A stretch of 64,000 nt of DNA from Acidobacteriota bacterium. Its GTDB lineage: Bacteria; Acidobacteriota; Terriglobia; Terriglobales; SCQP01. Shown in pieces: positions 1 to 64,000 of the stretch. The notes below the pieces were generated by a model that searched no databases, had not been told where the DNA came from, and saw nothing but the letters and a program-made list of their open reading frames with translations. Where the stretch lies: positions 1-64,000 of the forward strand of contig JAJYIU010000002.1 of NCBI GenBank assembly GCA_021789895.1. The letters are read 5' to 3'. Each line of letters starts with the position of its first letter. The stretch's first letter is position 1. Position numbers and translations under genes: made by a program.

Positions 1-127
1 CGCCGCCGCCGCACGCCGCCGCGCCGCTGCCGCACGCCGCCGCGCCGCCGTTCGCCGCCGCCGCCATGTTCCCGTACGCCGGACCGCGCACACGCCCGCC
101 GGCAAGACGCATAAACACTTGAAGTAA
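1..127 (+). other. Possible 3' end of an upstream CDS, GC-rich repeat
   Basis: All three forward frames are open from the window edge to stops at 112-114, 120-122 and 125-127, so a plus-strand gene may end here. The frame ending at 125-127 reads as an Ala/Arg-rich tail finishing in basic residues, like a histone-like or ribosomal tail. The DNA contains an imperfect direct repeat of roughly 20 bp in 1-50. The terminator that follows supports a transcript ending here, but the frame cannot be chosen from this fragment. Confidence 0.3.
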
Positions 128-141
128 ACGGGAAATCCATA

Positions 142-177
142 GAGGGCGGAGGCCGGCGCTTCCGCCCTCGTTTTTTT
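142..177 (+). terminator. Rho-independent terminator
   Basis: A perfect 9-bp stem (GAGGGCGGA at 142-150 with TCCGCCCTC at 161-169) is followed by a run of seven T at 171-177 on the plus strand. It would end a plus-strand transcript entering from the left edge. Confidence 0.85.
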
Positions 178-259
178 CGGCGGAAAGTCTCGACATCCGT
201 CCAGGGCCTGCAACTTTAGATCTGCACTCTCGCCAACCGCGGTTAAAACCTCTGTATTT

Positions 260-1282
260 TCAGTTCTTACGATTGGGGTCGGGCTGGCCGGCCTGCGCCG
301 GCCGGCGCGGCAATTGATACCAGAGCTGCTCGCAGAAGGCCAGGTCATCGGGATAGAACGTCAGTTCGGCTGCCGGCAGGGTCGAATCGAGCTGAGCGGC
401 GCGGCTGGCGCCGACAATGGCCGCAGTCACTCCCGGCTGAGCCAGCACCCAGGCAATCGCGAGCTGTGCCGGCGACAGCTTCCGCTCGCGGCAATACTCG
501 ACCAGGCGGTTGACGGCGTCCAAGCTGGCATCGTGCCAATAACGTTCGCGGTAGAGCGGACCGGTCTGGCCGCCCAGGGCAAAGCGCGTGCCCGGAGGCG
601 GGGGCTGTTCCGGCCGATATTTGCCCGTCAGCAAGCCGCCGGCAAGCGGATTGTAGACGATCACGCCGACGCCCTGATCGCGGCAGAGGGGCAGCAATTC
701 CAGCTCGATATCGCGCGTGAGCAGGTTAAAGCGGGGCTGTACGCAATCCCAGCGCGCCAGCCGGTTCTGTTCGCTCAGGCCCAAGGCGAGCGCCAACTGC
801 CAGGCGGGGTAGTTGGAACAGCCGAGATAGCGCACCTTTCCGGAGCACACCAGGTCGTCCATGGCGCGGAGGGTTTCATCGAGCGGAGTATCGGGGTCAG
901 GGGCATGGGCCTGATAGAGGTCAATCCAATCCGTCTGCAGGCGGCGGAGGCTGTCGTCGCAGGCGGCGAGGATATGGCGGCGGGAGAGGCCGCCCTGCCA
1001 GGCGCGAGCGCCCATGGGAAAGCGGCACTTGGTGGCCAGCACCACCTGCTCGCGCTTACCCTTCAGCCAGCGGCCGACGATTTCTTCGGTGCGTCCGACG
1101 GTATCCGGCGCGGGCGGCACGGGATACGCGTCGGCGGTATCGAAGAAATCCACGCCGGCTGCAAAGGCGCGGTCCATGATGGCGCGCGCCTCCGCTTCTT
1201 CGGTCTGATGCCCAAAGGTCATGGTGCCCAGGCAGAAGGCGGAAACCTTCAACCCGGTGCGTCCCAGCTTGCGAGATTGCAT
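260..1282 (-). CDS. Aldo/keto reductase
   Basis: A cytosolic NAD(P)H-dependent oxidoreductase of the AKR TIM-barrel superfamily, 340 residues. The N-terminus is typical (KLGRTGLKVSAFCLGTMTFG). The catalytic tetrad is visible as Asp48 and Tyr53 (DTADAY), Lys85 (ATK) and His126 (YQAHAPDP). The C-terminal part carries the VGASRAAQLD-type cofactor-binding segment. The ATG is preceded by a purine-rich GGGGGAG, and a TATAAT-like box lies on the same strand at 1313-1318 but without a clear -35. It follows nrdJ on the same strand 132 bp downstream, with a hairpin between them, so it is probably independent. The substrate cannot be told from sequence. Confidence 0.93.
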   Translation of the reverse strand: MQSRKLGRTGLKVSAFCLGTMTFGHQTEEAEARAIMDRAFAAGVDFFDTADAYPVPPAPDTVGRTEEIVGRWLKGKREQVVLATKCRFPMGARAWQGGLSRRHILAACDDSLRRLQTDWIDLYQAHAPDPDTPLDETLRAMDDLVCSGKVRYLGCSNYPAWQLALALGLSEQNRLARWDCVQPRFNLLTRDIELELLPLCRDQGVGVIVYNPLAGGLLTGKYRPEQPPPPGTRFALGGQTGPLYRERYWHDASLDAVNRLVEYCRERKLSPAQLAIAWVLAQPGVTAAIVGASRAAQLDSTLPAAELTFYPDDLAFCEQLWYQLPRRPAQAGQPDPNRKN

Positions 1283-1371
1283 GGATCGCGCTCCCCCGGA
1301 AGGTAACTATCAATTATAAAATCCGGCACGGCCGGCCGGGTGGCGGCGAGTTTAGCAGGCAGGATCGCCTA

Positions 1372-1390
1372 CCCCGCGCGGTGCGCGGGG
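1372..1390 (-). terminator. Hairpin downstream of nrdJ
   Basis: A perfect 8-bp GC stem (CCCCGCGC/GCGCGGGG) with a 3-nt loop lies 24 bp beyond the nrdJ stop. No T-run follows on the minus strand, so it may be a weak or factor-assisted terminator or an RNA-stability hairpin. Confidence 0.4.
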
Positions 1391-1414
1391 CAGGAAATTT
1401 GCGGCGCGGCGAAT

Positions 1415-4345
1415 TTACGAGCAGCCGCTGGTTTCGCCGCAGTTGACGCACTTGTAGCAGGAGCCGTTGGGCACCATGATGCTGCCGCAGTTATGGCAGG
1501 CGGGGGCATCGGTGGATGAAGCGGCCTCGTTCTCGCGGCGCGGCGGAGCGGCGCCGGCGGCCGGGGCGGCGGTGATGAGCGGCATCTGGCCGGCAGTTTC
1601 CAGGTCTTCCTTGGTTGCGCCGCGGTCGCCGTGCAAATCGCCCACCGAGGCAGGCGCGGCCGGCTGCTGGCCGAGAAACTTCAGTCCGAGCCAGCGGAAG
1701 AGGTAATCCATGATGGATTTGGCATAGCCGATTTCGGGACTGCCCGACCAGCCGCTGGGTTCGAAGCGGGTATGCGAGAACTTATCCACCAGCAGCTTGA
1801 GCGGCACGCCATGCTGCAGGGCGAGGGAAATCGCCGTGGCGAAGCTATCCATCAGGCCGCTGATGGTCGAGCCTTCCTTGGCCATGGTGACGAAGATTTC
1901 GCCCGGCTGGCCATCTTCGTACATGCCGACGGTGAGATAACCTTCGTGGCCGCCGATTTTGAATTTATGGGTGATGGACTGGCGCTCGTCGGGCAGGCGG
2001 CGGCGGTAGGGGCGGGCCGCCGGCAGCGAATGCGGGACCTCGATGGGCTCGGGGGGGCGCGTCTCGCGCTGCTTTTCCTTGCCGGCGGCGGAAAGCGGCT
2101 GGGCTTTCTTGCTGCCGTCGCGGTAGATAGCAATCGCTTTCAGGCCCAGCTTCCAACCCTCGACGAAGACCTGCATGATCTCCTCGACGCTGGCGCTTTC
2201 CGGCATGTTGACCGTCTTGGAAATGGCGCCGGAGAGAAACGGCTGGCAGGCCGCCATCATTCTGACGTGGCCGCTGTAGGGGATGAAGCGAGTGCCGTTC
2301 TCCGGCTTGAAGGAGCAGTCGAAGATGGGCAGGTGCTCGGGTTTGAGGTGCGGCGCGCCCTCGATGGTTCCGGTGGCGTCCACGTAAGCGACCATATCGG
2401 TGGTTTGCTGGGGGGGGTAGCCGAGGCGCAGCAGCGCTTTATCCACGCTCTGGTTGACGATTTTGATCTGCCCGCCGCCGACCAGTTTTTTGCTTTTCAC
2501 CAGCGCCAGATCAGGCTCGATGCCGGTGGTGTCGCAATCCATCATGAAGCCGATGGTGCCGGTGGGAGCGAGCACGGTGACCTGAGCGTTGCGGAAGCCG
2601 TGGCGGGCGCCGAGCTCGAGGGCATCGTTCCAGACGCGGCGGGCGGCGGCAAGCAGCGGCTCCGGCAAGGCGGGGTTGGGCAGGTTGTTCACCGCGGCGC
2701 GATGCATGCGGATGACGTCGAGCATCGGCTCGCGGTTTTGGGCAAAGCCGGCGAAGGCGCCGCTGCCGGCGTCGCCCGCCAGCGCTTCGGCCAGGCGGGC
2801 CGACTGGGCGTAGGCCTCGCCGCACATCAGCGCGGTCAGGCAGCCGGCGTAAGCACGGCCGGCGTCGCTATCGTAGGGCAGGCCGTTGGCCATCAGCAGC
2901 GCGCCCAGGTTGGCGTAGCCCAGCCCCAGCGGGCGGTAATCGTGGGAATTGCGCGCAATCGCCTCGGTGGGATAGCTGGCGTTATCCACGATAATTTCCT
3001 GCGCGGTGATCAGGATATCCACGGCGTGCAGGTAGGCTTCGGTATCGAAGCCGGCGGCGGAGCCGGCAAATTTCATCAGGTTGAGGGAAGCCAGGTTGCA
3101 GGCCGAATTGTCGAGAAACATGTATTCCGAGCAGGGGTTGGAAGCGTTGATGCGGGCGGTATTTTTGCAGGTATGCCAGCGGTTGATGGTGCTGTCGTAT
3201 TGCATGCCGGGATCGCCGCACTGCCAGGCGGCGGCGGCGATTTTGCGCAGCAGCTCGCGGGCGGAGACGGTCTTCAGCGTCTCGCCGCGGTTTTCGCCCG
3301 CGACCCGGGCCAGTTTCCATTCGCCGTCCCGCTCGACGGCCTGCATGAACTCGTCGGTCACGCGCACGCTGTTGTTGGCGTTCTGGAAAAATATCGAGGC
3401 ATAGGCGTCGCCGTCCAGCGCCGGATCGTAGCCGGCCTGCACCAGCGTCCAGGCCTTCTTTTCTTCCTTCGCCTTGCACTCGATGAATTCCTCGATGTCG
3501 GGATGGTCGGCATTGAGGATGACCATTTTCGCGGCGCGGCGGGTCTTACCGCCGGATTTGATCACCCCGGCAAAGGCGTCAAAGCCCTTCATGAAGCTCA
3601 GCGGCCCGCTGGCGATGCCGCCGCCGGAGAGGGTTTCGCGCGAACTGCGCAGCGAGGAAAGGTTGGTGCCGGTGCCCGAGCCCCATTTGAACAGCATGCC
3701 TTCGGTCTTGGCCAGGGTGAGGATGCTGTCGAGCGAATCACTCACCGCATTGATGAAGCAGGCCGAGCATTGCGGCCGGCGATAGCCGATTTTGCCAAAT
3801 GCCGGCTGGCCGGCGGCGGCATCCCAATACCAGTTAGCGGCATCGGCTTGCGGCTCCAGCCGGTCCACGCCGCAGTTGAACCAGACGGGCGAATTGAACG
3901 ACGCCTTCTGGGTGATCAGCAGATGCACCAGTTCGTCATGGAAGCAGCGCGCATCTTCCGCCGTGCGGAAATAGCCGTCGCGCTCGCCCCACTCGCGCAT
4001 GCTTTCCGCCACCCGCGCCACCAACTGCCGGATACTGTTTTCCCGCCGGCTCGCCCCGGGCTTGCCGTGCAGGTACTTGGAAGCCACGATATTGGTCGCC
4101 GTCTGGGACCAATCCACGGGCACTTCGACGTCCTTTTGCTCGAATAAGACTTCGCCTTTATCGTTTTGAATGACCGCCGTACGCTTTTCCCACTTCACCT
4201 CGTCATAGGGAGACTGCTTAGGATCGGTAAAGCGGCGGCGAAAGCTCAATCCGCGGGCGTGACGCGCGGCGCCGGAGGCGCTCTCCGCCGGGACGTGATG
4301 GCTCACCATGGAAGCGTGCGAGGTGGCGGCTTGCGGCTCGTTCAT
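1415..4345 (-). CDS. nrdJ: Adenosylcobalamin-dependent (class II) ribonucleotide reductase
   Basis: Reduces ribonucleotides to deoxyribonucleotides using adenosylcobalamin and needs no separate radical subunit. The protein is 976 residues, in the usual range for long class II enzymes. It shows the cysteine-containing barrel segments (QCSACFINAVSDS, NPCSEYMFLDNSACNLASLN), a late ALAPTGTIGFMMDCDTTGIEP segment, a TSCPD-like domain near residues 790-870 (HKFKIGGHEGYLTVG) and a C-terminal zinc-ribbon-like tail with paired cysteines (CHNCG, CYKCVNCG) ending CS. A NrdR operator and promoter lie directly upstream. The only RNR in this window; B12 dependence predicts oxygen-independent dNTP synthesis if cobalamin is available. 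Confidence 0.97.
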   Translation of the reverse strand: MNEPQAATSHASMVSHHVPAESASGAARHARGLSFRRRFTDPKQSPYDEVKWEKRTAVIQNDKGEVLFEQKDVEVPVDWSQTATNIVASKYLHGKPGASRRENSIRQLVARVAESMREWGERDGYFRTAEDARCFHDELVHLLITQKASFNSPVWFNCGVDRLEPQADAANWYWDAAAGQPAFGKIGYRRPQCSACFINAVSDSLDSILTLAKTEGMLFKWGSGTGTNLSSLRSSRETLSGGGIASGPLSFMKGFDAFAGVIKSGGKTRRAAKMVILNADHPDIEEFIECKAKEEKKAWTLVQAGYDPALDGDAYASIFFQNANNSVRVTDEFMQAVERDGEWKLARVAGENRGETLKTVSARELLRKIAAAAWQCGDPGMQYDSTINRWHTCKNTARINASNPCSEYMFLDNSACNLASLNLMKFAGSAAGFDTEAYLHAVDILITAQEIIVDNASYPTEAIARNSHDYRPLGLGYANLGALLMANGLPYDSDAGRAYAGCLTALMCGEAYAQSARLAEALAGDAGSGAFAGFAQNREPMLDVIRMHRAAVNNLPNPALPEPLLAAARRVWNDALELGARHGFRNAQVTVLAPTGTIGFMMDCDTTGIEPDLALVKSKKLVGGGQIKIVNQSVDKALLRLGYPPQQTTDMVAYVDATGTIEGAPHLKPEHLPIFDCSFKPENGTRFIPYSGHVRMMAACQPFLSGAISKTVNMPESASVEEIMQVFVEGWKLGLKAIAIYRDGSKKAQPLSAAGKEKQRETRPPEPIEVPHSLPAARPYRRRLPDERQSITHKFKIGGHEGYLTVGMYEDGQPGEIFVTMAKEGSTISGLMDSFATAISLALQHGVPLKLLVDKFSHTRFEPSGWSGSPEIGYAKSIMDYLFRWLGLKFLGQQPAAPASVGDLHGDRGATKEDLETAGQMPLITAAPAAGAAPPRRENEAASSTDAPACHNCGSIMVPNGSCYKCVNCGETSGCS

Positions 4346-4419
4346 ATCAAATACCCCGTGGGTGGTTTTCTGCCCGCTCGATAACAGCTCAGGGCTGCGT
4401 AAAAATACGCAGTTTGCTC

Positions 4420-4472
4420 AAATTACAGCTATAGATTGGGCGTGTCAAGGTTTTTCCCACAATATATAGTAT
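4420..4472 (-). promoter_or_regulatory. nrdJ promoter with tandem NrdR boxes
   Basis: On the minus strand a perfect TTGACA (4443-4448) is followed after 17 bp by TAATTT (4420-4425) as a poor -10. Against the known NrdR consensus ACACWATATATWGTGT, box 1 at 4457-4472 matches at 14 of 16 positions and box 2 at 4426-4441 at 10 of 16, including the core. Their centres are 31 bp apart, the spacing known for NrdR box pairs. Box 2 fills the -35/-10 spacer and box 1 sits just upstream of -35, an arrangement suited to repression. Consensus and spacing are established knowledge; the assignment is inference. Confidence 0.75.
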
Positions 4473-4500
4473 ACCGTTTTCAAGATTGTAAATGTTTGAT

Positions 4501-5478
4501 TTAGCTGGGCTTGAGCGGTTCCCGGGCGGGGAGCCGGGTTGATTCCGGCGATACGGCCGCCTCGGGCGAGGGTGGCGCCATCGGCAGCGCCAATTCGATT
4601 CCGCCGAGCAGGATCAGGGCGGAAACGTAGGCCCAGAGCACCAGCGACACCGACATGGAAAAGGGGCCGTAGAGGCCGCGGAAATTCATCCAGGGGAGCA
4701 GCAGGATGTAGAGGTAGAGCGCCACTTGCCAGAGCGAGCCGGCGAAGAACGCGGCCAGCAGCACGCGGCGCAGGGGCACGCGGATGTTCGGCAGCAGCCA
4801 ATAGATCAGGAAAAAGACGGTGATAGTGACCGGCACGGCGCTGATGCGGATGAGAAGCACCGAAAGCAATTTGACGAGGTGGTTGAACGAGCCGGCATGC
4901 AAGGGGCTGTTGCGCAGCAGATAATGCGCCAGGCGGTGGGAATAAGTTTCGCTGAGCGCGCTGAGGGAGGCGGAGAGCATGCCCAGACTGCCGCAGGCCA
5001 GGGCCAGCCCGATCGCGACCAGCCAATTATGCAGGTAATTGCGATTCCGGCTGGCGCCCCAAACCCGGTTCAGCGCCACCTCGAGCGGCAGAAAAATGCC
5101 GCTGGAAGTCAGCACCAGCACCGCCAGCGAGGCCCACTGCAGGCCCTGATTATGCTGCACCACCCGCTCGAGATTGCTGACGATGAAGGCGCGCCCGCTC
5201 TCGTGGGCGGCATCGCTGACCGGCAGATACGAGTGCAGCAGCACCAGCAGGCCGCGATATAGCCGGGCGGAATGAAAGAAATTCCGGATCAAGGTCAACA
5301 GCAGCACCAGGAAAGGGAAGAACGACAACAGCGCCTGGGCGGCGATGGAGAAGGCAAAGGTATGAGTTTCGGTAGCGGAAAGATAGAGTGCAGCCCGCCA
5401 CCAGCGCGCGGTAGCCATCCGGTGGGGACGGCGAGAGGGAAGCGCTTCACGCAGGGTGGCTGGGGCAGACACAGGCAA
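4501..5478 (-). CDS. YihY/BrkB-family inner-membrane protein
   Basis: An integral membrane protein of the YihY/virulence-factor-BrkB family, 325 residues. About six hydrophobic helices are visible, with the characteristic FSIAAQALLSFFPFLVLLL segment near residues 43-63, the VLTSSGIFLPLEVALNRVWG region near 125-145 and a polar C-terminal tail. The family was once misnamed ribonuclease BN; its molecular function is not settled. It ends about 30 bp upstream of the NrdR operator of nrdJ and lies downstream of an ABC transporter on the same strand, with 53 bp between them, so co-transcription with the transporter is possible. Confidence 0.88.
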   Translation of the reverse strand: MPVSAPATLREALPSRRPHRMATARWWRAALYLSATETHTFAFSIAAQALLSFFPFLVLLLTLIRNFFHSARLYRGLLVLLHSYLPVSDAAHESGRAFIVSNLERVVQHNQGLQWASLAVLVLTSSGIFLPLEVALNRVWGASRNRNYLHNWLVAIGLALACGSLGMLSASLSALSETYSHRLAHYLLRNSPLHAGSFNHLVKLLSVLLIRISAVPVTITVFFLIYWLLPNIRVPLRRVLLAAFFAGSLWQVALYLYILLLPWMNFRGLYGPFSMSVSLVLWAYVSALILLGGIELALPMAPPSPEAAVSPESTRLPAREPLKPS

Positions 5479-5531
5479 CAGTTTAACAATGCCGGCGGAT
5501 GCGCGGCGTTGGAGAAAGCAGGAGTCCCCGA

Positions 5532-7385
5532 TTAAATTTCGGCTTTGCCGGCCGCCCAGGCGAGGGCCGGGGCGGAAAGCGACGTTGGCTCCTGGAGCAC
5601 CCGCAATTGGCCATGCGCGAGACGAAAGACGGCATCGGGCTGGAGGGCGGAAACGATGTGATGGGTTGCGATCAGGCAGGTTCGACCCTGCATCAGGCGC
5701 CGCATTGCCTGAAATAAAGCCTCGGCATTGGCGGAATCGAGGTGGGAGCTGGGCTCATCGAGCAACAGCACGGCGGGATCGCGCAACACGGCGCGGGCGA
5801 TGGCCAGCCGCTGGCGTTGGCCGCCGGATAGCCGGGCGCCGCGCTCGCCCAGGCGAGTGTCATAGCCGTGCGGGAGCTGGCGAATAAAAGCATCCGCCTG
5901 CGCGACCTGGGCCGCCCATTGCATCCGTTCGGGAGTAATGCCGGCCAGCCCAAAGCACAAGTTCTCGCCGATGGTGCCGGCGAACAGCACCGGGTCCTGG
6001 AGCACGAGCGCAAAGGCATGCTGCAGATGCGAGCGCGGCCAGGACTTCAACGGGCGCCCATCGAGCAGGATTACGCCGCACTGCGGCGCATAGAGTCCGA
6101 GCAACAGGTCCAGGATGGTGGTTTTCCCGCCGCCGCTCGGCCCCATCAGCATCGCGGTTTGGCCGGGGAGGAGCCGAAACGAAACCTGATCAAGCACCCG
6201 CCGGGGCCGGCCGACGCCGGGTTCGGAGGAGTAGGAGAAGCTAACCTGGCGAAATTCAATTTCGCCGCGCAGGCGCGGGATGAACCGGGGCGCCGGCTCC
6301 GCCGCCGCGGCAGGGCGGCGGCGGCGCGCCTCGCTGCGTCCGGCGTCGGGCGGAGGTTCGAGCCTCCATGCGGCGGCGCCGCTTTCCGCCGGGGGAGATT
6401 CGAGAAATTCCAGCACGACATCGGCCGCAACCATATTTTTCCGGGCGGTGTCATAAGCGCCGGTCAATCCGGCCAATGGACCGAAGATCATGCCGGCGTA
6501 GCCGACCATGGCAATCCAGGTGCCGGGGGTCAGACGGCCTTCGAGCACCTGCAAAATACCGATGAACAAAACCGCGCTGCGGGCGGCGAGGGCCAGCAAG
6601 TTCTTGAGGTTGTCGAAGGCGGCGCCGGCCAGCACCATCCGCCAGAGGCGATGAAACAAGCCGTCGGTGGCGCGGCAATAATGCTCCAGTTCGGCCGCTT
6701 CGGCGTGCAGAGTTTTCAAGGTTTTAATCGCGGCCAGCATTTCACTGACCCGGCCGTAGATCCGGCTCCAGCCCTCCTGAATCACGGTTTCATGGCGCAC
6801 CTGATTGCGCGTTCCCCAATGCGCCGCGGCGAGGAACAGCAGCAGCAGCGGCGAAACCAGCAAGGCCAGGCCGGGCGCCAGGCGGAACATGATGATCAGC
6901 ATCAGCCCGAGATTGGCCAGGTTGGGCGCCAGGGTCAGCAGCGATCCCCCCAGCAGCTCGCCGACTGCGGCGACGCCGCGGTCCACGCGCGTCATCAAGT
7001 ATCCGGCGGCGTTGGCCTGGTGGAACCCGAGCGACTGCTCGTAATAGCGGGCCACAACCCGCCGCGCCAGCACAGCGCTCACGCCAAAGCGGACGCGGTT
7101 TGCGGCCAGCGATAGGACGGTTTGCAGTCCCTGTTGCAGCAAGCCGAGCCCCGCCAGAGCGAGGATCGTGAACAGGGCGCGGTGGAAATCATCGCGGCGC
7201 CAGACCACCCGCCAATTGCCGCCGGGATGCACCCGCAACACCAGATCGAGCAGGTGGCGCAAAAAGAGCGGCTCCAGACAGCCGGCCAGCGCGGTGGCAA
7301 GGCCCAGTCCGAGCGCGAGCGAGAGCATCGCCCGATGCGGGCGCAAGCTGGCGCGCAGGAGAGCGGGGAAGTGCGTTTTGGCCAC
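5532..7385 (-). CDS. ABC half-transporter (permease-ATPase fusion)
   Basis: A type I exporter half-molecule of 617 residues that probably works as a homodimer. The N-terminal ~310 residues form the six-helix transmembrane domain. The ATPase domain (about 370-600) has Walker A GPSGGGKTT, Q-loop region LVLQDPVLFAGTIGENL, signature LSGGQRQRLA, Walker B VLLLDEPSSHLD and an H-loop histidine in IATHH. The domain linker is rich in Arg/Ala. The start used is GTG without a clear Shine-Dalgarno, so the true start is uncertain. The substrate is unknown; MsbA-like lipid or peptide exporters share this architecture. Confidence 0.92.
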   Translation of the reverse strand: MAKTHFPALLRASLRPHRAMLSLALGLGLATALAGCLEPLFLRHLLDLVLRVHPGGNWRVVWRRDDFHRALFTILALAGLGLLQQGLQTVLSLAANRVRFGVSAVLARRVVARYYEQSLGFHQANAAGYLMTRVDRGVAAVGELLGGSLLTLAPNLANLGLMLIIMFRLAPGLALLVSPLLLLFLAAAHWGTRNQVRHETVIQEGWSRIYGRVSEMLAAIKTLKTLHAEAAELEHYCRATDGLFHRLWRMVLAGAAFDNLKNLLALAARSAVLFIGILQVLEGRLTPGTWIAMVGYAGMIFGPLAGLTGAYDTARKNMVAADVVLEFLESPPAESGAAAWRLEPPPDAGRSEARRRRPAAAAEPAPRFIPRLRGEIEFRQVSFSYSSEPGVGRPRRVLDQVSFRLLPGQTAMLMGPSGGGKTTILDLLLGLYAPQCGVILLDGRPLKSWPRSHLQHAFALVLQDPVLFAGTIGENLCFGLAGITPERMQWAAQVAQADAFIRQLPHGYDTRLGERGARLSGGQRQRLAIARAVLRDPAVLLLDEPSSHLDSANAEALFQAMRRLMQGRTCLIATHHIVSALQPDAVFRLAHGQLRVLQEPTSLSAPALAWAAGKAEI

Positions 7386-7488
7386 TGCGGGAACTGCCGG
7401 CGAGAAAGCGCGAAACCGTACTTCATTTTTTTCCCGGGCGGGGACGCGGCGGATAAGCCATCCGCCTCAATTGGATCGGGAAAACCGC

Positions 7489-9714
7489 TTAGACCCGGGC
7501 CGGATTGCGCAGCAGGCGATGGATTTCATGCAACTGGCGGGGCAGCGCGGCCAGGCGGGAGGGATCATGCCCGAAGCGCACCGCCTCGTAGTCGTGCACG
7601 AAGCCGGTCACCGCGGGCTGGAGGCGCGCGCCGCGCACCAGGCCGGCCAGTTCCGAAGCGGTCAGCGCGGGCGTACGCGCATAGCCGGCGCGGCGGAGCA
7701 AGGTTTGCAGGCGGCGGTAATAGGCCGTGGCCTGGCGGCGTTCCCAGGCCGGCCGCGCACCTCCACCGCGGACAGGATAGCGGCGTCGAAAAAGGTGGAC
7801 AGCATAGCCCAATGCCAGCGCCAGCGCCAGCCAGCCAGGCAGCCAGAGCAGATGGAGAGACCGGCCGCGCGAGGGATGGCGCCACCAGGCTGCCAGGCGG
7901 CGGCGCCAGGCGCCGGCCCAATTGCGCAGCGAGCCAAACAGAACCTCGCGCCGGCTGGACCATTGATGGCGCAACTGCAGCGCCAGCCGGACCTGGTGGG
8001 AGAAATCGTAGTTGATGATCCAATCCTGCCAAAATGTCTGGGCTGCATCGAGCAGGAGCTGCATGCGTCCCCAGGCGCCGGTAAAGGCGGGCGCGGAAGA
8101 CGGCGGCGTGGCGTCGAGCGGAATCCAGAGGCCGGGGTTCGCGGCGAAGCGCGAGGGTTGCGGGAAATAAGCTTCCACCCAGGCATGGGCATCGCGGCCG
8201 CGAATTAAAAATTCTTGCGAGAGGCGGTTGTAGGGGCCGGTGGCAAAGCCGGTGACCACGCGGGTGGGGATGCCGAGGGTGCGTCCCAAAATAGCCAGGG
8301 CGGAGGCAAAATATTCGCAATCACCGGCGCGGCTGGAGAAAAGAAAATTGGCCAGCGGATCGCGTCCCGCTGGCAGCCCGCGCAAGGTGTAGCGGTAGTG
8401 GCTGCGCAAGTAATGCCGCAAGGCCTGGATGCGGTCCCAGGCATCGGCGGGCCCGCGGGCGGTAATACGGCGCGCCAGGCTGGGAATTTGGGGATCCAGC
8501 GCGGGCGGCAACTGCAGATAGCGCCGCCGGATGCGGGCGGGATAACGGCGGCCGGCGCGGCGCAGCACGGCGGCCGGAGGCCGGCCGAGATCGGAAATGG
8601 CGGTGTAAGCCAAGCCGCCGGTGCCGGTGTCCAGATTCAGCGACATCGGCGCGATGGTCTGGCCGGAATCCACCACCAGGTACTTCAGCGGAGACAGCAC
8701 GGCCCGAACGCCGGGGGCCAAAAACAGCACGCCCGTGCCCAGCGGCTCCATCATCACCCGGTATTGCATGAGCTGGACCGGCTTGCCGGGATACTGCCGG
8801 GCGGGAAAGCTCAAGCGGCCGAAGCTGGTGGAGGCGACGAAAGGGCGTGCGGTATCCAACCAGCGATCGCCCTGAAAGCGATTCAGGGCGCGGCCGCGCC
8901 AAAGAATGGAACGCGCGGAGGCGAGCTCGGCGGCGGAATCGGCGCGCGGGCCGAGCAAACGGATGTGCATCACCACCTGATCGCTCTGCTGCAGATTCCG
9001 CACCTCGCCGAGAGCGACTTCGTTGCTGAAGCCGGAGATGGCGTTATGCGCCATGAGCGGGTTCCAATATTGGAACGAAAGCCGCGGCAGCAGAAAAAAC
9101 AGGCTGGCGCCGAGGATGCCGATGGCCAGGGCCATCGCCAGCGAGATGCCGGCGAGCCCGCGCCGCACCCGGCGGGTGGAAAAATGCTGGCCGACGCGCG
9201 CGCGTTCGCCCCCGGCCTGTTCGCCCCGCATCATCTCGTAGGCCACAAAGGTCGCCACCAGCAAGAGCAGGAAAAGGGCGAAAAAGATTAAAAAACCGGC
9301 AGCCACGGTGAGCGTGGTGGCCGCCAGGACTTCCAGGAAGGCCAGGACGCAGAGATAGAGGTAATCGCGCGAGCGTTCGGCGGAAAACAATTTAAAAATA
9401 GCGACGAAGATGACCAGATGCACGCTGGCCGCGATGAAGGAACTGCCCAGCAGCAGCAGGTCGGCGGCAAAGAACAGGATATAGAGCAGCGTGGCCAGGT
9501 TGAGCCAGCGAGCGGGCACTTGGGGCCGCACCCCGCGCGCCAGCAGCCCGCCGCGCAGCAGCATCGCCCCCGCGCCCAAGCCGATCCAGACCCAACCCAG
9601 CCGCCCGGTGGCGGCGAGGGTAAGAAACCCGCTGGCCAGCAGCAGCAACAGCAGCGCTTCAAAGTAAGGACGGATTGTCGCCGGGGCCGCGCCCGGCCCC
9701 CCCCCTCCCTGCAT
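7489..9714 (-). CDS. Membrane transglutaminase-like protein (DUF3488-TGase-DUF4129)
   Basis: A membrane protein of 741 residues with the TgpA-like layout. A cluster of hydrophobic helices (about 15-210) matches DUF3488. An extracytoplasmic transglutaminase-like domain has a candidate catalytic triad Cys466 (GDCEYFASALA), His510 (GRDAHAWVEAYF) and Asp534 (IPLDATP). One more helix near 620-640 is followed by a cytoplasmic DUF4129-like tail (ATAYYRRLQTLLRRAGY). Family members are often next to MoxR ATPase and DUF58 genes; neither is present. It is divergent from another transglutaminase-fold gene at 9884. Substrate unknown: protease, cross-linking or amidase activities are all possible for the fold. 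Confidence 0.9.
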   Translation of the reverse strand: MQGGGGPGAAPATIRPYFEALLLLLLASGFLTLAATGRLGWVWIGLGAGAMLLRGGLLARGVRPQVPARWLNLATLLYILFFAADLLLLGSSFIAASVHLVIFVAIFKLFSAERSRDYLYLCVLAFLEVLAATTLTVAAGFLIFFALFLLLLVATFVAYEMMRGEQAGGERARVGQHFSTRRVRRGLAGISLAMALAIGILGASLFFLLPRLSFQYWNPLMAHNAISGFSNEVALGEVRNLQQSDQVVMHIRLLGPRADSAAELASARSILWRGRALNRFQGDRWLDTARPFVASTSFGRLSFPARQYPGKPVQLMQYRVMMEPLGTGVLFLAPGVRAVLSPLKYLVVDSGQTIAPMSLNLDTGTGGLAYTAISDLGRPPAAVLRRAGRRYPARIRRRYLQLPPALDPQIPSLARRITARGPADAWDRIQALRHYLRSHYRYTLRGLPAGRDPLANFLFSSRAGDCEYFASALAILGRTLGIPTRVVTGFATGPYNRLSQEFLIRGRDAHAWVEAYFPQPSRFAANPGLWIPLDATPPSSAPAFTGAWGRMQLLLDAAQTFWQDWIINYDFSHQVRLALQLRHQWSSRREVLFGSLRNWAGAWRRRLAAWWRHPSRGRSLHLLWLPGWLALALALGYAVHLFRRRYPVRGGGARPAWERRQATAYYRRLQTLLRRAGYARTPALTASELAGLVRGARLQPAVTGFVHDYEAVRFGHDPSRLAALPRQLHEIHRLLRNPARV

Positions 9715-9883
9715 AGCTGCAGTCTAGCATTGCGAACCCAGACATCGCCGGCGCAAGCCCGCCGCGGCGTTCCGGCCGGCGCCGCCGGCTGCATGAGCCG
9801 TTTCCGGCGTCCATCTAAGGTGTGCACCTTATGGGCTGCTCCAGCCGCCTGAAACAGACTAAGGCTGATTTCGCCGGGACAGG

Positions 9884-11974
9884 TTGCGTCCCCGGCAGGG
9901 CAAAGGTGCGCCACGGTTGCCGGATCCGCTTGAAAAAAAGCTCGCGAAAAAGTTCCGCGCCGCCGTCTGGGCAGCGGGCCTGACGGCGGCTCTCGGCTGC
10001 CTGCCGGCCGCGGCAAGCCCCGCGCCGGGCGCGGCGCAACGAGCCTACTGGATGGCGCGGGCGCGGCGCTGGCTCTATCCCCTCCAGCGCGCCTTCCCGC
10101 CGGCGCCGGCCGCCGGCTCCGGCGCCATCGCCGCCCCCGGCCAAGCGGCGCCGCCGGCCGGTTTCGCCCGCGGCGCGGATGTGGTCGAACTTTATCATCT
10201 GCGCTTCGAGCAGGTGGGGGAAAGCGGGCTCTCCACCCAGGTGGTGCAGCGCGTTTTCCGGGTTGAAAATGCGCTGGGCGCGCGCGAGTTGGGCGTGGAC
10301 GACCTCTGGTACGACTCCTCGCGCAACCGCTTTCACCTGTGGCAGGCCGGCATCTATCGCGCCGGCCGGCTGATTGCGCAGGGACGGGATGCGGGTCATT
10401 CCGGCCCTGACGACGCCGGTTCGCAATCCCGCCAGGTGGTGCTGCCCGGCCTGCAAGCCGGGGATGTAGTCAATATCATTTACTCGCTGTCTCCCCGCTG
10501 GCGCAGCCGCTGGAGCATGCTCGACGGCAAATATCTGGGCGACCTGTTTGCGTTTCGCGGCGATTATCCGGTGCGGCAAGTGCGCTACGTGCTGGAATCG
10601 CCCGCCCCGCTCGCGGTCGCGCAGGCGCGCCTGGCGCCGCCCCGCACCTGGCGCCGCGACGGCCGCTACGGTTGGGAATGGCAATCCGCATGGCTGCCGG
10701 CATTTTTTTCAGAGAACGACGGGCCTTCCATCACCGACCGTTCGCCCTTCGTGCAGGCGTCTTCGTTCCAGAACTGGCAACAACTGGCCGCGTGGTACCT
10801 GCAGCGGTTGCGCTCGCGCTCTGCAATCGAACCGGCGCTGCGCGCGCTGTGGCTGCGGCTGGCGCCCCCCAGCCTGTCGCCGGCCGCGATTTTGGAGCGA
10901 GTTCGCACCGTGCTCGCCGGACGGCTGCGCTATCAGGGCGAGGAGACCGGGCCGCACGCCTTTTTCCCGCATTCGATTGCCGACGTCTGGCAAACCGGGC
11001 GCGGAGATTGCAAAGATGGCGCGCTGCTGCTCAGCGCCTGGCTGCGCCTGGAAGGCATTCCGGCCGATATCGCTTTTTTGCGCACCCGGCGAATGGGGCG
11101 GCTGGCCAACGGCGCGGCGACCATCGCCGCCTTCGATCACGCCATCGTCTATGTGCCGGGCAGCCCCCGGAGCTCGCCCTTGTGGATTGACACCACCGCG
11201 CCGCAATTTCAAAGCGCCACCCTGCCCTCTTCCGACCAGGGCGCGCTGGCCTTGATCCTGCGCCCCGGCCAGACGCAACTGGTGCGCGTTCCCCTCGCCG
11301 CGCCGAAGGCCAATCTGACCTTGCGCCGCTTCCAATTGCGCCCGGACCGCCGCGGCGGTTTTTACCTGCGCGGCTCGGTTCAAGTCAGCGGCGCGGACGC
11401 ACCCGCCTGGCGGACGCGCTGCGCCTTGACTGCCGGCCGCCGGGCGCGGCTCCAGTCCTGGCTGCGCGATGCCTTGCCGGGCGCATTCCTGGATTCAATC
11501 CAGGTGCATGGCTTGGCTCCCGGTACGCCAGCCTTCCACCTGCGCTTCCGCGGCTGGGTGGCGCAATTGCCGCATCCGCTGCCGCTCGCCTGGCTGCGGG
11601 CCAACTATGCTTCCACCCTGGCTTATACCAGCAGCCGCCAACAGCGGCTGCGCCTGGCGCTGCGCTGGCGCACGGAAGACAGTTGGTCGCTGCAACTGCC
11701 GCGCGGCTGTCCTTCGCATTTGGAAATTCCCCAACTCTCACGCGTGACCGCCTTCGGCAGCCTGCTCGTAAAAGCCCGCTGCCGCCAGGGCGTATTGCAG
11801 ATATCCGACTCTATCGCTCAGACCGCGAGCGACGTGCCCGCCACCGACTATCCCGCCTTCCGGCGATTCTGGCAAACAGTGGACCAGGAACTCAGCGCTC
11901 CGGTCTGGCCGCCGATGCCGCGCCTGGCCTTCGCCGCTCCGGCGGCGGTCCCTGGCCCTACGCCTGCGCGCTGA
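9884..11974 (+). CDS. Secreted DUF3857/transglutaminase-domain protein
   Basis: About 696 residues. A basic N-terminus followed by a hydrophobic stretch ending ACLPAAASPA-like sequence suggests export to the periplasm. A DUF3857-like beta domain covers about 80-280 (VVQRVFRVENALGARELG, then GDVVNIIYSL). The transglutaminase-like core has the catalytic Cys near residue 375 (GRGDCKDGALLL), His in AAFDHAIVYVPG and Asp in LWIDTTAPQ. The C-terminal third is beta-rich and unassigned. The start is TTG with a GGGACAGG upstream; a second in-frame TTG follows 36 bp later, so the start is uncertain. It is divergent from the membrane transglutaminase and converges on the secretin gene with only 10 bp between the stops. 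Confidence 0.85.
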   Translation: MRPRQGKGAPRLPDPLEKKLAKKFRAAVWAAGLTAALGCLPAAASPAPGAAQRAYWMARARRWLYPLQRAFPPAPAAGSGAIAAPGQAAPPAGFARGADVVELYHLRFEQVGESGLSTQVVQRVFRVENALGARELGVDDLWYDSSRNRFHLWQAGIYRAGRLIAQGRDAGHSGPDDAGSQSRQVVLPGLQAGDVVNIIYSLSPRWRSRWSMLDGKYLGDLFAFRGDYPVRQVRYVLESPAPLAVAQARLAPPRTWRRDGRYGWEWQSAWLPAFFSENDGPSITDRSPFVQASSFQNWQQLAAWYLQRLRSRSAIEPALRALWLRLAPPSLSPAAILERVRTVLAGRLRYQGEETGPHAFFPHSIADVWQTGRGDCKDGALLLSAWLRLEGIPADIAFLRTRRMGRLANGAATIAAFDHAIVYVPGSPRSSPLWIDTTAPQFQSATLPSSDQGALALILRPGQTQLVRVPLAAPKANLTLRRFQLRPDRRGGFYLRGSVQVSGADAPAWRTRCALTAGRRARLQSWLRDALPGAFLDSIQVHGLAPGTPAFHLRFRGWVAQLPHPLPLAWLRANYASTLAYTSSRQQRLRLALRWRTEDSWSLQLPRGCPSHLEIPQLSRVTAFGSLLVKARCRQGVLQISDSIAQTASDVPATDYPAFRRFWQTVDQELSAPVWPPMPRLAFAAPAAVPGPTPAR

Positions 11975-11984
11975 GCCCCTCCCG

Positions 11985-14006
11985 CTACTTCCCCGGCCTG
12001 ACCGGCGGACGCGGCGGTGGAAACCGGGGGATCATGCCGCCCGGGAACGGACGTCCCGGCGGCCGGTAGATGGGCGGCTGATAGGGGCGGGGGAAACCGA
12101 ACGGGGGCTGGTTCGCCATGCCGGCGGCGAAATCGGCCGGCAGCCAGATGTCGCGGCTGGCGCGCAGATTGCGGCGCAGGATATGAGGAACAATGACCAG
12201 CACTAACTGGTCGTCGCTGCGATGATTTTCGACGCTGGAAAACAATCGGCCGATGACCGGCAAGCGCGCGACGCCGGGAACGCCGTTCAACGATTGCATT
12301 TCCTGCCGGGTGAAGAGCCCCGCGACCAGCACCGGGCGGTTATTGCGCAAGGACACCTGCGTATCGAGCGTGCGGTCGCTGAGGATCGGGATGTTGTTAT
12401 TGACGGCGCCGGTCAAGGCACGGACGTGAGCGTTCAACGACATACGGATCGCGCCCTGCGGCAGCAGCACCGGCTTGATTTTCAGGTCCAGACCAAGATT
12501 CACGTACGTGAACGAGGGGAACGGCTGCAGATAACTGCCGTTCGAGAGCACTTGCTGCAGCGCCGGATTCAGGTAGATGGGCGAAAAGCTGGCGTTGACG
12601 ACGGGGTAGCGTTCGCCGATGCGCAGCGTCGCCTGCTGGCCCGAGTCAGCCCGCATCCAGGCGTTTTCCAGCATGCGGCTGTGTCCATGCGAAAAGCCGA
12701 AATTGGCGCTGGCCGGCGGCAAGGTCACCGCCATGAGCGTGGCGCCGCCGCCAAAGATCGCAAACGGGGTTTTGAGCAGCGGGGAAAGCTGCTGCTGCAG
12801 TTGCATCAACTGGGACGCAAGCTGGCCGGAGTTGAGCACTCCATTCAATCCGCCCTGGGTGAACAGATTCTGCAAGAGACTGGCCGCGCTGCCGCTCTGG
12901 CCGAGTTCCGCCAGCAGGGGAGCGAGGCTGAATACCTGGAATTGGGCGTTGGGCGAGATGCCCAACTGGCTCGCCAGGGTATGGGTGACTTCCAGAATGC
13001 GCACTTCCAGCATCACCTGCCCGGGCGGCTGGGTTAGATTGGCCAGCAACTGCTCGGCGGCATCGAGCTGCGCCGCGGTGCCGCGGCAGACGATCGCTCC
13101 CTGGGCGGTATCGAGCTGCAGTTGGGGCAGGTCGAGCATCAGGCGCAGGGTCTGCGCGATTTGCGCCAGTTGATCCGGTGAACTCATGCCGTGGGCGAGA
13201 TAGAACGTCCGCACCCCGAGCGGCGTAAACGCAGCGCGCTGCCCCGACGGCCCGAAGTAAATCGTGTGCGGGCCCATCGGGCTCCAGGCGATCGCGAGCT
13301 GGTCGCGAAGCGCGATCAGGCACTGGCCCAGCGTCGCCGGCCCCAGGCGGAAACTGACCGGGGGATTGGGCAGTTGCTTCTCGATAAAGGCGCGCAGTCC
13401 ATAGGCGCGCGCCACTTCCCCCAGCAGATTCCAGGCGGGGCCGTCAAAATGAAACGCCCGGCGCCGCGCTATAAAGCGCAGTTGCGGCAGCGGCGCGGCA
13501 TTCTTCACCAGCAAACCGGTGCGCAGGCCGGCCGGCAGCGGCTGCACGACCGGCATGGCCGCCGCCAACGCCTGGCGCGCGCCATAGTCGGAAGGATCGA
13601 GCGCCAGCGCGGTGCGAAATTGCAGCGCCGCCTGCCAGGGGTGGCCCTGCCGGCGCAAACCTTCCCCCGCGGCCAGATGCGCATTGACAGCCTGACGCAG
13701 CAGTAACTGGCTGGCCGCCTGGCGCAGCGGATCGCGCGGATGCGCTCGCCAGCCGCGCTGCGCACGCAGCCAGGCGGCATCCAGATCGCCGCGGAGCACT
13801 TCAGCATGCAATCGAGCGATCCAGGCGCGGTCGGCCGCCGCGGCGGCGGCGGCGGGAGCAGGGACGGGGCGAGGCGCCGCCAGAGCGACTCCAGAAAAGG
13901 CGCAGAGCAGAGCGAGCGTCCAACGCCCGCGTCCCCGCTGCGGCGGCCGCAGGCGCCCATTCCAGCCCTTGATCTTCCCGGTGCGATGGTATAGCTGCCT
14001 CAACAT
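11985..14006 (-). CDS. Orphan secretin (GspD/PilQ superfamily) with TPR-like N-terminus
   Basis: An outer-membrane secretin-like protein of 673 residues. After a signal-like segment (RWTLALLCAFSGVALAAP), an alpha-helical TPR-like region spans about 45-150. N-domain-like modules follow (VRTFYLAHGMSSPDQLAQIAQTLR; QLDAAEQLLANL). The secretin core runs from VMLEVRILEVTH to PVIGRLFSSVENHRSDDQLVLVIVPHIL, with the hallmark VPGVARLP-type segment. The tail after about residue 630 is rich in Pro, Phe and Tyr, which is unusual. The ATG at 14006 was preferred to an upstream TTG at 14027. No other type II/IV secretion gene is nearby, so its partner system is not visible. Confidence 0.88.
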   Translation of the reverse strand: MLRQLYHRTGKIKGWNGRLRPPQRGRGRWTLALLCAFSGVALAAPRPVPAPAAAAAAADRAWIARLHAEVLRGDLDAAWLRAQRGWRAHPRDPLRQAASQLLLRQAVNAHLAAGEGLRRQGHPWQAALQFRTALALDPSDYGARQALAAAMPVVQPLPAGLRTGLLVKNAAPLPQLRFIARRRAFHFDGPAWNLLGEVARAYGLRAFIEKQLPNPPVSFRLGPATLGQCLIALRDQLAIAWSPMGPHTIYFGPSGQRAAFTPLGVRTFYLAHGMSSPDQLAQIAQTLRLMLDLPQLQLDTAQGAIVCRGTAAQLDAAEQLLANLTQPPGQVMLEVRILEVTHTLASQLGISPNAQFQVFSLAPLLAELGQSGSAASLLQNLFTQGGLNGVLNSGQLASQLMQLQQQLSPLLKTPFAIFGGGATLMAVTLPPASANFGFSHGHSRMLENAWMRADSGQQATLRIGERYPVVNASFSPIYLNPALQQVLSNGSYLQPFPSFTYVNLGLDLKIKPVLLPQGAIRMSLNAHVRALTGAVNNNIPILSDRTLDTQVSLRNNRPVLVAGLFTRQEMQSLNGVPGVARLPVIGRLFSSVENHRSDDQLVLVIVPHILRRNLRASRDIWLPADFAAGMANQPPFGFPRPYQPPIYRPPGRPFPGGMIPRFPPPRPPVRPGK

Positions 14007-14164
14007 CTGCTCGAGACAGAGTAGCAAAACCGGGCGCGCCGCGCCTGAAAGCGCGATGGCATCAGCGATTTACGGCTGCTTTTCGCTTGCTTTCCGCCGC
14101 GCATGCTCTTTGCTCGAAAGTGAAGCCACGAAATCGGCTGTCGGTGCTATATTGACCACGGCCC

Positions 14165-16273
14165 ATGTCCTCCGCCACGACCGCCGCCGGGCTTGCGCTC
14201 GATACCCCGCTGGAATTTGTTCCCGGCATCGGGCCGCGCCAGGCCGGGCTGTTTTCCGCGCGCGGCCTGGCGCAGATCGAAGACCTGCTTTCCTACCTGC
14301 CTTTCCGCTATGAGGACCGCAGCCGCATCTCGCAAATCGCGGCATTGGAAGCCGGGGAAAGCGTTACCATCCAAGCCCAAGTACGCTCATTTCAACTGTT
14401 GCGCACCCGCGGCGGCATGCAAATGGCGCGCCTGCGCGCCGGCGACGGCACGGGGGAGCTGGAGTGCATCTGGTACCACGCCGGCTGGCTGCGCGACCGT
14501 TTTCAGGCCGGCCAGTGGGTGGCACTCTATGGCAAACCCGAGCTGGAAGGGAGGCAATGGCGGCTGCAGCATCCCGAATTTCAAATCCTGCGCCCGGGGC
14601 CGCTGCCCGCCGGCCCGGACTCGCTTAAACTCGGCCGCATCGTGCCGATTTACAACAGCCTGGGCGAAATCAGTTCCGGCAAGCTGCGGCTGGCCATCGC
14701 GCGCGCCTTGCGGGCGCTGCCGGCGGAGCTGCCGGAAATTCTGCCGGCCGGGTTATGCGAGCGGCTCCGGCTGCCGCCGCGCCGCGCCGCCTTCGAGCAG
14801 GTGCACTTTCCCGCCCCCGGCATGCCGCTCGAGCAATTGCAGGCGGCGCGCACGCCCGGCCACCTGCGCCTGATCCTGGAAGAGTTGTTTTTCCTGCAAA
14901 CCGGTTTGGAAATCAAGCGACAGCGCGCGCAGCGCCAGCCGGGCATCGCCATTTTGCCGTCGGCGGAAATCCGCGAGCGCCTGCGCCAGCTGCTGCCGTT
15001 TCGGCCCACCCCGGACCAGAAGCAGGCCATGCGCGAAATCGCCGCCGATCTCGGCCGCGGCCGCCCGATGCGCCGGCTGCTTCAGGGCGACGTCGGTTCG
15101 GGCAAGACGATTGTGGCGCTCGAAGCCGCGGTGATGGCGATCGGCAATGGCTACCAGGCGGCGCTGATGGCGCCCACCCAAATCCTGGCCGAGCAGCATT
15201 ATTACTATGCCCGCCGCCTGCTGCCCGGCTATCGCGTCGCGCTGATCACCTCCGCCGCCCGCCGCGCGCGTTCCGAGCCGGAGCCGGAGCTGGCCATCGG
15301 CACCCAGGCGCTATTGGAAGATCATGCCCGCATCAGCCGCCTGGCACTGGTGATCGTGGATGAACAGCACCGCTTCGGAGTGTTGCAGCGCTTGCAACTG
15401 ATGCGCCAGGGGAACCTCGCGCCGCATTTGCTGGTGATGACCGCCACGCCCATTCCCCGCACCCTGGCGCTGGCCTTTTACGGCGATCTCGATACCAGCC
15501 TGATCCGCCAGCGGCCCCCCGGACGGCTGCCCATCCGCACCCGCATCGTGCCCCGCGGCCGCGAACCGGAGATGTACGCTTTCCTGCGCCGCCAGCTCGC
15601 CCGGGGCCGCCAGGCCTATGTCGTCTGCCCGGTGATTGAAGAATCGGAAAAACTCGACCTGGTGCCCGCGCTGGAAATGGAACGCCAACTGCGCGCTCAG
15701 TTCCCCGAGTTCCGCGTCGGCCTGCTGCACGGGCGCCTGGCGAACGAAGAAAAATCCGCCGTTATGCAAAGTTTCCAGCGCGGCGAGTTGAACCTGCTGG
15801 TGACGACGACGGTGATCGAAGTCGGCGTGGACGTTCCCAACGCGACGCTGATGATCATCCATCAAGCCGAGCGGTTCGGCATCGCCCAACTGCACCAGCT
15901 TCGCGGCCGCATTGGACGCCCGCAGCCGCCGGCGGCAGGAGCAAGCCGCGCTTTTTGCTTCCTGGTGCCGGGAGAAGAGATCACACCCGCCGCCGAACAG
16001 CGCCTGCTGGCGGTGGAAGGCTCGGAAGACGGCTTCGAGCTGGCGGAAATGGATTTGAAGCTGCGCGGCCCGGGGGAAATCTTCGGCACCCGGCAAAGCG
16101 GACTGCCGGAGTTCGCCATCGCCCAGCCGGGTCGCGATCAGGACCTGCTGGAATTGGCTCATGCCGAGGCCCGCACCTGGTGGCGGCATGCCGGGCGGGA
16201 GGAACAACGCCGTCTGCTCGGCATTGTGCGCGCCCGCTGGCAGCGCCGCTATGGGCTGGTGGAAGTCGGCTGA
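14165..16273 (+). CDS. recG: ATP-dependent DNA helicase RecG
   Basis: Remodels stalled replication forks and branched DNA in the cytosol. At 702 residues it matches the family length. An OB-fold wedge domain lies near 60-160 (YEDRSRISQI, RLRAGDGTGELECIWY). The helicase core has Walker A GDVGSGKT (about 310-318), DEQHRFG as motif II, TATPIPRTLAL as motif III, TTVIEVGVDVPNAT and LHQLRGRIGR as motif VI, followed by the RecG C-terminal DLKLRGPGEIFGTRQSG segment. It starts 158 bp from the divergent secretin start and converges on the Crp-type regulator. Confidence 0.98.
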   Translation: MSSATTAAGLALDTPLEFVPGIGPRQAGLFSARGLAQIEDLLSYLPFRYEDRSRISQIAALEAGESVTIQAQVRSFQLLRTRGGMQMARLRAGDGTGELECIWYHAGWLRDRFQAGQWVALYGKPELEGRQWRLQHPEFQILRPGPLPAGPDSLKLGRIVPIYNSLGEISSGKLRLAIARALRALPAELPEILPAGLCERLRLPPRRAAFEQVHFPAPGMPLEQLQAARTPGHLRLILEELFFLQTGLEIKRQRAQRQPGIAILPSAEIRERLRQLLPFRPTPDQKQAMREIAADLGRGRPMRRLLQGDVGSGKTIVALEAAVMAIGNGYQAALMAPTQILAEQHYYYARRLLPGYRVALITSAARRARSEPEPELAIGTQALLEDHARISRLALVIVDEQHRFGVLQRLQLMRQGNLAPHLLVMTATPIPRTLALAFYGDLDTSLIRQRPPGRLPIRTRIVPRGREPEMYAFLRRQLARGRQAYVVCPVIEESEKLDLVPALEMERQLRAQFPEFRVGLLHGRLANEEKSAVMQSFQRGELNLLVTTTVIEVGVDVPNATLMIIHQAERFGIAQLHQLRGRIGRPQPPAAGASRAFCFLVPGEEITPAAEQRLLAVEGSEDGFELAEMDLKLRGPGEIFGTRQSGLPEFAIAQPGRDQDLLELAHAEARTWWRHAGREEQRRLLGIVRARWQRRYGLVEVG

Positions 16274-16321
16274 GACCGGCACCGACCGCGATCGGCCCGG
16301 GCGCCGCGTTGGCGGCCTGGT

Positions 16322-17002
16322 TTATTGCAGCAGCACTTCCAGCCGTTCCGGCACCACCTCTATGCTCTTGCGCGAGTATTCCAGCAGGCCCTGCTGCCGG
16401 AATTGATTCATGTAATGGGTAATGATCTCGCGCGAGGTGGCCACCTGCTGGGCGAGGGCCTCATGGGTCAACGGCCCCAATTGCAGCCGGCCGTCATCCA
16501 GGCGGATGCCAAACCGCTGCGCGTTTTCCAGCATGGTGCGAGCCAGCCGCCGCGGGATGGGATCGAAGGCCAGGCTTTCGATGTGGGCATAGGCGGATTG
16601 CAGGCGCCGGCCCAGCCAGGCCGTCAGGCTCAGGCCCCAGCGTGGATCTTTTTCCATTTGCGCACGCCAGATTACAGCCGGCCAGGATTTCAACTCCACC
16701 GCATCCAGCGCCTGCGCTTGTTCGCTGCGCCGTTCCGCCCAGAGCGCCGCAGTCTCACCCAGCAGTTCCCCCGGCTTCAGAATTTCCAGCACGGTTTCGC
16801 GGCCGTCCTGGCAAACGCGGCTGAGCTTCACCCGCCCGCCGGCGATCAATGCGACGCTATCCGCCGCCTCTTCGGCGCGATAAATGGTCTTGCCGCGAAC
16901 GTAGGTGAGCAACTGGGCCGACGGCAGGGCTTGGGTCAGAGTGGGCCAGTCGGGCAGGGGGGAATTTTTACCGTTCGACTTATTCAGGGGGGCAGGTCGC
17001 AC
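16322..17002 (-). CDS. Crp/Fnr-family transcriptional regulator
   Basis: A 226-residue one-component regulator. The N-terminal cyclic-nucleotide-like beta roll includes IAGGRVKLSRVCQDGRET and ILKPGELLGETA. A long dimerisation helix leads to a C-terminal winged helix (LTHEALAQQVATSREIITHY, then QGLLEYSRKSIEVVPERL). No Fnr-type cysteine cluster is visible, so oxygen sensing by an iron-sulfur cluster is unlikely. I chose the GTG at 17002 because AAAGGAGA lies 6-7 nt upstream and the length then fits the family; an in-frame TTG at 17068 lacks a ribosome-binding site. The ligand and targets are unknown. Confidence 0.92.
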   Translation of the reverse strand: MRPAPLNKSNGKNSPLPDWPTLTQALPSAQLLTYVRGKTIYRAEEAADSVALIAGGRVKLSRVCQDGRETVLEILKPGELLGETAALWAERRSEQAQALDAVELKSWPAVIWRAQMEKDPRWGLSLTAWLGRRLQSAYAHIESLAFDPIPRRLARTMLENAQRFGIRLDDGRLQLGPLTHEALAQQVATSREIITHYMNQFRQQGLLEYSRKSIEVVPERLEVLLQ

Positions 17003-17175
17003 GCACACTCTCCTTTGCGCCGCATCCACAGATGTGGCCAATGGGATTACGCGAACCGGGAGGGGCAATCCCGCTTTCCGCGCGCAGGTATAAACAAGGA
17101 CGGACGGAAGCAGGAAAAGTTGCAGGTTTTTTTAGCCGCTCCGTGCCTCGGCAAGCCTGGCCGGAGGGTAACTGC

Positions 17176-17394
17176 TTAGCTGGCAGTGTCTTGGCGAAGC
17201 GCCTGCTGAAACTGCTCCAGACCGGACTGAACGGCTTCCAGCTTTTGCTGGACACGGCAGGAAAACTCCAGCAGGTTGTCCTGCCAGTTTTCCGTCTGAT
17301 GGGACAGTTTTTCCCGCACTTCCCGGCCGCGATCGCTCAACAGCAGCCATCCCACGCCGCCGAGAACCAGGGCGGGCAATATCCATCGCTTCAT
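17176..17394 (-). CDS. Small YtxH-like membrane-anchored protein
   Basis: A 72-residue protein with one N-terminal hydrophobic helix (WILPALVLGGVGWLLLSDRG) followed by a charged helical region (REVREKLSHQTENWQDNLLEF) that is coiled-coil-like, typical of short YtxH-type proteins. The ATG at 17394 has GGAGG 7 nt upstream, which decides the start over an upstream in-frame ATG. It lies 49 bp downstream of the glycosyltransferase gene on the same strand. No function is established. Confidence 0.75.
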   Translation of the reverse strand: MKRWILPALVLGGVGWLLLSDRGREVREKLSHQTENWQDNLLEFSCRVQQKLEAVQSGLEQFQQALRQDTAS

Positions 17395-17443
17395 TGGGAA
17401 ACCTCCGCTAAGGCCGGTCCGGCGTTTGCAGCCGTCCACTTCT

Positions 17444-18460
17444 TTATTGTAGAGGAACACCGGATGCCGGATTGTTGCCCGCAGATTGAATGATATCTTC
17501 GCCGACGGGAATAGCCAATTCCGCGTCCCGCCGCCGCCACCATGCCCGCTCCCGGCGGCGCTGCCGGACCAAGCCGGGCAGGCCGGCTAACGCCAGCCCG
17601 AAGCCAAAATGATAACTCAACTCCCGCCGCAGCGCCTTTTGCACAAGGAGCGCCGCCGCCCAACCGAGATGCTCTCCCAGCGTTTCCCGGTCCAGATTTT
17701 TCCAATGAAACCAGAGCCGATTGCGTTCGATGATGGCGGCGCGGCGAAACGCGCCCGCATGCCGCCGGGTGGTGGCGCTGATCTCGTGCCGCACCTGCGC
17801 ACGCGGCTCATAGCCCACCCGCCAACCGCGCTTGCGCGCGCGATAGGAAAGATCCAGATCTTCCCAGTAATAGGGGGCAAAGGTTTCGTCAAATCCGCCC
17901 AGCGCCAGAAAGAGATCGCGGCGGAATACGCAAAAGCCGCCTACCAGGGTAAAACTTTCCCCGCAGGCCTGGCCGGGCGGGCAGTCGAAATTCCGCCAGC
18001 ACTGCCAGAATCCGCGGCGAAAGCGGCCGCACTTGCCGCCGGTTTCGAAATTTCCGCTGGCCGGGTGCTGCGCCCGCAGGGTCAGCCCGAACAAATCCGC
18101 CTCCGCGGCAAACCGCTCGGGGAGCGGCGCGAGCGCGCCCGGCAGCAGTTCCAGGTCGTTGTTGAGCAGCAGCACCAGCGCGCCGCCGGCGGCTGCGACG
18201 CCGGCGTTGACGGCGGGCGCGAAGCCGCGGTTGCGCGCGCTGCGCGTCACGCGCGCCAGCGGCCATTGCGCCGCGAGCCAGCCGGCGGTGCCGTCGGTGG
18301 AACCGTCGTCGCTGACCACGAGCTCGCCCCGCCCGCCGCCGGCGGCTTCCCAGCGTTCCAGCTCGCCCGTCACCGAGGGCAGATATCGCTCCAGCAGATC
18401 CCGTCCGTTCCACGTGGGAATAACAATGGAGAGCGCGATGGCAGCGGCGGAATCCGGCAT
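17444..18460 (-). CDS. Family 2 glycosyltransferase
   Basis: A GT-A fold transferase of 338 residues, similar to rhamnosyl- and other cell-surface glycan transferases. The nucleotide-binding start ALSIVIPTWNGRDLLERYL is followed by VVSDDGSTDGT, then LLLNNDLELLPG as the DxD-equivalent and FDETFAPYYWEDLDLSYRA with the catalytic ED motif. A hydrophobic C-terminal segment (YHFGFGLALAGLPGLV) may bind the membrane. ATG at 18460 was chosen because the conserved strand starts about ten residues later; no good Shine-Dalgarno is visible. It follows the SIMPL gene by 36 bp and is probably co-transcribed with it. Confidence 0.9.
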   Translation of the reverse strand: MPDSAAAIALSIVIPTWNGRDLLERYLPSVTGELERWEAAGGGRGELVVSDDGSTDGTAGWLAAQWPLARVTRSARNRGFAPAVNAGVAAAGGALVLLLNNDLELLPGALAPLPERFAAEADLFGLTLRAQHPASGNFETGGKCGRFRRGFWQCWRNFDCPPGQACGESFTLVGGFCVFRRDLFLALGGFDETFAPYYWEDLDLSYRARKRGWRVGYEPRAQVRHEISATTRRHAGAFRRAAIIERNRLWFHWKNLDRETLGEHLGWAAALLVQKALRRELSYHFGFGLALAGLPGLVRQRRRERAWWRRRDAELAIPVGEDIIQSAGNNPASGVPLQ

Positions 18461-18496
18461 GGGAAAACGGCGCGGGCGCAAGCGCCGGCAGCGGCT

Positions 18497-19207
18497 TCAG
18501 CGCAAGCCGAAGATTGCCGTCAGGCGCGCCTGCACGGTGATGCGGCCGGGATGAAAATTGCCGACGATGCCGGACGGGGCCGCCGTCCGAAAGGCCGCCA
18601 CCATCATCATCGGACGCGGAGCCGACAGGTTGACGTCCAATTGGGCCTGCCGCAGCCGCCCCAGCTTCTCGCCCGCGGCCGCGGCCAGCGCCAGGGCTTC
18701 CTGCTGCGCCTTGCGATAGGCATCGGCGATCGCCCTCCGCTTGGCGGCGAGCGGATGGCGCAGCGTGAAGTTGAGGCTGCGCAGCGCGTTCAGGTTTTGT
18801 TCCGCCGCGTCCGATAACAGCGGGCCGATCAGGCGAAAATCGCTCAGCCGCAGTTGGATGGCGGCGTCCACGCGATAGCCGGTCACCTTCTGGTTCTTCC
18901 AATTGATCACCGGCGCGGTCACGTACTGCGAATAGGTCGCCGCCTGCGCGGGAATGGCGTGGCGCTGCAACAAGCTCCGGATTGCCGCCGTTTGCCGCAC
19001 GGCCTGGCGATAGGCATCGGCAACTTGCGGCGCTTCGCCGTGCGCATCGAAGGCCAGAATCGCCTCATCGGGCGCGGCTCGAAAGCTTCCGGTCACGCCC
19101 ACCGTCAGGATGCGCGGCGCCGCCGTTTTCCCCGGCGCCGCCGCCGCCAGCCCGGCGAACAACAGCATCGCCGCCCAGAGCGAGGAAATCGTTTTTGCCG
19201 GCTTCAT
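18497..19207 (-). CDS. Secreted SIMPL (DUF541) domain protein
   Basis: 236 residues with a cleavable signal (ISSLWAAMLLFAGLAAAAPG). The DUF541/SIMPL pattern is clear: ILTVGVTGSFRAAPDEAILAF at the start, VTGYRVDAAIQLRLSDF in the middle, and AYRKAQQEALALAAAAGEKLGRL toward the end. The ATG at 19207 has GGAGGAGG upstream and overlaps the fabF stop by ATGA, so translation is probably coupled to fabF. The family is periplasmic or outer-membrane associated, with no agreed biochemical role. Confidence 0.9.
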   Translation of the reverse strand: MKPAKTISSLWAAMLLFAGLAAAAPGKTAAPRILTVGVTGSFRAAPDEAILAFDAHGEAPQVADAYRQAVRQTAAIRSLLQRHAIPAQAATYSQYVTAPVINWKNQKVTGYRVDAAIQLRLSDFRLIGPLLSDAAEQNLNALRSLNFTLRHPLAAKRRAIADAYRKAQQEALALAAAAGEKLGRLRQAQLDVNLSAPRPMMMVAAFRTAAPSGIVGNFHPGRITVQARLTAIFGLR

Positions 19208-20454
19208 TCCGCCTCCTCCCAACGCCGGAACAAGAGCGCCGCGTTGGTGCCGCCAAAGCCAAACGAATTGGAGAGCGCATAACGGATGGACATCGGCCGG
19301 GCCTGGTTGGGCACGTAATCGAGGTCGCAATCCGGATCCGGGGTCTCATAGTTGGCGGTCGGCGGCGCAACCTGATTTTGCAGGCTGAGCGCCAGGATGC
19401 CGGCTTCCAGGCCCCCGGCCCCGCCCAGCAGATGCCCGGTCATGGATTTGGTCGAGCTGACCGCCAGCCGCGGCGCATGCTCGCCGAACAGGCGCTTGAT
19501 CGCCAGCGTCTCGAACTTGTCATTGTACGCCGTGGACGTGCCGTGGGCGTTAATGTAATCCACCTGCTCCGGAGTGACGCCGGCGCTTTTCAACGTATTC
19601 GCCATGGCGCGAAAAGCTCCGTCGCCGTCTTCGCTCGGCATGGTGATGTGGAAAGCGTCGCTGCTCATGCCATAGCCCACGATTTCGGCCAGGATGGGCG
19701 CCTGGCGCCGGCGGGCGTGCTCCAGTTCTTCCAGCACCAGGATGCCCGAGCCTTCCCCCACCACGAAACCGTCGCGATGAAGGTCGAAGGGGCGGCTGGC
19801 GCGCTCCGGATCGTCGTTGCGGGTGGAGAGCGCGCGCATGGCGGCAAAGCCGCCGACGCCCATCGGCGTGATCGCCGCCTCAGTGCCGCCGGCCACCATC
19901 ACCTCCGCTTCATCCCGTTCCAGGATGCGGTAGGCATCGCCGACCGCGTGCGCGCTGGAGGTGCAGGCGGTGCAGGTGGCGGAATTCGGGCCGCGCGCAT
20001 TGAAGCGGATCGAAACCTGGCCCGCGGCCAGGTTGACGATGGAGGCGGGGATGAAAAAGGGCGAGATTTTGCGCGGGCCGCCCTCCAGCAGCGCCTGGTG
20101 CTCGCGCTCGATCACGTCGAAGCCGCCGATCCCGCTGCCGATGTACACCCCCACCCGGTTGGGGTCTTCCCGCGCCGGCTCCAGCCGCGCCGCCGCAACC
20201 GCTTCGGTGGCGGCGGCGAGCGCGAATTGAATGAAGCGGCCGGTTTTGCGAACGTCTTTTTTGTCCAGAAACCGCAGCGGCTCGAACTGCTTGACCTCGG
20301 CGGCGATGCGGCAGGAAAACTGCGACGCATCGAAGTGCGTAATCGGAGTGACGCCGCTGCGGGACGCCAGCAGTCCCTGCCAGGTTTCCGCGGCCGTCAG
20401 GCCGAGCGGAGAAATCAGCCCCACCCCCGTAATGACCACCCGGCGCGGCGCCAA
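19204..20454 (-). CDS. fabF: Beta-ketoacyl-ACP synthase II
   Basis: Condenses malonyl-ACP with acyl-ACP in fatty-acid elongation. 416 residues with the Cys-His-His triad at Cys164 (ATCTACTSSAHA), His304 (INAHGTSTAYND) and His341 (KSMTGHLLGGAGG), almost the same numbering as E. coli FabF. The start is TTG; AAGGAG, which forms the last codons of acpP, lies 7 nt upstream and supports it. It follows acpP directly and is overlapped by the SIMPL gene. Confidence 0.97.
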   Translation of the reverse strand: MAPRRVVITGVGLISPLGLTAAETWQGLLASRSGVTPITHFDASQFSCRIAAEVKQFEPLRFLDKKDVRKTGRFIQFALAAATEAVAAARLEPAREDPNRVGVYIGSGIGGFDVIEREHQALLEGGPRKISPFFIPASIVNLAAGQVSIRFNARGPNSATCTACTSSAHAVGDAYRILERDEAEVMVAGGTEAAITPMGVGGFAAMRALSTRNDDPERASRPFDLHRDGFVVGEGSGILVLEELEHARRRQAPILAEIVGYGMSSDAFHITMPSEDGDGAFRAMANTLKSAGVTPEQVDYINAHGTSTAYNDKFETLAIKRLFGEHAPRLAVSSTKSMTGHLLGGAGGLEAGILALSLQNQVAPPTANYETPDPDCDLDYVPNQARPMSIRYALSNSFGFGGTNAALLFRRWEEAE

Positions 20455-20458
20455 CCGC

Positions 20459-20701
20459 TTACTCCTTGACCCGGGCCGATATGTAATCCACCGCTTCCTG
20501 CACGCGGCGAATCTTCTCCGCGTCCTCGTCGGGGATCTCGATCTTGAACGCTTCCTCGAACGCCATGATCAGCTCGACCTGATCCAGCGAATCCGCGCCC
20601 AGGTCCTCGACGAAAGCGGCATTGGGGGTGACTTCACTGGCTTCGACGCTCAGCATCTCGGCCACGATTTGCTTTACTTTTTCTTCGATAGCGGCAGACA
20701 T
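20459..20701 (-). CDS. acpP: Acyl carrier protein
   Basis: An 80-residue acidic carrier for acyl chains. The phosphopantetheine attachment serine is Ser38 in [13 protein letters not shown], and the helices match the family ([27 protein letters not shown]). ATG at 20701 has GGGAGA upstream and gives the usual length. The adjacent fabF is the standard partner. Confidence 0.97.
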
Positions 20702-20785
20702 TCTCCCATCCTGTCGCCCTTCGCAGGGCTGTGGAGTCAAAGGTTCATGATAATACACGCGCCGCGCGAAGCAAGCCGGCGGGGG

Positions 20786-21412
20786 TCAAACGTTGATCCC
20801 CAGGCGCGAAAGCAGGTAGGCAATCACCTGCCGCCAGGCCATCCAATCCCAACCCCAGCGGCTGGCGCCGGCCGGCCGCTGCCGGGGGGCGCCGTAGGCG
20901 GTGATGCCGCGCTGGCGAAACAATTGTTCCAGCCGGAACAAATGGTAGCCGTCGCTGACCACGATCACCGTCCGCCAGCCGCGGCGGCGCAGCACCGCGG
21001 TCACCCGGCGCACCGAGGCGGGCGTGGTCGCCGAACGCGGATCGATCCAAACCTGGCCCGCCCGCACCCCCTGGGCGCGCAGCCAGGCCGCCCCCACCCC
21101 GGCTTCGGTGAAGTGAGGGTCGCCGCCCGCCCCGCCGGTAACCATCAGCTCCGGCGCCAGCCCGGCGCGATACAGCGCCAGCGCCCGCTGCAGCCGGCCC
21201 AGCAGCACCGGCGACGGGCGGCCATCGTATTCGGCCGCGCCGAAAACCACGATCGCCTGCGCCGGCTGCAGCCGGTCGCCCCGGCTGGCGCGCTCAACCT
21301 GGTGAAAAATCCAGCCCGCGTACGCGGCTGCGGCCAATCCCAGCAGCAGCGCCGCCGCCCGCAGCCGCCGCCGCCCGCCCGAGCGGCCGCGTATGGCCGA
21401 TGCCGCTTTCAT
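20786..21412 (-). CDS. YdcF/SanA-like DUF218 membrane protein
   Basis: 208 residues with one N-terminal membrane helix (LRAAALLLGLAAAAYAGWI) and an extracytoplasmic DUF218 domain. Family signatures are QAIVVFGAAEYDGRPSPVLLGRLQRAL, LMVTGGAGGD, ATTPASVRR and VIVVSDGYHLFRLEQLF. The ATG overlaps the tsaC stop by ATGA. The family is linked to envelope barrier function (SanA) or nucleotide binding (YdcF), but its activity is unknown. Confidence 0.85.
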   Translation of the reverse strand: MKAASAIRGRSGGRRRLRAAALLLGLAAAAYAGWIFHQVERASRGDRLQPAQAIVVFGAAEYDGRPSPVLLGRLQRALALYRAGLAPELMVTGGAGGDPHFTEAGVGAAWLRAQGVRAGQVWIDPRSATTPASVRRVTAVLRRRGWRTVIVVSDGYHLFRLEQLFRQRGITAYGAPRQRPAGASRWGWDWMAWRQVIAYLLSRLGINV

Positions 21413-22044
21413 AACGCCAGGAACTTCTGCAGCGCCTCGCGCGGAATGACGCCCTCGCGCAGCAGGCGCGGCACCTCGCCGGTCAAATCCACCAAGGTCG
21501 AGGGCTGGCGCGAACGCGCCGCCCCGCCATCCACGATCAGGGGCAGCGCCATGCCCATTTGCAACTCCACTTCCTGGGCGCTGGCGCATTCCGGCATGCC
21601 GCTCAGGTTGGCGCTGGTGCCGGTCAGGGGATGTCCCAGCTCCAGCATGATCGCCACCGCAATCGGCGCCAGCGGAAAGCGCAGCGCGACATGGCCGGTG
21701 TGGGCCGTCACCTTCAGCGGAACCGGGCTGGCCGCCTGCACAATCAGCGTCAGCGGGCCCGGCCAGAACGCTTCCGCCAATGCGTGAAAAATCGGCGGCA
21801 GCCCGCGCGCCAGCTCTTCGGCGGCGGCGATGCCCGGCACCAGCAGCGGCAGCGGCTTGGTGTGCGCGCGCCCTTTCAGCGCATAGATCCGCTCCACCGC
21901 CGCCAGATGAAAGGGATTGGCCGCCAGCCCGTACACGGTGTCGGTGGGCATCGCCACCACTTCCCCCCGCTGCAGGCGCAGGCTGACCTGGCGCACTTTT
22001 TCCGGCTCCGGATTTTGCGCATTCAGCGCCAGCGTTTCACTCAT
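21409..22044 (-). CDS. tsaC: L-threonylcarbamoyladenylate synthase
   Basis: Makes threonylcarbamoyl-AMP from threonine, bicarbonate and ATP for the t6A37 modification of ANN-decoding tRNAs. 211 residues of the YrdC/Sua5 fold: GEVVAMPTDTVYGLAANPF near residue 30, YALKGRAHTKPLPLLVP near 55, WPGPLTLIVQA near 95 and a TGTSANLSG-type segment near 145. It has no C-terminal Sua5 extension, so it is the short TsaC type. A partner of the same pathway, tsaB, lies at 37.7 kb. Confidence 0.95.
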   Translation of the reverse strand: MSETLALNAQNPEPEKVRQVSLRLQRGEVVAMPTDTVYGLAANPFHLAAVERIYALKGRAHTKPLPLLVPGIAAAEELARGLPPIFHALAEAFWPGPLTLIVQAASPVPLKVTAHTGHVALRFPLAPIAVAIMLELGHPLTGTSANLSGMPECASAQEVELQMGMALPLIVDGGAARSRQPSTLVDLTGEVPRLLREGVIPREALQKFLAL

Positions 22045-22153
22045 GCCTGCTCTCGCTGTCCCGGCGAAGCCCCGGCGCGCCGCCGCGGGCGGCGTCTCGG
22101 GCTCGTCCCATTCTAGCCGCGCCGCGCCCGCTATTCCCCGGCGCGCCGCCCAT

Positions 22154-22180
22154 AAAAAAAGGGGACGGAAATCCGTCCCC
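22154..22180 (-). terminator. Rho-independent terminator for the lysine-rich peptide unit
   Basis: A stem GGGGACGGA/TCCGTCCCC (22161-22169 and 22172-22180, effective loop 4 nt) is followed on the minus strand by seven T (22154-22160). It separates the micropeptide transcript from tsaC on the same strand. Confidence 0.85.
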
Positions 22181-22211
22181 TACTCAAACCGGGCTTGCCT
22201 CGAGGGCAAGC

Positions 22212-22268
22212 TTACTTCTTTTTCTTGGCAGTCTTTTTCGCGGCCTTTTTCTTCGTGGCTTTTGCCAT
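22212..22268 (-). CDS. 18-residue lysine/alanine-rich micropeptide
   Basis: Encodes MAKATKKKAAKKTAKKKK, 10 of 18 residues lysine, resembling the tails of histone H1-like bacterial proteins. AGGAG lies 7 nt before the ATG. A promoter at 22334-22362 and a terminator at 22154-22180 on the same strand make this a self-contained transcript of about 170 nt. A small hairpin (CTTGCC/GGCAAG) lies just after the stop. The peptide could bind nucleic acid; alternatively the RNA itself may be functional. I do not know a named family for it. Confidence 0.6.
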   Translation of the reverse strand: MAKATKKKAAKKTAKKKK

Positions 22269-22333
22269 AGCTGTTCTCCTATGTTCGTTCCATCCGCGCC
22301 GCGCCCGAGGGCGCTCTGCGGGGATTGATTGAA

Positions 22334-22362
22334 TGTATAAATTTCACCCCGCGGCCTGTCAA
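22334..22362 (-). promoter_or_regulatory. Sigma-70-type promoter of the micropeptide unit
   Basis: On the minus strand a perfect TTGACA (22357-22362) is followed after exactly 17 bp by TATACA (22334-22339). Transcription would start near 22327 and give a leader of about 60 nt containing a GCGCCC/GGGCGC hairpin before the Shine-Dalgarno. Confidence 0.65.
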
Positions 22363-22464
22363 GCAAAAAATCACCGCCGCCGGAGGCGGTCCCGGCGCGA
22401 TCGTCCCGGTGCGCGCGGCGGGGAGCAATCCTTTTTGCCGGAAGCAGCGCGTGCCGCCGCCGCC

Positions 22465-22881
22465 TCAGCCGCGATAGAGCATGAAATAAATCGCCAGCCC
22501 GCTGAGCGAAACGTAGAGCCAGAGCGGCAGCGTCCAGCGCGCCCAGGCGCGATGGCGGGCGAATCGGCGGCGCAGCGCCAGCGATAGCGTGAACAGCGCC
22601 AGCAGCGGAATCAGCGCCGCGAGCGGCGTATGCGTCGCCAGCAGCGTGAAATAAATCCGCCGTCCCCAGCCCGCGCCGGGGTAGCGCACCAGCCCCGCGC
22701 GCCAGTGATGCATCAGGTAGGCAAATAGAAACACCGCTGAAAAAAACAGCGCCGCCATCATGGCGCGGCGATGCGCCCGCACGCGGCGCCGGCGGATCAG
22801 GCCCCAGCCTGCCAGCAGCGCGATCAGGCTGGCTGCGTTTCCGGCCGCGCTCAAGCGCGCCCAATTGTCCGGCGCCGGCAT
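22465..22881 (-). CDS. DUF420 membrane protein
   Basis: 138 residues with four hydrophobic helices and conserved histidines (MHHWRAG, THTPLAAL, RHRAWARWTLP), matching the DUF420 family often found with cytochrome oxidase assembly genes (CtaM/YozB-like). It starts 9 bp after ctaB and is the last gene of the heme A/oxidase-assembly run. A role in oxidase maturation is inferred from family and context. Confidence 0.85.
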   Translation of the reverse strand: MPAPDNWARLSAAGNAASLIALLAGWGLIRRRRVRAHRRAMMAALFFSAVFLFAYLMHHWRAGLVRYPGAGWGRRIYFTLLATHTPLAALIPLLALFTLSLALRRRFARHRAWARWTLPLWLYVSLSGLAIYFMLYRG

Positions 22882-22890
22882 AGGGAATTT

Positions 22891-23814
22891 TCAGCGGAGG
22901 TGGTCGAACACCAGCAAGCCCAATAACAGCGGCAGGTAGATCACGCTGGCGCGCAGCAGGCGCAGCGAGGCGGCGGCGGAGGGCCGTTGGGCCGTCCGCC
23001 AGACGACGCGCAGCAGCCAGAGCCCCAGCGCCAACGCGCCGGCAAAGTACCATCCCCCCGCCAGGTGCAGCAGCGTGGGCAGCAGGCTGGCGGGCAGCAG
23101 CGCCAGGGTGTAGAGCCGCATCTGCAACCCGGTGGCGCGCGCGTCCAAATCCACCACCGGCAGCATGCAGATGCCCACCCGCTGGTAATCCTCGCGATAA
23201 ATTTCGGCGATCGCCAGAAAGTGGGGAAACTGCCAGAGAAACTGGATGGCAAACAGCACCCAGGCGCCGGGCGCGAGCGAGCCGGTGGCCGCCGCCCATC
23301 CCATCAACACCGGAGCGGCGCCGGGAAAAGCCCCCGCCACCGTGCTCAACGGGCTGCGCCGTTTCAGCGGCGTATAGACCAGCAGATAGACGGTCGAGGT
23401 CAGCACCGCCAGCAGCGCGGTCAGCGGATTCAGCTCCCGCGCTAGCCAGGCCAGCCCGGCGGCCACCAGCAGCAAGCCGAATCTCGAAGCTTGGCGCGGG
23501 GTGAGGCGGTGCGTCGGCAGGGGGCGGCCCGCGGTGCGGCGCATGCGCGCATCCACTTCGCGCTCCCAATGCTGATTGAGCGCCGCCGTGCCGCCCGCGA
23601 CCAAGGCGGTGCCCAGGGACAGGCTCGCCGCCCACAACCATCCCAGCCAATGCGCCCCCGCCAGCGCTCCAGCCGCCAGCGTGGTCAGCACTACCAGGAA
23701 AGTGACCCGCGGCTTCAGCAGCTCGATATAGGCGGCCAGCCATGCCCCGGCGCCCGCCGCCGGACGAATGGCGGATGAGTTTGGCCCGGGCAGCAGGTAG
23801 GCGCGCCGGCTCAT
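22891..23814 (-). CDS. ctaB: Protoheme IX farnesyltransferase (heme O synthase)
   Basis: A UbiA-superfamily membrane prenyltransferase that adds a farnesyl group to heme B to make heme O. 307 residues with about eight helices. The prenyl-diphosphate/Mg motif region reads NQHWEREVDARMRRTAGRPL near residue 80, with Glu at the first acidic position as in many family members, and YREDYQRVGICMLPVVD marks the second. ATG at 23814 overlaps the ctaA stop by ATGA, which fixes the start over an upstream ATG. Confidence 0.95.
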   Translation of the reverse strand: MSRRAYLLPGPNSSAIRPAAGAGAWLAAYIELLKPRVTFLVVLTTLAAGALAGAHWLGWLWAASLSLGTALVAGGTAALNQHWEREVDARMRRTAGRPLPTHRLTPRQASRFGLLLVAAGLAWLARELNPLTALLAVLTSTVYLLVYTPLKRRSPLSTVAGAFPGAAPVLMGWAAATGSLAPGAWVLFAIQFLWQFPHFLAIAEIYREDYQRVGICMLPVVDLDARATGLQMRLYTLALLPASLLPTLLHLAGGWYFAGALALGLWLLRVVWRTAQRPSAAASLRLLRASVIYLPLLLGLLVFDHLR

Positions 23815-24746
23815 GCTTGCTGCGCCTCCGCTATCGCGGCAGACAAGCTTTGCGCGCTGGCCTGCCAACTGCGCAGCGTCAGCCATAGCGCCACCGCGGC
23901 CAGCAGCGAGCCGCCCACTACATGCAGGGTGGTGAGCTCGATGCGGCGCAGCGGCGGCTGCGCCGCCATTTGCGTCGCGAGAATTTCCTTATAACTCCAT
24001 ATGCCCAGCACCGCCTGGCCGGCAAGCACCAACAGCAAAAGCAGCGCCGGGGCGCGCAACTGCGGCCGCTCCCCGGCCAGATTCAAGGCTTTGGCGGCAG
24101 CCACAATCGCCAGCAGCGTCACCACCACCGCGCCCCACATGTGAGGGAGGATCGAGAGCGCATCGTGCCGGTAGGCCGCACCCAACAGGATTTGAGCGAA
24201 GATCGCGATCGTAGTGGCCACGCTCCAGCCATAGAGCTCCCCCAGGCCTTGGACATCGCCCATTGCGATGTACGAAAGCCAGCCGCGGCTGGTGAAGACT
24301 GCCAGCGCCACCGTCAATTCAAAAAAAAGTTGCGCCACGGTGGCGTGAAGCGCGGTCAGCCAGTCCGGCTGGCGCAGCAGCACCGTCAAGCCGCCTAACA
24401 CGCCCTGCAGCAACACTCCCAGCACCGCGCACCAGCCCAGCCAACGCACCCAGCGCCGCCGCTCCGAACGCTGCAGCCACACCGCAATCACAATGCTGAG
24501 CAGCCCCACCAAAGTGGCAATCACGCGATGGGTGTACTCGAAGCGAATGCCGCCCACAAACGGGGGCACCAAGCGGCCATAGGCCAGCGGCCAATCCGGA
24601 ATGGATAAGCCGGCGCGCTCGCCCACCGTCACTGCGCCCGCGGAAACCAGCACCAGCGTCAGGCACGACCAGCCGCGAATCAGCCAGTTCAAATCGCGGC
24701 AGTAATTTGGAGCGGCGCTGGTTGAATGCCGGGTTAATGCCGCCAT
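23811..24746 (-). CDS. ctaA: Heme A synthase
   Basis: Oxidises heme O to heme A for aa3-type terminal oxidases. 311 residues with eight predicted helices. Conserved heme-ligand histidines lie in EYTHRVIATLVGLL, TALHATVAQLFFEL, ILPHMWGAVVV and TTLHVVGGSLLAAV, matching the COX15/CtaA pattern. The start is the ATG at 24746, which lies 13 bp inside the 3' end of a small upstream membrane gene. It is coupled to ctaB by an ATGA overlap. Confidence 0.95.
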   Translation of the reverse strand: MAALTRHSTSAAPNYCRDLNWLIRGWSCLTLVLVSAGAVTVGERAGLSIPDWPLAYGRLVPPFVGGIRFEYTHRVIATLVGLLSIVIAVWLQRSERRRWVRWLGWCAVLGVLLQGVLGGLTVLLRQPDWLTALHATVAQLFFELTVALAVFTSRGWLSYIAMGDVQGLGELYGWSVATTIAIFAQILLGAAYRHDALSILPHMWGAVVVTLLAIVAAAKALNLAGERPQLRAPALLLLLVLAGQAVLGIWSYKEILATQMAAQPPLRRIELTTLHVVGGSLLAAVALWLTLRSWQASAQSLSAAIAEAQQA

Positions 24747-24916
24747 CCCCACCCCCAAACCATCAGCGCCAGCAAAGCGATCGGGAAAAAGGTCCAGATC
24801 AGGCCATCCAGCCGCCAGCCCGGCCAGCGATGGCGTTCCCGCCAGTGTCGCAGCAGCAGGAACAGCGCCGCCGCCGCGCAAGCATCCACTATCAGAGAAA
24901 AAATCAGGTTCAACAT
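24734..24916 (-). CDS. Small two-helix membrane protein
   Basis: 60 residues with two hydrophobic helices (LIFSLIVDACAAAALFLLL; WTFFPIALLALMVWGWGW) separated by a basic segment. A modest AGG lies before its ATG. It overlaps the start of ctaA by 13 bp, which suggests coupled translation and a place in the oxidase-assembly operon. Not recognised; possibly a small assembly factor or an oxidase accessory subunit. Confidence 0.55.
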   Translation of the reverse strand: MLNLIFSLIVDACAAAALFLLLRHWRERHRWPGWRLDGLIWTFFPIALLALMVWGWGWRH

Positions 24917-25005
24917 GAAACCTGCGCCCGGAAATGACCCCACGCCGCCACTGCGCCGGGGCTGGGGAAGAACATTGCGGCCTGGCCGGCACTGGGATTT
25001 TTTTA

Positions 25006-25827
25006 TTATAAGCCGCCCCGCTTCGCCGCCGCTGCTTTGCCGAATTGGAAAACCAACTCTACGCGCCCGCCCGGAACCAGCTTGACCGGATGCTGTTCGA
25101 TTCCCAGGCGCTCCTGCCAGACCGCGACGGTGTAGGCGCCCGGCGGCAGCGGCGGGAACCGGTAACGCCCGCGGCGGCCGGTGACCGCGAAGTAAGGGTT
25201 GGGACGTACGGCAACCCAGGCCCGCATCCAGGGATGCACATTGCATACAACTTCGACCGGCGCCGGCCCTACCGCCGACGGCGGAAACCGCCGCGACAGC
25301 GGCGGCGACTGCGGCAGCAGCGCCAGATTCCAGTTGGCGCCCGCCGGCCCGAGAAAATGCACATTGTGCGGCGTAGCGTCGGCCGAGCTGACCACCAGCG
25401 GCTGGCCGGCCATGATGCCGGCCACATGCGGCTTGAACATACAGCCTGTTTGTTTCAATTCCACCGGCCAAGCCGGCGGCCGGAAGCGATGGTTTTCCAG
25501 CCCGCGCGCGATATACACCAGCGCGCCGCGCAAGGTGTGGTTGGCATTGATGACCAGGGAAGGATCCGGCAGCGCGCCCTGATGCTGGCTGGCGCAATAG
25601 GGATCGGCGCGCAGGTCGAGCGGAGGCAGCGCCGGCGGCGTCCCCACATAATCCACCTGCCCGTAAATGCGGCCGGCATGGCTCAAATCCAGGGGAGTGG
25701 CCGGCAGCAACTCGCTCCGCCGGCCCGCGCCCCGCCCGGCGGACCGGTGGCAGCCCGATACTGCGCCCGCCAGCGCCAGCACTGCCGCCAACCGCGCAAA
25801 CGAAGTGGAAAAAAATGCCCGGCTCAT
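25006..25827 (-). CDS. Amicyanin-like cupredoxin lipoprotein
   Basis: 273 residues with a lipobox (LAGAVSGC, lipidated Cys26). A complete type 1 copper ligand set of amicyanin type is visible: His154 in TPHNVHF, and Cys195, His198 and Met201 in CNVHPWMR (C-x2-H-x2-M). The first part (about 50-130) resembles a beta-sandwich domain with extra cysteines, and residues 205-265 have a carboxypeptidase-regulatory-like pattern ([25 protein letters not shown]). It sits between a NUDIX gene (ATGA overlap) and heme A synthesis genes. A role as electron carrier or copper donor to the oxidase is inference. Confidence 0.8.
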
Positions 25828-26243
25828 TGCAGCCAGCCCTCGAGCCGCGCCTGACGCCGCGCGCGCCGCAGCACCGCCATCAACCCGCGCGTCAGGCGCA
25901 GACGCGGGAGTTCGCGCCAGGCGACCCAGCGCGCGGCGCGCGCATCCGAACGCGCCCGCAACCCGGCTTGCCGTTCCCGCCCGCGCCGCGCCGCCAGAAA
26001 ATCCACAATCACGTAATGGCGGCGGCAGCGCCCGCGAAAAAATTCCAGGCGCTCAAAGACTTCGGCGACCGCGCCGATGCGCAGCTCGAGGCCGGTTTCC
26101 TCGCGCGCTTCCCGCCGCGCCGCCGCGCGCAGCCGCTCGCCCGGCTCGACCAGCCCGCCGGGCAGGCTCCAGGCGCCGCGGCTGGGCGGGCGCTTGCGTT
26201 CCACCAGCAGCACGCGCCCGCGCTCGAACACGATCACCCCCAC
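25824..26243 (-). CDS. NUDIX hydrolase
   Basis: 139 residues with the Nudix box [26 protein letters not shown], in which the [11 protein letters not shown] core (REx2EE) provides the metal ligands. Members cleave nucleoside-diphosphate-linked compounds; the substrate is not evident. The only in-frame ATG/GTG/TTG after the upstream stop is the GTG at 26243, yet family-like sequence ([10 protein letters not shown]) precedes it in the same frame without a start codon. A CTG start or leaderless translation is possible. It overlaps the cupredoxin start by ATGA. Confidence 0.82.
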
Positions 26244-26359
26244 GCCGATCAGCGGATGCGCCGGATACAGCCGCGCCGCCGTCCGCGACGCAGCCGCCGC
26301 GCGCGCCGGGCGCGGGGTTGGGGAATTTGGATTTTTCCGGGCGATGAGTTCAGTGTAAA

Positions 26360-27346
26360 TCAGCCCGCCTGGAAGGGCGTCCGCCGGTCAAACTCGATTG
26401 CCGGCGCCTCGCGGCCGGATTCAGTTCCGGTTTCCGGAAGGCGCAGCGGCTTCCAGCCGGGCAGCAGGAACAAGAGCAAGCCCAGCATGGCAAGCGGCAC
26501 GCCACCGGTGATCCACATTAACAGCCCGCCGATGCGCTGATCGGCGAGCGGAGTCAAATTCCACAAGGCTACACGGGAGCTATAGACCGGATACCAGGGC
26601 CGGCTCGAACAGGCCAGCCACAAACCCAGGCCGCTGGTCTGGGCGGCAGCGGCCAGGCACGACCAGCCGGCGGCGGCGGCGCTCAGCCCCCGCCGGCGAG
26701 GCAGCAGCATCCACCAGAACAGGTAAGCCACGCAGAAAAAGCTGGCATGCTCGAGCGCGTGCAAGGCCGGGTTGCGTACTGCCGCCTGATAGAGCGCCGG
26801 CACATGCCAGAGCCACAGCACGAAGGTGAACAGCACCCCGCAAGGCAGCGGGCGCGCCAGCGCCGACGCATAGCTATGCAGGCGCTGCCCCAGCCGCCCC
26901 AGGCCGGCGCGGGCGGCGGCGGGAAAGGCCCAAAGCATGACCGCGCCCGGACGGCTGGCGGCCAACAGCGGCGCGGCCATCATGATCAGCAACTCGTGCT
27001 GCAGCATGTGGACGCTGAACAGCGTCTCGCCCAATTCGTGGATTGGAGAAACCAGGGCCGCGAACAGAGTCCCCCACCCGGCGGCAAACGCCGCCGCTTG
27101 CAGCTCACGCCGCTCGCGGCCTCGTCGCAAGCGCCGCCCCAGCCGTAACGCGCCGGCGGCGTATAACCCCAGGCTCAAGCCCAGCGGCGCGACGATGCCC
27201 GGCTCCCAGCTCCACGCCCGCCATACATTGGCCGGCGTGACCCATGCTAGGGCGACAACCATCGCTTTGCGCTTCCGGCACAACGCCTGCGGCTGGGGCC
27301 CGGCCTCCGCCCCCGCGAAAGCCGCGCCTCGGCGGCGCTTGCTCAT
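26360..27346 (-). CDS. ctaG: Cytochrome c oxidase assembly protein, caa3 CtaG family
   Basis: 328 residues with about seven membrane helices and the His/Met-rich region of Bacillus-type CtaG proteins ([61 protein letters not shown]). Such proteins help insert copper into caa3-type oxidase. The ATG at 27346 has no Shine-Dalgarno; an internal ATG at 27262 has GGAAG upstream and may be the true start. First gene of the minus-strand oxidase-assembly run. Confidence 0.88.
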
Positions 27347-27401
27347 TGGTTAAGAGTTGCGGCCGGGCATCCTGGGATGCTTGCCCGGCATCGTTACGCC
27401 C

Positions 27402-27434
27402 AAAAAAGCCCCGCCCGCCGCGCTGCGGCCGGAC
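27402..27434 (-). terminator. Rho-independent terminator of yebC
   Basis: A long GC-rich hairpin (AGCCCC arm with GGGGCT, 27408-27434, some internal mismatches) is followed on the minus strand by six T at 27402-27407, about 60 bp beyond the yebC stop. Confidence 0.8.
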
Positions 27435-27494
27435 GGCGGGGGCTCTCCGCTTTATGTCGGGGGAAAAGAGAGGCAGTCCCTGCCCGGCGGCGCT

Positions 27495-28244
27495 TTACGA
27501 TACCGCCTGCGCAATCTGGCTTTCGTCCATGTCGAAGTTGGAGTAAACGTGCTGTATATCGTCGTGGTCGTCGAGCGCTTCCAGCAGGCGGAGCATCTGC
27601 TCCGCGTCCTTGCCTTCGACCTTGACGTAGTTTTGCGGGAGCATGCCCAGTTCGGCGTTATCCGGCTCCAGGCGGCGCGATTTCAGCGCTTCCAGCACGG
27701 GCTCGTAGGCTTCCGGCGGGGTGATGATTTCCCAGTTCGAGCCGTCGTCTCGCAGGTCTTCGGCGCCGGCATCGAGCACCAGGCCCATCAACTCGTCTTC
27801 CGCCACCTTGTGCTTGGCCAGGCTGATATCGCCCTGCTTGTGAAACATCCACGCCACGCAGCCGGCCTCGCCCAGGTTGCCGCCATGCTTCGCCATCAGG
27901 TGGCGCAACTCGCTCACGGTGCGGTTGCGGTTGTCGGTGGTGGCATCGAGCAGCAAAGCCACTCCGCCCGGGCCGTAGCCTTCCAGCCGCAGCTCTTCAT
28001 ACTGCGCCCCCGGGAGCTCGCCGGTGCCCCGCTGGATGGCGCGCTTGATGTTGTCGGCGGGCATGTTTTCCGCCTTCGCCGCCAGCACCGCGGTGCGCAG
28101 CCGCGGGTTGCTGTCGGCATCGCCGCCGCCGCTGCGCGCGGCGATGGTGATTTCCTTGATCAGGCGGGTGAAGGTTTTGCCGCGACGGGCATCCGTGGCC
28201 GCTTTTTTATGCTTGATCGTGGCCCATTTGGAGTGTCCGGACAT
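27495..28244 (-). CDS. YebC/PmpR-family protein
   Basis: 249 residues, full length. The family start MSGHSKWATIKHKKAATDARRGK is intact, followed by the GGGDADSNPRLRTAV and AKAENMPADNIKRAIQRGTG segments. Members were annotated as transcriptional regulators and more recently linked to relief of ribosome stalling. Which role applies here cannot be told. It has its own terminator and is separated from the DksA-type gene by another. Confidence 0.95.
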   Translation of the reverse strand: MSGHSKWATIKHKKAATDARRGKTFTRLIKEITIAARSGGGDADSNPRLRTAVLAAKAENMPADNIKRAIQRGTGELPGAQYEELRLEGYGPGGVALLLDATTDNRNRTVSELRHLMAKHGGNLGEAGCVAWMFHKQGDISLAKHKVAEDELMGLVLDAGAEDLRDDGSNWEIITPPEAYEPVLEALKSRRLEPDNAELGMLPQNYVKVEGKDAEQMLRLLEALDDHDDIQHVYSNFDMDESQIAQAVS

Positions 28245-28360
28245 GATCGCTCCTTTTGCGCGGCCGCCGCAGATTCTGCCACCGGCGGGAACACCTCCGC
28301 CGCCAATGAGCAGATTGAAAAGAGGGGCCGCCGGCGCGCGCCCGCGCGCGGCTTAATTAT

Positions 28361-28390
28361 AACAAAGCCGCCGCGGTCCCCCGCGGCGGC
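28361..28390 (-). terminator. Terminator-like hairpin downstream of the dksA-type gene
   Basis: A perfect 10-bp stem GCCGCCGCGG/CCGCGGCGGC (28367-28376 and 28381-28390, loop TCCC) is followed on the minus strand by TTTGTTATAATT. The T-run is short. The same A/T stretch includes TATAAT on the minus strand (28356-28361), which could serve yebC as a -10. Confidence 0.6.
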
Positions 28391-28423
28391 TGTCGCTCTT
28401 CGCTGCGCTGGCCCGCGTTGGCG

Positions 28424-28780
28424 TTAGCGCAAAACTCCCTGTTCGGCCTTTTCCTGGCAACTGATGCAATAGCGCGCCCAGGGCACCGCCTCGATGCGCT
28501 TGGCGTTGAGCTCGCTGCCGCAGGTGACGCACTGGCCGTAGCTGCCATCGTGAATGCGCTGCAGCGCCTCGTTCACCATCTGCAGCATATGGCGATCGGC
28601 ATTGCTCTGGTGGAACAGGAACTCCTTGGTGTAGGAGTTGATCGCCTTGTCGGCGATGTCCTGGGTAGCTTCCTCGTCCGCCAGCCGGCCATCCTGCTCG
28701 GTGCGTGTGACGGTGCGGGTCAGCTCCATTTGTTTCTGTTGCAGCTTGCGCCGCAACTGATCCAATCGTTTCTTTTCCAT
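28424..28780 (-). CDS. DksA/TraR-type C4 zinc-finger protein
   Basis: 118 residues. A long alpha-helical coiled-coil part (1-75) is followed by the zinc finger with Cys84, Cys87, Cys105 and Cys108 (CVTCG ... YCISC). This is the layout of DksA-like proteins that act through the RNA polymerase secondary channel. The coiled-coil tip holds acidic residues (DEEATQDIADKA) instead of the exact DxxDxA of E. coli DksA, although DIADKA is close to it. ATG at 28780 has GAGGG upstream. A TATAAT lies at 28866-28871 on the minus strand without an obvious -35. Confidence 0.88.
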   Translation of the reverse strand: MEKKRLDQLRRKLQQKQMELTRTVTRTEQDGRLADEEATQDIADKAINSYTKEFLFHQSNADRHMLQMVNEALQRIHDGSYGQCVTCGSELNAKRIEAVPWARYCISCQEKAEQGVLR

Positions 28781-29042
28781 CGTGCCCTCGGCCTTTTGCC
28801 TCCCGGATGCCAGAGCGCTGCGCCTCAATCGCGGCTGCCGCTCCCTGCCGGTTTCAAATCTTGTTATTATATCAGTTTGCATGTTGCCGGCGCCTCCGTT
28901 TGGCGTACCTTCATACGATGCGCGCCGGATGAAAAAAGATACGGTGAGCGATTTTTTTTGCCGCTTCCGAACCCATTCCTGCGGCGGTAATCTTTGGGAG
29001 TAAGCCGTTAAGGAAATCGCCCGTCAACATTAAGGAGTCTCC

Positions 29043-29744
29043 GTGGCGCACATCAGCCGGCGGGAACTGAAAACCGACGAATTTATCAGCGGCCTGGACG
29101 CGGCCTGGGAATATTTCCTGGCGCATCGCCGCGGGTTGCTGAGCGCTGGCGCAGTGATCGTGGGCGCGGCGTTGTTGACTTGGGGCTGGATGAGCTGGCG
29201 CAGTCATCGCCTGGCCCGGGCGCAATCGTACCTGGCGCAAGGCATCGAGCTCTTCCATGCCCCCATCTCCGCCCAAAGTTTGCCCGGCGGGCAGCCATCC
29301 TTTCCCGATGCGCAGGCCCGCGCCCGCGCTGCGCTGGCCGACTTCCAGCGCGCCGCCGCCTACTCTCATACCCCGCCCGCGCGCCTGGCGCGCTATTACG
29401 CCGCGCTGGCGGAAATCGCTGCCGGCCAGCCGCAACGCGGCGTCGCCGCCTTGCGCCAGTTGAGCCGCGACTCCGACCCGAACCTCGCCGCCTTTGCCCG
29501 CTCCGCGCGCGCCAATTACGAGCTCAGCCAGGGCCACGATGCCGCCGCGGCCGCTCAACTCCAGAAACTGTTGCAACACCCCGCCCCCGCGTTGCCGCGC
29601 GCCGCCGTACTCTGGCAGCTCGCCACCATCGAGAGCCGCACCAATCCGCCCGCCGCCGCCCGGCTCTATCGTGAACTGGTGGAGCAGTACCCCAATACCC
29701 AAACCGCGCAAGATGCCGCCCAGCACCTCGGCCAAGAGCCTTAA
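29043..29744 (+). CDS. YfgM-like TPR membrane protein
   Basis: 233 residues. A cytoplasmic N-terminus (ISRRELKTDEFISGLDAAWEYFLAHR), one membrane helix (LLSAGAVIVGAALLTWGWMSW) and a periplasmic TPR-like region (about 60-230) match the TPR_21/YfgM family associated with the SecYEG translocon and BamB-like quality control. The GTG start has AAGGAG 5 nt upstream. A secreted protein gene follows within 6 bp, so the two are probably one operon. Confidence 0.82.
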   Translation: MAHISRRELKTDEFISGLDAAWEYFLAHRRGLLSAGAVIVGAALLTWGWMSWRSHRLARAQSYLAQGIELFHAPISAQSLPGGQPSFPDAQARARAALADFQRAAAYSHTPPARLARYYAALAEIAAGQPQRGVAALRQLSRDSDPNLAAFARSARANYELSQGHDAAAAAQLQKLLQHPAPALPRAAVLWQLATIESRTNPPAAARLYRELVEQYPNTQTAQDAAQHLGQEP

Positions 29745-29750
29745 TTGCTC

Positions 29751-30773
29751 ATGCCTCGCCGCGCGCTTCCGGCCCTATTTTTCCTGAGCGCCCTGATCTT
29801 CGGGACCTGCCGATGCTCGTCCGCGTCGCGCTCCCGGCCGGCGGCGGCGCTGCAGTTGCAAGTCAGCGCCCGGACACTCGAAGTCCGGGAGTTTGCCAGC
29901 GCCTGGATCGCCCACTCGCAGCCGCTCGCCGGCGCCGTCCATTTCGTTTTAAAAAATGCGGCAGGCAAGATCGTCTGGCAATCCACGGCCGCCGCCGCCG
30001 CGCCGCAAGCCGTCTTTGCCCTGCCCCATCCCGGCGTCTTTCGGCTCGAAGCGCAAACCGGCAGCCAGCGCTTCCATGCCGCGCTCGAAGCCCTCGCCCC
30101 GCCGCCGCCCTGGTATGGCGGCGTGCTCCCGCTGCAGACCCGGGGATTGCCCGGCAGCGTGAGCGATTACCTGCGCGCCCACGGCTTCGAGGTCGCCACC
30201 GGCCTGAGCGGCGCGCCGCCGCGCCTGATCGTGCTCGCCCGCACCGATCTGAGCTGGCAGCGCTACCTGCGCCTGTGGCAGGAAGTCGCGCAGGGCAGTA
30301 ATTTATTGCTGCTTCACCCGCCCGCTCCCGCGGCCGCCCCCGCCTGGCCCTTGCGCGCTCAACTTGTCGCCTGGAATCCGGCCCGCTGCGATGCCGGCTT
30401 CTTTTCAATCCCCACCCTGGACCACGCGCTAGATGCCCGCGCCCGCGCCGCTTTGCAGCGCCGGCTGCGCCCGCGCCAGGCCTACGACCTGCGCCGCCAG
30501 CCGGAGATCCTGCCGCTCTCGCTCTCGGGACGCATGCTCGCCATCGGCCGCTATCATGCTCCGCGCCTCGGCTGCCGCCCCTTGTTCGCCTTTCGTTTCG
30601 GCCGCGGCCTGGTCGTCGTCAGCAGCCTGCCGGTGCTGTCCCGTTTTGCCAATGCCTGGGATCGCCTCTATCTGATGAACCTGCTCAAGACCGCCGCGCG
30701 CAAACTACCCGGCCCCGCCGCCCCCGGCCTCGCCTATGTCCAGCGCGCGCGCCTGCGGAAGCTGGTGCGCTAG
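29751..30773 (+). CDS. Secreted protein of unknown function
   Basis: 340 residues with a signal-like N-terminus (LPALFFLSALIFGTCRC), perhaps a lipoprotein. An immunoglobulin-like beta domain follows (LQLQVSARTLEVREFASAW ... VFRLEAQTGSQRFHAALEAL). The second half (about 120-330) has alternating strand and helix segments (APPRLIVLARTDLSWQRYLRL, GSNLLLLHP, GRGLVVVSSLPVL), loosely like a glutamine-amidotransferase-like flavodoxin fold seen as an accessory domain in glycoside hydrolases. No catalytic motif is clear. A TTG two codons upstream is an alternative start. Confidence 0.65.
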   Translation: MPRRALPALFFLSALIFGTCRCSSASRSRPAAALQLQVSARTLEVREFASAWIAHSQPLAGAVHFVLKNAAGKIVWQSTAAAAAPQAVFALPHPGVFRLEAQTGSQRFHAALEALAPPPPWYGGVLPLQTRGLPGSVSDYLRAHGFEVATGLSGAPPRLIVLARTDLSWQRYLRLWQEVAQGSNLLLLHPPAPAAAPAWPLRAQLVAWNPARCDAGFFSIPTLDHALDARARAALQRRLRPRQAYDLRRQPEILPLSLSGRMLAIGRYHAPRLGCRPLFAFRFGRGLVVVSSLPVLSRFANAWDRLYLMNLLKTAARKLPGPAAPGLAYVQRARLRKLVR

Positions 30774-30990
30774 CGGACCATTTCCCCGCGCGGCGCCGGC
30801 CCCGGGCGGGCCCGCAGGCTACGCCCATCCGCTGAAAGCGTCAATTCCGTTCTCTCGGCCACGGCTGCCGATTTTAAGGCGCTTGCAAAACTGGCAGGCT
30901 TGCAATGAGTTTGAGCCCTCGCGGATCAGGCCGGCCCCCGGCTGGCGCTAGCGGCTGGAAACCGGCGGCTTTTCCTGGCATAATGCGCGC

Positions 30991-31830
30991 GTGAACTCCC
31001 TCGATAAGCTGCTTAACTCGCTGCTGGCGCCGGCCGGCGCGCCGCATCTTTTCTCCGGCCCATACGGGCTCCAGCTCTACAGCCTGCGCCACCAGCTTCC
31101 CGGCCATGTCGCCGCCTGGCTGTCGCGCGTGCGCCGCATCGGCTACACCGAGATCGAAACCGCCGGGCTCGACAACCTCCCGCTCGCGGCCTTTCATCGC
31201 GCCGTTCGCGCCAGCGGACTGCGCTGCGCCGGCATGCACAACGCCTATGCGCGCTACCGCGATCATCTCGACGAGACCATCCACGAGGCAAAAACGCTGG
31301 GGGCGCGCTACCTGGTCTGCCCCGAGTTGCCGCAAAAAGGCACGCGCTTAGAGCTGAGCGACGTGCGCCGCGCCGCGGCCGATTTCAACCGCTGGGCGGC
31401 CGAGCTGCGCCGCCACCGCCTGCACTTTGCCTTTCACGCCGAGGTCAACGCCTTTACCCCCATCGCCGGCCGGCCGGGCTTCGACCACCTAGTCGCGCTC
31501 ACCCATCCCGGCGTGCTGCAGGAAATGGACGTATTCTGGGTCAAGCGCGGCGGCCAGGACCCGGTGACCTATCTCAAGCGCTACCCGCGCCGCTTCCGCC
31601 TGCTGCATTTGAAAGACATGCGCCGCGGCACGCCCACCGGCGCCCCTTTCAACGGCCCGACTTCCAACGAGGATTGCGTCCCGCTGGGCGAGGGCATCCT
31701 CGACATCAAAGGGATTCTGCGCGAATCCATGCGCATCGGCGTGCGGCACTACTTCGTTGAAGACGAAAGCCGCGAAGCGCCGCAGGGCATCGTCGCCAGC
31801 CTGAAGTACATGAAGACGGTGCGGCTATAA
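30991..31830 (+). CDS. Sugar phosphate isomerase/epimerase-like TIM barrel
   Basis: 279 residues of the xylose-isomerase-like TIM-barrel superfamily. Visible strands and candidate metal ligands include YGLQLYSLRHQL, YTEIETAGL, HNAYARYRDHLDETIHEAKTLGARYLVCPEL, FAFHAEVN, LQEMDVFWVKRGGQDP, LLHLKDM and HYFVEDES. A GTG start gives the full barrel. The substrate is unknown. A 217-bp stretch upstream (30774-30990) has no gene. Confidence 0.85.
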   Translation: MNSLDKLLNSLLAPAGAPHLFSGPYGLQLYSLRHQLPGHVAAWLSRVRRIGYTEIETAGLDNLPLAAFHRAVRASGLRCAGMHNAYARYRDHLDETIHEAKTLGARYLVCPELPQKGTRLELSDVRRAAADFNRWAAELRRHRLHFAFHAEVNAFTPIAGRPGFDHLVALTHPGVLQEMDVFWVKRGGQDPVTYLKRYPRRFRLLHLKDMRRGTPTGAPFNGPTSNEDCVPLGEGILDIKGILRESMRIGVRHYFVEDESREAPQGIVASLKYMKTVRL

Positions 31831-31857
31831 AAGAAGAAAAGGAGGTTGAGGACTCTC

Positions 31858-32348
31858 ATGCTGCTTTCCACTCAGCTGGTGCGCATGATCGAGGAACACT
31901 CCGACGAGCTCACCCGCGCCGCGGTGGCCGATCTGCAAACCAACCCCAAAACCCCGTCCTACCATGCCCTCTCGCGCGCGGCCATCCACCAGCGCGTCTT
32001 CGAGGTCCATCCCAACCTGGGGCAGTGGCTGATGTCACACTTCAACGACCGCATCGAATCCCTGCACCAGCTCTTGCCCGCCAGCGCCGCGAAGAAATCG
32101 TGCCGCTGGTGGAAATCGCCTCTGCCTGCTTCCTGATCAAGTACCATCTGCGCGACTACATCGGCGCCGCCGGCTTGGAATACTCCGCCGTCGATCTCTA
32201 CCAGGGACAGGAGCTGCAGCACCTGATCGGCAATTTCTTCGACAAATGCGTCTATTACACCGTCAAAGGCTCCGAAACCGGCCCGCGCGAAAACGTCCAG
32301 CCGAAACGCGAGCCTGAGCAGCCGAACTGGCACGCTTATCCGTGCTAG
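31858..32348 (+). pseudogene. Frameshifted RsbRD-like (globin-sensor-type) helical protein
   Basis: Two overlapping frames encode two halves of one helical protein. Frame one (31858 to about 32075) gives LLSTQLVRMIEEHSDELTRA and PKTPSYHALSRAAIHQRVFEVHPNLGQWL. The other frame then continues with RREEIVPLVEIASACFLIKY, LRDYIGAAGLEY and ELQHLIGNFFDKCVYYTVKG to the stop at 32346-32348. Loss of one base near 32070-32080 explains the change. The joined sequence resembles the RsbRD N-terminal domain family, which I recognise from pattern only. AGGAGG lies 12 nt before the ATG. It could be a true pseudogene, programmed frameshift or sequence error. Confidence 0.65.
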
Positions 32349-32462
32349 ACGACCCGCCGCGCGGCGGAAATTCTAAATCCAGGCTTCTGGCGCGCGCCGC
32401 AGCCGCTGGCCGCGATTCGCGTTATCCTGCGGTTCGCTCCTGAAGCGCGCTATGATCTACGC

Positions 32463-32675
32463 ATGGCGGAGCGCTCGCCGGCCCAACGCGATATCCCGGT
32501 TAAAAAATTCTCTTCCTTGGCCGAGGCAGAAGCGGATGCCCGCCGGCAACGGCGGCAGATGTCCGCCGAAGACCGCTGGAAGTTAACCTGGAAATTGAGC
32601 GAGGAGCTTTACCGGCTGGCCGGGAAATACCCGCATGAACCCGGACTTCGTCGCATTCTTAAACGCATTCGTTAA
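32463..32675 (+). CDS. Small protein paired with a nucleotidyltransferase
   Basis: 70 residues, charged and helical (FSSLAEAEADARRQRRQMSAEDRWKLTWKLSEELYRLAG), with no membrane segment. Its end overlaps the downstream nucleotidyltransferase by 41 bp in another frame. Small helical partners of this kind are common upstream of DUF6036/AbiEii-like nucleotidyltransferases and are often considered antitoxin candidates. No specific family is certain. Confidence 0.7.
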   Translation: MAERSPAQRDIPVKKFSSLAEAEADARRQRRQMSAEDRWKLTWKLSEELYRLAGKYPHEPGLRRILKRIR

Positions 32676-33069
32676 AGCCCAGGTGCGTTTTCTGATCGTC
32701 GGCGCCTATGCGTTGGCCTGCTATGGACACCCCCGCGCCACCGGCGATTTGGATATCTGGATTGAGCCTGAATTGGAAAATGCCCATCGGGTGATGCAGG
32801 CCTTAATCGAATTCGGCGCGCCGCTTGGAAACTTTACAGCGGCGGATTTCGCTTCCGCCGGCAGTATCTTTCAAATTGGAATCGCCCCAATCCGCATCGA
32901 TCTATTGACGGAAATCACCAGCATCGAATTTGCCGCCGCCTGGAACCATCGCACCGTACAAAAACTCGGCGGAATGGAAGTGCCATTGATCGGCCGTGAA
33001 GATTTGATTCAGAACAAAAAAATGCTTGGCCGCGCTAAAGACCTGGCCGATATTGAAGCTTTGGATTAA
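32635..33069 (+). CDS. Nucleotidyltransferase (DUF6036/AbiEii-like)
   Basis: 144 residues of the minimal nucleotidyltransferase fold. The glycine motif is FLIVGAYALACYGHPRATGDLDIW, with metal-binding Asp38 and Asp40 and a third acidic residue, Asp89, in IRIDLLTEI. A C-terminal helical part (REDLIQNKKMLGRAKDLADIEAL) is typical of toxin-like nucleotidyltransferases. It overlaps its small upstream partner by 41 bp, implying coupled translation and a two-gene module, possibly toxin-antitoxin. The target cannot be told. Confidence 0.85.
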   Translation: MNPDFVAFLNAFVKAQVRFLIVGAYALACYGHPRATGDLDIWIEPELENAHRVMQALIEFGAPLGNFTAADFASAGSIFQIGIAPIRIDLLTEITSIEFAAAWNHRTVQKLGGMEVPLIGREDLIQNKKMLGRAKDLADIEALD

Positions 33070-33077
33070 AGTCCGGC

Positions 33078-34259
33078 TCACGCCCACTGCATCTGGCCCA
33101 GCCGCGACGGGCGGCGCGCGCCGGTGACGCCGGGCAGATTGCCCGGCTCGCCGCACCAGGCGGCGTGCCCGAGCACCGCCATCAAGATCGCCTCCTTGGC
33201 GCCGGCGGGCAGACCAAACTCATCGGAACTGAGAAAGCGGCAGCCCGGGGCGGCGCGCTCGAGCCGGCGCATCAACTCGCGGTTGCGCACGCCGCCGCCG
33301 GAAGCGACGACTTCCCACGCGGCCAGGGGAGCTTTCCATTGCAGGCCGAGCGCGATGGTTTGCGCGGTCAATTCGGCGGCAGTGGCCATGGTAGCGGCGG
33401 GCGAGAGCCGCAGCCGCCGCGCCTCGGCCAGCAAAGCGGCCACGAACTCGCGCCCGTACTGCTCACGCCCGGCGCTTTTGGGCGGCGGGCGGCGGTAAAA
33501 ACGGTCGCGCAGCAGTTGGGCCAGCAGACCGGGATGGGCCTCGCCCCGCGCCGCCAGCTTGCCGCCGCGGTCATAGCGGCGGCCGAGAAACTTTTCCGCC
33601 AGCGCGTCGAGCACCATGTTGCCGGGGCCGGTATCGAAGGCCACGACCGCTGCCGGTGAACAGCCGGCGGGCAGCAGGGTGAGATTGGCGATGCCACCGA
33701 TATTGAGCGCGGCGCGCGGGCGGCGGGGCGAGCGCAGGCACAAGTAATCCAGAAAAGGCGCCAGCGGCGCGCCCTGCCCGCCGAGGGCCACGTCCAGGGC
33801 GCGAAAATTCGCCATCACCGGCACTTGCAACCGCGCCGCCATTGCCGCCGGCTCACCCAGTTGCCAGGTCGCGGCCAGCCGCTTGCCCAGGAAGGGTGAG
33901 GGATGTCCCTGGTGATAGATCGTCTGGCCATGGCTGGCGACCAGATCGAGCGAGCGGGGTTCGAGGCCGGCGCGGCGGCAGGCGCACTCGACTGCCTCGG
34001 CAAAGCGCTCGCCCAGCCAGACATGCAGCCGCGCCAGTTCAGCGACGGAAATTGCCGCCGCGTTGGCCGCGCTCAGAATTTCCGCCCGCTCGCGCGCACT
34101 GTACGGCCAGCTCTCGAACGCGACCAGCTTCAGGCGCCGTTCCCAGCCGCGCCCGCGAATCTCGACCAGCGCGACATCCACGCCGTCGCCCGAGGTGCCC
34201 GACATGACGCCGGCAACCAGCATTTTCGGCTTCGGCAGTGGGGGCGTTGGGCTCACCAT
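33078..34259 (-). CDS. anmK: Anhydro-N-acetylmuramic acid kinase
   Basis: Phosphorylates and opens 1,6-anhydro-MurNAc during cell-wall recycling, giving MurNAc-6-phosphate. 393 residues. The ATP-binding start AGVMSGTSGDGVDVALVEI is diagnostic; further signatures are ASHGQTIYHQG, ALNIGGIANLTLLP, AFDTGPGNMVLDAL and VVASGGGVRNRELM. Other recycling genes such as murQ are not in the window. It lies downstream of mutS on the same strand, separated by about 200 bp holding a structured repeat. Confidence 0.96.
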   Translation of the reverse strand: MVSPTPPLPKPKMLVAGVMSGTSGDGVDVALVEIRGRGWERRLKLVAFESWPYSARERAEILSAANAAAISVAELARLHVWLGERFAEAVECACRRAGLEPRSLDLVASHGQTIYHQGHPSPFLGKRLAATWQLGEPAAMAARLQVPVMANFRALDVALGGQGAPLAPFLDYLCLRSPRRPRAALNIGGIANLTLLPAGCSPAAVVAFDTGPGNMVLDALAEKFLGRRYDRGGKLAARGEAHPGLLAQLLRDRFYRRPPPKSAGREQYGREFVAALLAEARRLRLSPAATMATAAELTAQTIALGLQWKAPLAAWEVVASGGGVRNRELMRRLERAAPGCRFLSSDEFGLPAGAKEAILMAVLGHAAWCGEPGNLPGVTGARRPSRLGQMQWA

Positions 34260-34340
34260 AACGGAACGATTGCATTACACGGAACTATTGCATGGAAACG
34301 CGTGCGCCGGACGCCGCAACACAAAAACCCGTTAAAAATT

Positions 34341-34436
34341 GGTTACATTGCCGTCAGCCACTAGCTAAGCCGTTTACCATCATTGGTTTACGGCTGACGG
34401 CAATTGTAAAATTGCCGTCAGCCTGCCGTCAGCCGC
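34341..34436 (-). repeat. Structured intergenic repeat, copy D
   Basis: Between mutS and anmK. A perfect 12-bp inverted repeat (GCTGACGGCAAT at 34393-34404 with ATTGCCGTCAGC at 34411-34422, 6-nt loop) is flanked by further copies of the arm word at 34349-34360 and 34425-34435. On the minus strand the hairpin is followed by CCGTAAACC, about 25 nt of spacer and the arm word again. The order matches copies A, B, C and E. Confidence 0.75.
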
Positions 34437-34455
34437 GCCGACAGCGTCCGGGTTT

Positions 34456-37068
34456 TCACTCCTCCTCCAGCTCGCGCTTCAGCTCGGCCAATAAATTGAG
34501 CGCTTCAAGCGGCGTCAGCCGGTCGGGATCGAGCCCGCGCAGGCGCTCGACGATTTTGCGGCTGAGCGGGGTGAACAACTGCATCTGCGGGGCGGGCGCT
34601 TCCGCCGGGGCTTCCAGTTTTTCGCTCGCCTTGCGCTCCGATTGCTCGTGCTGGCGCAGCACCAAGCGCGCCCGCGCAATCACTTCCGGCGGCAGGCCGG
34701 CGAGCTTGGCGACTTCGATGCCATAGCTGCGGCTGGCTTCGCCCGGCTTAACCTGGCGCAGGAAGCTGATGCCGCCGCCGGTCTCGCTCACCGCCACGTG
34801 CAGGTTGCGCAGCCCGTCGAGATACTGGGCCAGGCCGGTCAGCTCGTGATAATGGGTGGCGAAGAGGGTTTTGGCGCCGACCCGGTCGTGCAGGTATTCG
34901 ACCACCGCCCAGGCCAGCGCCAGCCCGTCGTAGGTGGAGGTGCCGCGCCCGACCTCGTCGAGCAGCACCAGGCTGTCGCGGCCGGCGCTGTTGAGAATCG
35001 CCGCCGTCTCGGCCATTTCCACCATGAAGGTGGAGCGCCCGCGCGCCAGGTTGTCGCCCGCGCCAATGCGTGTAAAGATGCGGTCGAGCAGCGGCAGCCG
35101 GGCCTCCTCGGCGGCGACGAAGCAGCCCATCTGCGCCATGATCGCCGCCAGCGCCACCTGGCGCAGGTAGGTGCTCTTGCCCCCCATGTTGGGCCCGGTA
35201 AGCAGCAGGATGCGCTGCCGGGCGTCCATCCAGGTATCGTTGGGGACGAAGCGGGCGTCGGCCAGTTGCTCGATCACCGGGTGGCGGCCGCCGCGGATCG
35301 CCAGCACGCTTTCCCCCTCCTCCGCCGCCGCCAGCCGCGGCCGGCAATAATGGCGGGCGGCGGCAAGATGGGCGAAGTTGGCCAGCACGTCCAGCTCGGC
35401 CAGCGCGCGCGCGTTGCGCCGCACCTCGGGCGCGGCCAGCGCGGTGGCGGCGCGCAGCTCATGGAAGATGCGTTGCTCGAGCGCAGCGATTTTTTCTTCC
35501 GCGCCGAGGATTTTGCGCTCGTATTCTTTCAGCTCGGCGGTGGTGAAGCGTTCGGCGTTGACCAGCGTCTGCTTGCGCTCGTAGCCGGCGGGCACCAGCG
35601 CCAGGTTGGGCTTGGAAACCTCGATGTAGTAGCCGAAGACCTGGTTGTAGCGCAGCTTGAGCGAGGCGATGCCGGTGCGCTCGCGCTCGCGCTGTTCCAT
35701 GCGGGCCAGCACCGAGCGCGCGTCCTGACGCAGCGCGCGCAGCTCGTCCAGCTCGGGGTCGAAGCCGGCGCGGATGGCGCTGCCGTCGCCCAACTGCGCC
35801 GGGGGAGCGTCGGCGAGGGTGCCGCCGATGCGGTCACGCAGCGGCTGCATTTCGCTCAATTCCGCGGCCAGCGCCAGCAGCCGGGCGGGCGGGGCGGCCT
35901 CGGCCGCCGCCGCCTTGACCGCCGGCAGGCGGTCGAGCGAATCCTTCAAGGCCAGCAGGTCGCGGGGTGAAGCGGTGCGCAGCGCCGCGCGGCTGAGCAG
36001 CCGCTCGAGGTCCTGGATGCCGTCGAGCGCACGCCGCAGCCGCTCCCGCCGCTCCCAGCCCGCGCGCAAGGAGTCCACCGCCTCCAGCCGCGCCTCGATT
36101 TCGTCGCGCCGGTTGGCGGGGCGCAGCAGCCATTGCCGCAGCAGCCGCTTGCCCATCGCGGTCAGCGTCTCGTCCATCACCGCGCGCAGCGTGGCGGCGT
36201 CGTCGCCGCCGAAGGCGGGCTCGTCGAGCTCGAGATTGCGCGCCGTCACCGCGTCCAGCACCAGCCCTTCCGTGCGCTCGTAATAGCCCAGCCGGTCCAC
36301 GTGCTCGATCTGGCTGCGCTGGGTTTCCTTGGCATAGTGCACCAGCGCGCCCGCCGCCGCCGCCGCCAGCGGCTTGCCTTCCAGCCCGTAGCCCTCGAGC
36401 GCCAGCACGCCAAAATGCGCCTCCAGCTCGCGCCGCGCGCGCTCCGGCTCGAAAATCCAGGCGTCGAGCGGAGTGCGCGCCATGCCGGTCACCTGCGGCG
36501 GCGACTGTTCAAACAGCGGGGCGACGCTCGAATGCAGCAGCTCGCGCGGCTTCCAATGTTCCAACTCTTCCGCCGCCCGCGCCTCGGCCTCGGGGCCGCT
36601 GAACTCGGTGGCGCGAAATTCGCCGGTGGACAAATCGAGCAGCGCCAGCCCAATGCGTTCCTCCTGGCGCGCCAGCGCCGCCAGATATTGATTGATTCCC
36701 GCTGGAGCGCCGATCTGCGGCACCGCCGTGCCCGGCGTCACCACCCGCGTCACTTCCCGCCGCACCAGATGCTTGGCCGTGCGCGGATCCTCCATCTGGT
36801 CGCAGATGGCGACCTTGTAGCCTTTTTGGATCAGGCGGGCGATGTAGTTTTCGGCGGCGTGGTAGGGCACGCCGCACATCGGCACCGGCGCGCCGCGTTC
36901 CTTGTTGCGCGCGGTCAGCGTGATTTGCAGTTCCCGCGCCGCCAGCACCGCATCTTCGAAAAACAACTCGTAAAAATCGCCCAGGCGGAAAAACAGCAGC
37001 GCCCCGGGGTGGGCCTGCTTGATCGCATGGTATTGCCGCAGGAGCGGCGTGGCGGGAGTCTCAGGCAT
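34456..37068 (-). CDS. mutS: DNA mismatch repair protein MutS
   Basis: Recognises mismatches as a dimer and recruits MutL. 870 residues. The mismatch-contact Phe-Tyr-Glu motif is in [12 protein letters not shown] near residue 35. The ABC-type ATPase has Walker [14 protein letters not shown] (about 625-640), [12 protein letters not shown] and Walker [17 protein letters not shown]. The core clamp and lever regions fill 250-560. ATG at 37068 ([10 protein letters not shown]) matches the usual start; no Shine-Dalgarno is evident. Confidence 0.98.
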
Positions 37069-37280
37069 CGAGTCAACAATCCCGGCAATGGGTTTTGCTC
37101 TTGCATTGTAAACCGCCGCCCCATGCCGCCGGCGCCGGGCCCGCCGCTGCCGCGCCGCAATTTCGGGCACTGCGTTCCATTTTCGGACACTCGCACATCC
37201 CATTCCGCCGGAAACCCTAATCGCTGCCGGCTTCGGGCAGCCGAATTCCGGGGGCGTGCCAATTGATTAAAATTGGCCTG

Positions 37281-37610
37281 ATGAACAGCCTTCTCCGCGA
37301 TCCGCGCCACGGCCTGCGGGCGCTGGCCAAGTCGCCGGGCTTTGCGCTGGCCGGCGTGCTGACGCTGGCGTCCGGCATTGGCGCCAATACCGCCATCTTC
37401 ATCGCGGCCGATGCCGTGATTCTGCACCCGCTGCCCTATCCGCATGCCGGCCGCCTGCTCGATTTCAGCCCGGCCGCCTTCCACCACGTGCTGCAGCCCA
37501 GCCTGCACAATTTCAAATTGGCGGTGCTGAATCCCGGCGTGCTCGCCTTCTCCGCCGCGGCCGCGATCGCCGGCGGAGAGCCCGTGGGCCGCCGTTATCA
37601 GTTGTCCTGA
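37281..37610 (+). pseudogene. N-terminal remnant of a MacB-like ABC permease
   Basis: About 110 codons. The first ~55 (LLRDPRHGLRALAKSPGFAL, AGVLTLASGIGANTAIF, VILHPLPYPHAGRLLDF) match the start of the long 'acidobacterial duplicated orphan permease' MacB_PCD proteins, normally about 800 residues. After that the similarity is lost and the frame stops before tsaB. No ATPase gene is nearby. This is a degraded fragment from the family pattern. Confidence 0.75.
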
Positions 37611-37658
37611 GTTTCCTTCAACTGGCGGCTGATAGCTGAAAGCTGATAGCTTTTTCTT

Positions 37659-38537
37659 ATGCGCCTGCTTGCGCTCGAAACCACCTCCGAGGCCGGCTCG
37701 GTCGCGCTGCTGGAAGGCGAGCGCCTGGCCGCGCTGCGCGCGCTCGAGCCCGAAGCCTATTCCATGCAACTGCTGCCCGCCGTCATCGCCCTGCTCGGCG
37801 AGCTTGGCTGGCAGGCGCATGCGCTGGACGCCGTCGCCGCTGCCGCCGGCCCGGGCTCGTTTACCGGCGTGCGCGTGGGCCTTTCCGCCGCCAAGGGTAT
37901 AATCGAAGCCTGGCAGAAGCCGGCCTTGGCCGTCTCCACCCTGTCGGCGCTCGCCGCATCCCCCGCCGATGCGCCGGAAGCCGGCGCGCCCGCCGCGCTC
38001 GATTCCCCCGCCATCGCGCTGCTCGACGCCGCGCGCCAGGAAGTCTATTTCGGCATTTATCCCGCCGGACCGCTGGCGGCCGCGCTGGCCGGAACGCCCA
38101 CTGCGGTGGATCGGGCGGCGGAAGCCGCATCCGCGCAAACCGCCGCGGCCCTGCAGGCGGGCGCCGCGCCCGTCGCCTACCTTCCCGGCGCTTCCCTGCC
38201 CGCCGACCCGGCCGCGATGGCAGCACCGCCGGCTGCAGAGGCTGCGATTGAAGGACTGGAGAGCCTGGCGCAATTCGCGCGCCGGCTCGAGACTCTGCCG
38301 CCCTGGCCGGTCTATCTGCTCGACCCCTGCCTGGGCGAGCGTCTGGGCCTCCCCGCCTGCCGGCTGCGCCCGCGCGCCGGACGGCTGGCGGCCGGCGTCG
38401 GCCGCCTGGCCGCGCCCCTGCTCGCCGCCGGACGCGCCGCCGGCGCGCTCGAACTCGATGCCCGCTACCTGCGCCGCTCCGACGCCGAGCTGATATCGCT
38501 GCCGCGCCTGCTGCAACGCGAAAAAACGGGGAGATGA
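37659..38537 (+). CDS. tsaB: tRNA threonylcarbamoyladenosine biosynthesis protein TsaB
   Basis: A non-catalytic ASKHA-fold partner of TsaD in t6A37 synthesis. 292 residues. The start MRLLALETTSEAGSVALLEG and the signature AGPGSFTGVRVGLSAAKGI are clear. The middle (about 130-220) is Ala/Pro-rich and longer than in E. coli TsaB. rimI follows 10 bp downstream, the common tsaB-rimI order. tsaC is at 21.4 kb. Confidence 0.95.
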   Translation: MRLLALETTSEAGSVALLEGERLAALRALEPEAYSMQLLPAVIALLGELGWQAHALDAVAAAAGPGSFTGVRVGLSAAKGIIEAWQKPALAVSTLSALAASPADAPEAGAPAALDSPAIALLDAARQEVYFGIYPAGPLAAALAGTPTAVDRAAEAASAQTAAALQAGAAPVAYLPGASLPADPAAMAAPPAAEAAIEGLESLAQFARRLETLPPWPVYLLDPCLGERLGLPACRLRPRAGRLAAGVGRLAAPLLAAGRAAGALELDARYLRRSDAELISLPRLLQREKTGR

Positions 38538-38547
38538 TTTGCCCCCC

Positions 38548-39093
38548 ATGCGCATCCGCCCCGCCCACGCCATTGACCTCGCCCGCCTGATGGACCTCAC
38601 CCGCCAGGCCTTTGGGGACTCGGCCTGGAGCGAGAGCCTGATGCTCGATATCCTCGAAGCCGCCCGCCAGCGTCCCTGGCTGCAGGTGGTGCGCGTACTC
38701 GAGCTCGGCGAAGATTTTCCCGCCGATGCGGCTGCGAACCCCGATCCTGCGCGGGACCCCGCCGCCTCTTCGCCGCCCGCCGCTGCGGTGATTGCCGGCT
38801 ACCTGGTCTTGCAGGTGATTGGCGCCGATGCGGAAATTCAATCCCTGGCCGTGGATTTGCGCTGGCGGCGCCGCGGCTTGGGCAACACCCTGCTGGAAGA
38901 TACCCTGGCGCTGGCCGCCGGCCGCGGCCTCGAGCGCATCTTCCTCGAAGTCCGCTCCGGCAACCTCGCCGCGCAGCAGTTCTACCTGCGCCGCGGCTTT
39001 GAAATCTTCGGCCGCCGCTCGCGCTACTACCATTCCCCGGTGGAAGACGCACTCCTGATGCGCCGCCCGGTGGCGAGCCCCGCCGTCAGATAG
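38548..39093 (+). CDS. rimI: Ribosomal protein S18-alanine N-acetyltransferase-like GNAT
   Basis: 181 residues of the GNAT fold. The acetyl-CoA loop is RRRGLGNTLLEDTLALAAGRG, followed by IFLEVRSGNLAAQQFYLRRGFEIFGRRSRYY, the typical RimI C-terminal pattern. An insertion of about 20 residues rich in Ala/Pro/Asp sits near 55-75. ATG at 38548 is 12 nt from GGGGAG; an in-frame TTG at 38539 is closer to it and is an alternative start. The tsaB neighbour supports the RimI assignment. Confidence 0.88.
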   Translation: MRIRPAHAIDLARLMDLTRQAFGDSAWSESLMLDILEAARQRPWLQVVRVLELGEDFPADAAANPDPARDPAASSPPAAAVIAGYLVLQVIGADAEIQSLAVDLRWRRRGLGNTLLEDTLALAAGRGLERIFLEVRSGNLAAQQFYLRRGFEIFGRRSRYYHSPVEDALLMRRPVASPAVR

Positions 39094-39117
39094 CAAAAAA
39101 AGAAAACATGAATGCCG

Positions 39118-40476
39118 CTAGCGGTTCACCGGCATCGCCCAATACTTTTTAAGCCAGTTGGGCTGGCCGGGCAGGCGATAAATCTTTCCCGCTTTCATTA
39201 CAAAGCGCACGTGCTCGAGCAGCGAGACGTTGTCCAGCGGATTGCCCGGCACGCCCACCACGTCGGCGGCATAGCCGGCGCGCAGGCGTCCGAGGTAAGC
39301 CTCGGCGCCCAGCATGCGCGCCGCCACCGTGGTGCCCGCCTGCAGCGTGCGCAGCGCGGAGAGCCCGTAGCGGTGCAGCAGCACGTACTCGCTCGCCTGG
39401 GTGCCGTGCGGGAACGGGCCCACGTCGGAGCCGGCGCAAAAGTCTATGCCGGCGGCGATTTGTTTATGGAACTGCGCCACTTTGTAGGCCATCAACCGGC
39501 GCATGAAGCGCCGCCCGGCGGGCGAGCCGGTCGCGGCGAAGGCGGCAAAGACGGCGAAGGTGGGCACCGCGGGGATATGCTTTTGGCGCATGATGCGCAT
39601 CGTCTCCGGGCTCAGCTGCACCGCGTGATCGAGCGCCATCACCCCCGCCTGGGCGGCGTAGAGCGCGCCCGGCTCGCCCATCACGTGCACCGCCACCCGC
39701 TCGCGCACCCGCGCCGCTTCCCGCACCGCCGCCGCCAGTTGCGCCTCGGTGTACTGGTAGGGAGTGAAAAAACGGTTACCGATGAACTGGTCGCGCCCGG
39801 TTTCATAAATCTTGATGAAGGTGGCGCCTTCCTTGATCTGCTGGCGGATGGTGCGGATCAGCTCGGCGGTGGTGTTGGCCACGTCGGCGTTCGAGGGGAT
39901 GGTGAGCGCCGGATTGAAGCCGAGCGCGTCTTCGTGGCCGCCGAGGATGGAAATGGCGTTGGCGCAGACCCAGAGCCGCGGTCCGGGAATCTCGCCGGCG
40001 TCAATCGCCGCGCGCAGCGCGCTCGAGGCCGAGCCCACGCCTTCGGTGCCCATGTCGCGCTCGGTAGTGAAGCCCGCCCACAGGTCGGCCTTGGCCGCCA
40101 GCGCCGCTTGCAGCGTCCGCTGCGCCGCCGACTCGCGCACGGTTTGCATGTCTTCCGCCCGGCCGGGATGCAGAAATAAATGCACATGGCAATCAATCAG
40201 GCCGGGCATCAGGGTCAGCCCCGGCAGGCGCACGACGCGCGCTCCCGCCGGCGCGGCGAGCCGCCCGCCGACGGCGGCTAGGGTCGAACCGCGCACGATC
40301 ACCGTTCCCGGCGTCAGCAGGCGTCCGCTGCCGGTCAGCAGCACGTGGTCGGCGCGCAGCACCGTAACGGCCGTCGCCGCCGGCGGCACGGTGGCTGCTT
40401 GCGCGCCGGCCAGCGCCGGCAACCCCAGCGCCGTCAGGCACAAGGCCGCCAAAGCTATCCATTTCTGCCAGTTCAT
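39118..40476 (-). CDS. Secreted amidohydrolase (prolidase-like)
   Basis: 452 residues with a signal peptide (WIALAALCLTALGLPALAGAQA). The metal-dependent hydrolase barrel shows DCHVHLFLHPG as the first metal motif, IKIYETG with the bridging Lys, VAVHVMGEPGALYAAQAG, LDHAVQLS, and FCAGSDVGPFPHG with the catalytic Asp. Extracytoplasmic members act on imidodipeptides or other cyclic amides; the substrate is unknown. Common as secreted enzymes in Acidobacteria. Confidence 0.9.
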   Translation of the reverse strand: MNWQKWIALAALCLTALGLPALAGAQAATVPPAATAVTVLRADHVLLTGSGRLLTPGTVIVRGSTLAAVGGRLAAPAGARVVRLPGLTLMPGLIDCHVHLFLHPGRAEDMQTVRESAAQRTLQAALAAKADLWAGFTTERDMGTEGVGSASSALRAAIDAGEIPGPRLWVCANAISILGGHEDALGFNPALTIPSNADVANTTAELIRTIRQQIKEGATFIKIYETGRDQFIGNRFFTPYQYTEAQLAAAVREAARVRERVAVHVMGEPGALYAAQAGVMALDHAVQLSPETMRIMRQKHIPAVPTFAVFAAFAATGSPAGRRFMRRLMAYKVAQFHKQIAAGIDFCAGSDVGPFPHGTQASEYVLLHRYGLSALRTLQAGTTVAARMLGAEAYLGRLRAGYAADVVGVPGNPLDNVSLLEHVRFVMKAGKIYRLPGQPNWLKKYWAMPVNR

Positions 40477-40602
40477 GCCGCGATTATAGTGCTGAAGGGC
40501 GGCGCTACGTCAGGGGTTCTATTGGACCGCTGGCAGTGGCCTCTTCTGGGGCGGCCCGCGAGTCCACCGATAGCGGCGGCTTACAATCTGTGGAGGGAGT
40601 AT

Positions 40603-40695
40603 GGTGGCAATATGGAAGCAAATTTGAAATTGCCGTCATAGTTAAGTTCAATCGTTTCAGTTCTTTAAGAGGGATATGGAGGCATGGAGGCAAAA
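40603..40695 (+). repeat. Structured intergenic repeat, copy E
   Basis: Opens with GGTGGCAATATGG, then a diverged hairpin (ATGGAAGCAAATTTGAAATTGCC area), AGTTAA, and a CTTTAAGAGGGATATGGAGGCA segment that aligns with CTTAAATGGGGTGTGGCGGCA of copy B. The arm word is duplicated (ATGGAGGC twice) near the end. Confidence 0.6.
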
Positions 40696-40794
40696 TTTCA
40701 GCCTGATTGCGTTGCCCTCCATGTGAACTGGCATGGGCTCGCCTGAAAATGTTAATGATTGGTTTTAGCCGTACGTCAAGGTCGTGCCCTACCG

Positions 40795-40880
40795 CTCTGT
40801 GACGGCAAATATTCAATTGCCGTCACTCGCGAACGATTGATATCGAATCGGTGACACCAGTGACACCAATTTTTTGACAG
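40795..40880 (+). repeat. Structured intergenic repeat, copy C
   Basis: A perfect 10-bp inverted repeat GTGACGGCAA/TTGCCGTCAC (40799-40808 and 40817-40826) is followed by CGCGAACG, a spacer, and two tandem GTGACACCA words ending in CCAATTTTTTGAC. Copy D, read on the minus strand, likewise ends in ACCAATTTTTAAC. Confidence 0.65.
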
Positions 40881-41056
40881 TTAGTGATACGGCCCGGGGC
40901 TGGCAGTGGTCTCATAAATATAGTTGGGCGGCGGGATGGGCGAGCGTCGCGGCTTTTCCAGCATCACAATCCTGCGCTGCCGGCGAAATTGCGAGTGAAC
41001 GAAAAGCCGCAGAATTTTGCCAATCCAATCAATTTTCATGGATGAGGCCACTTCTT

Positions 41057-41146
41057 GGTGGCAATGTGGGGTAATTTTTGATTTGCCGCCACGCGTAACG
41101 GCCAGAGCTGAAAAGACTTGAGTGGCGTGTGGCGGCAACGCAAGCA
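41057..41146 (+). repeat. Structured intergenic repeat, copy A
   Basis: Aligns over about 95 bp with copy B (reverse strand at 56.9 kb). Shared blocks are GGTGGCAATGTGG, ATTTGCCGCCAC, CGTAAC, GAAAAGACTT and GTGTGGCGGCA followed by CGCAAGCAA. The left hairpin arm has lost bases relative to B, so the hairpin is weaker here. Confidence 0.75.
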
Positions 41147-41241
41147 ATATTTCAGGGGTCGGAATGCGTGTGGGGGGCATCAATTAGCTCACATTGTTAA
41201 TTGCCCGCCGCGGCCAGTTCAACGAGAATGCTTGCGAGCCG

Positions 41242-42510
41242 ATGGCCCAAGCTTACACATCCCGCACTGCGCCGCGCCTGCACCCTTTCGGGCTGCTGGG
41301 CCTGCTAACCGGCATCAACCTGGTCAACTATCTCGACCGCTACCTGGTGCCGCCGGTGCTGCCCTCGATCCGGCATGCTTTTGGCATCAACGGCGCCCAG
41401 GGCGGGCTGCTGGTGAGCGCCTTTTTTCTGGTCTATATGCTGGCCTCGCCGCCCATTGGCTGGCTCGCCGACCGGCACTCGCGCAAGCGCATCATCGCCG
41501 CCGGGGTGGTGCTCTGGAGCCTTGCCACCCTGCTCAGCGGCTGGGCTCCCAGCTATGGCTGGCTGCTGGCCGCGCGCGCCCTGGTCGGCATCGGCGAGGC
41601 CGCTTACGCCTGCATCGTACCGGCGGTAATTGGAGACCTGTTCAATCCCCGCCAGCGCGGCCGGGCGCTGGCCGTCTTCAACGCCGCCATCCCGGTCGGC
41701 ATGTCGCTCGGCTACCTCGCCGGCGGCTGGGCCGGCGCGCACTGGGGTTGGCGCAGCGTCTTTTACGTCGGCGCGCTGCCCGGCCTGCTGCTGGCGCTCG
41801 CCCTGCTGGCATTCCAGGAACCCCGCCGCGGCACGGCCGACGCGGGCGAGCTGGCCGCGGCCGGCGCGGCCGAGGCGCGCGGCTCCGGGCTCGGACTTTA
41901 CTTCCGCCTGCTGGCCAACCCGCTCTTTTTCAACGCCACCATGGGCATGGCGCTGACCACCTTCAGCCTCGGCGCCTACTCCATCTGGCTGCCCAGCTTC
42001 CTGATCCAGGCGCGCCACCTGCCCATGCTGCGCGCGAACCTGCTGATCGCGGGCTTCACCTTGTTCAACGGCATCGTCTCCACCCTGGCCGGCGGCTGGT
42101 TCGCCGACCGCCGGCTGCGCCGCCATCGCGGCGCGCTCTATTCGGTCTCCGCCGCCAGCCTGCTGCTGGGCGTGCCGGTGGGCGCGGTTGCGCTCTTCGC
42201 CCCCCAGCCGCAGGTCTATCTGCCCGCCATCTTCGCGGCCGAGTTCCTGCTGCTGTTCAACGGCGGCCCGATGAATGCCGCCGTGGTCAACTCGGTGCCC
42301 GCCGAAGTGCGCGCCACCGCGCTGGGACTGAACCTGGTGATGATCCACCTGCTCGGCGATTTTATCTCGCCGCCGCTCATCGGCTGGCTCGCCGACCGCA
42401 CCCGCAACCTGCCGCTGGCGATGGCGCTGGTGCTGCCGGTGATGCTGGGCGCGGCCTGGTTCTTCCGCCGCGGCGCCCGCCGCCTGGAAGCGGCGCCGGA
42501 GGTCGCATAA
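41242..42510 (+). CDS. MFS transporter (spinster-like)
   Basis: 422 residues with twelve predicted helices. The N-terminal helix GLLTGINLVNYLDRYLVPPVLP and the loop 2-3 motif GWLADRHSRKRIIAAG are typical of MFS proteins of the spinster/hexuronate-like groups; a second half-motif GWFADRRLRRHRG follows the central loop. ATG at 41242 was chosen over an upstream TTG at 41194; neither has a strong ribosome-binding site. Substrate unknown. Confidence 0.9.
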   Translation: MAQAYTSRTAPRLHPFGLLGLLTGINLVNYLDRYLVPPVLPSIRHAFGINGAQGGLLVSAFFLVYMLASPPIGWLADRHSRKRIIAAGVVLWSLATLLSGWAPSYGWLLAARALVGIGEAAYACIVPAVIGDLFNPRQRGRALAVFNAAIPVGMSLGYLAGGWAGAHWGWRSVFYVGALPGLLLALALLAFQEPRRGTADAGELAAAGAAEARGSGLGLYFRLLANPLFFNATMGMALTTFSLGAYSIWLPSFLIQARHLPMLRANLLIAGFTLFNGIVSTLAGGWFADRRLRRHRGALYSVSAASLLLGVPVGAVALFAPQPQVYLPAIFAAEFLLLFNGGPMNAAVVNSVPAEVRATALGLNLVMIHLLGDFISPPLIGWLADRTRNLPLAMALVLPVMLGAAWFFRRGARRLEAAPEVA

Positions 42511-42577
42511 AGCCCAGCCGCGCGCAACAGGCGTTTCTGCCTGCGCCGCGCGCGGCCGAACTGCATTCACGCCCGCT

Positions 42578-43264
42578 TTACCAGGTGAGCACCAGCCCGA
42601 TCGAGGGCGAAGCGATGTGGGTGTACTTATTGGTATTCAGCGCCGCCAGGCCGAAGTAAGGAACTTTGAAAATCAGGCCGCGGTATTCAATCCGGGCGCC
42701 GAGATGCACGATATGGAAATCCAATCCGGCGCCGTAATCGAACATTGGCCGCCACTGGGTGGTGGCGCCATAGGGATTGGAGTTTGGCTGGAAAGCGATT
42801 GCGCCGCCGCCGGCCAGCACGAAAGGCTGGAAAAAGCCCAGCAGCCGCGGGGTGGTGATCACCTCGTTGGCGTCCAGATCGTACATGCGCGAGGTGATGG
42901 CATAGGCCGCGCCCGAGGTGCCGCCCGCCGTCGCCGGGGTGTAATAGCGCTGCCCGTTTTCGGTGTAGCCGAATTCGGCTTCCAGCGCTTCCCAGCTATT
43001 GAAATGGTAGCGGTAGCCGACCAGCAGCCCGGCCGAATTGGTGGCGATGTGCTTGTTGACGGTGGTGGGATTGACCGCATTCGCGATCGTTGTCGAGCGG
43101 GTGAACACGCCCGACACCTGCACCGAGAGTTCGGAGGGCTGGGACGGGTCGCCGGAATTGTTGCCGGTCGAGCCGGCGGCCTGTTGCGCCCCGGCGCCCG
43201 AGGCAAGCAGAAGCGCGGCGCCGATCGCCGCCGGATAAACCAATTTCCAATTGCAAATTTTCAT
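42578..43264 (-). CDS. Outer-membrane beta-barrel protein
   Basis: 228 residues with a signal peptide (WKLVYPAAIGAALLLASGAGAQQ). The rest alternates polar and aromatic residues as in small OmpA/OmpW-like barrels (GLLVGYRYHFNSWEALEAEFGY, LGARIEYRGLIFKVPYF) and ends with a C-terminal aromatic (SIGLVLTW), the usual barrel signal. ATG at 43264 has AGGAGG about 11 nt upstream; a nearer ATG at 43273 is too close to it. Function unknown. Confidence 0.8.
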   Translation of the reverse strand: MKICNWKLVYPAAIGAALLLASGAGAQQAAGSTGNNSGDPSQPSELSVQVSGVFTRSTTIANAVNPTTVNKHIATNSAGLLVGYRYHFNSWEALEAEFGYTENGQRYYTPATAGGTSGAAYAITSRMYDLDANEVITTPRLLGFFQPFVLAGGGAIAFQPNSNPYGATTQWRPMFDYGAGLDFHIVHLGARIEYRGLIFKVPYFGLAALNTNKYTHIASPSIGLVLTW

Positions 43265-43335
43265 GCGGAACATTGCCTCCTGGCAGGAGTTTCCATGTCA
43301 GATGCGCCGCCCAGGGCAGGTGTTTATGCCTGCAA

Positions 43336-43379
43336 GTGGAAACGTACCCGCATGCGAGCGCGGCGGATAGCGTTTCCAC
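43336..43379. promoter_or_regulatory. Inverted repeat in divergent promoter region
   Basis: A perfect 9-bp inverted repeat (GTGGAAACG at 43336-43344 with CGTTTCCAC at 43371-43379, spacer 26 bp) lies between the barrel protein and the cNMP/DUF1003 gene. A second one, TCTGCTTC/GAAGCAGA (43456-43463 and 43491-43498), lies just before the latter gene. They may be operators or leader hairpins. Confidence 0.4.
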
Positions 43380-43525
43380 CGGGAGCGGCCGGCGCGGTTC
43401 CGGCCGCGATGGAAAACGGCACGGCATCCGTTTGCACTTTTCTTCGCGGTTGATTTCTGCTTCAATGCAGGTTCCATGCCGGCGAGCGTGGAAGCAGAAT
43501 CTCAACCGGCCGAGGCGAGGTGACC

Positions 43526-44377
43526 ATGCATTGCACTCCGGAAACATTGCGGCGAATCCCGCTATTCCGCTTGCTCGATGACGAGGAGGCGGCGGTGTTG
43601 GCGTCCGAGGTGAGCTTCCGGCAATTCGCGCCCCGGCAGATCATCTTCCGCCTGGGCGAACCCGGCGGGCGGGCCTACATCATCTCCGCCGGAAGAGTGC
43701 AGTTGCTGACCCGGGATGAAGATCAGCGGGAGGTGGTGGTGGACGAGCCGGGCGGAGGCGACTGCTTCGGCCTGGCCTCGCTGCTCGATGGCGAACCGCA
43801 CCAGACGACGGCGCGCGCGCTGGAGCCCACCGAAGCGATCGAGATTGACCGCCACGATCTCGAGCACCTGCTCCAGCGCAAGCCGCTAGCCGGCATGGAT
43901 ATGCTCACCATGCTCGGCCGCCAGTTTCATGGCGCGCAACGATTGGTGCGGCAGCGCGCCGCGCGCAACCCGAACGAGGTCATCGCCGAGCGCACCACCC
44001 TGGGCGAGCGGCTGGCCGACGCGGTGGCGCGCTTCGGCGGCTCCTGGACGTTTATCATCGTCTTTGCCGTGCTGATGCTGGTCTATACCGCCATCAATGT
44101 GCTGCTGGGGCGGCGCGCCTGGGATCCTTATCCCTTCATCCTGCTCAATCTGTTTCTCTCCACCCTGGCCGCAATTCAGGCGCCGATCATCATGATGAGC
44201 CAGAACCGGCAGGACGCCAAAGACCGCCTGCGCGGCGAACTCGATTACAACGTCAACCAGCGCGCCGAGCAGGAAATTCAGGGCCTGGCCGGCAAGCTCG
44301 ACCAGCTCGGCAGCCGGCTCGACGATGTTTTCCAATGTGTGCGCCGGCAGGCCGGCGGCTCCGAGAGCCCGTCCTGA
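43526..44377 (+). CDS. Cyclic-nucleotide-binding domain fused to DUF1003 membrane domain
   Basis: 283 residues. Residues 1-120 form a Crp-like cNMP-binding roll (IIFRLGEPGGRAYIISAGRVQLL, GGGDCFGLASLLDGEPHQTTARAL), without a DNA-binding domain. Residues 150-260 are a DUF1003 domain with two helices (WTFIIVFAVLMLVYTAINVLL; YPFILLNLFLSTLAAIQAPIIMM) followed by QNRQDAKDRLRGELDYNVNQRAEQEIQ. A ligand-gated membrane role is inferred. ATG at 43526 has GAGG upstream; a GTG lies two codons earlier. Confidence 0.88.
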   Translation: MHCTPETLRRIPLFRLLDDEEAAVLASEVSFRQFAPRQIIFRLGEPGGRAYIISAGRVQLLTRDEDQREVVVDEPGGGDCFGLASLLDGEPHQTTARALEPTEAIEIDRHDLEHLLQRKPLAGMDMLTMLGRQFHGAQRLVRQRAARNPNEVIAERTTLGERLADAVARFGGSWTFIIVFAVLMLVYTAINVLLGRRAWDPYPFILLNLFLSTLAAIQAPIIMMSQNRQDAKDRLRGELDYNVNQRAEQEIQGLAGKLDQLGSRLDDVFQCVRRQAGGSESPS

Positions 44378-44424
44378 ACAGTCAACCTGCCGGCGTAACC
44401 CGCGCCACGAGGTTTATACCGCGC

Positions 44425-47400
44425 ATGTTTCGAATGCCAAAATCGAAATTCCCGCGTCCGGCGATGCGATCCATTACTCCCGGCCGGGCAGCTATGCCTA
44501 CGCCCTGCCGGCCGCGAACGCGCCCGGCGTCCGGCAGGCTTTTGGGCGGCATGGCCGGGCTTGCGTTGGTTTGCATGCTCGCGCCGCGCCCCGCGCGCGC
44601 GCAAGCCGCTGCTGCCTGGAGCGGCGTCTTGTGCAACACGCGGCAGCAGCCCATCGCCGGCGCCCGGCTGCGTCTTTCCGGCCCCTTCGGCCAGGCCGCG
44701 GTCACCACCGGCGCTCGCGGAGACTTCCGCCTCACTCTCCCCGCCGGCCATTACCAGCTCACCGTTTTCGTCCCCCCTCGCACCCTCGCCCGCGCCGAAA
44801 TTGCAATCTCCGCCCACCCCGCCGCCATGCTGCTCACCCTCGCGCATGGGCGCCTCACGCTCGCGCCCTGGCGCCCGGCGGCGCCGCCGCGCCCGCCCGC
44901 CGGACAAGCCAGCGGCGGCGAAAAGCTCTCCCGCCACACCGTCAGCAACCTGCCCTTGAACCAGCGCGACATCGGCTCCCTGCTGCTCCTCGCCGCCGGC
45001 ACCATGACCGACGTCAACGGCACGTCAAACTTCACCCAGCAATACGCCATCAATGGCCAGCGCGGGGTGGAGGCCACGTTCGCGCTCGACGGCGCCGATA
45101 TCAGCGACCCCGAAATGGGCGGCGCCACCTTCGCCAATTTCAACGTGGATGCAATTCAGGAAATCGAGTCGCTCTCCGGCTGGCTGCCCGCCGCAGTCGG
45201 CCGCGGCGCCGCCGGCTACACCAACATCATCACCCGCTCCGGCGCCGCCGGATCCCACGGCTCGTTCTTCGAATTCCTGCGCAACTCCAGCTTCGACGCC
45301 CGCAATTTCTTCGACCATGCCACCCCGGCCTTCCCCGGCCGCATCCCGCCCTTCCATCGCAATCAATTCGGATTCACCAACGGCGGCGCCCTCCCGGCGC
45401 TCTTCGGCCGCCGCCAGCGCACGTTCTATTTCATCGAATATCAGGGCTTCCGCCAGAACCTGAGCACGACCCAGGTCTTGCCCGTGCCCACGGTAGCGGA
45501 GCGTGCCGGCATCGACGCCGTGACTTACTCTGGCGGCGCCCGGGACACGCTCTTCGTTCCCGTCAATCCGAAAATCGCGGCCATCCTCCAGCGTTACCCG
45601 CTGCCGAACCTGCCCTCCGGCCCCTTTGGCGCCCGCACCTATGCCACCGCCTCCCCGGTCGTCACCAACTCCGATCAAATCTCGTTGCGTCTCGACCGCC
45701 GGATGGATGGCGGCCAGCTCATGGCCCGCGTCACCCTGGATAACTTATTCGGCCCGGTGACCAACCCCGACCAGACGGCCATCGCTCCCGCTTTCGGCGT
45801 GCAGTACAACGACCGCCAGCGCAACGTCGCGCTGCAATACACCCGCCCGCTCTCCTCCCGCCTGGTGGAAAAAACCCTGCTCAGCATCCAACGCTCCACG
45901 CCGGGCTTTCCCACCGCCGATCACACCGACCCCGGCGTCATCTTCAACAACGGCCTCTTCGAACCCTTCGACTCCGCCGCCGGCTCGGTCATGCAGGCTT
46001 ATGGCAACCTGTTTCAGGCCCGCCAGGCCTTGGCTTACACGACCAGCGCCCATGCCTTCAAGGCCGGCTTTGAAGCCCGCCTCAATCGCGATAGCACCTA
46101 TTTCGGCATCAACCCGAACGGCGCCTATGTTTTCGGAGGCGGCACGGCCTATGCCACCGAGTCCATTCCCTCCGCCAGCGGCACGCATAATATCGCCGCC
46201 GGCGACCCGCTGCCCGATACCCTTTCCGCCTTTCTCTCCGGCAGCGCCTTTTCGTATAACGCCGCCATCGCCCCGCCCTACTTTTCCGGCGGCCGGCACA
46301 TCGGCCCCGCCGCCATCTCGCGTAACAATTTCAGCCTATGGGCGCAGGACACCTGGCGCCTGACGCCGCGCTTCATCCTCGACTACGGCCTGCGCTGGGA
46401 TCTATACACCCCCATCTCGGAGCGCGCGCACCGCACCAGCGGGTTCAAGACCCTGCAGGGCGTTCAGCAGTATGTGATCAATCCCCAACCCGCCTATCGC
46501 ACCAACTGGACCGGTTTCGCTCCACGCTTGCAGCTTTCCTGGCAGGCGACGCCCAAGCTCATCGCCCATGCCGGCGGCGTCGTCATGGTCATTCCGCCCA
46601 ATATATGGCAGGACAACTTCCTCACCGGCTCAACTCCCTTTGTCATTTACCCGCAGGCCATTGCCGCGCCCGGAGCCCCGCTCGCCTACGGCTTCCAGAT
46701 CACCCCGGACCAACTGCCCCCGGCTACCACCCCGCAAGGCACGAATATCTTCGCCTCCGGCGGCACCAAAAACGTACCCGCAAATACGGTCCTGGACGTG
46801 AACCGCTACGAACAGGCCATCGCCGCGCTCACGCCCAACCAAGTCGTCAGCGCGCTCAGCCTCAGCGGCATCGCGCCTTCCTTCGGCAACGCCACTCTGT
46901 ACACCTGGACGCTCGATTTCGAACGCCAGTTCGCCGGCCTCGACGCCAACCTCGCCTATGTCGGCACCGCCGCCCAGGGCCTTCCCCGCGTCGGGTTTCC
47001 CAATGCCTTCGCCGGCGCCTCTCCCGGCTTCGCGCCCTATACCCAGTTCAATGCCGCCGGCGCGGTTACCGGCGGCTTTGGCGTGGAAAACGTCGTCTAT
47101 GGCGACGTACACTCCACTTACCACTCGCTGCAAGCCTCGCTGGCCGGCACCCTCCCGCACGGCGGCCCCGGCATTCAAGCCAGCTTCACCTGGGGCAAGT
47201 CGCTCGACAATGGCAGCACCGTTTTCGGCGGCACCGGCTCGACCGGAGCCATCTCCGTCGCCGCCCCGCAAGACCCTTTCAACCAGCGCCTGGAAAAAGG
47301 CCCCTCCAATTTCGACATCTCCCGCGGCTTCAGCCTCAGCGTTTTTCAGCGCCTCCACTTCGACCGCGCCGGCCTGCTCGCGCCGCTGGGCCGCAAGCTC

Positions 47401-47913
47401 ACCGCCGGCTGGCAAGTGCTCAGCATCGTCAGCCTCAACTCCGGGCTTCCCTTCACGGTTTATTCCGGCATTCAGCAAACCGGCTACGGCTCGATCGGCA
47501 CCGACCGCCCCGACCAGATCGCCCAGCCGGCGCTATCCACTTCCCGCGCCAATCGCCAGGATTACTTCGGCCAGGGCGCCGGCAACGCCGCCGATTTTTT
47601 TTCGATTCCGATGCACGTCCCCGGCGGCACCGGCCCCAACCACGGAATTTTTGGCGCCCTCGGCCGCAATAGCTTCCGCGGACCGGCTCTCTACGACTGC
47701 GACTTTGCCTTTGTCAAAGACACTCCCGTCCTGCGCGGCCGCCAGGGCGCCGTGCGCGCGGATCTCCAACTGCGCGCCGAATTCTTCAACCTGTTGAATA
47801 TCGTGAATATGGGGCTGCCCGCCAACGTCCTGACCGGCTCCGGTTTTGGCGAAATCAGCCAGACCGCCAACAATGCCCGCCAGATTCAGTTTTCCTTGAA
47901 GCTGATCTACTGA
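44425..47913 (+). CDS. Oar-like TonB-dependent receptor with N-terminal carboxypeptidase-regulatory domain
   Basis: About 1,160 residues. A signal segment (GGMAGLALVCMLAPRPARAQA) precedes a short carboxypeptidase-regulatory-like domain (QPIAGARLRLSGPFGQAAVTTGARGDFRLTL). The plug has LPLNQRDIGSLLLLAAG and FALDGADISDPEMGGATFANFNVDAIQEIE, the typical Oar-type pattern. A long barrel follows and ends QIQFSLKLIY. Several ATGs precede the signal peptide, so the start is uncertain. Large families of these proteins are a hallmark of Acidobacteria; ligands are often plant or microbial glycans but none is shown here. Confidence 0.88.
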   Translation: MFRMPKSKFPRPAMRSITPGRAAMPTPCRPRTRPASGRLLGGMAGLALVCMLAPRPARAQAAAAWSGVLCNTRQQPIAGARLRLSGPFGQAAVTTGARGDFRLTLPAGHYQLTVFVPPRTLARAEIAISAHPAAMLLTLAHGRLTLAPWRPAAPPRPPAGQASGGEKLSRHTVSNLPLNQRDIGSLLLLAAGTMTDVNGTSNFTQQYAINGQRGVEATFALDGADISDPEMGGATFANFNVDAIQEIESLSGWLPAAVGRGAAGYTNIITRSGAAGSHGSFFEFLRNSSFDARNFFDHATPAFPGRIPPFHRNQFGFTNGGALPALFGRRQRTFYFIEYQGFRQNLSTTQVLPVPTVAERAGIDAVTYSGGARDTLFVPVNPKIAAILQRYPLPNLPSGPFGARTYATASPVVTNSDQISLRLDRRMDGGQLMARVTLDNLFGPVTNPDQTAIAPAFGVQYNDRQRNVALQYTRPLSSRLVEKTLLSIQRSTPGFPTADHTDPGVIFNNGLFEPFDSAAGSVMQAYGNLFQARQALAYTTSAHAFKAGFEARLNRDSTYFGINPNGAYVFGGGTAYATESIPSASGTHNIAAGDPLPDTLSAFLSGSAFSYNAAIAPPYFSGGRHIGPAAISRNNFSLWAQDTWRLTPRFILDYGLRWDLYTPISERAHRTSGFKTLQGVQQYVINPQPAYRTNWTGFAPRLQLSWQATPKLIAHAGGVVMVIPPNIWQDNFLTGSTPFVIYPQAIAAPGAPLAYGFQITPDQLPPATTPQGTNIFASGGTKNVPANTVLDVNRYEQAIAALTPNQVVSALSLSGIAPSFGNATLYTWTLDFERQFAGLDANLAYVGTAAQGLPRVGFPNAFAGASPGFAPYTQFNAAGAVTGGFGVENVVYGDVHSTYHSLQASLAGTLPHGGPGIQASFTWGKSLDNGSTVFGGTGSTGAISVAAPQDPFNQRLEKGPSNFDISRGFSLSVFQRLHFDRAGLLAPLGRKLTAGWQVLSIVSLNSGLPFTVYSGIQQTGYGSIGTDRPDQIAQPALSTSRANRQDYFGQGAGNAADFFSIPMHVPGGTGPNHGIFGALGRNSFRGPALYDCDFAFVKDTPVLRGRQGAVRADLQLRAEFFNLLNIVNMGLPANVLTGSGFGEISQTANNARQIQFSLKLIY

Positions 47914-47915
47914 CC

Positions 47916-47939
47916 GCCGGCCGCGCCGGCGCGGCCGGC
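47916..47939. terminator. Bidirectional hairpin between convergent genes
   Basis: A perfect 10-bp stem GCCGGCCGCG/CGCGGCCGGC with CCGG loop fills the 25-bp gap between two convergent stops. No T-runs, so it is probably a factor-assisted or weak terminator on both strands. Confidence 0.5.
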
Positions 47940-49870
47940 TACTTCGCGTGCGCGGCCATGATCGCAGCCAGCATGTCGGGCACGCCGGGCAGGCGCTCCA
48001 GATGGGGATAGCGCGCCCCGCCGTGGTAGTCAATCCGCACCGTCTGCAGCCAGCCGCTGCCGGCCACCTGCAGCACGATCGGCGCGGACTGATGCTGCGC
48101 CTGCGCCAGCGCATAGTTCAACTCGGCGGGGCTGAAAGTGTGCCCATTGACGGACAGGATGCGCTCGTTTTGCGCCATGCCCGCCTGCCATGCCGGCGAA
48201 GCCTGGCGCAGCGAAACCACCATGCCCTGGCCGTTGACGTTAAAACCCAGGTCGAACCAGTGGAAGGCTCCCTGGCTTTGCGCCATGCGGGCGGCCAGAA
48301 ATTTATTCGGCTGCGCGTTGAACACCAGTTTCCAGCCGGCGCGGGCCAGCTCGGCGGCGGGCGGCTGCGGCGCGATCTGGTAGATGCGTTTTTCGAAAAA
48401 CGCGTGCCAGTCGTAGGGCTGCACCTGGTTGAGCAGGCGCTCGATAGCGGCGCGGTTGTAGGTGTCGGTGATCGGCCCGGTAACCGCCGGACGGGAATAC
48501 AGGTGGAGGAAGTTATCGAGCGATTTGCGGCCGCCGGAAAGCTGGCGGATCAAGGTGTCGGCATCCAGCCAGACCAGCTCGCCTTCATCGTAAAAATCGC
48601 CCGCGGTGCGGCTGATCGAGGGGTAATTATTGCGCGCCTGATAGAGAAAAGGCGCGGCGGTGGTGAGCGCGATTACCGGCGTGGTCTTGCGTCCCGGCTC
48701 GGCCGCCAGCAGGGCGTAGAGCTGCGCCAGGTATTCCGGGTATTCCTTGGGATCGCGGATGCCGGTGCGGAAGGAGAGCAGATCGCCGAGGTATTGGTTC
48801 ATGCCCTCGTAAACCCAGATCAGGTCGGGGCGCATGGGCACCTGGAAATTGGGGGTAGCGAGGTCGTCGGGGCGGCGGTATTTGCCGTTCCAGGAATGCG
48901 AGAACTCGTGCGTGATGAGGTCGCCGCCGATCAGCTCCATGGCCGGGCTGGTCAAAAAGCTATCGGGGGCGCGGTCGTCGCTCGACTGATGATGCTCGAT
49001 TCCCTGAAAGCCGATGGCGTTGCTGAGCGTCAGCAGGGCGTGGTAGGCGGCGAAGTGATGCGAGCCGTAGAGCGCATAGGCCTCGGCGGGAATGCGCTGG
49101 TAGGCGGCCACCACATTGGCGGGGGCGTCGAGGTCTTTCGGGTTGTCGGCGAAGGCATCCAGGAAAACCGGGGCGCCGCCGATCTGGCCCAGTTGCCATT
49201 GATGGAAGTAGCGGCCCATGTCGAGCGGCGAATCCACCAGCATGGCCAGGCTGACGGCGCGGAATTGCGAGGTCTCTCCCGCAGCCGGCGCGCGCGGGGT
49301 GAGCGCGGTGGCGTACTGCCAGCCGGCGGGCAGGGTGATGGAGGGGCGCAGGAACCAGGTGTGCGAATCCACGCCATCCTGGTAAAGCAGCGCCCGGTTC
49401 CAGTTCAAGATGGCGACTACGTGCGTAGCCATGGTGTCGCCGGCCTCGTTCATGATCGAGATGAAGCGCGCCGTGATGGAGCGCGCGCCTGCGGGTACGG
49501 TGACGTGAAAGGCGTACATGTGCGCGCCGTCGCGGTGAAACGCAAGCGCGCGCCCGCCGCTGGTGAAGCGCAGCCCGGCCAGTTCGTCAATCGGCCCGGT
49601 GGGGCCGTGCTCGCCCGGTATCCATTTGGGATAGACCAGGGTTAGCGGCCCGGGCGCCGCCGGAATGCGCTCGGTGACGTAGAGCAAGCCGCGCCAGGCC
49701 TGGCTGGCGTCCACGTCGAGGGTTGCCGGATTCGACCGCGGCGCCAGCGACTGCGCCGCCTGGATCGGATAGGCGTATTTCGGAATGTAGGTGCCGCGGT
49801 AGAACTGCGCGGCGGCAGCGAGCGATAACAGCAGGATCACAGCCGACAGAAGCGCGTAACGGAGTTTCAT
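47939..49870 (-). CDS. M61-family (glycyl aminopeptidase-like) metallopeptidase
   Basis: 643 residues with a signal peptide (YALLSAVILLLSLAAAAQF). An N-terminal beta domain (SQAWRGLLYVTERIPA, YPKWIPGEHGPTGPIDELAGL) precedes the gluzincin catalytic domain with zinc ligands His321 and His325 and catalytic Glu322 (HEFSHSWNGKY) and third ligand Glu355 (VYEGMNQYLGD). A C-terminal PDZ-like domain (LGFNVNGQGMVVSLRQASPAWQAGM) completes the family layout. ATG at 49870 places the signal peptide at the N-terminus. It lies convergent with the TonB-dependent receptor. Confidence 0.93.
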   Translation of the reverse strand: MKLRYALLSAVILLLSLAAAAQFYRGTYIPKYAYPIQAAQSLAPRSNPATLDVDASQAWRGLLYVTERIPAAPGPLTLVYPKWIPGEHGPTGPIDELAGLRFTSGGRALAFHRDGAHMYAFHVTVPAGARSITARFISIMNEAGDTMATHVVAILNWNRALLYQDGVDSHTWFLRPSITLPAGWQYATALTPRAPAAGETSQFRAVSLAMLVDSPLDMGRYFHQWQLGQIGGAPVFLDAFADNPKDLDAPANVVAAYQRIPAEAYALYGSHHFAAYHALLTLSNAIGFQGIEHHQSSDDRAPDSFLTSPAMELIGGDLITHEFSHSWNGKYRRPDDLATPNFQVPMRPDLIWVYEGMNQYLGDLLSFRTGIRDPKEYPEYLAQLYALLAAEPGRKTTPVIALTTAAPFLYQARNNYPSISRTAGDFYDEGELVWLDADTLIRQLSGGRKSLDNFLHLYSRPAVTGPITDTYNRAAIERLLNQVQPYDWHAFFEKRIYQIAPQPPAAELARAGWKLVFNAQPNKFLAARMAQSQGAFHWFDLGFNVNGQGMVVSLRQASPAWQAGMAQNERILSVNGHTFSPAELNYALAQAQHQSAPIVLQVAGSGWLQTVRIDYHGGARYPHLERLPGVPDMLAAIMAAHAK

Positions 49871-49962
49871 GGGTTCGCAGCCTGCGTGGAAAAAGGTTGG
49901 AAAAACACGCCAGTTTAGCATGGCGGGCCGCCGAGACTTGAGGAGGAAATTAGCTTCCACCT

Positions 49963-50187
49963 TTAGTCGTTTTTCTTGCGGCGGCCGGCGGCATCGCTTC
50001 GATCATCAGGCGCTTCGATTTCACCGCGGCCGTAAGCTTCCGGATCGGCGATGGGCGTGGAAATGACGTACTCGCCGCTGGCCCAGCGCCCCAGATCTAT
50101 CGCGCGGCAGCGGCGGCTACAAAAGGGGAATTCCGCTGCCCCGGACGAAACCGGCTTCCGGCAAATGGGGCACTTCCGGCGGCGCAT
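49963..50187 (-). CDS. yacG: YacG-type zinc-binding protein
   Basis: 74 residues. Zinc ligands Cys6, Cys9, Cys23 and Cys27 ([24 protein letters not shown]) match YacG, the small DNA gyrase inhibitor/DUF329 family, including the [12 protein letters not shown] segment. The tail is acidic then basic. ATG at 50187 was taken over a GTG one codon earlier. Confidence 0.9.
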
Positions 50188-50231
50188 CACGATTTAATTT
50201 TAATGCGGCACGGCCGCGATTCCCGGAAATC

Positions 50232-50275
50232 GAATTCAGCGAAATTTAAACCGGAATTCAGCGGAATTTAAAACC
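50232..50275. repeat. Two-copy tandem repeat, 22-bp period
   Basis: GAATTCAGCGAAATTTAAA at 50232-50250 recurs nearly exactly at 50254-50273 with one substitution (GCGGAATTTAAA). It lies between divergent genes and could be a paired regulator site. Confidence 0.6.
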
Positions 50276-50340
50276 CAAACTCACTAAAATCATAGTGGAT
50301 CCAGATGGCTGGAGCGAAGGCAATGAGCCGAGGAGGGGTT

Positions 50341-51093
50341 ATGCGAATCCTGCTGGCGCATGTGCCCTGTGCCGTCCTCTGGCTATCGGGCAATTGCCCG
50401 CCGGCCTGGGCCCAGGCCGCCGCTGCGCCGCCAACGCCTTCCGCGCCGTCCGCTGCCCCGCCGCCGGCCGGCCCCGCACCGCAAGCTCGAGCGCCCGGCG
50501 CGGCCGGATCCATTCCGGTGCCGCGCGAGATCCTCACCGCCCGCCGGGCGTTCATTTCCAATGGCGGCGTGCGCTGCAACTGGTTTGTCGGCCCCGACCG
50601 CGCCTACCGCCTGTTTTACCAGGCGATGCGGCAATGGGGACGATATCGGCTCGCCCGCTCGCCGGCGAACGCCACCCTGGCATTCGAAATCAGCTTTGCC
50701 TGTCCCTCGGGCAGCGCCGATGTCATTCAGGGAAACAGCACAGAAACGCCGTACCGGCCGCGGCTGAAATTGTTGATCAAGGATATAGCCACTCGGGTCG
50801 TGCTGTGGAGCATGGCCGAGCCAGTGCGGGTTGCGCTGCTGCAATCGAACCGCGATAAAAATTTTCGTCGCGCGATGGATCGGCTGGTGGCGCGGCTGCA
50901 GCATCTCGACAGGGAATTGCCGGCAGCGGAGCGGCGCCCGGTTCATCGTTCGCATTGGGCCTCGGGCAGGCTAGCCCTATTTTTAATCGGAGCCGCGGCA
51001 TTTTTCATTCTGGGGATCGTCGAACTTCATCGCGTACGCAAGCTGCAATCCAACTTTCCACAGCCGGCGCAGCCCACTCCCCAGTTCCCCTGA
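50341..51093 (+). CDS. Secreted/tail-anchored hypothetical protein
   Basis: 250 residues. A signal-like start (HVPCAVLWLSGNCPPAWAQA), an Ala/Pro-rich linker, a folded domain (RRAFISNGGVRCNWFVGPDRAYRLFYQAMRQWG through AEPVRVALLQSNRDKNFRRAMDRLVARLQHL) and a C-terminal membrane helix (LALFLIGAAAFFILGIVEL). The middle resembles DUF4136-like proteins that test variance in a periplasmic domain, but this is weak. GGAGGGG lies just before the ATG at 50341; an upstream ATG at 50323 is possible. Confidence 0.7.
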   Translation: MRILLAHVPCAVLWLSGNCPPAWAQAAAAPPTPSAPSAAPPPAGPAPQARAPGAAGSIPVPREILTARRAFISNGGVRCNWFVGPDRAYRLFYQAMRQWGRYRLARSPANATLAFEISFACPSGSADVIQGNSTETPYRPRLKLLIKDIATRVVLWSMAEPVRVALLQSNRDKNFRRAMDRLVARLQHLDRELPAAERRPVHRSHWASGRLALFLIGAAAFFILGIVELHRVRKLQSNFPQPAQPTPQFP

Positions 51094-51130
51094 CCGGGGC
51101 TTGGCTGCAGTAGGACTTTGGAGATGAGAG

Positions 51131-52579
51131 TCAGGTCACCAGCCGGGCCACGACGTCATAGTCGTGGGCGGCGGTGATTTCGGCGGTAACAAAGCTGCCG
51201 GTCGCGGGCGGCGGGGCGGGCGAGCCATCGGGGCGCAGGCCGAAGTCGTTGATCAGCACCTTGCCATCAATTCCCGGCGCCTGGCCTTCCAGCCGCCCCT
51301 GCCAAAGCAGGGCGCTTTCTTCCGCCGGACCTTCGACCAGCACCATCGCCCGGGCGCCCAGCAGGGCGCGGCGGCGGCGGCGTGAAATCTTGCGCTGCAG
51401 TTTCATCACCGTGTCGCGCCGGGCGGCGGCCACCTCCGCCGGAACTTTGTTCTCCAACGCGTGCGCGCGGCTGGTGGCTTCATCGGAGTAGGCAAACACG
51501 CCCAGCCAGTCGAGTTCGGCCGCGGCGACGAAATCCAGCAACTCCTGAAACTCAGCCTCGGTCTCGCCGGGAAAGCCGGTGATCAAGGTCGAGCGCAGGG
51601 CGGCGCCGGGCAGGGCGCGCCGGATGCGCTCCAGCAGCCGCAGGAAATGCTCGCCCGAGCCGCCGCGGCGCATGCGCGCCAGCACCGCGCCGCTGGCGTG
51701 CTGCAGCGGCATATCCACATAACGGCAGAGCCGCGGATGCGCCGCCAGGGTATCGAGCAGGGGCGCGGTGACGCGGTTGGGATAGAAATAAAGGGTGCGA
51801 ATCCAGGCGAGCGCTTCGATGCCCGCCAGCCGCGCCAGCAGTTGCGCCAGCCCATGGCGCAAGCCGAGATCGCCGCCGTAGCTGGTCGTATCCTGCCCCA
51901 CCAGCACCAGCTCGCGGACGCCGTTCGCGGCCAGAAGGCGCGCCTCGGCTTCGACCGACTCGGGCCGCCGGCTGCGAAAATGGCCGCGGTATTGCGGAAT
52001 CACGCAGAACGAGCAGGGGTGATCGCAGCCCTCGGCGATTTTCAAATAGGCGGTATGGCGGGCGGTCGAGACCAGCCGCGGCGTGTGCTCGTTATAGAGA
52101 TAGCCGGGGCCGTCCGGCGGCAGCGGCGCGGATACGGGCTGCGGCTTCACTCCCGGAAAGCTTGCCGGCAGCACCGGCAACGCGGCGCCGGCGGTGACCG
52201 GGCGGCTGCAGGCGGGGGGCGCAGGCGGGGCTTCGCCGGTCACCGCCGCCACGATCTGCGGCAGCTCGTTGGTGCCCACCAGCGCGTCCACCTCGGGAAT
52301 TTCCGCCCGGATCTGCTCGCGAAAGCGCTCCACCAGGCAGCCGGCCACCACCAGGCGGCGGGCGCGCCCGCTGCGTTTCAGCTCGGCCAGCTCGAGAATG
52401 GCGTCCACCGACTCCTGCTGCGCGCTTTCGATGAAGGCGCAGGTGTTGACCACCAGCACCTCGGCCTCTTCGGCGCGCGCCGTGATCGCGTGCCCGCGCT
52501 CGCCCAGCAAGCCCATCATGACTTCCGAATCCACCAGGTTTTTCGGGCAGCCGAGACTGATAAATCCAACTTTAGGCAT
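51131..52579 (-). CDS. rimO: Ribosomal protein S12 methylthiotransferase RimO
   Basis: A radical-SAM enzyme that methylthiolates the conserved aspartate of ribosomal protein S12. 482 residues. The N-terminal cluster cysteines are Cys11, Cys47 and Cys81 (GFISLGCPKN, VNTCAFIESA, VAGCLVERF) and the radical-SAM cluster is Cys185, Cys189, Cys192 (AEGCDHPCSFC). A TRAM domain ends the protein. GCPKNLVDSE separates it from MiaB. A linker of about 45 residues (116-160), rich in Pro/Ala, before the radical-SAM domain makes it longer than typical RimO. Confidence 0.96.
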   Translation of the reverse strand: MPKVGFISLGCPKNLVDSEVMMGLLGERGHAITARAEEAEVLVVNTCAFIESAQQESVDAILELAELKRSGRARRLVVAGCLVERFREQIRAEIPEVDALVGTNELPQIVAAVTGEAPPAPPACSRPVTAGAALPVLPASFPGVKPQPVSAPLPPDGPGYLYNEHTPRLVSTARHTAYLKIAEGCDHPCSFCVIPQYRGHFRSRRPESVEAEARLLAANGVRELVLVGQDTTSYGGDLGLRHGLAQLLARLAGIEALAWIRTLYFYPNRVTAPLLDTLAAHPRLCRYVDMPLQHASGAVLARMRRGGSGEHFLRLLERIRRALPGAALRSTLITGFPGETEAEFQELLDFVAAAELDWLGVFAYSDEATSRAHALENKVPAEVAAARRDTVMKLQRKISRRRRRALLGARAMVLVEGPAEESALLWQGRLEGQAPGIDGKVLINDFGLRPDGSPAPPPATGSFVTAEITAAHDYDVVARLVT

Positions 52580-52766
52580 GAATTTCAGTTTACCGTCTCT
52601 GCCGCATCTATATAGACGGGCTGAGCTGGCGCCCGAAGATATCCGCCGCAGCACGAAGATGTTGACATCGCCGCGGCGATGAAGCTACCTTCAAACCACT
52701 CTGCCGGCGCGGGCGCAGCAGCGGCTGCGCCTGGAATGGCTTTTGGCAGATCCTGGAGAACAGTCT

Positions 52767-53966
52767 ATGTTTTGTCCGCATTGCGGCAGGGAATATTCCG
52801 GCCCGGCGCGCTTTTGCACCGGCTGTGGAGCGGCGATTGCGCCCGCGGCGGCGGCCCTGGCGCCCACCTCGCCGGCGATCGCTCCCGGCACCCCGGCGGC
52901 GCGGAAAAACCTGGTCGAACACATGAGCTCCCGGCTGAATCGCCTTGCCGGCACCGAAAAGCTGGAAGGCTTCAGCCTGTCGGACATGTTCTCCCAGGTT
53001 TTCCGCAAACGCTCGCCGGAAGAAGTGGAAGACTACCTGATCACGGGCACGTTGAAAACCACGCCCGCGATCACCGAGGTGCAGACCGGCTGGCCGCATC
53101 CCTGGCTGTTCGCGCGGGTGCTGGGGGCGCTGGTGCTGGCCTATATTCTGCTGGAAATCGCCTGGGGACAGTTTCAAAATCCCAATCTGATTCCGGGGCT
53201 GATGCTGCTCGGCAACTTCGCCGTGCCGCTGGCGATGGTGGTGTTGTTCTTCGAGATGAACACGCCGCGCAACGTCTCGCTCTCGCGGCTGGCCTCGCTG
53301 TTTTTATCCGGCTCGGTGATTTCGCTGTTTATCACGCTGATCGGCTATGGCGCAGCGGGGCAGACGCTGAGCTGGATGGGCGCGTCGGAGGCGGGCGTCA
53401 TCGAGGAATTGGGCAAGCTGGCAGCGGTCATCGTGATCATGCGCGGCGCCCAGCGTTATAAATACATCCTCAACGGGCTGCTGGTGGGCGCCACCGTGGG
53501 GGCCGGCTTTGCCGCGTTCGAGAGCGCCGGCTACGCATTCAGCGCGATATTTCAGACCCACAACGTAAATGTGATGCTGCACGAAATCCTGCTGCGGGCG
53601 GTGGATGCCCCCTTCGGCCACATCGCCTGGACGGCCATTGCCGCCGGCGCGCTCTGGCGGGCCAAAGGCGAGGCGCCGTTTCGCCTGGGCGTGCTGAAAG
53701 ACGGAACCTTCCTGAAGACGCTGATGATTCCGATCGTGCTGCACGCCTTCTGGGATTTCGGCTATGTGCCGCACTGGCTGGTGCAGGTCATCGTCTACCC
53801 GATTGATTACTTCGTCATCTTCGGGCTGGTGCAACAGGGGCTGCACCAGGTGCGGGACGATCAGAAGCGCATGCTGGCGGAAAACCTGAGTGCGCTGCAA
53901 GCGTCCGCGCCGGGGCTGGCGGCGGCGGCCACGAGCGCGGCCGCAGGGGCGATGACGGTGCAGTAA
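52767..53966 (+). CDS. Zinc-ribbon PrsW-like intramembrane protease homologue
   Basis: 399 residues. An N-terminal zinc ribbon (Cys3, Cys6, Cys17, Cys20) is followed by a flexible Ala/Pro segment and a membrane domain of about eight helices. The PrsW motifs are present: Glu213-Glu214 (GVIEELGKLAAV), Glu252 (GFAAFESAGYAFS), His285 (APFGHIAWTA) and His326 (VLHAFWDFGY). PrsW-type proteins cleave membrane anti-sigma factors in Firmicutes; the target here is unknown. ATG at 52767 has GGAG 8 nt upstream. Confidence 0.85.
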   Translation: MFCPHCGREYSGPARFCTGCGAAIAPAAAALAPTSPAIAPGTPAARKNLVEHMSSRLNRLAGTEKLEGFSLSDMFSQVFRKRSPEEVEDYLITGTLKTTPAITEVQTGWPHPWLFARVLGALVLAYILLEIAWGQFQNPNLIPGLMLLGNFAVPLAMVVLFFEMNTPRNVSLSRLASLFLSGSVISLFITLIGYGAAGQTLSWMGASEAGVIEELGKLAAVIVIMRGAQRYKYILNGLLVGATVGAGFAAFESAGYAFSAIFQTHNVNVMLHEILLRAVDAPFGHIAWTAIAAGALWRAKGEAPFRLGVLKDGTFLKTLMIPIVLHAFWDFGYVPHWLVQVIVYPIDYFVIFGLVQQGLHQVRDDQKRMLAENLSALQASAPGLAAAATSAAAGAMTVQ

Positions 53967-54018
53967 CGGGTTGGCCGGCAACGAGGGGCTCCGGCATGGG
54001 AACTGCGATTGGGATAGG

Positions 54019-54723
54019 TTAGCGGGCGAAGCGCAGCAGCAGGTAGAGATAGATCCAAATCAGGTCGAGGAAGTGCCAGAGCGGCGCGGCGAAGCGCAGG
54101 AAGGGGGCGCCGCGGCGCAGGCGTCCGCGCCAGGCCAGCGCGGCGGCGGCGCTCAGCAGCCCCAGCCCGGCCAGCAGGTGCAGGCCATGGGCAAGAGTCA
54201 GCAGGTAGAGGAAGGCGCTGCTGGGATTGGCGGGGGTGTAAAGCCCGGAGCGCCGCCAGTCGAGCCACACCGCCGCCTGGCCGGCCAGAAATAACCCGCC
54301 CAGCAGCGCCGCTGCCGTCAACCCCCAGCGCAGGCGCCCGTAATCCACGAACCAGCCAAACTCGTCATTGAGCGGATCGGGCTCGGGCCGGGGGCGCAAA
54401 GCGTAATGCAGCGCCACGCTGCTTGCGGCGAGCACCAGCGTGTTCCAGAACATCAGACGGGGCAGCGGCACCGGACGCCAGTGACCGTCGAACCAGCGCA
54501 GCATGAGATAGGCCAGCGAGAAAGCGGCAAACAGGCTGGCCATGGCGGCCATGGCCAGGCGCACACCGAGTTGCAGGCGGGCGCGCGGCCAGGACGGACG
54601 GCGCCGGCCGCCCCCGCGGCCGCGGCCAGGATGAGGGGGCGGCAAACGGCCGCCCGACTGGATTGCAATTTCCCGCCCGGGAAATTCCACCACGGCGGCG
54701 GGAGGCTCGAGCACGGCGGGCAT
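54019..54723 (-). CDS. Heme-copper oxidase subunit III family protein
   Basis: 234 residues. After an unusually long Pro/Gly/Arg-rich N-terminus (1-50) come five hydrophobic helices with Cox3 signatures: AYLMLRWFDGHW, TLVLAASSVALHYAL, FLYLLTLAHGLHLLAG and WHFLDLIWIYLYLLLRF. No subunit I or II gene is nearby, so it stands apart from the oxidase operon and could belong to a second oxidase or a nitric-oxide-reductase-like complex. Confidence 0.85.
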   Translation of the reverse strand: MPAVLEPPAAVVEFPGREIAIQSGGRLPPPHPGRGRGGGRRRPSWPRARLQLGVRLAMAAMASLFAAFSLAYLMLRWFDGHWRPVPLPRLMFWNTLVLAASSVALHYALRPRPEPDPLNDEFGWFVDYGRLRWGLTAAALLGGLFLAGQAAVWLDWRRSGLYTPANPSSAFLYLLTLAHGLHLLAGLGLLSAAAALAWRGRLRRGAPFLRFAAPLWHFLDLIWIYLYLLLRFAR

Positions 54724-54755
54724 ATTGCCAGTTTAGATGCGAAAGAAAATGGCGG

Positions 54756-54844
54756 GCGCAGCGATAAACGCCGCCGGGCATCGTTCGATAAGCTTTACAC
54801 AGGTTCTGCAAATTGCCCGGCAATCCTCACGCACATCCATGTAC
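54756..54844 (+). repeat. Dispersed intergenic repeat, copy 1
   Basis: Begins GCGCAGCGATAAACGCCGC and ends CGGCAATCCTCACGCACATC with CATGTAC just after. A second copy with the same ordered blocks runs off the window at 63937-64000. The two agree at the ends and differ in the middle. Confidence 0.6.
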
Positions 54845-54852
54845 CTACGATC

Positions 54853-54897
54853 AGCGTCAAAGCGACATAGCCGCTTTTAGCGAACATCGCTGACGCT
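54853..54897. other. Potential three-way junction RNA/DNA fold
   Basis: An outer stem AGCGTC/GACGCT (54853-54858 and 54892-54897) encloses two perfect small stems, AAGCG/CGCTT (54860-54864 and 54872-54876) and AGCG/CGCT (54879-54882 and 54888-54891). It follows directly after repeat copy 1 and precedes a run of seven T near 54907. Confidence 0.45.
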
Positions 54898-54959
54898 CGC
54901 CCCATATTTTTTTCATTGCAGCCGTTATCCGCGAATGCGACGATCCCCACTCCGGAGCA

Positions 54960-56264
54960 TCAGCCATGATGGCGGGTGGTTTCGCCGGGGAAAGGCCAGT
55001 CGCGGTTGAAGAGCACTTCCTGGTTGCGCAGCGCGATGGGGAGCTTATCCACGCGCAGGTTTTCCAGCCAATGGACGCCGGTTTTGCCGGCCAGCAGGAT
55101 ATCCTGGTCGCCGTCGCCGTCAATATCGGCCACCCAGATCTGAGTGCCGATCTCGGCGGTGCCGTTGTAACTGAGCGGGTAGCGGGTGAAGCGGGCGTTC
55201 CGGCGGTCGAGCTTGTAGTAATAGACCACCAGCGGCCAGAACAGCCCGGGATCGGGGTCGGCGCGGTAGCGCTTGCCGGTGATCAGCTCGAGTTCGCCGT
55301 CGCCGTCAATATCGGCCAGCTTGAGGGCATGGACCTCGGAGAAGGAATCGTCAATCAGGTGGCGGCGCCAGTGGCGGCGGCCGCGGAAAGTGGTCTGCTC
55401 CAGCCAATAGAGGCCGAAGTTATGGCCATGGCCGTAGATCAGGTCCATTTTGCCGTCGTCGTTGACATCGTAGCCGAGGATGGGGAAACCGGTTTCGCCC
55501 AGTTCCCATTCCGGGTGCCAGCGCCAGCGGTCGCGCGCCGCGTCCACGTTTTCCAGCCAGCCGTGAATCGAGAGCAGGTCGGCGCGGCCGTCACCGTTGA
55601 TGTCGGCGATGCCGACGCCGTGACCGTCGGCGGTCTTGCCGCCGGCGTAATGCACGCGCGGGGCGGGGCCGGCGAAGTTAATCCAGATCAACGCAGACGG
55701 GGTGTAATGCGCGGCGGCCAGCTCGTCGCGCCCGTCGCCATCGAGGTCGCCCATCACCATCCCCTCGGTGTGGAGGGAGGGACAGATGCGATGCGGCTGC
55801 CAGAGCACGCCGCCGCGCTTCGGGTTTTCGTACCACCAGATGCCGTCGGTCTGCCAGGCGGCGCTGACGATGTCGGGCGCGCCATCGTGGTTGACGTCAA
55901 TCGCAAACTCGCCGCAGTCGGAGACGAATTCAGTCGTGGTGAGGTGATCCACGGTAAAGCCCCAGGCGGTGACTTTGCGGTGCTGATGGCGTTTCCACAC
56001 AATGCCGCGGGGGCCGGGGTTTTCGTACCAGTAGGCGCCGCTGGCGATGTCGAGGCGTCCATCGCCGTTCATGTCGAGCAGGCAGAGGCCCTCGCAATGG
56101 TCGGTGCCGATGCGGTGGGCGAGAAAGACGTTAGCCTGGCGCGGATAGGCCGCAGCGCCGGTGGCGGCAGGCGGGGGCGCGGCTTGGGCGGACGGCGGCA
56201 CGGCAGCAGCGCCCAACGCCAGCGGCGCAGCGCCCAGATTGCGCAAAAAATTGCGGCGATGCAT
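54960..56264 (-). CDS. Tat-exported FG-GAP repeat protein
   Basis: 434 residues. The N-terminus RRNFLRNLGAAPLALGAAA looks like a Tat signal. Seven calcium-binding FG-GAP/VCBS loops are spread along the chain: DMNGDGRLDIASG, DVNHDGAPDIVSA, DLDGDGRDELAAA, DINGDGRADLLSI, DVNDDGKMDLIYG, DIDGDGELELITG and DIDGDGDQDILLA, consistent with a seven-bladed propeller. ATG at 56264 sets the signal at the start. Such proteins bind polysaccharides or proteins outside the cell; the ligand is unknown. Confidence 0.9.
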   Translation of the reverse strand: MHRRNFLRNLGAAPLALGAAAVPPSAQAAPPPAATGAAAYPRQANVFLAHRIGTDHCEGLCLLDMNGDGRLDIASGAYWYENPGPRGIVWKRHQHRKVTAWGFTVDHLTTTEFVSDCGEFAIDVNHDGAPDIVSAAWQTDGIWWYENPKRGGVLWQPHRICPSLHTEGMVMGDLDGDGRDELAAAHYTPSALIWINFAGPAPRVHYAGGKTADGHGVGIADINGDGRADLLSIHGWLENVDAARDRWRWHPEWELGETGFPILGYDVNDDGKMDLIYGHGHNFGLYWLEQTTFRGRRHWRRHLIDDSFSEVHALKLADIDGDGELELITGKRYRADPDPGLFWPLVVYYYKLDRRNARFTRYPLSYNGTAEIGTQIWVADIDGDGDQDILLAGKTGVHWLENLRVDKLPIALRNQEVLFNRDWPFPGETTRHHG

Positions 56265-56417
56265 GCGCGCATTATGCCGCATCGCGCCCGCCAGCGCCAG
56301 CTTGCCCGAGCCCGGACTTGAGGGGAGCTCGCCGGATCCGATTTCAGCGTTACTTCATCTTGCCAGGCATAGATTCAACGAGTGCGTTTTCCTCATCTTT
56401 TTTCAGGAGTTTCCGCC

Positions 56418-56879
56418 ATGGCCCATCGAATGAATCTACTTGGCTGCGTTCCCGTGCTGGCGGGTTTGGCGCTGGCAGCGCTGCCCGCATCCGGCGCCCG
56501 GCCGCAACATCGCTTTGCGCAAGCGCTGGTCAATCGCATGCATCGCGCCCATCCCGAGATTGAAGAGATCGGCATCGCGGTGCAGTTCGCCGGCGGCTGC
56601 CGCACCATTGCCTCCACCGACCCGGGCGACGTGGGCGAACGCTGCGAATCGGAAGACCGCACGCCCATGCGCACCGGCCGCATCGTGGTTCAACGCGAAG
56701 GCAAGGAGCTCGATATTTCCCTGCCGCTGCGCGATGCTTCCGGCCGGCGGGTGGGCTCGATCGGGATGGAACTGATTCCGGCGCGAGGCGAAAGCCGCGC
56801 CGCCGCAATTCGAAAAGTTAAAGCGATCGCGGCTGCCATGGCGCGGCAGATCCCTTCAAAAGCGCGGCTGCTTCGCTAA
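56418..56879 (+). CDS. Small secreted hypothetical protein
   Basis: 153 residues with a signal peptide (LLGCVPVLAGLALAALPASGA). The mature part (ALVNRMHRAHPEIEEIGIAVQFAGGCRTIASTDPGDVGERC ... ELDISLPLRDASGRRVGSIGMEL) has an alpha/beta pattern resembling PAS/GAF-like single domains, with two cysteines that could pair. AGGAG lies 9 nt before the ATG. Not recognised. Confidence 0.75.
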   Translation: MAHRMNLLGCVPVLAGLALAALPASGARPQHRFAQALVNRMHRAHPEIEEIGIAVQFAGGCRTIASTDPGDVGERCESEDRTPMRTGRIVVQREGKELDISLPLRDASGRRVGSIGMELIPARGESRAAAIRKVKAIAAAMARQIPSKARLLR

Positions 56880-56924
56880 GAAGTGCAGCACCCGCTCGTA
56901 TCGCAGCCTCGATAATTTGCTTGC

Positions 56925-57007
56925 GCTGCCGCCACACCCCATTTAAGTCTTTTCGCCTCTATGGGTTACGTGTGGCGGCAAATGAAAAATTGCCGCCACA
57001 TTGCCAC
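56925..57007 (-). repeat. Structured intergenic repeat, copy B
   Basis: Lies between convergent genes. A perfect inverted repeat of 10 bp (GTGGCGGCAA/TTGCCGCCAC, 56971-57000) is followed, on the minus strand, by ACGTAACCC, GAAAAGACTTAAATGGGG and the arm word again (GTGTGGCGGCAGCGCAAGC). About 95 bp align with copy A at 41.06 kb at roughly 80% identity by eye. Confidence 0.8.
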
Positions 57008-57075
57008 CGCGCATTCCTGCAGAGCGCGCGGGCAGCCCTCCGTGCCGGGAGCGCGGAGAGCTGCCCGCGGGGCGG

Positions 57076-58179
57076 TTAGCGGGCGAAAACGAGCAGGTGG
57101 AAGCTGCCCGGCACCATGCGGAAGCGGCGCCAGCGCGGCGTGCCCGGGGGCGGGTTTTTCAGGGGCTCGAATTTCGCCGTGTCGAGAAAGACCTCATGCG
57201 TGACCGGATCGAGCGCCATGGTGCGCGCCCGCGCCTCGGTGGGCACATTCTCGACCACGTGGAAGCGGGTGGGCGAATCCTCGTGGATGACGGTGAGGTT
57301 GCCCGACATGCCGTTGGAGCTGAAGGCATAACCGGTGCCCGGGTCGAAGCGGGTGGCATCCACGCCGCGTCCGATCGGCTCGGTCGCGACCACTTTGCCG
57401 GTATCGGCGTTCATGATCACCATCAACTGGTTGTGGCAGCCGGAAAACAGCAGGTGATGCTTGCGGTCAATCGCCAGCCCGCTGGGAGAGCGGCCGGGAG
57501 CGAGCGGCCAACGATGCGTGATCTTCATGGTGCGCGAGTTGATTTCGACAATCTCGCTGGTGGTTTCGATGTTGGCGAAGACATGGCCGCGGCCGTCAGC
57601 CACGGGAAATTCGGGGCCGCCGCCGAGCGCGATATGGCCGACCACCTTGCCCGTGCGCGCATCCACCACGGTCGAGGTGTGCGAATCGCCGTTCATGGTG
57701 AAGACGCGCTTCGACGCCGGATCGTAAACCACGCCGTCCGCGTCCCGATCGGTTGGCGCGCTGCCGATGATTTTCAGGGTGCGGAGATTGAAGATCCAGA
57801 GCTTGGCGGCGGCGCCGTCGGTGACGAAGCCGCGGTTGAATTGCCGCGCCACCACGATGCCGTGGATGCCCTTCATGGGGCCGATATTGCCCACGATTTT
57901 GCCCGTCCGCGGATTGACCACCACCACATGCGTTCCGTGCGAGACGAACAGGTGGTGCGACGCGGGATCGTATTTCATGTAATCCCAAAATGTCGTTCCC
58001 GGAATGGGGATGGTTTTAATGAGGCGATAGCCCGAAGGCCCCGGGTCGGACGCCTGCATCCGCACCGCCGGGCGCGGGGTGCGGCCCGCGGGGGGAAAGA
58101 CGAAACCCAGCACGGCAATCGCCAGCAGGGCGGTGAGAGCCAGGAACGACCAGAAACGCAAAGCAGGTTGATTTCGCAT
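57076..58179 (-). CDS. YncE-like YVTN beta-propeller protein
   Basis: 367 residues with an N-terminal membrane anchor or signal (FWSFLALTALLAIAVLGFVFPPAG). Repeated propeller strands of the YVTN type are clear: VNPRTGKIVGNI, FNLRTLKIIGSAPT, VDARTGKVVGHIALGGGPEFP, INSRTMKITHRWPLAPGRSPSGLAID and MNADTGKVVATEPIGRGVDATRFDPGTGYAFSS. ATG at 58179 is preceded by AAGGAG with 6-nt spacing, which decides the start. Function unknown; likely extracytoplasmic binding. Confidence 0.88.
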   Translation of the reverse strand: MRNQPALRFWSFLALTALLAIAVLGFVFPPAGRTPRPAVRMQASDPGPSGYRLIKTIPIPGTTFWDYMKYDPASHHLFVSHGTHVVVVNPRTGKIVGNIGPMKGIHGIVVARQFNRGFVTDGAAAKLWIFNLRTLKIIGSAPTDRDADGVVYDPASKRVFTMNGDSHTSTVVDARTGKVVGHIALGGGPEFPVADGRGHVFANIETTSEIVEINSRTMKITHRWPLAPGRSPSGLAIDRKHHLLFSGCHNQLMVIMNADTGKVVATEPIGRGVDATRFDPGTGYAFSSNGMSGNLTVIHEDSPTRFHVVENVPTEARARTMALDPVTHEVFLDTAKFEPLKNPPPGTPRWRRFRMVPGSFHLLVFAR

Positions 58180-58360
58180 GCATATCTCCTTCCGCGGCGC
58201 GGCCGCGCCTTCCTTAAAACGCCCGCAACCGGGACTGAGTTGCACCCATCCCTCATAGCTGGCGGGAACCGGGCGTCAATCATAGTTGGCAAAAGCTGAA
58301 TAGAAGCTTAAGAGGCGCAGGCGGGCGCGGCAGCAGTCCGCGCCGACTACACTAGGAAAG

Positions 58361-59557
58361 ATGCCTGCCGCCAAGTTCAAACAATTGCTGACGCTGGGGT
58401 TGTTCCGCACCTCGCGCAGCCTCGCCGCCGGCATGATCATGCTCGGCTTTCCCTACCTGATCCTGCGGCATTTGCATCTGGGAGCGCTGACGCTGGGCTT
58501 GCTGTATGCCACGGCGGGGGTGGCGACGGCGGTGCTCGGGCTTTTATTCGGCTATTTGGCCGACAGCTGGGGGCGGAAGCACTCGCTGGTGCTGGTGGGC
58601 GCGACGCTGCCGCTGAGCACGGCGCTGGCCTGGGCCAGCTCCGGGCTGGCGCACCCGCTGCCCTGGCTGTATTTGGCCTCCATGCTGGGCGGATTTTCCG
58701 CCACCGGCTCGCTGATGGGCGGCGGGGTGGGCGGCGCCGCCGCCCCGATCCAGAGCGCGGTGATCGTGGATGTGGCCAAGCCCAACAATCCGACCGCGTA
58801 TTTTTCCTGGTTCAATTTTTTCAGCGGCGTCTTTGCCGCGGTGGGGGCGCTGCTGGGACGGCTGCTGGACGTACGGCAAATCTTTCTTGCCGCCACGCTG
58901 ATCTCGCTGGCGGGATTGATCACGCTGCTGCCGCTGCGGCTGCCCCGCTACCGGGCCAATCCGCGCCGGCTGCAGGGACGGCAGGTGATCGGCAAATTTA
59001 CGCTGACCGGCGCGCTCAACGGCCTGACCCAGGGGCTGATTACCCCCTTCCTCATTCCTTTCTTCGTGCTGGTGTTTCATATTCCCAAGAGCCATATGGC
59101 GGTGTACGGGTTTATCAGCGGCAGCCTGGGGGCGCTGGCGCTGCTGGCTGCGCCCAAGCTGGAGGCGCACTTCGGGTTTGTCAAAAGCATCGCGCTGACG
59201 CGCGGGCTGGGGGCGGTGCTGCTGCTGATGCTGCCTTTCGAACACTGGCTGCCGCTGGCGCTGGCCATCTATTTCGTCACCCCGGGGCTGCGGGTGATGG
59301 CCATTCCGGTGCAGCAGACCGCGCTCAGCGAACGGGTGGAGGCGCACGAACTGGGCCGCGCCCTGGGCCTGAACCAGGTGGCGCGGCTGGCCGCCTCCTC
59401 CGGCGCCATCGCCTTTACCGGCGCCATGTTCGAGACGGCGCTGGAGGTGCCGTTCGTCGTCTATTTCCTCATCATGAGCATGAATATTTACCTGTATTTC
59501 CGCTTCTTTGGCGAGCGGAAAAGCATCGAGGCGGCGCCGGCGGCGGTCAACGAATAG
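58361..59557 (+). CDS. MFS transporter
   Basis: 398 residues with about twelve helices. The loop 2-3 motif reads GLLFGYLADSWGRKHSLVLVG and the fifth helix region contains GGVGGAAAPIQSAVIVDVAKP. It ends in a short polar tail. It is transcribed toward uvrB, whose start lies 37 bp after its stop. Substrate unknown. Confidence 0.88.
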   Translation: MPAAKFKQLLTLGLFRTSRSLAAGMIMLGFPYLILRHLHLGALTLGLLYATAGVATAVLGLLFGYLADSWGRKHSLVLVGATLPLSTALAWASSGLAHPLPWLYLASMLGGFSATGSLMGGGVGGAAAPIQSAVIVDVAKPNNPTAYFSWFNFFSGVFAAVGALLGRLLDVRQIFLAATLISLAGLITLLPLRLPRYRANPRRLQGRQVIGKFTLTGALNGLTQGLITPFLIPFFVLVFHIPKSHMAVYGFISGSLGALALLAAPKLEAHFGFVKSIALTRGLGAVLLLMLPFEHWLPLALAIYFVTPGLRVMAIPVQQTALSERVEAHELGRALGLNQVARLAASSGAIAFTGAMFETALEVPFVVYFLIMSMNIYLYFRFFGERKSIEAAPAAVNE

Positions 59558-59593
59558 GCCGCCGGGCGTGGCGGCGCGGAACGTTTAAAATAG

Positions 59594-61585
59594 ATGGCAG
59601 TTCCCCGCATGAATTTTCAACTGGTCAGCGATTATCGCCCGCGCGGCGATCAGGGACGCGCCATTGCCGCGCTGGCGGCCGGCTGCCGCGCCGGGGCGGC
59701 GCACCAGGTGCTGCTGGGAGTGACCGGCTCGGGCAAGACCTACACCATGGCGAAGATCATCGCCGAGTTGGGCCGACCGGCGCTGGTGCTGGCGCACAAC
59801 AAGACGCTGGCGGCGCAGCTTTATCACGAGTTCAAGCGCTTTTTTCCGCACAATGCGGTGGAGTATTTCGTCTCTTACTACGATTACTACCAGCCCGAAG
59901 CCTACGTGCCGCAGGCCGACATCTACATCGAAAAAGAGGCCACGATCAATCAGGAACTGGACCGGCTGCGGCTGTCGGCGACGCGCTCGCTCTTCGAGCG
60001 CCGCGACGTGCTGATTGTGGCCTCGGTATCGTGCATCTACGGCCTGGGCTCGCCGGAATCCTATTACGGCATGCTGCTGCGGCTGGAGCCGGGGCAGGAA
60101 ATGAGCCGTCCGGCGCTGCTGCACCGGCTGGTGGACATGCTCTACGAACGCGCCGGGGCGGAGTTCAAGCCGGGCACCTTCCGCGCCCGCGGCGACACCA
60201 TCGAAGTCTATCCCTCCTACGAGGACAAGGCCTGGCGGATCGAGCTCTGGGGCGGCAAGGTGGAAAGCCTGAGCGAGATGGATCCGTTGACCGGAGAGCG
60301 GCGGCGGACGATCGAACGCCTGCACCTCTATCCCAAAAGCCATTACGTCATCACCCCGCAGACGCGCGAGCGGGCGCTACACTCGATTTTGGGCGAGCTG
60401 GCGGAATGGCGGCCGCAGCTCGAACGCGAGGGCAAGCAGAAAGAAGCGCAGCGGCTGGAACAGCGCACCCGCTTCGACGTGGAAATGATCCGCGAGATCG
60501 GCTACTGCCACGGCATCGAGAACTATTCCCGCCACTTCACCGGGCGGTCTGCGGGCGAGCCGCCGCCGACGCTGCTCGATTACCTGCCCGAGGACACGCT
60601 GCTGTTTCTGGACGAAAGCCACCAGACGGTGCCGCAGTTGCGCGGCATGTATTCCGGCGACCGGGCGCGCAAGGATACGCTGGTGGCCTACGGCTTCCGG
60701 CTGCCCTCGGCGCGCGACAACCGGCCGCTGCAATTCGAGGAATTCGAAGCCTACCGCCGGCAGGCCATTTATGTTTCCGCCACCCCGGGGCCGTACGAGC
60801 TGGCGAAAAGCGGCGGGGAGGTGGTCGAGCAGGTGATCCGGCCGACCGGGCTGCTCGATCCCGAGGTGGAAGTGCGGCCGGCGCGGGGGCAGATTGACGA
60901 TCTGCTGGCCGAGATCCGGCGGCGCGCCGCCAGCGGCGAGCGGGTGCTGGTCACCACCTTGACCAAGCGCATGGCCGAAGACCTGGCCGAATATTACGCC
61001 GAGGCCGGCGTGCGCTGCCGCTACCTGCACAGCGAAATCGAGACGCTGGAGCGGGTGAAGCTGCTGCGCGACCTGCGCCAGGGCGTCTTCGACGTGCTGA
61101 TCGGCATCAACCTGCTGCGCGAAGGCCTGGACCTGCCCGAGGTTTCGCTGGTGGCGATTTTGGACGCGGATAAAGAGGGGTTTCTGCGTTCGACCGGCTC
61201 GCTCATCCAGACCATCGGCCGCGCCGCCCGGCATCTGCACGGCACGGCGCTGCTCTATGCCCAGACCGTCACCGAATCCATGCAACGGGCGCTGGAGGAA
61301 ACCCGGCGGCGGCGGCAACTGCAGGCCGACTACAACACCGCCAACGGCATCGTGCCGCAGAGCGTGCTGCGCCCGCTGGATATGTCGCTGGTGGCCGCGG
61401 CCGAGGCGGATTACGCCACCCCGCCGATGGCGGAGGCGGAGGAGCCTTCCACCCCGGAACAGCGGGCGGCGCGCATTTTGACCCTCGAGCAGGAAATGCG
61501 CGCGGCGGCGGCGCGTTTCGAGTTCGAGCAGGCCGCCCGGCTGCGCGACGAGGCCCGGCGGCTGCGGGAAAACCTGCTGCAATGA
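59594..61585 (+). CDS. uvrB: UvrABC excinuclease subunit B
   Basis: Damage verification helicase of nucleotide excision repair. 663 residues. Walker A is [13 protein letters not shown] near residue 39, the beta-hairpin region is [20 protein letters not shown], motif II reads [16 protein letters not shown], motif VI is [12 protein letters not shown], and a C-terminal UVR motif ([26 protein letters not shown]) contacts UvrC. Complete by family length. Confidence 0.98.
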
Positions 61586-61639
61586 AAAACCGCGCGGCGA
61601 TTTGCCGCGGCGGCGGCAATCCTGCAAAATGATTAGTTT

Positions 61640-63367
61640 ATGCGCTGGAGCCAAGCCTTCATCCCCACGCTGCGCGAGGCGCCGGCCGACGCCGAGTCGG
61701 CCAGCCACATTCTTCTGCTGCGCGCCGGCTATGTGCGCCAACTGTCGGCGGGAGTGTACAGCTACCTGCTGCTGGGGCAGCGCTCGCTGCTGAAGATCAT
61801 CGCGATCGTGCGCGAGGAAATGGACCGGATCGGCCAGGAATTCTATCTGCCGGCGCTGCATCCGGCCGAGCTGTGGCAGGCGAGCGGCCGCTGGACGGGG
61901 ATGGGCGACAACCTGTTCCGGCTGAAAGACCGCTTCCAGCGCGATCTCTGCCTGGGCATGACGCACGAGGAAAACATGGCGGCCATCGCCGCCGGCGAAC
62001 TGCGCTCGTACAAGCAGTTGCCGCAGATCTGGTACCAGATCCAGACCAAGTTTCGCGATGAGCCGCGGCCGCGCGGCGGGCTGCTGCGGGTGCGGCAGTT
62101 CATCATGAAAGATGCCTACAGCTTCGATCTGGACGAGGCGGGGCTGGACGCCAGCTATCAAAAGCATCACGACGCCTACTGCCGGATCTTCGACCGCTGC
62201 GGGCTGCGCTATCTGACGGTAGAAGCCCATTCGGGACAGATGGGCGGCTCGCAATCGCAGGAATTCATGGCCGTCAGCCCGGCGGGCGAGGATTGGATTG
62301 CGAGCTGCCGCGGCTGCGGCTACGCCGCCAACCTGGAAAAAGCCGAGTCCACGCCGCCGCCCCCGGCGGAAGCCGAACAGGACGCCGCGCCGGAAGCGTT
62401 TGCCACCCCCGGGCAGCGCACGATCGACGAAGTATCGCGCTTCACCGGCCTGCCCGCCGCGAAGCTGATCAAGTCGCTGCTGTATATGGCGCCGGCGGCG
62501 CGCGCGGGCGGCGAAGCCGAGTGGCAGCCGCGCCTGTTGCTGGTGCGCGGCGACGACGAGGTGAACGAAACCAAGCTGCTGACGCTCTGGCCGGAGGCGC
62601 GCCCGGCGCACCCGGCGGAAATCGAGCAGTACACCGGCGCGCCCGCGGGCTCGGTGGGTCCGGTGAAGCTGCGGCACCCCGCGGTCAAGCTCTACGCCGA
62701 CCGCGCGCTCATCGGGCGGCGGGGCCTGGTGGCGGGCGCGAATCGCGAAGGCTTCCACCTGCGCGGCCTGACCCCGGGCCGCGACTTCCAGCCGGAGTGG
62801 GTGGAGGTGCGCCAGGTGCGCGGCGGCGATGCCTGCCGCCATTGCGGCCAGCCGCTGGAGGTGCAGCCGGCGATCGAGATCGGACACATTTTCAAGCTGG
62901 GACGCAAGTACAGTCAAAGCCTCAACGTGCGCGTGCTCGATGAGCATGGCAAAGAAGCGGTGCCGATCATGGGCTCCTACGGCATCGGCATGGAGCGCAT
63001 CCTGACCGCGGCAATCGAGCAAAACCACGATGCCCAGGGGTTTTGGCTGCCGCCGGCGATTGCGCCATTTCAGGCGGTGGTCAGCATCGTCAACACCGGC
63101 GAGGCGGCGATGTTGCAGGCCGGGGAACGCATTTATGCCGAGCTGCGCCGGTTGGGCATAGATGCCCTGCTCGACGACCGCAACGAGCGCCCGGGGGTGA
63201 AGTTCAAAGACGCGGATTTGATCGGCATTCCCTGGCGGATCACCGTCGGCAAGAAAATTGCGTCCGGCGAGGTCGAACTGGGCAAGCGGAGCCGGCCGGG
63301 AGCGGAAACGGTCCCGGCCGATCAGGCCGCGGCCGATTTGGCCCGAAGATTGCATGCAGACGGCTGA
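61640..63367 (+). CDS. proS: Prolyl-tRNA synthetase (bacterial type)
   Basis: Charges tRNA-Pro. 575 residues, bacterial type with an INS editing domain. Class II motif 1 and 2 regions are [23 protein letters not shown] and [34 protein letters not shown], motif 3 is [17 protein letters not shown]. The editing insertion fills about 240-400 ([25 protein letters not shown]). The anticodon-binding domain ends the chain. A small membrane protein follows 12 bp downstream. Confidence 0.97.
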
Positions 63368-63379
63368 GGCAACCCCCAA

Positions 63380-63748
63380 ATGGCATCCCCCAGGACTCGT
63401 CAACGCGGCGCCGTGCAGCTTTCCAGCGTGCTAATGCTAGTGGTTTTGGCGGCGGCGCTGTTTGTGGGCGCGCAGATAGTCCCGGTCGAGTTTCATAACT
63501 TCGAGCTGCAAAATAAGCTGGCGCAGGAAGCCCGGATCAGCGCCTATTACAATACCGATAACGATCATATACGCCAGGCTGTAGTGGAAAAAGCGCACCG
63601 GCTTGACCTGCCGATCACCGTCGAACAGGTGTTCATCACGCGCGTGGGCGCGGACGTTACCATCCAGGTTAAGTACAGCACGCCGGTCGTGCTTCCCTTC
63701 TATCGCTTCAACCTGCATTTCACGGATAACTCCGCCAGCGCTTTATAA
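63380..63748 (+). CDS. Small single-pass membrane protein (DUF4845-like)
   Basis: 122 residues. A basic N-terminus (RTRQRGAVQLSS), one helix (VLMLVVLAAALFVGAQIVPV) and an extracytoplasmic domain (FELQNKLAQEARISAYYNTDN, ITVEQVFITRVGADVTIQVKYSTPV). The pattern resembles DUF4845-type proteins found near proS or lep genes, which I give as a tentative match. It starts 12 bp after proS and is probably co-transcribed. Confidence 0.78.
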   Translation: MASPRTRQRGAVQLSSVLMLVVLAAALFVGAQIVPVEFHNFELQNKLAQEARISAYYNTDNDHIRQAVVEKAHRLDLPITVEQVFITRVGADVTIQVKYSTPVVLPFYRFNLHFTDNSASAL

Positions 63749-63936
63749 GTCGCGCATAAGGCCGGCAATTCGAGTCAGAAAAGGTTACAAAAGGTGCCTT
63801 ATTCCGTAGTGTAAAAATTACCCATGAGCGGCAATTTATGCCCGCTCCGGCCTGGCGGCCGCGGCCGGTCCGCGCAGCTCTGCGGCCGGGGCCGAAGACG
63901 CACCCCGGGAGGGCCGGAGGCACGCCATGATGCTGG

Positions 63937-64000
63937 GCGAAGCGATAAGCGTCGCATAGCTTCGTTGGTTCGTCGCTCGGCAATCCTCATGTACGTCCAT
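63937..64000 (+). repeat. Dispersed intergenic repeat, copy 2 (truncated by window end)
   Basis: GCGAAGCGATAAGCGTCGC at 63937-63955 and CGGCAATCCTCATGTACGTC with CCAT at the edge repeat the block order of 54756-54844. Its 3' end lies beyond the window. Confidence 0.6.

Follow-up and report, generated by a model that had tools for sequence, protein, structure and literature searches.

A conserved micro-gene for an 18-residue lysine-rich peptide upstream of tsaC in an Acidobacteriota family

Among bacterial proteins with a histone H1-like tail, AlgP is a DNA-binding protein located at polyphosphate granules, and its C-terminal domain alone comprises 195 amino acids (PMC9239181). Attenuation at the thrL leader of Escherichia coli is relieved when t6A on tRNA-Thr loses its N6-methyl group (PMC4132733). 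The micro-gene described here recalls both systems; its product is similar in composition to the KPAA tail of AlgP and to H1 C-terminal tails, and the gene lies, terminator included, directly before tsaC. To our knowledge free-standing mini-genes of this type have not been described, and a search of open-licence texts returned no paper for the peptide strings and otherwise only general papers on small or H1-like proteins.

The micro-gene occupies the minus strand from position 22362 to 22153 of the window (the whole 64-kb stretch of DNA that was analysed), where promoter, leader with hairpin, Shine-Dalgarno sequence, micro-ORF and terminator make up one complete unit. The features of the locus are as follows:

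22357-22362, minus strand: -35 element TTGACA, read from the sequence; the same in 12/12 orthologues
22334-22339, minus strand: -10 element TATACA with a conserved T after it; 17-nt spacer; TATACA in 12/12 orthologues
22269-22327, minus strand: 5' leader of ~59 nt, predicted to start 7 nt past the -10 element
22289-22324, minus strand: 5'-terminal stem-loop, MFE -19.2 kcal/mol
22276-22280, minus strand: Shine-Dalgarno sequence AGGAG, read from the sequence; conserved
22212-22268, minus strand: micro-ORF MAKATKKKAAKKTAKKKK, stop included, from ATG at 22268 to TAA at 22212
22193-22211, minus strand: short hairpin GCTTGCCCTCGAGGCAAGC that follows the stop and precedes the terminator, found in the window and L037 (one genus) and absent elsewhere
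22153-22181, minus strand: intrinsic terminator AGGGGACGGATTTCCGTCCCCT plus U-tract; hairpin 22181-22160, 9 pairs, -17.7 kcal/mol
21409-22044, minus strand: tsaC/Sua5 (PF01300, E=1.8e-52), the downstream neighbour
22465-22881, minus strand: DUF420 membrane protein (PF04238), the upstream neighbour, whose adjacency to the unit is not conserved

Every element of the layout proposed in the initial annotation (TTGACA-17-TATACA, ~60-nt leader, hairpin, AGGAG, 18-codon ORF and terminator on the minus strand) was found as described, and its remark that gene callers miss genes this small holds for the micro-gene. The 18 codons specify 10 K, 5 A, 2 T and M, giving a net charge of about +10 with neither a fold-forming pattern nor an acidic residue. 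The predicted RNA measures ~175 nt in the window and 170-212 nt across 23 units of this kind. A consensus-promoter scan of the window missed the promoter, as the scanner demands a final T that is absent from TATACA; we nevertheless take this -10 element as real because it is conserved in every orthologue. A tRNA scan of the window yielded nothing useful.

A DNA search recovered orthologous units in seven further genomes, and reading upstream of tsaC added four that this search had missed (G005, G009, G012 and G013). The unit precedes tsaC in 12/12 genomes of the window's Acidobacteriota family in which tsaC was located; two incomplete family genomes yielded no tsaC and are outside the 12. Loss of the ORF with retention of the flanks, which the initial annotation had named beforehand as evidence against a gene, was therefore not what we found. 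All 12 orthologues share TTGACA-17/18-TATACA (spacer 17-18 nt), a leader of 50-59 nt that begins with a hairpin, a Shine-Dalgarno sequence, an 18-25-codon K/A/P/T ORF and a terminator 16-30 nt past the stop; frame, K/A/P/T composition and stop are kept throughout, and the first 20 nt of the ORF (ATGGCAAAAGCCACGAAGAA) are identical across genera g1, g2, g3, g4 and g6. The gene upstream of the unit changes between genomes. In 9/12 genomes tsaC starts 7-41 nt beyond the terminator hairpin and the interval contains no promoter-like site; in most of the family, therefore, tsaC probably lacks its own promoter and depends on read-through of the micro-gene terminator; in G003, tsaC is 417 nt from the unit.

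This linkage raises the best rival to an autonomous peptide gene, namely that the ORF is the leader peptide of a transcription attenuator, in which ribosomes would stall when t6A or charged tRNA-Lys is scarce, keeping the terminator from acting and so increasing tsaC expression. TsaC makes threonylcarbamoyl-AMP for t6A37 on tRNAs reading ANN codons, including those for Lys and Thr, and 13/18 micro-ORF codons are ANN, which makes attenuation a natural rival. Its appeal is increased by the constant company of leader ORF, terminator and tsaC in 12/12 genomes while the upstream gene changes, by the probable reliance of tsaC on read-through and by the E. coli thrL precedent (PMC4132733). However, a simple MFE test revealed no consistent antiterminator (0-9 bases of the terminator 5' arm paired upstream, in no pattern), the 417-nt gap in G003 fits poorly, and the copies found elsewhere tell against it.

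The window's own genome contains a paralogue (MAAKKKAAKKTAKKKK, contig C19). This paralogue lies downstream of purE in 10/11 genomes and of purD in the other. It has its own TTGACT-17/18-TATATC promoter, its leader forms one hairpin or two, and most genomes show a GGATGCGC...GCGCATCC terminator at its end. The genes that follow it vary (rplU, a gene like that for F0F1 subunit b, or a convergent SMR-type gene), and it is therefore not a leader for one gene, which argues against attenuation. In L030, L022, L026, L028 and L036 an inverted repeat, GTCAAGAAAAA...TTTTTCTTGAC, with arms ~20-30 nt apart, was observed upstream of the purE-linked copy; its right arm covers the -35 element, and the repeat is possibly an operator.

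In the sister family Acidobacteriaceae, units that share the type of promoter, leader and terminator have a CTTGACA-17-CTATACATTC-like promoter (-10 element TATACA or TATACC) and comprise two leader hairpins with diverged stems, GGGAGAATAG, an ORF of the form MATKK...KKKK and a GGGGACGC-type terminator. They stand before rsmE or convergent genes and not before tsaC, again contrary to attenuation. With all parts kept in 12 orthologues and 11 paralogues, and with unrelated neighbours in the sister family, the proposal of a self-contained transcription unit is strongly supported.

Genome contigs were also scanned across phyla with a degenerate SD-ATG...KK[x]AKKKK-stop pattern, which fixes the last eight residues and leaves the region between these and the ATG free; at least 80 loci were obtained. 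In the matches listed, the free region was also nearly all K and A, and comparable SD-preceded ORFs of 11-22 codons came from no fewer than ten bacterial phyla, with a few from archaea. The bacterial matches listed were from Acidobacteriota, Nitrospirota, Alpha-, Beta- and Gammaproteobacteria, Chloroflexi, Gemmatimonadetes, Eisenbacteria, Verrucomicrobia, Planctomycetes and Omnitrophota; archaeal MAGs among them belonged to Woesearchaeota and Thermoplasmatota. At most of the listed loci the short start was the sole in-frame ATG, and a promoter-like site (at least 9/12) preceded 33/81 of the listed ORFs against 6.5 expected. Neighbour genes, assigned from composition-scored gene calls, were conserved within clades (e.g., a convergent nucleotidyltransferase in five gammaproteobacterial-type MAGs) and differed between them. 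Overall, the downstream gene was convergent in 34/91 loci among the matches listed, a further point against attenuation, which was rejected on synteny as a general explanation; as an account of the tsaC-linked unit it fails for most copies and we consider it quite unlikely. Low-complexity sequence of this kind cannot prove common descent across phyla, and repeated origin is possible. Outside the family the distribution is patchy (the strict pattern is present in 21/200 genomes of the order), and the peptide is therefore dispensable or replaceable.

Several features of individual loci were also observed. In L017 (~1328-1525) and on the reverse strand of L088, which are one Acidobacteriota genome and one Woesearchaeota MAG, a second micro-ORF starting MGCC (MGCCTKKTADKKTTTKKTVKKAKKK; MGCCGSSKKAKKPAKKKK) adjoins the Lys-rich one, and the Lys-rich micro-ORF occurs in tandem copies in L080, L049, L017 and L088. 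In five Nitrospira copies (L048, L082, L098, L110 and L115) a common promoter, TTTACT-17-TATAYM, lies 48 nt upstream of the ATG, and the stop is followed by a GAGGAGGCG...CGCCTCCTC hairpin that lacks a clear U-tract. Two pattern matches in viral contigs were set aside because their peptides were not of the K/A type. A looser pattern applied over the phylum returned mostly random ORFs and was useful as background only.

The occurrence of these ORFs far exceeded chance. The KK-x-A-KK codon motif AARAARNCNGCNAARAAR occurred four times in the window's 3.7-Mb genome, in every case within the micro-ORF and one paralogue, and its reversed control had no match in the same genome. Across 200 genomes of the order, the pattern SD-ATG-short ORF-KKKK-stop had 25 matches, most of them K/A-only ORFs, versus 0 for its reversed control. 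In codon alignments, the share of differing sites that fell in synonymous codons was 54% for the tsaC copy and 39% for the purE copy, versus the ~20% that random single changes to these codons would give, a 2-2.6-fold excess that is descriptive, as related sequences are not independent. Length changes in these alignments involved whole codons in every case, so that the frame was retained, and homologue residues were limited to K, A, P, T, S and, rarely, V. We are highly confident that the micro-gene is real; its existence is well supported, while its function is inferred.

The locus is probably an autonomous gene, encoding a polycationic peptide that resembles an H1 tail and binds polyanions. 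A strong sigma-70-type promoter would drive an mRNA of ~175 nt, which the 5' stem-loop cap and the intrinsic terminator would both stabilise, and a good ribosome site would direct synthesis of the 18-residue peptide. Stable mRNAs usually begin with a stem-loop and end in a terminator hairpin, and the presence of both here supports a putatively high expression. The peptide is most likely disordered and abundant and most likely binds a polyanion (DNA, RNA or, for example, polyphosphate) through its charge; it would thereby resemble the C-terminal tail of histone H1, or that of a bacterial H1-like protein, set free from the rest. Electrostatic binding of this kind is the simplest role because about +10 charges are carried on 18 residues with no fold-forming pattern. 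Partial read-through of the terminator into tsaC would probably be incidental.

It is unlikely that the conserved peptide has a specific, non-nucleic-acid partner, as would a ribosome-associated micropeptide (as bTHX or bL37) or a ligand of membrane or polyphosphate. Size and charge would fit, and translation genes are among the neighbours (tsaC, rsmE and rplU), but these neighbours are not the same between clades, and low-complexity composition and variable length argue against a shape-specific site. Homologues of 22-30 residues had no Pfam or NCBIfam match at E<=10, the 18-residue peptide being too short to scan, and no solved PDB chain matched homologues of 22 residues or longer.

The initial annotation had also raised a dual-function RNA, and a regulatory small RNA with active hairpins and a secondary peptide is compatible with the compact 170-212-nt transcripts and with a structured 5' end in 23/23 units, the leader hairpin being kept although its sequence differs. 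Fold z scores reached -5.5 in purE-linked leaders. RNAalifold gave 8 consensus pairs, 4 of them changed on both sides, for tsaC-linked leaders; for the purE-linked leaders, a MAFFT-based run gave 3 pairs, this alignment being too divergent, and the stems are visible in single-sequence folds. However, the ORF is the best conserved block of the unit while leader sequence is poorly conserved, Rfam had no match at the gathering score in the 64-kb window, and tsaC-linked leaders showed no conserved unpaired seed outside the Shine-Dalgarno sequence. A hairpin that is kept while the leader sequence diverges suits an element that stabilises the mRNA or serves its expression better than it suits a base-pairing small RNA, and we regard the dual-function or regulatory RNA as unlikely.

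Although relatives (G013, G005 and G009 of another family genus, and Acidobacteriaceae) encode H1-like K/A proteins of greater length, a chance ORF or the decayed end of such a gene is hardly credible, being contradicted by tsaC synteny, by the promoter, Shine-Dalgarno sequence, frame and terminator conserved in 23 units, by the coding signature, by the 25 versus 0 pattern matches and by the absence of an H1-like coding motif elsewhere in the window's genome.

Beyond the autonomous peptide gene itself, these loci may tentatively be viewed as members of an unrecognised class, present in many bacteria and some archaea, of free-standing 11-25-codon mini-genes for pure polycations that tune nucleoid, RNA or polyphosphate condensation. 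Stand-alone conserved genes of fewer than 25 codons are rarely recognised, and the architecture that recurs across phyla (SD, ATG, K/A codons, KKKK-stop and terminator) makes them searchable by pattern. If expressed, they would bring into bacterial chromatin and RNA biology a very small protein that balances the charge of nucleic acids, and would offer a minimal natural system for the action of an H1-like tail without its domain; the tsaC linkage, for its part, makes the t6A-attenuation idea directly testable. If the class is real, its members amount to polyamines that are genetically encoded, or to H1 tails detached from their proteins.

Compared with known systems, the micro-gene resembles the attenuators thrL, hisL and trpL in that an ORF of ~20 codons, among which control codons recur, leads to an intrinsic terminator, in this case ahead of tsaC; the tsaC copies are co-directional with and upstream of the gene in 12/12 cases, whereas the paralogue and sister-family copies do not keep this arrangement, the simple MFE test showed no consistent antiterminator and other copies of the unit are followed by unrelated or convergent genes. 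With dual-function sRNAs encoding small proteins it shares a short structured RNA, its own promoter, a terminator and an sORF, but no conserved base-pairing region was seen, the ORF is the best conserved part and there is no Rfam match. The hydrophobic membrane peptide typical of type I toxins, which are paired with an antisense RNA, is not encoded here: Met1 and an occasional Val are the sole hydrophobic residues. Bacterial H1-like proteins (Hc1/Hc2 of Chlamydia, AlgP and the PhaF C-tail) have the same basic Lys/Ala/Pro/Thr low-complexity, presumably disordered sequence with variable tail length, and the K/A/P-rich basic tail by which they are recognised is present in the micropeptide. They exceed 100 residues, however, and are further recognised by an N-terminal domain, long tandem repeats or a match to the family's profiles, whereas the micropeptides (11-25 residues overall, 16-25 in the family) have no folded domain and possess their own promoter and terminator. 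The earlier likening to a histone tail thus holds for composition (K/A/P/T/S with no acidic residue), and its action as one is putative. Relative to the C-terminal tail of eukaryotic histone H1, the micropeptide is free, bacterial or archaeal and without a globular domain, and what the two have in common is a KKPAKKAAKK-like composition.
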